IMG/VR virus record: IMGVR_UViG_3300037963_004648
Coordinates: 293-21,349 of that record
Source of the DNA: a virus
Strand: one strand, 5' to 3'
DNA length: 21,057 nt
A model generated the notes under the pieces. That model was not told the origin of the DNA. It saw only the letters and a program-made list of their open reading frames with translations, and ran no database searches. Of the stretch, positions 1 through 21,057 are shown in pieces. The stretch's first letter is position 1. Each line of letters opens with the position of its first letter. Position numbers and translations under genes: made by a program.

Positions 1-256
1 TTTCCCCCAAGTTCGTGCCGGTCCCATCCGAGGATGAGTTCAACGCATAGGTTGGCGTTGCGCCCGTGTAGTCAAAAATGACGTGCTGCGTGCCACTCGC
101 GGCGCAATCCGGAACCAAGGCCTCCCACTGGGGCCCCGTCGCGAAGATGCTTGTCGCAGAAACTGAATCTGGGCACTCATCGTTTTCCCACTTCCAAACC
201 GGCACACAGTTGTCTGGGCCCGGACTGCAACAGCACTTCGAGACCACGACGCTCAT
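1..256 (-). CDS. Partial hypothetical phage protein, cysteine-rich N-terminus
   Basis: An open minus-strand frame starts with ATG at 256 and runs off the left edge, so only the first 85 codons are visible. The ATG overlaps the TGA of the preceding gene (TGATG), the usual coupling in this genome. The visible protein begins MSVVVSKCCCSPGPDNC and has a further Cys in ENDECPD, giving six cysteines in the first 30 residues, followed by a Thr/Ser/Gly-rich stretch typical of secreted or virion-surface proteins. There is no clear signal peptide. I do not recognise the family. Its place directly after structural-type genes suggests a virion or tail component, which is inference. Confidence 0.7.
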   Translation of the reverse strand, partial: MSVVVSKCCCSPGPDNCVPVWKWENDECPDSVSATSIFATGPQWEALVPDCAASGTQHVIFDYTGATPTYALNSSSDGTGTNLGE

Positions 257-825
257 CAGCAGGTCACCTTGACTTCGTTCCCCGCAGAGAAGAAGTACTG
301 ATAGTCAATAGCGACCGAGCCATTCGTTGTCGTGTTGTCAGACTCATAGAGAGTGACAGTCTTGGCTATGGGGGCGGCAATCCGGTGCATTAGAACCACC
401 GGATTTGATTCACCCTTGTTGCCAATCGAAAGGAGTTCAACCTTGGGCGAAGAAGCCTTGGTTGAGACTCCGTACGACTGCTCTCCAAATGCGTTCGTAT
501 TGTTGACCTCTGCCCCATTCACAGCAAACCGGCTGAATGAGTCGGAGTTGAACGTGCCAGTCCAAGAGGTCCAACTGTAGATCCAAAAATTCACCGACTT
601 GTCCGTCACATCAGGGCTGCCGGTGGAAGTTCCATCCGAAGACACCACTTCTCTTGCGCCCGTGATTTGTGCCAAGAACATATCGGGCACATGAGGGAAC
701 GGCCTTTCCGCCATCGCCCTGACATAGTCCCGTTCCGTCAGATAATCATCGACAGCATCCGACATTTCCCGAAGGCCACGCCGAAAGGCTTCTGAAAACG
801 GATTGATCTTGCCAAAGAATCTCAA
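256..825 (-). CDS. Hypothetical structural-type protein (189 aa)
   Basis: I do not recognise this family. The first 45 residues are charged and helical (MRFFGKINPFSEAFRRGLRE), and the remainder is Ser/Thr/Asn/Gly-rich with many aromatic residues (NFWIYSWTSWTGTF), the composition of beta-rich phage tail or appendage proteins. The start is uncertain. The first possible codon is a TTG that overlaps the upstream TGA and lacks a good Shine-Dalgarno site; an ATG 20 codons further in is the main alternative. The gene is coupled to its neighbours on both sides. A tail or virion role is inferred from position and composition only. Confidence 0.6.
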   Translation of the reverse strand: MRFFGKINPFSEAFRRGLREMSDAVDDYLTERDYVRAMAERPFPHVPDMFLAQITGAREVVSSDGTSTGSPDVTDKSVNFWIYSWTSWTGTFNSDSFSRFAVNGAEVNNTNAFGEQSYGVSTKASSPKVELLSIGNKGESNPVVLMHRIAAPIAKTVTLYESDNTTTNGSVAIDYQYFFSAGNEVKVTC

Positions 826-1673
826 AACGGGAAGTTCGTCATCGCGGTCGAATCGTACTTGTTGTAGTTACCCACCTTCCATTGATCTGGAGAGGCGGAC
901 GTGTCGTAGTAAACGATTTCTTCTTGAAAGCCAGCAGGCCGGAACTTGAACTTGTATTCGACAATGAAGACAAGCCTCGCAACGACCCCGTTGGGGTTGC
1001 CACCCCACGAAACGTAATAAGTCGTTGCCCCGAGAGTCTGCTGGCTTTGCCAGTCCACATTGACACCGACCAGCAGCAGAGTCCCAACACCAAAAGACTG
1101 GCCAGCGAAGATGAAGGCATTGCTGTTGATCTTGCCAATCGCGTTCTTCGCTGATTGAAGTTGCGGGAACTGGGACTCCGAAAGAATCACCGGGACCGTC
1201 ATGTCTTCTTCTGGAGTCGGGACCTGAATTGGCTGGGGCGGGCGATCGAAATCCAAGGCCTGCGTGCGATCGCTGACGTTCGCTGCCCTCGGGTCGAACC
1301 ACTCCCCACTGGTCGCCTTGTGCTTTGACTTTGACCCCATTCTCCCCCGAGAGTTGAACACGACGCCACCGCCGCGAGGGACATCGAATGGCCCGCCCGG
1401 CGTGTAACTGCGCTTGTATTCAAGCAGGACTTCGCAAGTGTCTTTCCCAACCTGAACCCCAGAGGCCCGCTGCAAAGGCAGGCCGGGATCATCCGGGTGA
1501 TAGAACTGCCCATCGACAGCAAGGGCGATAGCCTTGCCAATCAGGGTGGTGTTGGGGTTGGACTCCGTGGGGTCCACTCTGACAAAGACCTTGCGTTCGG
1601 CTTGAGCCCCGTAGGTCGTTTCGGTGTTCGCCTGAGTGGAACCAATGATGTCTCGGTAGACCTTGGATGCCAT
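822..1673 (-). CDS. Hypothetical phage structural protein (283 aa)
   Basis: A long frame starts with ATG just after a strong GGAGGAG site; the ATG overlaps the stop of the preceding gene (TAATG). The protein is soluble, with no signal peptide or membrane segment. The N-terminal half has beta-type sequence (ALAVDGQFYHPDDPG, RGGGVVFNSRGRMGSKSK) and a proline-rich linker near residues 140-155 (RPPQPIQVPTPEED). The C-terminal third is rich in Val, Tyr and Phe (YYVSWGGNPNG, RLVFIVEYKFKFRPAGF). I cannot assign a family. Its place in the run with the adaptor-like and tube-like genes suggests a tail or baseplate component. Confidence 0.65.
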   Translation of the reverse strand: MASKVYRDIIGSTQANTETTYGAQAERKVFVRVDPTESNPNTTLIGKAIALAVDGQFYHPDDPGLPLQRASGVQVGKDTCEVLLEYKRSYTPGGPFDVPRGGGVVFNSRGRMGSKSKHKATSGEWFDPRAANVSDRTQALDFDRPPQPIQVPTPEEDMTVPVILSESQFPQLQSAKNAIGKINSNAFIFAGQSFGVGTLLLVGVNVDWQSQQTLGATTYYVSWGGNPNGVVARLVFIVEYKFKFRPAGFQEEIVYYDTSASPDQWKVGNYNKYDSTAMTNFPF

Positions 1674-1951
1674 TACTCCTCCATCACTCTCGAAAGAAGC
1701 GCCAAGAGTTGAGTCATCTTGGTGTCAATGTCTCGAAGCGAAGTATTGATGTCGGTCAACTTGCTTGCCACATCGTTTTCCGATCCAAACGAATCAACCC
1801 GGGGCTCACCCCGAGGCACTTCGTGAGGGACCGGGCGGTCGGGAGATCTGAACTCCGGGCTGGGCTCAAACTCTTCCCTTGGCCGAGTGATCTCTGGCAG
1901 TTCACCGGATGCCAGCAGCCTTTCAAACTCCTTGTCGGTGAAGTCTGGCAT
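1673..1951 (-). CDS. Small acidic protein with C-terminal coiled coil (92 aa)
   Basis: The start is the ATG overlapping the TGA of the upstream gene (TGATG); a TTG one codon earlier is less likely. The first 60 residues are Pro/Glu/Arg-rich and probably disordered. The last 35 residues (ASKLTDINTSLRDIDTKMTQ onward) form a heptad-like amphipathic helix, consistent with a short coiled coil. No catalytic motif is visible. Such proteins next to tail genes may be chaperones or small virion linkers, but no function can be assigned from sequence. Confidence 0.6.
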   Translation of the reverse strand: MPDFTDKEFERLLASGELPEITRPREEFEPSPEFRSPDRPVPHEVPRGEPRVDSFGSENDVASKLTDINTSLRDIDTKMTQLLALLSRVMEE

Positions 1952-2415
1952 CAAGCCTCCTCGGTGGCGCCGCCAGTGAAGTCAACCTTGGTGAACGCCC
2001 CTTGCATTACCACCGCTACATAGGGGCTGTTGCGAGACCATTGGATTTCAATCGACCTGAAAACCACCGGGCCGCCAATCAGCCGCCCGCTATGAGGGCG
2101 GAAAGTCAACTTGCAGTTGGCGTTTGTGTTTCCATCGTTGCTCGAACTGACAAGGTTCTTGATGTTGACAGCACTGTCGCTGACCATATAGCCCTCGATC
2201 CGGAACTGAGTCGCAGCAAAACGGCCCTGTTCGTAGATCCGCTCAGTGTCATCTGCCCCGGTGACTTCAACAACATCAACCGCCGATGAGATGTTGACAG
2301 CAGCAGCCTTGACAACAAAAAGAATGTTGCTTGCCGTGGAGTCATACGAGATGACACCTTCGACGATGGAGTTGCTGGTAACGGTTCCCGGCTTTGCAAG
2401 CAGTTCATGGGCCAT
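1951..2415 (-). CDS. Tail-tube-like / small structural protein (154 aa)
   Basis: This is a Ser/Asn/Val-rich, beta-predicted protein with no membrane segment. Segments such as VVEVTGADDTERIYEQGR and TQFRIEGYMVSD, with a C-terminal VVMQGAFTKVDFTGG, resemble the layout of phage tail-tube proteins, in which a modified target is described as an offset from a base surface. It directly follows the neck/adaptor-like gene and begins three bases after that stop. I see no diagnostic motif, so tail tube is a moderate inference; a decoration protein is the alternative. Structure prediction against tail-tube folds would decide. Confidence 0.5.
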   Translation of the reverse strand: MAHELLAKPGTVTSNSIVEGVISYDSTASNILFVVKAAAVNISSAVDVVEVTGADDTERIYEQGRFAATQFRIEGYMVSDSAVNIKNLVSSSNDGNTNANCKLTFRPHSGRLIGGPVVFRSIEIQWSRNSPYVAVVMQGAFTKVDFTGGATEEA

Positions 2416-2417
2416 GG

Positions 2418-3230
2418 TCAGGGTCCAACCTTGTTTCCGTTGATGTCAAAATATGACACCGTGTAATCACTGGTATGGCGACGGAATTGGCCCCTCATGT
2501 CACTTCGGTCCATGTTGGGCCCGAAGTTGTCGGGCGAATTCGCTCGGCTGTCGAGCAGGACAGAAGCAGCGAGCCTCTGGGCAAACAACTCTCGGTACCT
2601 AGTGGTCGGAGTCTCGACGTACTCTTCCGCAATCGAAAGGCAACTGGCGAGGATGGTTTCCGAGTGCTGGGCGCCACCCAAAAAGGTGTCGCTCGAAGCA
2701 TCGGTCTCATCACCTTGGATGGCGATATACCGATACCGAAGCGTGTAAACCTTGTCTGGCGTGGGCCACAGGTAAAGCGAGTATCGGCTCGGGCTGTCCG
2801 GGTATTCCGTGTTCGCTGATTCCTTGGGAACAATGCAGCAGATCGAAGGCCTGTCTTTTCGGGTGGGCTCTTCTGTTTCGATTCGGCGGAAGTTCGCCTC
2901 TCCCACATTCTCAACCGGAGTCTTGGAAGTTTCAGAGGGGAAACTCATGTCTCCGACCAGCCCCCCGAAGTGGGCGGGGAGATCATAGGGCTGCTGGTTT
3001 GCGACAGTCGCCAAGTCAGCCCACGGCTGGAGGAAAGACCAAGTGTGAGTTCCGGACTGCCCGGGCACCGGGGGAGGGTTGTAGAACTGACGCAGCCCAC
3101 GCTTGATGAAGGAGTTGATGTCCTTCTGGCCTTGGGTTGTGGCTTGGGTGTATTCGCCAAAGGACATGAACCTTGCAATCTCATTGCGAAGTTCAAGTCG
3201 AGTGATTTGAAGCCCGTCAGGCTGTGCCAT
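2418..3230 (-). CDS. Probable head-tail adaptor / neck protein (270 aa)
   Basis: The N-terminal part has the pattern of phage neck adaptors: an RxELxxEIARFMSFG helix, a QKDINSFIKRGLRQFYNPPP segment, then WSFLQPWADL. Later come YSLYLWPTPDK and an LRYRYIA strand, followed by a helical region (ILASCLSIAEEYVE) ending in a charged tail. Adaptors of this kind dock under the portal and close the head, joining it to the tail. The ATG has a good GAGGAG site seven bases upstream and overlaps the end of the lipoprotein gene by 14 bases. It is unusually far from the portal gene, on the other side of the recombination genes. The family call rests on pattern recognition, not a search. Confidence 0.55.
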   Translation of the reverse strand: MAQPDGLQITRLELRNEIARFMSFGEYTQATTQGQKDINSFIKRGLRQFYNPPPVPGQSGTHTWSFLQPWADLATVANQQPYDLPAHFGGLVGDMSFPSETSKTPVENVGEANFRRIETEEPTRKDRPSICCIVPKESANTEYPDSPSRYSLYLWPTPDKVYTLRYRYIAIQGDETDASSDTFLGGAQHSETILASCLSIAEEYVETPTTRYRELFAQRLAASVLLDSRANSPDNFGPNMDRSDMRGQFRRHTSDYTVSYFDINGNKVGP

Positions 3231-3810
3231 CTTCAGGCTCCTCGTAGCAATCGAACTCGCAATCGCCCTCGCAGTTCATGCACTCTTCGTCAGCCTGCTT
3301 CAATTCGACGCCGGTGACTGCTGCGGCAATCTCAGCGACCTCAGTCGCCTTGGCCATTCCGGCGTTGTAAGAGGCCTCCTTCTCTTTGGCGACCTCGCGA
3401 TCGGTGCCGGGCTTCTTCATAAACAAGCCAGCAGCACCCCCGAGGAGTCCAATGAGAATCGCGCCTCCCGGGAACGCCGGGGCTGCCCCCTCAGCAGCCG
3501 TGATGGCAATGTCGGTTGCAGAGTTGATAAACCCAAGCAACTCGTACCCACGCTCGGTTTCAGATTCAAGACGCTCGGTGTTCTTCCTGACGTACTCCTG
3601 CCAGTCATCCCAAACATCAGGGATCTCGGTCAAAGTCACATCGCCTTCGACATCCACCGCCTCCTTGACATCCTTCGGGACATCAACCGTAATCAGATCG
3701 CTGACTTGACACCCGGATGCCGCAACCCCAAGCGCGGCCACCACAAGCATTGCTGCGGCGAAAGAAACAGACCAGCGATTGTTTGAAATCCACTTCTTGA
3801 TGACAATCAT
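3217..3810 (-). CDS. Phage lipoprotein with Cys-rich acidic C-terminus (197 aa)
   Basis: The N-terminus is a clear lipoprotein signal: a basic n-region (MIVIKKWISNNR), a hydrophobic core (residues 13-30) and the lipobox AASGC with the lipidated Cys at residue 34. After it comes VSDLITVDVPKDVKEAVDVE, then a helical part with a hydrophobic Gly/Ala segment near residue 120 (GGAILIGLLGGAAGLFM), which could be a second membrane helix. The C-terminus is strongly acidic with four closely spaced cysteines (ECMNCEGDCEFDC). I recall similar proteins in marine phages without a known function. A lysis (o-spanin-like) or host-envelope role is possible, but the length exceeds that of usual o-spanins. The ATG overlaps the stop of the upstream gene (TGATG). 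Confidence 0.7.
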   Translation of the reverse strand: MIVIKKWISNNRWSVSFAAAMLVVAALGVAASGCQVSDLITVDVPKDVKEAVDVEGDVTLTEIPDVWDDWQEYVRKNTERLESETERGYELLGFINSATDIAITAAEGAAPAFPGGAILIGLLGGAAGLFMKKPGTDREVAKEKEASYNAGMAKATEVAEIAAAVTGVELKQADEECMNCEGDCEFDCYEEPEDGTA

Positions 3811-4076
3811 CAACGGTCTCGCTCCAGTAGTTCAATGCGGGACTTTAGCGAAGAGAGTGCTTCGAACTGCCTCGCGTCATTGGTGGTCGATGTGATCTGC
3901 GTCTGGAGCAGATCCTGCGCGATCCCCTTGATCTCTTGAATGTCTTGGGTGTTTCTTTGGAGCATGGTGTCCCTGCTGCCAATGTGCATGAACACTCCGC
4001 CCACCCCCAAGATCAGCACTATCAGATTCAACAACTGGACAATGTTGCTGACGTTTTGCTTTGATTCCGATGTCAT
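3810..4076 (-). CDS. Small membrane protein with coiled coil (holin/i-spanin-like, 88 aa)
   Basis: The protein has a single N-terminal transmembrane helix (about residues 12-31, IVQLLNLIVLILGVGGVFMH) followed by a polar alpha-helical region with heptad spacing to the end (NTQDIQEIKGIAQDLLQTQ and SSLKSRIELLERDR). One membrane anchor plus a coiled coil fits inner-membrane spanins, some holin-associated proteins and small virion proteins. It sits immediately upstream of a lipoprotein gene, with stop and start overlapping, and this order (membrane coiled-coil protein, then lipoprotein) is that of two-component spanins. The pairing is inference. No endolysin was recognised nearby, so a lysis cassette is not proven. 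Confidence 0.6.
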   Translation of the reverse strand: MTSESKQNVSNIVQLLNLIVLILGVGGVFMHIGSRDTMLQRNTQDIQEIKGIAQDLLQTQITSTTNDARQFEALSSLKSRIELLERDR

Positions 4077-4363
4077 CCGGATTCGGTCCTCAGGGTGCCG
4101 TGCAGTATGTCAACGGTTTTTTGTGTTTTGAAATCTTTGACAAACACGCCAAACCCCTGACCATCAAGCGTTTGCTTCAAGTCGGGCTTGAAATCAAACA
4201 TGATCGAAGACCCTGATATTTCGCCCGGAACCGGCTTTGTCTCGCCTACTTGAAAGAATGCCCCGCACCCCTCAAGATCCACGGTCCCGACCCCTGTTTC
4301 ATATCTCAGATTGAGAATGATTCGGTTGTCCCCGTGCAGCCGCAAGTTGTAATCGCTCTTCAA
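4073..4363 (-). CDS. Hypothetical protein (96 aa), probable TTG start
   Basis: I do not recognise this family. The frame is open back to 4408, where the first possible start is a TTG without a ribosome site inside the RusA gene. A TTG at 4363 has GAGG six bases upstream, starts two bases after the RusA stop and gives LKSDYNLRLHGDN as N-terminus, so I prefer it. The protein is mixed alpha/beta, with RIILNLRYETGVGTVDLEGC and a C-terminal GFGVFVKDFKTQKTVDIL. It overlaps the next gene by four bases (ATGA). It is the last gene of, or bridge from, the recombination operon to the structural run. Confidence 0.55.
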   Translation of the reverse strand: MKSDYNLRLHGDNRIILNLRYETGVGTVDLEGCGAFFQVGETKPVPGEISGSSIMFDFKPDLKQTLDGQGFGVFVKDFKTQKTVDILHGTLRTESG

Positions 4364-4364
4364 A

Positions 4365-4817
4365 TCATGCCTCGTTGATTGTATCGATTGAATTGAGATC
4401 TTCAACAATGATCTTGACCCGGGCGTGCGGGGCTTCTTCTGGGTTAGCGTATCTTTTGGTGAAGTTGACCGACCAAATCACACAATCATCCCGGAGTATT
4501 CCAGAGTCCACTATCGCGTCTTGAGTGCTTTTGATGAGATTGTCCAAGTCTGGCTTCGCACAGTGCGGAACATTGATTTTCGACTTGGGTATTCTTTTCG
4601 GCCTTCTCATGACAAACTCCCCAGTGATCACCACTGGGCAGTCGATAGGCGTCTCTTCGAAATGAATAGCCTCCTTGGCAGCAGCCTGCACGGCAGCCTT
4701 GTACAAGGAGGCGGTCCCCGGGGTGTAGATTCGGATCCGACCGGCTACGCGGGCTGCCTTTGGCCTTGGCTGGGGCCTTGGCTCTGATCGGACAACGAAC
4801 TCGAATGAATCGCCCAT
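4365..4817 (-). CDS. rusA: RusA-family Holliday junction resolvase
   Basis: RusA enzymes are small dimeric endonucleases that cut four-way DNA junctions made during phage recombination and replication. The N-terminus has the family pattern RPQPRPKAARVAG followed by RIYTP. The acidic active site is intact: PDLDN gives Asp90 and Asp92, NLIKS gives Lys96, and GILRDD gives Asp110/111, matching the DxD...K...D arrangement of E. coli RusA. Length (150 aa) is close to the family norm of roughly 120-140. The chosen ATG has AAGGGGA about five bases upstream and keeps the conserved N-terminus. It overlaps the preceding gene by 73 bases, more than usual here. With the exonuclease and ERF genes it completes a recombination set. 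Confidence 0.88.
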   Translation of the reverse strand: MGDSFEFVVRSEPRPQPRPKAARVAGRIRIYTPGTASLYKAAVQAAAKEAIHFEETPIDCPVVITGEFVMRRPKRIPKSKINVPHCAKPDLDNLIKSTQDAIVDSGILRDDCVIWSVNFTKRYANPEEAPHARVKIIVEDLNSIDTINEA

Positions 4818-5272
4818 GCTATCCCCTTCGCAAAATGAGACCAAGTCTCGGGGGGACCATGGATCTTCCCGACCATGCCAGCCAAGAAAACCCGACGAGC
4901 GACCTCTTCTCTCACAGCGTCAATCTCTTCAGGGGTAAGCAGGGAGATGTTGAACGCTGTCTTCTCCCTGTCCCTTTCCACTTCCTCGAGAAACGCAGCC
5001 TCTTCCTCTGCTGATGTGTCCTCTCTGGACACTGATGCTTCCTGAGACTTCCTCTCTCTCAGCAAAGCCCTGTATCTCTCAAGGATCCACTTCAGTTCAG
5101 GAGTTCGGCTTGAGTAGTTCGCCCGCACATCCTTGATTGCCTGCTCCAGCAATTCGGGCTTACACCTACCCAGCCTCTCCCTGTACAGATTCCGCAGTTC
5201 AAACCCATCGCCAAGTTCGGCGTGGGGCCAAAGCCCCCTCATCAGCGGCCAGATGTCCTCAAACTCTTTCAT
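4745..5272 (-). CDS. Putative replication accessory protein, helicase-loader-like N-terminus (175 aa)
   Basis: The probable start is an ATG directly after the preceding stop, giving MKEFEDIWPLMRGLWPHAEL; a longer frame exists upstream but would run through the previous gene. The first 70 residues (FEDIWPLMRGLWP, YRERLGRCKPELLEQAIKDV, TPELKWILERYRALL) resemble the helical N-terminal domain of phage replisome organisers and helicase loaders, which alternate Trp/Leu-rich helices with a conserved Pro. A charged Glu-rich linker (about 75-115) and a Leu/Ala-rich helical segment follow, then a Ser/Gln-rich tail encoded inside the start of rusA. No Walker motif is visible, so it is not an AAA+ loader. 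The function is tentative. Confidence 0.55.
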   Translation of the reverse strand: MKEFEDIWPLMRGLWPHAELGDGFELRNLYRERLGRCKPELLEQAIKDVRANYSSRTPELKWILERYRALLRERKSQEASVSREDTSAEEEAAFLEEVERDREKTAFNISLLTPEEIDAVREEVARRVFLAGMVGKIHGPPETWSHFAKGIAWAIHSSSLSDQSQGPSQGQRQPA

Positions 5273-5273
5273 C

Positions 5274-5738
5274 TCAAAACCCCGTGCTTTGGTCTTGGGC
5301 CTTGGTGTACCCGCCATTGTACGCCAAAGACCCCTTTTGCGCTCTGGACATCCACGACTCAAGAAATCGCCGGTACTTCTTTTTGCGGTTTCTAGGGTTT
5401 GCAAGAAGCCAAGAATGAGCGCTTGCCAGTTCACTCTCAACATCGACCCTAGGGAACCGGCGTCTCCAGTCTGCTATCACAAACTCGCGGATGTTCATCC
5501 AGCCCACAGACTCATCCCAATTCGGTTCGGACGTATCCACGGGGCGGCCAACGAGAGACTCCACCACCCGCCCCACTGAGGCGAAGAATCCCGCCTCGCC
5601 GAACTCCGAGATCAGAGACGAAATCTCATTGTCAAGATCATTCGAAGTTCTCGTTGACGAATTCCGAGATGCTTTTGATCCCGTCCCTGACTGGGATTCC
5701 TGTCGATCGGAACCCCTCGAAGAGAACAAGCCAGCCAT
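5274..5738 (-). CDS. Putative replication-associated protein with NP-RKK C-terminal motif (154 aa)
   Basis: The C-terminal part (FPRVDVESELASAHSWLLAN, then PRNRKKKYRRFLESWMSRAQ) matches a short motif I know from the ends of phage replication-initiation and primosomal proteins: W-x-L-x-x-NP followed by basic residues and F-x-x-W-L-x-R. The start is unclear. The ATG used here has a perfect GGAGG seven bases upstream but overlaps the preceding gene by 100 bases and encodes a Ser/Arg-rich low-complexity leader. GTG codons near residue 55 or the ATG of MNIREFVIADW are alternatives that would shorten the protein to 50-100 aa. DNA replication is inferred from the motif and neighbours. Confidence 0.5.
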   Translation of the reverse strand: MAGLFSSRGSDRQESQSGTGSKASRNSSTRTSNDLDNEISSLISEFGEAGFFASVGRVVESLVGRPVDTSEPNWDESVGWMNIREFVIADWRRRFPRVDVESELASAHSWLLANPRNRKKKYRRFLESWMSRAQKGSLAYNGGYTKAQDQSTGF

Positions 5739-5919
5739 GCCTGATCCTCCAATCCATTTCATACCAACGCTTCCTCCACTCAAAAACGCTTGAGTGGCCA
5801 GACAGGGAAATCTCATTTGCTATGCCCATGAGTTCTCTCTCGTGGGCAAACAAATTTTCCCAAACAACCCCGGTCCAGACAATCTTCAATTCCTGATCTT
5901 CAGTACTCCGGCTCATCAT
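5638..5919 (-). CDS. Hypothetical Trp-rich protein (93 aa)
   Basis: I do not recognise this family. The protein starts at the first of two adjacent ATG codons and overlaps the end of the HTH gene by 20 bases. It has seven tryptophans in 93 residues, clustered in VWTGVVWENLF and FEWRKRWYEMDWRIRHGW, and a short acidic C-terminus (ISEFVNENFE). There is no membrane segment, signal peptide or catalytic signature. The Trp/Arg-rich middle could be a small helical DNA- or protein-binding unit. It lies between an excisionase-like HTH gene and replication-type genes, so an early regulatory or replication role is plausible but unproven. Confidence 0.55.
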   Translation of the reverse strand: MMSRSTEDQELKIVWTGVVWENLFAHERELMGIANEISLSGHSSVFEWRKRWYEMDWRIRHGWLVLFEGFRSTGIPVRDGIKSISEFVNENFE

Positions 5920-6175
5920 TCCCGGGTGAGCCCCCAAGAACTCCGTCGCCTCCACTGCTGTCTGCCGAAGGCTTTTCCTGCAATTCGATCCGGTTGATAA
6001 CCGCTTCAATCTGGTCGCCCCCAATCCGGTAGACGGGCAACTTCCCCCCGATGTTGATGTTTACTGCACGGATCGCAGACTGCTTGATCCACTTGCGAAC
6101 TGTGTACTGAGAGACCCCGATTCGCTTTGCAAACTGAGGCACGGAAAGCATCGGGCCATCAGAAGGGGATGTCAT
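5900..6175 (-). CDS. Excisionase-like helix-turn-helix DNA-binding protein (91 aa)
   Basis: Residues 9-60 carry the pattern of MerR/excisionase-type HTH proteins (the HTH_17 group): MLSVPQFAKRIGVSQYTVRK contains the helix-turn-helix (QFAKRIGVSQYTVRKW), followed by IKQSAIRAVNI, a wing, and KLPVYRI. In this family the motif binds DNA as an architectural factor or repressor. The tail after residue 60 is acidic, Gly/Ser-rich and probably disordered. The start follows an AAGGGGGG site and overlaps the preceding gene by 17 bases. No integrase lies in the window, so the name refers to fold and not to a role in excision; regulation of the recombination/replication operon is as likely. Confidence 0.78.
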   Translation of the reverse strand: MTSPSDGPMLSVPQFAKRIGVSQYTVRKWIKQSAIRAVNINIGGKLPVYRIGGDQIEAVINRIELQEKPSADSSGGDGVLGGSPGNDEPEY

Positions 6176-6398
6176 GTGACATGCCCCCCTTCTTCCCGCC
6201 GGTCCCGGGCTTGTCCTGCTTGTCGCTGACCTTGATCGACAGGGCCTTGGAACCATCCTTCATGTCCTTGATCCAAGCGGCAAGCCTTCGCTCCTTGCCG
6301 CCCTGCTTGATCCAACCCGTGTAGTCGGGCTGGGCGTCCTTGGTCTTGTTCGCGTTGCGGAACAGGTAACCCGTGTCATCTTGCTTTTCGTATGGCAT
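6159..6398 (-). CDS. Small DYTG/W-type phage protein, possible ssDNA-associated factor (79 aa)
   Basis: The protein follows the pattern TGYLFRN-(x)-KTKDAQPDYTGWI-(x)-ERRLAAWIKDMKDGSKALSIKVSD. I recognise this as a family of short beta-rich proteins of unknown function, like DUF736 in outline, often encoded beside phage recombinases. The C-terminus is Lys/Gly-rich and ends SHDIPF, an acidic-aromatic end loosely like the protein-binding tips of single-strand DNA-binding proteins. ATG and the ERF stop overlap (TGATG), so it is translated together with ERF. An SSB-like role is inference from size, tail and neighbours; no OB-fold can be confirmed by eye. Confidence 0.65.
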   Translation of the reverse strand: MPYEKQDDTGYLFRNANKTKDAQPDYTGWIKQGGKERRLAAWIKDMKDGSKALSIKVSDKQDKPGTGGKKGGMSHDIPF

Positions 6399-7093
6399 CA
6401 GAGAGCCTCCTTTTCGACGTTGTGCTGATCGAAGCGAACCTTCCATCCGTGATGTTCAAACACCTTGACAAGGTACTCTTCGGGAAGGTCAGCAATTGAA
6501 CCGAATTGCTCACCGTACTTCTGCTCGGCCGCACCAAGCAGCCGCTTCTTGTACTCGCCGGGGTCTGGCTTTTCGCCTTCGACAATAGCGAAACACTTCA
6601 CCATCCAGTCCGGGGCAGGCTTGATTGAAGACTCCACGACATCCGGAACGTACGCCTTTGGCGTGTCCAGAATGTCATCAGACAATCTGTTGTCAATCTC
6701 AGGCTGCTTCTCGTCAACCCGGGGGATCAGCAGCAGATCTCGCAAGGCGTAGTTCATGACCGTTGTCAGTGCTGCAAGGACCGACTTGTCCGGGTTCTTG
6801 CTCGCAACGACAATCATGTCATTGCCAAATTCAAGAGTCTCACCGGACTTGGGGTGTACAAGGCAGAAGTGGGAAACCACCTTGTCATCGTGCAGCGACC
6901 AATTGGTCCGGGCAAATACAAGGCCATGAGAAAGCAAAGCCCTTCGGCACTGGCTGATCATCTCTTCTGCGGATGTGTACCCGTACTTGCCCCAGTCATT
7001 CTTGGCATCTTTGGCGACCGAACTGACAGATGCCTGCGCATCCATCAGGGCCCCCCAAAGATTCGAGTTGATGTTCTTTGTGATCTCAGGCAT
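6398..7093 (-). CDS. erf: ERF-family single-strand annealing recombinase
   Basis: ERF proteins (as in phage P22) bind single-stranded DNA and anneal complementary strands during phage recombination and genome circularisation. The family pattern is clear: an N-terminal helix with LWGALMDAQASV, then KYGYTSAEEMISQCRRALLS, HGLVFART, a HFCLVHPKSGETLEF strand pair and the core LAALTTVMNYALRDLLLIP, which corresponds to the conserved ...S-Y-x-R-R-Y-x-L... helix of ERF. The segment from 125 to 231 is variable, with several Lys/Glu-rich helices. The ATG chosen has GAGG six bases upstream and overlaps the exonuclease stop by eight bases; the longer open frame is shadow sequence. Length (231 aa) is normal for the family. 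Confidence 0.85.
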   Translation of the reverse strand: MPEITKNINSNLWGALMDAQASVSSVAKDAKNDWGKYGYTSAEEMISQCRRALLSHGLVFARTNWSLHDDKVVSHFCLVHPKSGETLEFGNDMIVVASKNPDKSVLAALTTVMNYALRDLLLIPRVDEKQPEIDNRLSDDILDTPKAYVPDVVESSIKPAPDWMVKCFAIVEGEKPDPGEYKKRLLGAAEQKYGEQFGSIADLPEEYLVKVFEHHGWKVRFDQHNVEKEAL

Positions 7094-7862
7094 CGGTTTC
7101 CTCATCTGCCCAACTGGGCTTGCTGAAATATCGAACCCCGGTAAACGCCGGGTAATTCTGGCTCGACTTGCACCAACGAAGTTGGTCAAGCCACTTGTCG
7201 ATGATTGACTTCCCCCAATCCATGACACCGTGATCCATCCGCACCACGGCCACGGCGTAGGGCGGAGTCTTCTCGACCGCGATGATCGTGAAGTTGTCCC
7301 TGTGAATCCCCCGACTCATCAGAGCATCCCGGTAGTACGCCGCCTGCGTGTGATACCAGTACTTGGTGATCGAGCGATCGAAGCCCCGGGTCGCGTCCGT
7401 CGTGGTCTTGAGGTCGATGATGGACTGCTCGGTGATCCCGTCCACCTTGGACTTGCGGTCGATTCCAAACCTGCTGTCGTTCCAGAAGAACTCGACTTCT
7501 ACAGAGTTCATCGCCGTGGCTTCGAGGATCATCCCCTTGGCCGCAGAGCATGAGAGAACAGACTCGGCCATGTTTTCCGCGGTCTGCCAAACATCCTCTT
7601 TCACCACCCGCCTGTCACTGTCTTGCAAAGCAGCCCAAGCCTCTTTGCCCTCCTTGGTGCGACGGTCGATTTTGCCCACCTTGATGTAGTCATCTTCGAC
7701 CGTGTGGGGTTCCAACACCATGGCGTGAACCAAGGAGCCCAGCAGCATGGCGTCCGTGGAGACATTTGGAGCCTCCACCGCCGCCTTGAAGTGGGCGGGG
7801 CTCTTGGCCATGTTCTTGATCATCGAATGGGAGATCGCAGGATCGCTGTAGTAGTCGCTCAT
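7086..7862 (-). CDS. recE: RecE-type exonuclease (PD-(D/E)XK, exodeoxyribonuclease VIII-like)
   Basis: This family resects double-stranded DNA ends 5' to 3' and supplies single strands to an annealing protein. Residues 1-50 have the family start (ISHSMIKNMAKSPAHFKA, then MLLGSLVHAMVLEP with the conserved His). The nuclease core is visible at about residues 122-155: VEVEFFW, then RKSKVDGI with the catalytic Asp, and IIDLKTTTDA with the D-x-K pair. A Gln/Tyr helix follows (YWYHTQAAYYRDALM), the QxxxY signature of RecB-like nucleases, then FTIIAVEKTPPYAVAVVRMD. It matches the short (about 250-280 aa) phage version of RecE. It is the first gene after the terminator and overlaps ERF by eight bases. 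The ribosome site is weak. Confidence 0.87.
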   Translation of the reverse strand: MSDYYSDPAISHSMIKNMAKSPAHFKAAVEAPNVSTDAMLLGSLVHAMVLEPHTVEDDYIKVGKIDRRTKEGKEAWAALQDSDRRVVKEDVWQTAENMAESVLSCSAAKGMILEATAMNSVEVEFFWNDSRFGIDRKSKVDGITEQSIIDLKTTTDATRGFDRSITKYWYHTQAAYYRDALMSRGIHRDNFTIIAVEKTPPYAVAVVRMDHGVMDWGKSIIDKWLDQLRWCKSSQNYPAFTGVRYFSKPSWADEETDA

Positions 7863-7880
7863 GCCACAAGACTAGCGTCG

Positions 7881-7909
7881 ATCCCATATCACGCAAGGTG
7901 CCTAAACAA
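7881..7909 (-). promoter_or_regulatory. Weak candidate promoter for the recombination operon
   Basis: In the 94-base gap before the exonuclease gene, TTGTTT (7904-7909) and TGGGAT (7881-7886) are separated by 17 bases on the minus strand. Each matches only three of six sigma-70 consensus positions, and the -35 element lies inside the T-rich tail of the terminator. A promoter is expected here because the terminator would cut the exonuclease operon off from the late transcript, but this exact site is tentative. Confidence 0.2.
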
Positions 7910-7935
7910 GAAAAGCCGGAGAATCTCCGGCTTTC
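7905..7935 (-). terminator. Rho-independent terminator ending the structural operon
   Basis: Read on the minus strand, AAAGCCGGAG and CTCCGGCTTT form a perfect 10-bp stem with a three-base ATT loop (7912-7934), followed at once by TTTTCTTGTTT. GC-rich stem plus T-rich tail is the classical intrinsic terminator. It lies 22 bases after the stop of the last structural-type gene and 49 bases before the exonuclease start. It therefore separates the packaging/head/fibre unit from the recombination unit. Confidence 0.88.
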
Positions 7936-7956
7936 CTGAAAAAGATTGAATTTGCC

Positions 7957-8361
7957 TCAAAGGTTGCCAGCGAAAATCCGGTACTGGAGGACCGGGGTGT
8001 TTGCACTCGCTTTGACCTTCAGGGCGTTGGCTGCCGGATAGCGACTGGAAAGCCGCCCTATCGCGTACTCGCCCGGCTTCAGCAGGATCCAAGGGTAGAA
8101 GGTGGACGAGATTGTCTCCCCGATTTCGATGTTGTCAGTGCCATCGAGATTCCGGAAGAAGAACACGCCGCCATCCTGCGAACTACCGAGGTTGCCCACG
8201 AGAAGGCTTGCTGCCGAAGTGCTGGTGGCCTGCGTGCCACCTTCGCTTGCCAGATCTGGGCCAGACGGGAGGCTGATTGAAATTTGGCCGGGAACAATGT
8301 TCTCGCTGTAGTTCGTCGCCGAGACTGAGATTGTCCCTGTGAGTTTGATTTCATCGGCCAT
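7957..8361 (-). CDS. Hypothetical structural protein, decoration/tail type (134 aa)
   Basis: This is a beta-rich, neutral protein without membrane segment (LTGTISVSATNYSENIVPGQ, then GGTQATSTSAASLLVGNLGS). The end contains WILLKPGEYAIGRLSS and LKVKASANTPVLQYRIFAGN, which reads like small phage virion proteins that report a measured axial or surface property (the PGEYAxxR phrase recurs in such proteins). The start has GGAGG six bases upstream; the same ribosome site is duplicated before the 17-codon ORF at 8820. It is the last gene before the terminator. A decoration or tail-accessory role is inferred. Confidence 0.6.
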   Translation of the reverse strand: MADEIKLTGTISVSATNYSENIVPGQISISLPSGPDLASEGGTQATSTSAASLLVGNLGSSQDGGVFFFRNLDGTDNIEIGETISSTFYPWILLKPGEYAIGRLSSRYPAANALKVKASANTPVLQYRIFAGNL

Positions 8362-8782
8362 TGTCAGCCTCCACGGGCCTTGCGGCGATTCCGCCGCATC
8401 AGGCTTTGAGCGCGGTCGGCCTCTCGAAGGCCGCGGCCAGCGCTCCTGACTTGATCAAGTCGCTTGGCTGACTCGTCTGGCGGTGATGCCAGCCATGTTC
8501 TTTGGGCTGACATTAGACGTTGGGCAGCACTTTCCCTTGCTCGTGCGCCGAGGCCCATGATGTCACCTCGGCGATCCATTCGGATTGTATCTGGGTTCAT
8601 GCCCATCCGAAGCGCAGTCTCCCGATCGGCCGCGTGCGTGCCCTTCAAGCCTGCCACCGTTCGGCCAATGACTTCCTTTTCGTCCATGTAGTCCGACGCC
8701 ACGGGGCCCTTCTTCTTCTTCTTTCCAGATGCTCCAACCGGACGCCGCTTGTCTGAACTCGGCATTTCAATAACCACCCTTC
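8359..8782 (-). repeat. Tandem duplication, copy B
   Basis: This segment repeats the one at 8818-9217 with moderate divergence. Both begin, in transcription sense, with the end of a KKGGY-coding sequence and the TTATTGAAATGCC start junction, run through a paralogous basic protein gene, and finish with GGAGGCTGACAATG, the ribosome site and start codon of the next gene. The two copies lie head to tail, about 35 bases apart. Confidence 0.75.
8364..8765 (-). CDS. Basic head/DNA-associated-type protein, paralogue B of a tandem duplication (133 aa)
   Basis: The protein begins MPSSDKRRPVGASGKKKKKG, followed by ASDYMDEKEVIGRTVAGLKG, DRETALRMGMNPDTIRMD and RGDIMGLGARARESA, and ends in an Arg-rich helix (SLMRRNRRKARGG). 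It is closely related to the gene at 8823-9200. The core of about 60 residues is nearly identical, while the C-terminal third differs and is longer here (RTWLASPPDESAKRLDQVRS inserted). The ATG lies one base after the stop of the 17-codon ORF. High Lys/Arg content suggests binding to DNA or RNA or to acidic virion surfaces. I do not know the family function. Confidence 0.65.
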   Translation of the reverse strand: MPSSDKRRPVGASGKKKKKGPVASDYMDEKEVIGRTVAGLKGTHAADRETALRMGMNPDTIRMDRRGDIMGLGARARESAAQRLMSAQRTWLASPPDESAKRLDQVRSAGRGLREADRAQSLMRRNRRKARGG

Positions 8783-8820
8783 TTCATCGAGGAGTTTTTG
8801 CTGGTCTTCTTCTTTGCCAT
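8767..8820 (-). CDS. Tiny chimeric ORF, 17 codons, at the duplication junction
   Basis: The ORF encodes MAKKKTSKNSSMKKGGY. It has a strong GGAGG site six bases before its ATG, and its TGA is one base before the next ATG, so it is likely translated. The start region (GGAGGCTGACAATGGC) equals the start of the gene at 8361, and the end (KKGGY and the junction to the next gene) equals the end of the 47-aa gene at 9202. This shows it arose at the junction of the tandem duplication. Whether the peptide does anything, or only keeps ribosomes coupled to the next gene, is unknown. Confidence 0.5.
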   Translation of the reverse strand: MAKKKTSKNSSMKKGGY

Positions 8821-9217
8821 TGTCAGCCTCCAAGGGCTCTGCTGCGATTATTACGCATCAAACTTTCAGCGCGGACAGCCCCTCGAACGCCGCGAGCAGC
8901 GCTCTTGACATCACGAATTCGCTGGGCTGCCAATAGACGATTGACAGCATCTTCCCTTGCTCGTGCGCCGAGGCCCATGATGTCGCCCCGGGAATCCATT
9001 CGCATTGTGTTTGGGTTCACGCCCATTCGAAGCGCAGTCTCTCGATCGGCCCCATGGATGCCCTTCAGGCCTGCCACTGTTCGGCCAATGACTTCCTTTT
9101 CGTCCATGTAGTCCGACGCTACAGGCCCCTTCTTCTTCTCCTTCTTCTCCTTCTTCTTTCCAGATGCTCCAACCGGACGCGGATTGTTTGAACCCGGCAT
9201 TTCAATAACCACCCTTC
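8818..9217 (-). repeat. Tandem duplication, copy A
   Basis: This is the upstream copy of the duplicated unit (see 8359-8782). It retains its original context: its first bases are the real 3' end of the 47-aa gene, so this copy, or its ancestor, is probably the source. The central coding part is the best conserved; the C-terminal coding part has diverged and differs in length by about 24 bases. Confidence 0.75.
8823..9200 (-). CDS. Basic head/DNA-associated-type protein, paralogue A of a tandem duplication (125 aa)
   Basis: The protein begins MPGSNNPRPVGASGKKKEKK, continues with KKKGPVASDYMDEKEVIGRT and RGDIMGLGARAREDAVNRLL, and ends with an Arg-rich helix (RAESLMRNNRSRALGG). The Lys-rich stretch at residues 15-25 is longer than in paralogue B, as expected for slippage in an AAG repeat. 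The start is the ATG one base after the TGA of the 47-aa gene; the longer upstream frame is shadow of that gene. The composition suggests a nucleic-acid-binding or virion-internal protein; no known domain is recognised. Confidence 0.65.
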   Translation of the reverse strand: MPGSNNPRPVGASGKKKEKKEKKKGPVASDYMDEKEVIGRTVAGLKGIHGADRETALRMGVNPNTMRMDSRGDIMGLGARAREDAVNRLLAAQRIRDVKSAARGVRGAVRAESLMRNNRSRALGG

Positions 9218-9345
9218 TTGGTCTTGCCCTTGGACTTGGGCTTTCGGTCTTCTTCGACCTTCTGGTTCGTGGCCTTCGCATAGGCCGCAGCGGCACGCTT
9301 GCCCTCCGCGGTGTACGGGAACTTCTTCTTACCGACCTTTGGCAT
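9202..9345 (-). CDS. Tiny basic phage protein, MPKVGKKKFPYT family (47 aa)
   Basis: This short gene encodes a protein starting MPKVGKKKFPYTAEGKRAAA and ending KTKKGGY. The opening MPKVGKKxFPYTxxGxxAAxxxA is one I recognise from many phage genomes, where it marks a small Lys/Ala-rich protein of unknown function near structural genes. Its ATG overlaps the TAA of the preceding gene (TAATG), and its TGA is one base before the next ATG, so it is embedded in a translationally coupled chain. The 3' end was copied in the downstream duplication. A DNA- or capsid-interior-binding role is possible but inferred from charge only. Confidence 0.72.
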   Translation of the reverse strand: MPKVGKKKFPYTAEGKRAAAAYAKATNQKVEEDRKPKSKGKTKKGGY

Positions 9346-9542
9346 TACCAATCAACCCTTCTCGGGCCCTTCTTGGCCCGCTTGCCCTTTTTTGTGCATT
9401 GAGCCTTGGTAGGCCTACACGCCGGATAGGGGCGGTTTGAACCATCAGCAGAACGCCTGCCGCAAGGCTTTCCGGTCTTGCAGTCAATCCATCCCTTGCC
9501 ATCGTTTCTTGAGAACCAAGTCTTCAGACTGTCACTTGCCAT
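9345..9542 (-). CDS. Small Cys/Lys-rich phage protein, KGWIDCKTGKPCGR type (65 aa)
   Basis: The protein carries the pattern LKTWFSRNDGKGWIDCKTGK, PCGRRSADGS, YPACRPTKAQC and a Lys/Arg-rich end. The W-x-D-C-x-x-G-x-x-CGR...YPxCRP arrangement is known from small uncharacterised proteins of aquatic phages. Four cysteines in C-x5-C...C-x6-C spacing could bind a metal, but this is not shown. The ATG overlaps the stop of the upstream gene by 11 bases. It belongs to the same basic-protein run as its neighbours. Confidence 0.7.
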   Translation of the reverse strand: MASDSLKTWFSRNDGKGWIDCKTGKPCGRRSADGSNRPYPACRPTKAQCTKKGKRAKKGPRRVDW

Positions 9543-9693
9543 TCTTCTTCCCCTTGGTGCCCCAGTTCGCTGCTCCCACCTTTCGGCACTGGACCAAAGC
9601 GCCAGAGCCGTAGGCCGAAGGCCACACTTTGAAGCGAGACTTCACCTTGTGATAGCAAGCATCCTTTTTGCCGCCAGACTTCTTCTTTGCCAT
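9532..9693 (-). CDS. Small basic phage protein, CYxKVKxRxKVWPSAYxSGALVxCRKVG type (53 aa)
   Basis: The start MAKKKSGGKKDACYHKVKSR is followed by FKVWPSAYGSGALVQCRKVG and AANWGTKGKKNGK. The VWPSAYxSGALVxCRKVG core is highly conserved in small proteins of cyanophages and other aquatic phages that I recall, without a known function. Two cysteines 23 residues apart flank it. The start is fixed by the stop of the previous gene one base upstream; the longer open frame overlaps that gene and is shadow. It is lysine-rich, like its neighbours. Confidence 0.75.
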   Translation of the reverse strand: MAKKKSGGKKDACYHKVKSRFKVWPSAYGSGALVQCRKVGAANWGTKGKKNGK

Positions 9694-9694
9694 G

Positions 9695-9952
9695 TCAGCA
9701 CTTCCATCGCTTGCGTGCAAGGCAAGCACGCTTCTTGGGGGTAGCCCGGCAATCAATGTTGAACTTATCGATTTGCCCCTTGTTGCGAGCGCAGAACGAA
9801 CGCTTTCTAGGACCACCTCCGGGCTGGGGGGCTTTCAAATTGGAGCCCGTCTTCCGGTTGATGGATCGGCGCCCCTTTTCAGTAAGACCACCGGCCTTGG
9901 ACTTGCAGCCACTCTTGACCGAGCAGCCCTTCATTGCACCCTTCTTTGCCAT
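9695..9952 (-). CDS. Small basic Cys-rich phage protein, GLTEKGRRxxNRKTGSNLKAP family (85 aa)
   Basis: The protein starts MAKKGAMKGCSVKSGCKSKA and contains GGLTEKGRRSINRKTGSNLK, then AP, RKRSFCARNKGQIDKF and a C-terminal KKRACLARKRWKC. GLTxKGRxxxNxxTGSNLKAP followed by RxKSFCARM and a final ALRKWxC is a widespread phage family which I associate with DUF6321 (not checked). Its function is unknown. An ideal AAGGAG lies seven bases before the ATG, the best ribosome site in this stretch, so this gene probably sets translation of the small basic-protein chain. Confidence 0.78.
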   Translation of the reverse strand: MAKKGAMKGCSVKSGCKSKAGGLTEKGRRSINRKTGSNLKAPQPGGGPRKRSFCARNKGQIDKFNIDCRATPKKRACLARKRWKC

Positions 9953-9963
9953 CCGGAAACTCC

Positions 9964-10221
9964 TTACTGCTTGATGTCCTTGGCAATGGACATCATTCGG
10001 TTGGTTGTCCACTCTCTGTTCTTGTCAACATTCGAACAGATGATGTCAATGTCTCGCCTGAGTTCAATGGTGTCCCTGCGATGGATTTCCTTCACAGAAT
10101 CAATCGCTTTTTCCAAAACCGACACTCGGTGGCTGATCTTCCAAACAAAACCAATCAGCCCAAGAATTGAACTCCCAAAGATCATCCAGAGCAACTCAAC
10201 GACTTTTTCTTCCTCAAACAT
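9964..10221 (-). CDS. Small membrane protein with coiled coil (85 aa)
   Basis: The N-terminus has one transmembrane helix (about residues 8-27, VELLWMIFGSSILGLIGFVW), then a long charged helix with heptad pattern (ISHRVSVLEKAIDSVKEIHR, DTIELRRDIDIICSN). This layout, short cytoplasmic or periplasmic end plus membrane helix plus coiled coil, is shared with haemolysin XhlA-type and holin-associated phage proteins and with i-spanins. The ATG chosen has GGGGGAG five bases upstream. It is the second such protein in the window (see 3810-4076), but there is no sequence match between them by eye. Lysis or membrane docking is inferred. Confidence 0.6.
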   Translation of the reverse strand: MFEEEKVVELLWMIFGSSILGLIGFVWKISHRVSVLEKAIDSVKEIHRRDTIELRRDIDIICSNVDKNREWTTNRMMSIAKDIKQ

Positions 10222-10243
10222 CAAACTCCCCCGTTCGTATTGA

Positions 10244-10462
10244 TCAGGACCCAGAGTAGACAATGCTCTTCAGTGCGGTAGCAGCCGCCTGAAGTTCCGA
10301 AGCCTTGGCAACCAACTGGTCAATAAGGGCTTCGTCCAAGTTGGTCCGCGCAGTTTCATTCGCAAACCCGTCAGCAAGACCATTGATCTCGGATTCAATA
10401 GCAAGCAGGTTCTTGGTGATTCGGGCGAAATTGAGGACAGGCTGGAAATCAGTCTCGGGCAT
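10244..10462 (-). CDS. Small helical protein (72 aa)
   Basis: The start is MPETDFQPVLNFARITKNLL, an ATG three bases after the stop of the previous gene; the longer open frame continues into that gene and is shadow. The remainder (AIESEINGLADGFANETART, ALIDQLVAKASELQAAATAL) is almost wholly alpha-helical and Ala/Leu-rich, likely a helical hairpin or short coiled coil. No motif or membrane segment is visible. Similar small helical proteins accompany tail-fibre genes as trimerisation aids or chaperones, but nothing here proves that. Confidence 0.55.
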   Translation of the reverse strand: MPETDFQPVLNFARITKNLLAIESEINGLADGFANETARTNLDEALIDQLVAKASELQAAATALKSIVYSGS

Positions 10463-10464
10463 TA

Positions 10465-10926
10465 CTAGGTCCAAGCAAGGTTTACGGTGATAAGGTCTCC
10501 GGAGGAACCGTTGTTCCAAATCGGGGTGATATCCGAAGAAGACCCCCAAAAGCGAAACCGAAGAATGTCAGAGCCAGCCGCCACCAAAAGAAAATTGGTC
10601 TGGCTGAATGTGCTTCCCCCGACAGTGATAGACGAGTTGGAAGAGTCCAGCGTTACGGAAGAATCGAAATTGCTCGACGAAGAATACGTCGCAGTCGTAT
10701 CCACTCGAATCAACAACTCCAGATACCCGTACCCAGACTGCCTCCGATAGGCGGTGGATGTGTACTCGTCAAAGTCAGCGGCGTCAGATCCACTGATGGC
10801 CCAGTTGTTGAGATTGACCGACGAATTGCCCGAAGTCGTATCGGCAGCCAAGTTCCCCGTGATGGTGATGTTTGCTCCCCCCGTGGCCTGCGTTGGGAAA
10901 AACAACCACTTGGAGGGGGGAGTCAT
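10465..10926 (-). CDS. Ser/Thr/Asn-rich structural protein (153 aa)
   Basis: The protein is beta-predicted throughout, with strong Ser/Asn/Thr bias (NITITGNLAADTTSGNSSVN, SSSSNFDSSVTLDSSNSSIT), and ends in DLITVNLAWT. There is no signal peptide or membrane segment. This composition is typical of exposed phage fibre or baseplate proteins. Its ATG overlaps the stop of the preceding fibre-like gene by four bases (ATGA). It is probably the last of a set of receptor-region proteins; no domain is recognised. Confidence 0.6.
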   Translation of the reverse strand: MTPPSKWLFFPTQATGGANITITGNLAADTTSGNSSVNLNNWAISGSDAADFDEYTSTAYRRQSGYGYLELLIRVDTTATYSSSSNFDSSVTLDSSNSSITVGGSTFSQTNFLLVAAGSDILRFRFWGSSSDITPIWNNGSSGDLITVNLAWT

Positions 10927-11585
10927 TCCGTGTACTCCACCGAAAAGATGACATCAAGAGCAGACGAGTTGGACGAAACAACGACAGTCAAAACATCATT
11001 AGCAGCAACGCTTGTGTTGGCCAGCGAAGACTGATCCCCGCTGGAAGAAGAAACACTCGCCGCCTTGACAGTCGAAGACCCAACCTTGAGGGTCGCAGTG
11101 CAAGTCCCAGACGCAGACTTGATGTAGAACCCCGTGATCGTGCGGGCGCCAACCGCACCCGGGTCAATGGTGTACGTCTTGTCAGCCGCAGTTTCAATGT
11201 GCCCCGTGTAGGCGCCGGTTCTCGTGACAAACCCAATAGAACCAGAGCCATCGGTCTTGAGTACCTGATTGGCAGAGCCATCCGCGGTCGGGAAACTCAA
11301 GCCATCAATGATGACCTTCCCGGACCCATTCGGGGTAATCGCAATGTTCCCATTCGAAGCGGAAACGATCGAATTCCCGTTGACATCAAGATTCCCAGCC
11401 AACTGCGGGGTCGTGTCGCTCGAGACCTCGTTGACGTATGTAACCACGCTCCAAGCGGAGGTTCCGTTACCGACCTTCAACTTGCCAGTGTCAGTCTCAT
11501 ACCCAAACTCTCCGGCCGCGAGTACCGGATTGGACGAGGTCCACTCCGCAGCAGTACCCCTTCGCATTTGGATCTGGAAAGCCAT
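10923..11585 (-). CDS. Tail-fibre-like protein with Mtd-type N-terminal domain (220 aa)
   Basis: Residues 1-50 (FQIQMRRGTAAEWTSSNPVL, AAGEFGYETDTGKLKVGNGT, SAWSVVTY) match the short N-terminal domain first described in the Bordetella phage major tropism determinant, which attaches a receptor-binding protein to the tail. The middle has repeated fibre-like strands (NLDVNGNSIVSASNGNIAIT, GSGKVIIDGLSFPTADGSAN). Residues 130-220 form a Ser/Thr/Val-rich beta domain, possibly the distal tip. No C-type lectin variable-region pattern and no reverse transcriptase are visible, so there is no sign of diversity generation. The ATG overlaps the previous stop (TAATG). Confidence 0.75.
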   Translation of the reverse strand: MAFQIQMRRGTAAEWTSSNPVLAAGEFGYETDTGKLKVGNGTSAWSVVTYVNEVSSDTTPQLAGNLDVNGNSIVSASNGNIAITPNGSGKVIIDGLSFPTADGSANQVLKTDGSGSIGFVTRTGAYTGHIETAADKTYTIDPGAVGARTITGFYIKSASGTCTATLKVGSSTVKAASVSSSSGDQSSLANTSVAANDVLTVVVSSNSSALDVIFSVEYTE

Positions 11586-12334
11586 TAGGGCGTACTCCCG
11601 TCGAATCGGGCTCCGTGAATGTACATATCAGTCAAGAGACTGAACGTAGAAGTCGAAGCCTCTCCGCCGTTGATGGAAACAAACTGCTGCTTGTAAGGCA
11701 CGAAATCCGAGACGGTAGGCAACTGGCTCAGGGGCAACTGCCCCGAAGTAATGTCGCTCGCGGAATGCGTGTGAGAAGCCAGAGCAAAATCGCCGTAGTC
11801 GTACGTCGCGACAGTGCCGATTGAAAGCGTTGACCTTGCAGCCGAAGCGTCTGCGGCATTGGCAAAAGTCCTTCCGAACGCACTGGTGTTGTTCGTAGTA
11901 AGGACTTCGTCATCCGGCCGTGTCGCAACCGTTGCCGCGCCAATGCCAATGTTTTCGCGGAACCCGGCAGAAGTGTCCGACCCAAGAACCGAACGGACAT
12001 GGCCCGTCGCATCAACAAGGATTGTCGATGGATACAGGGAATATGTGACCCCATTCGACTCTGGCGTTGCGTGGGTCAGAGTCGCATCGCCATCAGCATC
12101 AACCGTCACACTCAAAGGGCCGGACCCAATGGTGATTGACTTGATGTATTCAGTTGGGATCTCGTCCCCCGCCACAACTCGAGGGCTGGGAGACTGCGTG
12201 ACATTGACTTCGAAAGTTGACTCGCTGACCGAGGCTACGGTGCTAGGCGTACTTTCGGTGACACTGACAGAGCCGATGTTCGGAGAGGCAACGGTCACCG
12301 TGAAGGCTGGCTCTGTCACCGAAACATCTGTCAC
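11585..12334 (-). CDS. Tail-fibre-like protein with HTHSASDI-T-SGQLPL motif (249 aa)
   Basis: The first 55 residues contain imperfect repeats built on SVSVTES and VTVASPN units. The middle is beta-rich (ITIGSGPLSVTVDADGDATL), then FRENIGIGAATVATR and an Ala-rich helical segment (FANAADASAARSTLSIG) lead to SHTHSASDITSGQLPLSQLP, a phrase very common near the distal part of phage tail fibres. It probably forms a trimeric fibre or its tip. The start is GTG, overlapping the stop of the preceding gene by four bases (GTGA), with AAGG about 11 bases upstream. Confidence 0.72.
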   Translation of the reverse strand: MTDVSVTEPAFTVTVASPNIGSVSVTESTPSTVASVSESTFEVNVTQSPSPRVVAGDEIPTEYIKSITIGSGPLSVTVDADGDATLTHATPESNGVTYSLYPSTILVDATGHVRSVLGSDTSAGFRENIGIGAATVATRPDDEVLTTNNTSAFGRTFANAADASAARSTLSIGTVATYDYGDFALASHTHSASDITSGQLPLSQLPTVSDFVPYKQQFVSINGGEASTSTFSLLTDMYIHGARFDGSTP

Positions 12335-12696
12335 GTTGAGATTGCCTTCAGCACGGTGAACTTGCCGCCCAGAATGTACCGGACAACATCAGGGTTGGGA
12401 GTGGTTTCCGTCACCTTCACATCGTAGACGCCTGATGCGGGGGCAGTGATTGCACCCGTCACGCTTGGCGCAAGGGTAAGGGTGATGTTTGGAGAACTAG
12501 ACGCCAAAGCCACTGCGGTCGTGGATGAGTCAACGGAAAACAAGGTGCCAGAGGCACCCGCTTCGGATCTGCCATCAATGTCAACGGTGTACCCCGAGGA
12601 CAGATCGACAACGCTTCCGCTGCTGTTCTTGTATGTGATTTGCAGGGTGAAAGTTTCACCCGCAACAAACTCGAAGTTGTAGGTGGGGACAGCCAT
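12331..12696 (-). CDS. Small beta-sandwich structural protein, BppU/Ig-like type (121 aa)
   Basis: The sequence FEFVAGETFTLQITYKNSSG, VVDLSSGYTVDIDGRS resembles the N-terminal domain of phage baseplate upper proteins and related fibre-anchoring domains, where a strand pair of the type L-x-I-x-Y-x-[ND] is followed by VDLSGYTV. The rest is Ser/Thr/Ala/Pro-rich with a second strand set (ITAPASGVYDVKVTETTPNP, VVRYILGGKFTVL). The ATG chosen has GAGG seven bases upstream; a TTG two codons earlier lies too close to that site. It directly precedes the two fibre-like genes and may anchor them. Confidence 0.62.
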   Translation of the reverse strand: MAVPTYNFEFVAGETFTLQITYKNSSGSVVDLSSGYTVDIDGRSEAGASGTLFSVDSSTTAVALASSSPNITLTLAPSVTGAITAPASGVYDVKVTETTPNPDVVRYILGGKFTVLKAIST

Positions 12697-12712
12697 CGAC
12701 AACCCTCAATCA

Positions 12713-12738
12713 TCTGGGGGGCCTTGCGGCCCCCCAGA
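12713..12738 (-). other. Perfect 11-bp intergenic hairpin without T tract
   Basis: TCTGGGGGGCC and GGCCCCCCAGA flank a four-base loop, a perfect GC-rich stem in a 61-base gap between two structural genes. No run of T follows on either strand, so it is not a standard intrinsic terminator. The ribosome site of the downstream gene begins only a few bases after the stem in transcription sense. It could stabilise an mRNA end, attenuate transcription or mark an RNA-processing site. Confidence 0.7.
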
Positions 12739-12757
12739 CTTGGATCTTCCGGGTTTT

Positions 12758-13519
12758 CTACCGATCCGCACGGACGTAGATGTAGTCAACCACACAGGCA
12801 CCCATCGCGTCGTGAGAGACCGCGATAAACGGGTGAAGAACCTGATCGCTCACGTTCGTGGATGCTTCTTCTGCGACCTGCTTCCCGTTGAAGTAGAAGT
12901 AGATCTTGCCGGTGGAAGCCTTGTACTTGATGCCAAGGCGAGCAAAGGTGTCGGAGACCATCTGGGCCCCCGACATTCCCGCCGCACCACTGGTGGACTC
13001 ATCCGTGTTCTTGGAAATCAAGTACTCCAGAAGCCCCTGCGTAGTGCTTCCAGCGTTGTAGAACATCGAAATCTGATCTTCACCAGCCGCACCGTCATCC
13101 TGAGAAAGGGTGTCGGTGACACTGACATCCTCCTGAAGACCGAAGCGGAAGTGTCCCGTGGCCTCGACGGTGGTCACCTTGACGCGAGTCTCGATGAACC
13201 AATCTCCACCATCGGGATCAACAGTACAGGTGGGAACGGAAAGACCCTCGATCGCATCACTGGCGGTCGTGAAACTGATGGAACCTCCAGAGGTTCCTCC
13301 GTCAGCAACGGCGGTCTTGGTGGCGTCGGTGCCAGCAGTGGACACAAGGACGCCGGGGTATTCAGCAATACCCCTGTTTCCACCGTCAGTATCGGCATTG
13401 TTCAGCCCGAGGGTGACAGTGCCGCAAAAGTCTTCGAAGTACTCGAAGGTAGTAGCCGAGGGGGCAATGTCTCCGCGATCAAGATCGCGACCCCCGTAAG
13501 TAACGAATCCATTAGCCAT
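12758..13519 (-). CDS. Structural protein with lectin/LamG-like beta features (253 aa)
   Basis: The start MANGFVTYGGRDLDRGDIAP is set by AAGGGAG eight bases upstream; an in-frame ATG seven codons earlier overlaps the capsid stop but lacks such a site. The middle and C-terminal parts have the strand order of concanavalin/LamG-like domains: DWFIETRVKVTTVEATGHFR, FGLQEDVSV, DQISMFYNAGS, ARLGIKYKASTGKIYFYFNG, KQVAEEA. The phrase K-x-Y-F-Y-x-N-G is typical of such sugar-binding-like folds in phage proteins. Placed directly after the capsid gene, it may be a head decoration protein or, given its fold, a surface protein. It is probably abundant, given its strong ribosome site. Confidence 0.68.
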   Translation of the reverse strand: MANGFVTYGGRDLDRGDIAPSATTFEYFEDFCGTVTLGLNNADTDGGNRGIAEYPGVLVSTAGTDATKTAVADGGTSGGSISFTTASDAIEGLSVPTCTVDPDGGDWFIETRVKVTTVEATGHFRFGLQEDVSVTDTLSQDDGAAGEDQISMFYNAGSTTQGLLEYLISKNTDESTSGAAGMSGAQMVSDTFARLGIKYKASTGKIYFYFNGKQVAEEASTNVSDQVLHPFIAVSHDAMGACVVDYIYVRADR

Positions 13520-13539
13520 CGGAGTGGCTCCCTTCTGCA

Positions 13540-14685
13540 TCAGGCGTTGGGGATGGTCACGGCAGCGGTCGAAAGAACCGCGTTGCGGCGTCGATCGGTG
13601 CAGTAGGTGTTGACGGTGCAGTCGATGTGGGTGACGAGCGTGGTGTGCTGGTTCGGAGCAACGTCCGGACCCATCTCACGCATGTACTCACCTTCGAGGA
13701 ACACCGGGTGGAAGACGCCCCAGTTGAGCATGTAGATCGGGTTGTTCGTCGCATTGTCAAGATGCGGAACGTAGGTGATCGGCACGCCACGGAACATCAC
13801 GCGACCAGCGTAGGGCTGGAGATCGGCAGAGGTGACCTTGTCGTTGGTCCGCTCGACGATCCGCTCAAGACCAGCGAGAGCCTCGTATCCGCAGTAGATA
13901 CCGTGGCGGTCACCAGTGTTGTAGGTCGGAACGCTGGCGTTGGCGATCGGCTTGAAGCCGGTCTTGACGTACGCCTCACGCATCTGCTTGGTCAGGCCAA
14001 GGACGGGGAAGACGCCCGACTCAGCCCCAGAAGCAGCGTAGTTGGCAGTCATCGGGGCATCACTGGTGGCAGTGCCCGTCAGGTCGCCCGCGTCGTAGTG
14101 GCCCCACCAGTTCTGCCAACGGGGGTAAGTGGTGCTGCTCAGGCCAGCGGTGCCGCCCGAAAAGAGATCGCCACCGGCGAAGGCACCGCTACCAACGGCA
14201 GGGATGCTGCCCGAAGTGCTGACCCAGTACGCCACACCGTTCATCTTGAGATCGGTCGCGGTGGTGGGGGCACCCCAGAAACGCTTCTCCATGTGTTCGG
14301 CGAGCGAAATCATGGCATCGGCACGGCGAACCGCAACGAGGTCGACGATGCGACGGGGATCGCGGTTGAACGCAATCTCACGACGCTCGATGGCGTAGTT
14401 GACGGTCTGGTGACGCCAGCCGATTTCGGCGGTCTTCATGACATCGCCGATGTTCACCTCGTCAGTGGCAAACAGGCTGGTGTCCTTGGCGAGACCGCTG
14501 TTCTCGACCATGACATTCCACTGGACCGAAGTACCAGAAGAAAACTGGACGCGAGATTCCTGAAGCAGGCTCGAGAGAGCAACATGCTCCTGAAGATCGG
14601 TGGCAATCTCAGTCCACCGAAGTTCACCCAGTTCCTTCTGGGTGGTCGTAATGAGATCCTGAAGATCTGAAACGGCAATGGCCAT
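13540..14685 (-). CDS. Major capsid protein (HK97-fold type)
   Basis: This protein forms the icosahedral shell. Position (after scaffold, downstream of portal and terminase), length (381 aa) and sequence support the call. An N-terminal helical arm (SDLQDLITTTQKELGELRWT) is followed by QFSSGTSVQWNVMVENSGLA, an ERREIAFNRDPRRIVDLVAV helix (the spine region), a Gly/Ser-rich variable middle and an A-domain-like RVMFRGVPITYVPHLDNATN followed by IYMLNWGVFHPVFLEGEYMR. The ATG has GGGAG about nine bases upstream. No protease gene was seen, so the shell may mature without cleavage, or cleavage may be encoded elsewhere. The exact capsid subfamily is not determined. Confidence 0.88.
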   Translation of the reverse strand: MAIAVSDLQDLITTTQKELGELRWTEIATDLQEHVALSSLLQESRVQFSSGTSVQWNVMVENSGLAKDTSLFATDEVNIGDVMKTAEIGWRHQTVNYAIERREIAFNRDPRRIVDLVAVRRADAMISLAEHMEKRFWGAPTTATDLKMNGVAYWVSTSGSIPAVGSGAFAGGDLFSGGTAGLSSTTYPRWQNWWGHYDAGDLTGTATSDAPMTANYAASGAESGVFPVLGLTKQMREAYVKTGFKPIANASVPTYNTGDRHGIYCGYEALAGLERIVERTNDKVTSADLQPYAGRVMFRGVPITYVPHLDNATNNPIYMLNWGVFHPVFLEGEYMREMGPDVAPNQHTTLVTHIDCTVNTYCTDRRRNAVLSTAAVTIPNA

Positions 14686-14698
14686 TTTGATCTACTCC

Positions 14699-15361
14699 CT
14701 AAGAGTTATAGATTCCACGCTCTGTCATGATCTTGTGGACCGCACGCAACGCTGACTCCTTGGGAGAAAGCGAATCCGTACGGCGACCACTTGCCCGGGA
14801 GATCATTTGGGACTTCCGGGCACTGACCTTGGCTTGCGTGGCTTCTTGTTCAATGGTTTCCTTGACACCCCCGAACTCAGCCCGGAGTGCCTTCTCGACG
14901 ATTTCCTGTTCATCCGGAACAGGGACGTTTGACCGCTCATACCCAGTCTTGATGACCTGAATCGCGGTGTTCAACTTTGCCCGGTTCTCCTTGTCCCGAA
15001 AGACGGGCTGCCATTCATCACCAAGGGAATTGACAAGGTCATCAACCTTGGCGGCTGTAGAAGCATTTCGCTTCTCACTTTCCAGCCTGTCAATCTTTTT
15101 GACAAGCGAAGACACTACCCCGGCAAGATCTTCATCGAGGTAATCATTGAGAGACTTCATTCCAACGGAAGGTTCTTCTACGTTGGACTTTGGCTCTTCA
15201 ACGGTTTGGTCTTGTTCCTTTTCTTCGTGATCGCTTTCGTCCCCGGGGTCAGACTCCGGGGACTTTTCGTCATCGCCGGAGACAATCTCACGGACCATCT
15301 CGGACGGATCCCGAAAGTCGTAGGGGCTCTTCTGGGTTTCTTCGTTTTGTTCTTCAGTCAT
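14699..15361 (-). CDS. Probable capsid scaffolding protein
   Basis: This is an acidic, hydrophilic, largely helical protein between the portal region and the capsid gene, the usual place of the scaffold that guides procapsid assembly. Residues 30-66 are strongly Glu/Asp-rich and disordered; later helices (DLAGVVSSLVKKIDRLESEK, NTAIQVIKTGYER, EQEIVEKALRAEFG) form a coiled-coil-like core; the C-terminus is basic and Ser/Arg-rich (QMISRASGRRTDSLSPKESA), like the capsid-binding end of known scaffolds. The ATG chosen (MTEEQNEETQ) overlaps the upstream stop by eight bases; the longer frame before it is shadow. Confidence 0.78.
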   Translation of the reverse strand: MTEEQNEETQKSPYDFRDPSEMVREIVSGDDEKSPESDPGDESDHEEKEQDQTVEEPKSNVEEPSVGMKSLNDYLDEDLAGVVSSLVKKIDRLESEKRNASTAAKVDDLVNSLGDEWQPVFRDKENRAKLNTAIQVIKTGYERSNVPVPDEQEIVEKALRAEFGGVKETIEQEATQAKVSARKSQMISRASGRRTDSLSPKESALRAVHKIMTERGIYNS

Positions 15362-15710
15362 AACCCTGCATGTCCTGTAGCCCCATTGCCCGCATGGCCT
15401 TGCGGCGTTGGGAGGCGTTCTCGAAGATTGCTCGGCCATCCGCAGTGTAGTTGAGATTCACACCTTTTCGACGCATTCGTTCCATTGAATTGGGAACTTC
15501 GTCTGGGTGCGTCCCACAAGCATCACTGTACAGAGGCCACCCCTTGCTGTTCGGCTTCACTCTGCTTTGCTCAGAAGCAATATCGCGATTCCAAACTACT
15601 CCGTCAATTTCAATTCCTTCACCTTCTGTCTTATCCCACATCTCTTTCATAGACATGGTGAGGATCTTCTCTTCCCCCGTCTCGGGGTGGCGGTATCGGT
15701 ATCTCGGCAC
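15354..15710 (-). CDS. Small phage head-associated protein, MPRYRYRxPETGE family (118 aa)
   Basis: The protein starts MPRYRYRHPETGEEKILTMS, like FmdB-type zinc-ribbon proteins, but retains only one Cys (SDACGTHPDE) and so has no metal site of that type. The second half, DACGTHPDEVPNSMERMRRK, GVNLNYTADGRAIFENASQR and RKAMRAMG, matches a phage family I know from between portal and scaffold genes, with SCGVHPxQ...GxPTxFxxxGRxIFxSRxHRRxYxKA as common form. Its function is unknown, but it is consistently tied to head assembly. The start is GTG with AGGA seven bases upstream. Confidence 0.72.
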   Translation of the reverse strand: MPRYRYRHPETGEEKILTMSMKEMWDKTEGEGIEIDGVVWNRDIASEQSRVKPNSKGWPLYSDACGTHPDEVPNSMERMRRKGVNLNYTADGRAIFENASQRRKAMRAMGLQDMQGYD

Positions 15711-15719
15711 GAATGCTTC

Positions 15720-17510
15720 CTACTGCTGGGGGGCCGCGGGAGCCGATTGGCTCATCATCTGCTGTTGCCCCGGGGTCATCTGATTTCCCATCAACGCTTG
15801 AATAGTCGCTGACTCTCTGGCTTCTTGGGTGCCCCCGGTAGCGACGTTTTGCCTGACATAGTTCCGGGTGGTCTCAGGCGTCTGCCCCTGCTCCTTCATG
15901 AGTTCCATCGCTTCGCCGGGATCGCCAAGCGGAACCACCAGATTCTCAATTTCAGGCATATTAGAAAGTTCTGAGACTTGGCGGATAAAGGCGGTCGCAT
16001 CAATACCAAGGCCTTGAGCCTGCAACTGGGGGGCGAGGGGAATCAAGAAGTTCGTGACCGTGTTGGCAAGGATCCCCAACTTCTGCTGGGGGCTCGACTC
16101 TCTCATGGAAGAGGGAGCGATATCAAAGTTCATCTCAACGAACTCTGACTCCTTGCGATCCTTGGGGTTGAACTTCAGGGGGATCTCAAACGAAGTGTCA
16201 GGCAGAACATCAACAAGGTCATACCGGCGGACCGGGTCATACCAGACCCAAGACGCAATCGACTTGACGCATCGCTCCGCAAAGACAATGACAGCAGACT
16301 GCATGTCTTGGATCTTCTGAGACGAAGACGCCTTGATGATCTGCTCCTGACCGACAGTTTCCGCCTGAACCGAGAGGCCACCCATGGACGAAAGATTGCC
16401 GCCCATGTAGTCAAAGAGTTGCCTCAGCGTGATCGAGAAAGCAAGGTTCTGCTGGTCCACTCCGCCGAATCTTGCTTCCCGAGTGGCTTCGGGGCGATCC
16501 ACCCGGATCATGTCTCCATCGTCGGAGTTGAGAATGCGCTCGCCATCTTCGTCAGAACCAGCAGCGACCAGCGTCACGGTCTTCTGGCGATCCGACTGGC
16601 GAACCAGTTTCCTGAAGGTCCGATTCAGGGCGTCGTTCATATCGACAAGATTGGCCACCGGCGGGAGCGGCATGAGATTGCCGCTGACCTCGCCAAGGCT
16701 CAGTGCGATATATGGACCGACTTCGGGGCCACTCCAGTCAACCTCTCGGATCGCATGGTCCATCATCGGCACTCCCCTGTTGTCACAGGCGAATGTCATG
16801 ACCTTGCTTTCATACGGCATGTAGATGTCCCAGAGTTCAAGGACATCCTTTGCTCGCGTATACGTCGCGGTGCCATACGCCTGCTTCGAATCGAGCGAAC
16901 TCGTCTTGAGTTCCCCGTACTCGTTGTAGGCCTGATTCTGCTTGGGGGAGGGCTTGTCCTTGAAGTCAAACGCCTTCGAGTCCATGGCTTCTTCGTAAGG
17001 CAACTCATACCTGTTGCCCACGAATTGCATGGCCTCCCAGTGCTTGGCGTTCATGTCGAGGACCAAATCATCCAAATCGACGGCGTCCATGAACGGAAAA
17101 CCGGCATCGTGGAGATACCCGGGCATCTCCCCAAAGGCCTTGTCCGTAATGCCGATCTTCGCCACGCCAATTCCGAACAAGGCATCGAACACCACAGTGT
17201 TCATGCTGGTCCGGAAGTCCATTTCATCAAGCACCTTGGTCAGTGCGAGTTGAAACTTCCGAGCCACCGGCCTGAGACTGCGCTTCTCAGTCCTGATTCG
17301 AACAGAAGGATTGCTGGTAACGAGGTTCCGGCGGTAGATCTGAACCGCCATCTCCAGCATGTTGACAGGAACCCGGTCGCTGGTTGCCTCGCCATTGTAA
17401 TGACGCCCAAGGTACGTCTTGAGATTGCGAACCCGCTCTTCTCGAAACGGGAGCATCCGCAGACGCGACCACTCAAAGGCCTGCCGGAGTTTGCTGTAGT
17501 CGCTCACCAC
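15720..17510 (-). CDS. Portal protein
   Basis: The portal is a dodecamer at one vertex through which DNA enters. The N-terminus has the typical portal phrase RLRMLPFREERVRNLKTYLG, followed by RVPVNMLEMAVQIYRRNLVT and SNPSVRIRTEK. The central part carries LVDMNDALNRTFRKLVRQSD, the clip/stem helices, and QAETVGQEQIIKASSSQKIQ. The C-terminus is Gln/Met/Pro-rich and disordered (MGNQMTPGQQQMMSQSAPAA). Length (596 aa) is in the range for podovirus-type portals. It starts with GTG (two GTG codons in a row) overlapping the terminase stop by about seven bases and lacks a strong ribosome site, so it is probably coupled to terminase translation. Confidence 0.87.
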   Translation of the reverse strand: MVSDYSKLRQAFEWSRLRMLPFREERVRNLKTYLGRHYNGEATSDRVPVNMLEMAVQIYRRNLVTSNPSVRIRTEKRSLRPVARKFQLALTKVLDEMDFRTSMNTVVFDALFGIGVAKIGITDKAFGEMPGYLHDAGFPFMDAVDLDDLVLDMNAKHWEAMQFVGNRYELPYEEAMDSKAFDFKDKPSPKQNQAYNEYGELKTSSLDSKQAYGTATYTRAKDVLELWDIYMPYESKVMTFACDNRGVPMMDHAIREVDWSGPEVGPYIALSLGEVSGNLMPLPPVANLVDMNDALNRTFRKLVRQSDRQKTVTLVAAGSDEDGERILNSDDGDMIRVDRPEATREARFGGVDQQNLAFSITLRQLFDYMGGNLSSMGGLSVQAETVGQEQIIKASSSQKIQDMQSAVIVFAERCVKSIASWVWYDPVRRYDLVDVLPDTSFEIPLKFNPKDRKESEFVEMNFDIAPSSMRESSPQQKLGILANTVTNFLIPLAPQLQAQGLGIDATAFIRQVSELSNMPEIENLVVPLGDPGEAMELMKEQGQTPETTRNYVRQNVATGGTQEARESATIQALMGNQMTPGQQQMMSQSAPAAPQQ

Positions 17511-19228
17511 TGGGTCGCTTTCTTTTTGTTCTCCTGCTGTCGCCTGCGGCGATACATCAGGGAACCGGGAAGGATGGTTGGCTTGGGCGTGGCCTTCGAA
17601 TGACCTTCATAGCCCATTGCCATGCAAAGCAGGGCGTCCGCTGTTGCCCTGTCTCCATGATTCATGCGGGCGCCCGAAGAGTCCCGGACGCTTACCGATC
17701 GGGTGTGTTCAATTCCACCACCCGGCATATAAACAATCTCAGAGCATTCAGCCAAGGCTTCTTTCGAGCGATTGATGAAAGACTCCGAGAACAACTGCCT
17801 TCGGTAGTTCCCGAACAAGGTCAACTTCGTGTCGCGAGTGGGAATCCACCCCATCATTTCGCCCTGCTTCTTGATCGCACCGCCTTCTTTTCGACGGAAC
17901 CAGATCTCGCGATGGCCGAGTTCGACAACAACGTCACCAAAGATCCGGCCGGGGCCAGCGGCCTCCCAGCACAGCAAGGCTGGGAGGCCATGCTGGTCAC
18001 GCAGCCAACGAGCCAACGCCACGGCGTATTTCGCCAGTTGATCCGGACGCATGTTGGGAACGGCGAACTCACCGATCTTCTCCCGGGTCTTTCGGTCGCC
18101 GATGGAGAGGCATGAGTTGCTCGAGCCGGTACCCGTCGCAATGTCAATGCCAACCGCATAGGAGCGATCCCTAGGCATGTCGCCATTGGCATCCGGGTGC
18201 GTCCACAACTTCAGCCTTCCTCGGGGTGCCGGGTCGAACCGCGGGTTGTCGGGGCTGTCTTCCCAGTCGATCTCGCCCCTGACATAGGGGGCCCGAATGA
18301 ACTTGCTTTGGTATTGAGCAAGCAGGTTGATGTCAAAGAAGACCTGCTGCGAAGCACCGAACGAGATGTCCAGTTCCTGCGCAATCTCCACCGGGCTGGC
18401 ACAACGCTTGACTTCCCGGTCGTACCAAGGGCTCCGGGCCTTGTCGCCTTCGTAGTAAAGGCCTTCGGACTTCTTGGGATGCTTGGTCCAGTGCAGGCGG
18501 ACCTGCTTTATCTCTTCGTTCTGGGCGACCGCATGAAAGGCGTTGTTCGTGCCATTCGGCGTTGAGTTGAAGATTCTCGAGTTCGTCGCATCGCGGGTGG
18601 CCGCCATCGCTCGGTACCCAGCGTCAATGTCAAACGCCGCAAATTCATCGAGGCCAATGGCTGTCCGCCTATCACCGCGAGCCACATCGCCCGTCGTAGA
18701 TTCGCCATCGATCGTGGACCCGTTGTCATTGTTGCTCAACCTCAACTTTGTGCGGGAGAAAGACGGGAGCATCCATCCCGGGAGGTGCTTCATGATGAAG
18801 TCGATCTTCCAGAACAATGACTTAGGGTTCCCGGCCTTGTCAACGTAATCCTCATTACGACTGACCAGCAGAAACGATTCGCCATCGCGGAACATCCACC
18901 GATACAGGAATATCCCCACCAGCATCCATGACGCACCCATGTCACGGCTCTTGCTGATGCAGATGTCACTGATCCCGACCGAGCCATTGATGTCAGAGAT
19001 CGCCTCGTCCTGAAACCCATAGGTCACCATGGGCACGACACTGGCACTGAGACGCGGGTCGTAGGTGAACACGAACGAGTTCCACCAGAACAGTGGATCA
19101 ACGCGGCACAACGCCTTCAGGTCCGACTGCAACTCGCGGTCGGACCCGGCAGCCCTGATGATCTTCTTCCGGAAGTCAATGTTCCGGACCAGATCCCGAG
19201 GCACGTCCTTGTGATACTCAGGTGCCAA
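17504..19228 (-). CDS. terL: Terminase large subunit
   Basis: TerL is the ATP-driven motor and nuclease that packages DNA. The ATPase has a Walker A-like ISKSRDMGAS (residues 91-100), Walker B IGLDE (191-195) and coupling motif NSTPNG (221-226). The RNase H-like nuclease has AVGIDIATGTG with Asp362, WEAAG with Glu422 and HGDRATADALL with a C-terminal Asp (526 or 531), the three acidic positions expected. Length (574 aa) is normal. The start is probably TTG, with GGGGA five bases upstream and an 11-base overlap with the preceding gene; no nearby ATG fits. The SRDMGAS form of Walker A is seen in many phage TerL proteins. Confidence 0.93.
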   Translation of the reverse strand: MAPEYHKDVPRDLVRNIDFRKKIIRAAGSDRELQSDLKALCRVDPLFWWNSFVFTYDPRLSASVVPMVTYGFQDEAISDINGSVGISDICISKSRDMGASWMLVGIFLYRWMFRDGESFLLVSRNEDYVDKAGNPKSLFWKIDFIMKHLPGWMLPSFSRTKLRLSNNDNGSTIDGESTTGDVARGDRRTAIGLDEFAAFDIDAGYRAMAATRDATNSRIFNSTPNGTNNAFHAVAQNEEIKQVRLHWTKHPKKSEGLYYEGDKARSPWYDREVKRCASPVEIAQELDISFGASQQVFFDINLLAQYQSKFIRAPYVRGEIDWEDSPDNPRFDPAPRGRLKLWTHPDANGDMPRDRSYAVGIDIATGTGSSNSCLSIGDRKTREKIGEFAVPNMRPDQLAKYAVALARWLRDQHGLPALLCWEAAGPGRIFGDVVVELGHREIWFRRKEGGAIKKQGEMMGWIPTRDTKLTLFGNYRRQLFSESFINRSKEALAECSEIVYMPGGGIEHTRSVSVRDSSGARMNHGDRATADALLCMAMGYEGHSKATPKPTILPGSLMYRRRRQQENKKKATQW

Positions 19229-19811
19229 TCAAATCCCCGGCGATCTTCCGAACACGGTCCAAGGCATCGATCAGGCGGTCCTCGTCATCTGCCGCATCCG
19301 ATGCCTCCTCAATCTCACGCTTGGTGGGAATGACCACCTGCTTGTAGATCTGGGTGTAGAACTGGTCCGGATTCCGCCGTGCCCAGCAAAGCATCCCCCA
19401 AGCAGCAACGCTGGGGGCCTGCTCCTTCTGGGCCTCTTCGTTCGGCAGGTTCTCCGCCACCCACTTCACGTTCGAAACGTCATTCGAGGCAATAAGAGAC
19501 CCCCTCGGAGGGGGCTCTACCTCTCGAGGGGGCTCCGTGGGGGGAAGGCTATCGTTACCGGCCGATCGCTTCGCCTTGTTCGCTTCCTTCGTCTTGGCCT
19601 TCTTCTCGGACCATTCGAGAGTAACCGCCTTGATCTGATCAGTCAAGCGGTCTCGATCTATTCCAAACTCTTCATTCAACACCGCTTCTCTTTCGAGATA
19701 GTGGCTCTGGCCATCATTCAATTCCTTGGCCCGGCCAAAATACGAAGAACGCCAGTTCTCTGGCTGCTCCGCAATCCAACGCTTCTTGGCTTCTCGGAAG
19801 ATTGGGTCCAT
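19218..19811 (-). CDS. Possible terminase small subunit (197 aa)
   Basis: The position directly before and overlapping terL is that of the small terminase, which recognises phage DNA to start packaging. The protein is hydrophilic and helical: KRWIAEQPENWRSSYFGRAK, DRLTDQIKAVTLEWSEKKAK, a Lys/Pro-rich disordered middle (TEPPREVEPPPRG) and a helical C-terminus (DEDRLIDALDRVRKIAGDLI). No obvious HTH is visible by eye, and the segment MLCWARRNPDQFYTQIYKQV is unlike standard TerS. The call is mainly positional. The ATG has no clear ribosome site. Confidence 0.5.
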   Translation of the reverse strand: MDPIFREAKKRWIAEQPENWRSSYFGRAKELNDGQSHYLEREAVLNEEFGIDRDRLTDQIKAVTLEWSEKKAKTKEANKAKRSAGNDSLPPTEPPREVEPPPRGSLIASNDVSNVKWVAENLPNEEAQKEQAPSVAAWGMLCWARRNPDQFYTQIYKQVVIPTKREIEEASDAADDEDRLIDALDRVRKIAGDLIGT

Positions 19812-19815
19812 AACG

Positions 19816-20154
19816 TCAGTCTACGAATGATGTTGATATTGGGCAAGCATTCTCAGATTTGCGCAGTTCTGAGACAACCCAATCAACCATGCTTGGGCTT
19901 CTCATCACCAGACCAGCCAACGCATGTTCAAGACACCTGATGTGATTCTCTTTGAGGTTCAAATCGTAAATATCACAGATTGCCTCAATAGTCTCATGAA
20001 TTACGGTCAGTGCGGCCATGTCACCCCGGACCGGGCCAATCACAATCTCATGAGCAGGGAAACTGCGGTACTCCCCAAAGTGACCTAGGGACAAGTCTTG
20101 GTCCACAGGAACCCAGACAGATCCAATCCAAACACGGCCCTTTGGGATTCCCAT
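19816..20154 (-). CDS. Small phage protein with HETIE metallopeptidase-like motif (112 aa)
   Basis: The start is MGIPKGRVWIGSVWVPVDQD, with GGGAGG five bases upstream and one base after the preceding stop; a longer frame overlaps the previous gene and lacks support. The centre has ALTVIHETIEAICDIYDLNL followed by HIRCLEHALAGLV. This matches a small phage family in which a helix carries HExxH or HExxE and a second helix carries a conserved His/Glu, like the zincin core. Here the second metal ligand is Glu (HETIE), so activity is doubtful. The role is unknown. Confidence 0.65.
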   Translation of the reverse strand: MGIPKGRVWIGSVWVPVDQDLSLGHFGEYRSFPAHEIVIGPVRGDMAALTVIHETIEAICDIYDLNLKENHIRCLEHALAGLVMRSPSMVDWVVSELRKSENACPISTSFVD

Positions 20155-20155
20155 A

Positions 20156-20422
20156 TCAACCTCCCAACGCTTCCCTCTCCACATCAGCCAAGTCACCACT
20201 CCGAACAAAGACAGGGGGCGGGATGTTCATGTCCACTGCCGTGGACACCGCCTGATCCTCTAGGTACTTCACGATCTGATCTACATCATCAACCGTGACA
20301 CCGTTCTCAAGATCCTCAAAGATCAAATTGCTCAAACGATCAATCGAGTAGACCACAATCCGGTGCTTGCCCAGATTGGCCCAACCAACAATTGCGTCTT
20401 CGATCCCTTCGATCAGGATCAT
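20156..20422 (-). CDS. Hypothetical protein, first gene of the leftward unit (88 aa)
   Basis: The start MILIEGIEDAIVGWANLGKH has AGGGGG four bases upstream. The protein is a small mixed alpha/beta unit: an N-terminal strand, HRIVVYSIDRLSNLIFEDLE and TVDDVDQIVKYLED, then a Val/Pro-rich tail (VDMNIPPPVFVRSGDL). No membrane segment or catalytic motif is seen, and I do not recognise the family. It opens the long leftward unit that continues through the packaging genes. Confidence 0.62.
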   Translation of the reverse strand: MILIEGIEDAIVGWANLGKHRIVVYSIDRLSNLIFEDLENGVTVDDVDQIVKYLEDQAVSTAVDMNIPPPVFVRSGDLADVEREALGG

Positions 20423-20432
20423 GACACCCCCT

Positions 20433-20451
20433 TTGGCCAGAGTTTAGCCAA
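20433..20451. promoter_or_regulatory. Short inverted repeat before the first leftward gene
   Basis: TTGGC and GCCAA flank nine bases, between the structured region and the ribosome site of the first minus-strand gene. It could be an operator or a small mRNA leader hairpin. Five base pairs are weak evidence, and no clear sigma-70 promoter is visible beside it. Confidence 0.22.
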
Positions 20452-20461
20452 TCCAACAACT

Positions 20462-21057
20462 GGGCCGGGAGAATTTGTGCGCAGACCGGGGGCCTTTCTC
20501 CCAACCTTGTGCCCCAGCACGGGAAACAAGACCTTCAGGAGAAACACGACTCATCACTCGCTAGAACTCGGCGCTGGTTGGGAGACCCCACAATCCCTTA
20601 GGACAGCCCTCGTGGTGGGGTTTTGGTTGATACGCCGAGTGAGACGCGAGATTTTCGGCCTGTTAAGCCTTCCCTGTGACTGGCCGGTACCAGCCACCTC
20701 CCACGGGCACTCTAGAAACGCCTTTGGATCAGGACTGAAGACCGGATTGGGTACCGGCTAGGCGTGTTCCCGAAACCTGCTGACGCCGCTCAGTGCTTCA
20801 CGACGCCAGAATGAGTCTGTACTGCGTTGTCTAAAACCGCTGACCGAACCCCATAGCCCAGCCAACGGCGAGAGGAAAGAGATCTAGAGCAGCCTAACGA
20901 CTGCTCTGGGGGTGTCAAGCGATACAAGTTGCCAATTTCCAAGCAATTGAGGGGCTACATTGTGACGAAGCCCCCCCCTGCGGGGTCGTGGTAAAGATAG
21001 GAACAGGTACCTTCTCTATGGGGGGGCCTTCTTCTCCGCGCCCTAGCATCGCCCCGA
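20462..21057 (+). ncRNA. Candidate large structured non-coding RNA (plus strand), open at the right edge
   Basis: About 600 bases hold no credible gene but many complementary segments. Examples: 20467-20473/20496-20502 (7 bp); 20506-20514/20521-20530 (8 bp, imperfect); 20557-20561/20646-20650 stacked through an internal loop on 20566-20573/20633-20640 (5+8 bp); 20582-20591/20615-20624 (10 bp); 20680-20691/20750-20761 (12 bp); 20761-20768/20774-20787 (imperfect, sharing base 20761); 20883-20892/20901-20910 (10 bp); 20927-20932/20943-20948; 20951-20956/20969-20974. In the 10-, 12- and 6-bp helices, six pairs are G-U if the plus strand is read and would be A-C mismatches on the minus strand, which favours plus-strand transcription. 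Size, branching and phage location recall GOLLD and ROOL RNAs, but I cannot match it to either. Ends and promoter are unknown. Confidence 0.55.

Follow-up and report, generated by a model that had tools for sequence, protein, structure and literature searches.

Large structured RNAs are a known kind of phage product. ROOL and GOLLD are large, branched and structured phage RNAs whose function is not established, the ROOL env-120 RNA being 659 nt in length and many GOLLD RNAs exceeding 800 nt (PMC12286853). The put RNA of phage HK022, also structured, follows a phage promoter and opens a long transcription unit (PMC9378689). The RNA described here lies in the window, i.e. the whole stretch of 21,057 nucleotides that was analysed, which corresponds to positions 293-21349 in a virus record of 23,768 bases, and it belongs to none of the families tested. 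Like ROOL and GOLLD it is a large, branched and structured phage RNA, but it is about 400 nt long, has no Rfam match and no tRNA neighbours, and heads a packaging and capsid operon behind a conserved putative promoter. GOLLD RNAs are often found near tRNA genes. No Rfam model matched the region at gathering thresholds, and a cmscan of the window region and five of its relatives, at E-values up to 10, recovered only two sub-threshold chance matches. An earlier note on this DNA had suggested a member or distant variant of GOLLD or ROOL, or else a new class, and had proposed a check against Rfam that also included group I introns and RNase P. The covariance models of both GOLLD and ROOL were unmatched, GOLLD additionally differing in length and in its tRNA neighbours, which leaves a new class as the remaining reading in the collections searched. 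Group I and group II introns, RNase P and tmRNA were likewise rejected, as there was no Rfam match, no tRNA or tmRNA gene was found in the scanned records and the RNA lies between genes in all cases where both flanks are visible.

With put the RNA shares its structured nature, its proximity to a promoter and its place at the head of a long unit. However, with about 400 nt and 15 helices it is roughly six times larger than put (about 70 nt with two stem-loops), and it heads virion genes, unlike put, which serves early genes; membership was rejected on the size and the number of stem-loops. The pRNA of phi29 is also a structured phage RNA, and the RNA here adjoins terminase genes, but the Rfam family model of pRNA was unmatched and the phages are of a different type, with records exceeding 42 kb and a conventional large terminase subunit (TerL). 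Bacterial riboswitches and structured leaders are comparable in their 5' leader position, in alternative 3' pairings and in having a linker to the ribosome-binding site, although no known class is matched and no ligand is suggested. A retron or a TnpB-type guide RNA, which would adjoin a gene for a reverse transcriptase or a nuclease, was also rejected, as RVT_1 (reverse transcriptase) and Cas12f1-like_TNB (TnpB-type) gave no match in six records.

The region was confirmed to be non-coding with a large branched fold. Sequence comparisons indicate that it encodes a structured RNA of about 400 nt, which would be transcribed leftward (minus strand), with the following parts:

20483..20885, minus strand: structured RNA of about 400 nt, recognized from alignment A3, covariation and nhmmer matches
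20837..20868, minus strand: helix 1, the 5' hairpin, 13 pairs of which 7 have changes on both sides
20548..20817, minus strand: helix 2, long-range (20810-20817/20548-20555), closing the central domain, with both-side changes in 4 of 8 pairs
20780..20809, minus strand: helix 3, both-side changes in 5 of 10 pairs
20706..20777, minus strand: helices 4-6, the most conserved part, with invariant CAGGUUUCGG, CAGUCCUG and CCAAAGGCGUU stretches
20675..20698, minus strand: helix 7, both-side changes in 6 of 8 pairs
20657..20669, minus strand: helix 8, both-side changes in 2 of 4 pairs
20557..20650, minus strand: helices 9-12, the domain singled out in the earlier note, with inner helix 20615-20620/20586-20591
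20496..20543, minus strand: 3' hairpin formed by helices 13-14, with predicted energies of -20.5 to -25.3 kcal/mol across all lineages
20498..20584, minus strand: alternative long-range pairing, 20577-20584/20498-20505, of CUCCCAAC with GUUGGGAG
20483..20495, minus strand: 3'-end element AGGCCCCCGGUCU, nearly invariant, with a possible 5-bp hairpin

The 5' end, near 20885, was inferred from the promoter, and the 3' end was set at 20483, where conservation breaks off sharply. The interval of 20462-21057 originally assigned to the element is too wide as given, the RNA itself occupying about 20483-20885, and three of the G-U pairs named in its support (20883/20910, 20885/20908, 20928/20947) lie in the promoter region, at the putative transcription start or further upstream. 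Helix 1 is absent in lineage L016, which implies that the 5' hairpin is dispensable. The closed multi-part domain at 20557-20650 had been drawn exactly: a 5-bp helix (20646-20650/20557-20561) and an 8-bp helix (20632-20639/20567-20574), with an asymmetric internal loop between them, are present in all seven lineages with compensatory changes. The tip hairpin of helices 9-12 has the form GUCC-UUCG-GGAU, the loop in the window being UAAG. Many unpaired stretches of the RNA are invariant, and its 3' part has the sequence GGUUGGGAGAAAGGCCCCCGGUCU.

Alignment A3 was made from sequence only with MAFFT and folded, after which the structure was counted; the model was later revised. The revised model has 15 helices, with 94.6% of cells pairing. 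Of the 108 pairs in the model, 38 have changed on both sides on the minus strand, the corresponding counts being 20.5±2.7 for shuffles and no more than 12 for slid controls, while the covariation score is 0.371 versus 0.214±0.013 when shuffled; on every measure none of 500 shuffles was as high as the revised model. This covariation across seven lineages upholds the proposal of a large, branched, conserved phage RNA. RNAalifold on column-shuffled alignments gave z-scores of -12.4 for the minus and -8.0 for the plus strand, a low plus-strand value being expected because Watson-Crick helices mirror. The strand was assigned from the wobble pairs: among pairs common to both strand predictions the ratio of G-U to A-C is 33:8 or 11:2 in the minus-strand reading. 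Single-sequence folding z-scores are also lower on the minus than on the plus strand in 7/7 lineages, the value for the minus strand of the window being -1.74.

The strand named in the earlier note, opposite to all genes, has thus to be reversed: alifold, the wobble pairs, single-sequence folding and a conserved putative promoter on the same strand all place the RNA on the strand of the window's genes. The argument from G-U pairs on the plus strand also failed, as those of the named pairs that fall inside the RNA all lie outside the covarying model, 20582/20624 pairing in only 4 of 7 lineages, 20584/20622 being invariant and 20682/20759 being G-U throughout save for one A-U. Folding energy, put forward as a check, was no better than shuffled on the plus strand of the window (z -0.06, 48 of 100 shuffles being as good). 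The search for homologues with covarying pairs did succeed, with the pairs on the minus rather than the plus strand.

Homologues were sought through relatives of TerL, three DNA patterns and the clade alignment. The region is present in 11 viral contigs from seven lineages, namely the window and ten further contigs in six lineages, in all ten of which it is located by nhmmer; distinct lineages show 62-74% identity to the window. The TerL proteins of all contigs carrying the RNA are about 80% identical or more. In every member found the RNA is upstream of orf88-orf112-TerS-TerL, and it lies between genes wherever both sides are visible. Among more distant TerL relatives (57% identity or less) neither nhmmer nor two covariance models matched the RNA, models R1 and R2 recovering nothing significant on 76 loci of such relatives. 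Homologues of orf88 and orf112 were detected only in RNA-bearing contigs, a co-occurrence confounded by shared descent. Matches in genome_contigs to a 17-base core pattern were about as numerous as expected by chance and weak by nhmmer, and in INPHARED phages similar DNA was not found beyond a 34-base match at E 0.7, their TerL proteins being only distant. Within the collections searched, the RNA is confined to one uncultured phage clade. The sister phages L057 (about 3017-3402), L058 and L061 possess a palindrome-rich conserved non-coding stretch upstream of TerS; this analogous region is only modestly structured, with an alifold z of about -3 on both strands, and is without a sequence link to the RNA.

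The surroundings of the RNA in the window comprise the following:

20999..21012, no strand assigned: palindrome AGGAACAGGTACCT (AGGWACNNGTWCCT), near-perfect, within C-rich/G-rich inverted arms
20913..20918, minus strand: putative -35 box TTGACA, TTGACR (TTGCGT in L005) in 6/6 lineages reaching here
20891..20896, minus strand: putative -10 box TAGGCT, TANNNT in 6/6, at a constant 16-nt spacing from the -35 box
20423..20482, minus strand: linker from the RNA to the orf88 start codon, 58-63 nt across lineages
20156..20422, minus strand: orf88, first gene of the operon, phrog_13182-like
19816..20154, minus strand: orf112, a small protein with HExxE
19218..19811, minus strand: small terminase subunit (TerS), assigned from position and not from a family match
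17504..19228, minus strand: TerL (phrog_5989, phrog_2)
7904..7935, minus strand: predicted, conserved intrinsic terminator closing the structural module, an equivalent hairpin and T tract occurring in the window, L004, L017 and L016 records
7869..7896, minus strand: second promoter-like site, TTGCGT-N16-TAGTCT, preceding the exonuclease module, read by eye

The minus strand carries the genes considered, from orf88 and TerL leftward, and a conserved gene beyond the gap at the right end of the window is oriented oppositely, which makes 20423-21057 a divergent intergenic region. The right end touches a run of N, the remainder of the record being read as L003. Further N runs at L003 2351-2360 and 2947-2956 mark the record as a scaffold, with the divergent promoter region incomplete here. 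The L004 record (42.8 kb) has the same layout free of gaps: a divergent unit that encodes CobS/CobT-like AAA and VWA proteins lies opposite a long one comprising, among other genes, those for terminase, portal and capsid. The CobS-like AAA ATPase and CobT-like VWA protein of that divergent unit lie at L128:12-1859 and L130:573-2600.

Upstream of the RNA the order AACTTGTA-N4-TTGACR-N16-TANNNT, with constant spacing and variable spacer sequence, is seen in all six lineages that extend far enough, the -10 box alone being visible in the truncated L008. These elements point to a conserved sigma-70-type promoter just upstream of the RNA, with a putative start near 20885. The version in the window has 8 of 12 consensus bases and was missed by a consensus promoter scan, which did find that of L004. 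The palindrome is exact in 4 of 6 records (G000, G001, G003 and G004, one copy each) and inexact in G002 and G005; it might be an operator through which a repressor or activator acts on the divergent region. Mean pairwise identity is 42% in the linker versus 72% in the RNA, while the length of the linker is near-constant, a constancy that could reflect compact genomes. The ribosome-binding stretch within it is often paired in predicted folds, and no terminator-like site was found between the RNA and orf88 on the minus strand. Beyond the last structural gene there is a strong hairpin with a T tract, and boxes resembling those of the second promoter-like site, at 16-17 nt spacing, are present in 4/4 records (window, L004, L017 and L016). 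This terminator and new promoter-like site, about 12.5 kb downstream of the RNA in the window, appear to delimit the unit that it heads.

Relatives of orf88 match phrog_13182, and orf88 itself is predicted to fold like uncharacterised phage proteins of comparable size; a role for orf88 as an RNA-binding partner was not adopted, since the fold search returned such proteins alone, with weak E-values. In orf112 the HExxE helix is invariant and reminiscent of a degenerate HExxH metalloprotease motif. No integrase was found.

Based on these observations we propose, with a probability of roughly one half, that the RNA is a cis-acting 5' leader of the packaging and capsid operon, orf88-orf112-TerS-TerL-portal-capsid and the genes that follow. 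Its strand, extent, structure, promoter geometry, fixed position and near-constant distance of 58-63 nt from the first start codon are supported by the sequence comparisons. We infer action in cis, which fits the position, the promoter and the near-constant linker length. In such a leader, the RNA would fold around the long-range closing helix as RNA polymerase leaves the promoter, and two states would then be open to its 3' end, the local hairpin or a pairing with the central domain. Which of them is adopted would determine the extent to which the operon is transcribed or translated, either by way of the elongating polymerase or by making the ribosome-binding site in the linker more or less accessible.

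Two mutually exclusive pairings are possible at the 3' end, as the alternative pairing 20577-20584/20498-20505 cannot coexist with helices 13-14. In every lineage the GGUUGGGAG stretch can form the local hairpin (-20.5 to -25.3 kcal/mol for the whole) or pair with the central-domain CUCCCAACC, the bare duplex being predicted at -15.1 to -18.2 kcal/mol in every lineage. The alternative pairing is possible in 7/7 lineages and shows a single compensatory change (L005); one C is lost in L005 and L008, coinciding with a G-to-A change at the facing position. The exclusive pairings suggest a switch, although it rests on that one compensatory change, and in the shuffle control, which is not significant, 62 of 500 shuffles did as well. 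We tentatively put forward, as a conjecture more apt to fail than to hold, that this new class of large phage RNA is a two-state regulatory switch for virion genes, in which a fixed ruler of 60 nt would couple the choice between 3' hairpin and long-range pairing to the start codon with which the packaging operon opens.

Against a cis-acting leader, about 400 nt is large for such an element, and a structure so complex would be in keeping, too, with an independent RNA excised from the leader, as in the main rival, a GOLLD-like RNA acting in trans. Such an RNA would be made at the operon head, cut out or terminated, and exist free, perhaps as an oligomer, in the infected cell, which may also hold for GOLLD and ROOL; a homo-oligomeric cage is characteristic of ROOL. 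The size, the closed multi-branch architecture, the many invariant unpaired stretches and the sharp end of conservation at 20483 are all consistent with it, but the 3' end has no terminator, there are no tRNA genes and no Rfam match, and the distance to orf88 is near-fixed, leaving it a serious if on balance doubtful contender.

Processive antitermination, in which the nascent RNA stays on the polymerase and reads through operon terminators like HK022 put, is a sub-mechanism of the cis-acting leader that is listed apart for its sharp prediction. A putative promoter immediately precedes the RNA, the unit headed by it extends over at least about 12 kb, and put does work in this way (PMC9378689). 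However, put is far smaller, the sole well-conserved terminator here is followed by a promoter-like site of its own so that read-through is not obviously needed, and terminator-like sites are little above chance. A put-like mechanism is possible, if unneeded for expression beyond the terminator, and we regard it as unlikely. We consider very improbable a packaging RNA that would act together with the terminase or portal, whose genes follow it, in the manner of phi29 pRNA: TerS and TerL are always downstream of it, but it matches no Rfam family, occurs in records above 42 kb with a conventional terminase, and was not found with TerL relatives at up to 57% identity. A DNA-level element, such as an origin, packaging site or operator array, could draw on the divergent intergenic region and the palindrome upstream, but neither the strand asymmetry of G-U over A-C nor long-range compensatory pairs would be expected of it, and it has hardly any probability left. 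A conserved small protein gene or chance structure can be dismissed in the face of the strong covariation, as individual sequences do contain open frames, the longest of about 100 codons, but stop-free stretches vary among lineages in frame and length, and many indels in alignment A3 are not in threes.

Few large structured phage RNAs are known, and GOLLD and ROOL are among those without a known function. The RNA reported here has an address: its strand and putative promoter are assigned, and the operon that it heads is defined, with a start codon at a near-fixed distance. Its function is therefore testable with a simple reporter. In textbook phages late-gene control is protein-based; if it is true that this RNA controls the virion genes, the clade would furnish a case of RNA-based late-gene control.
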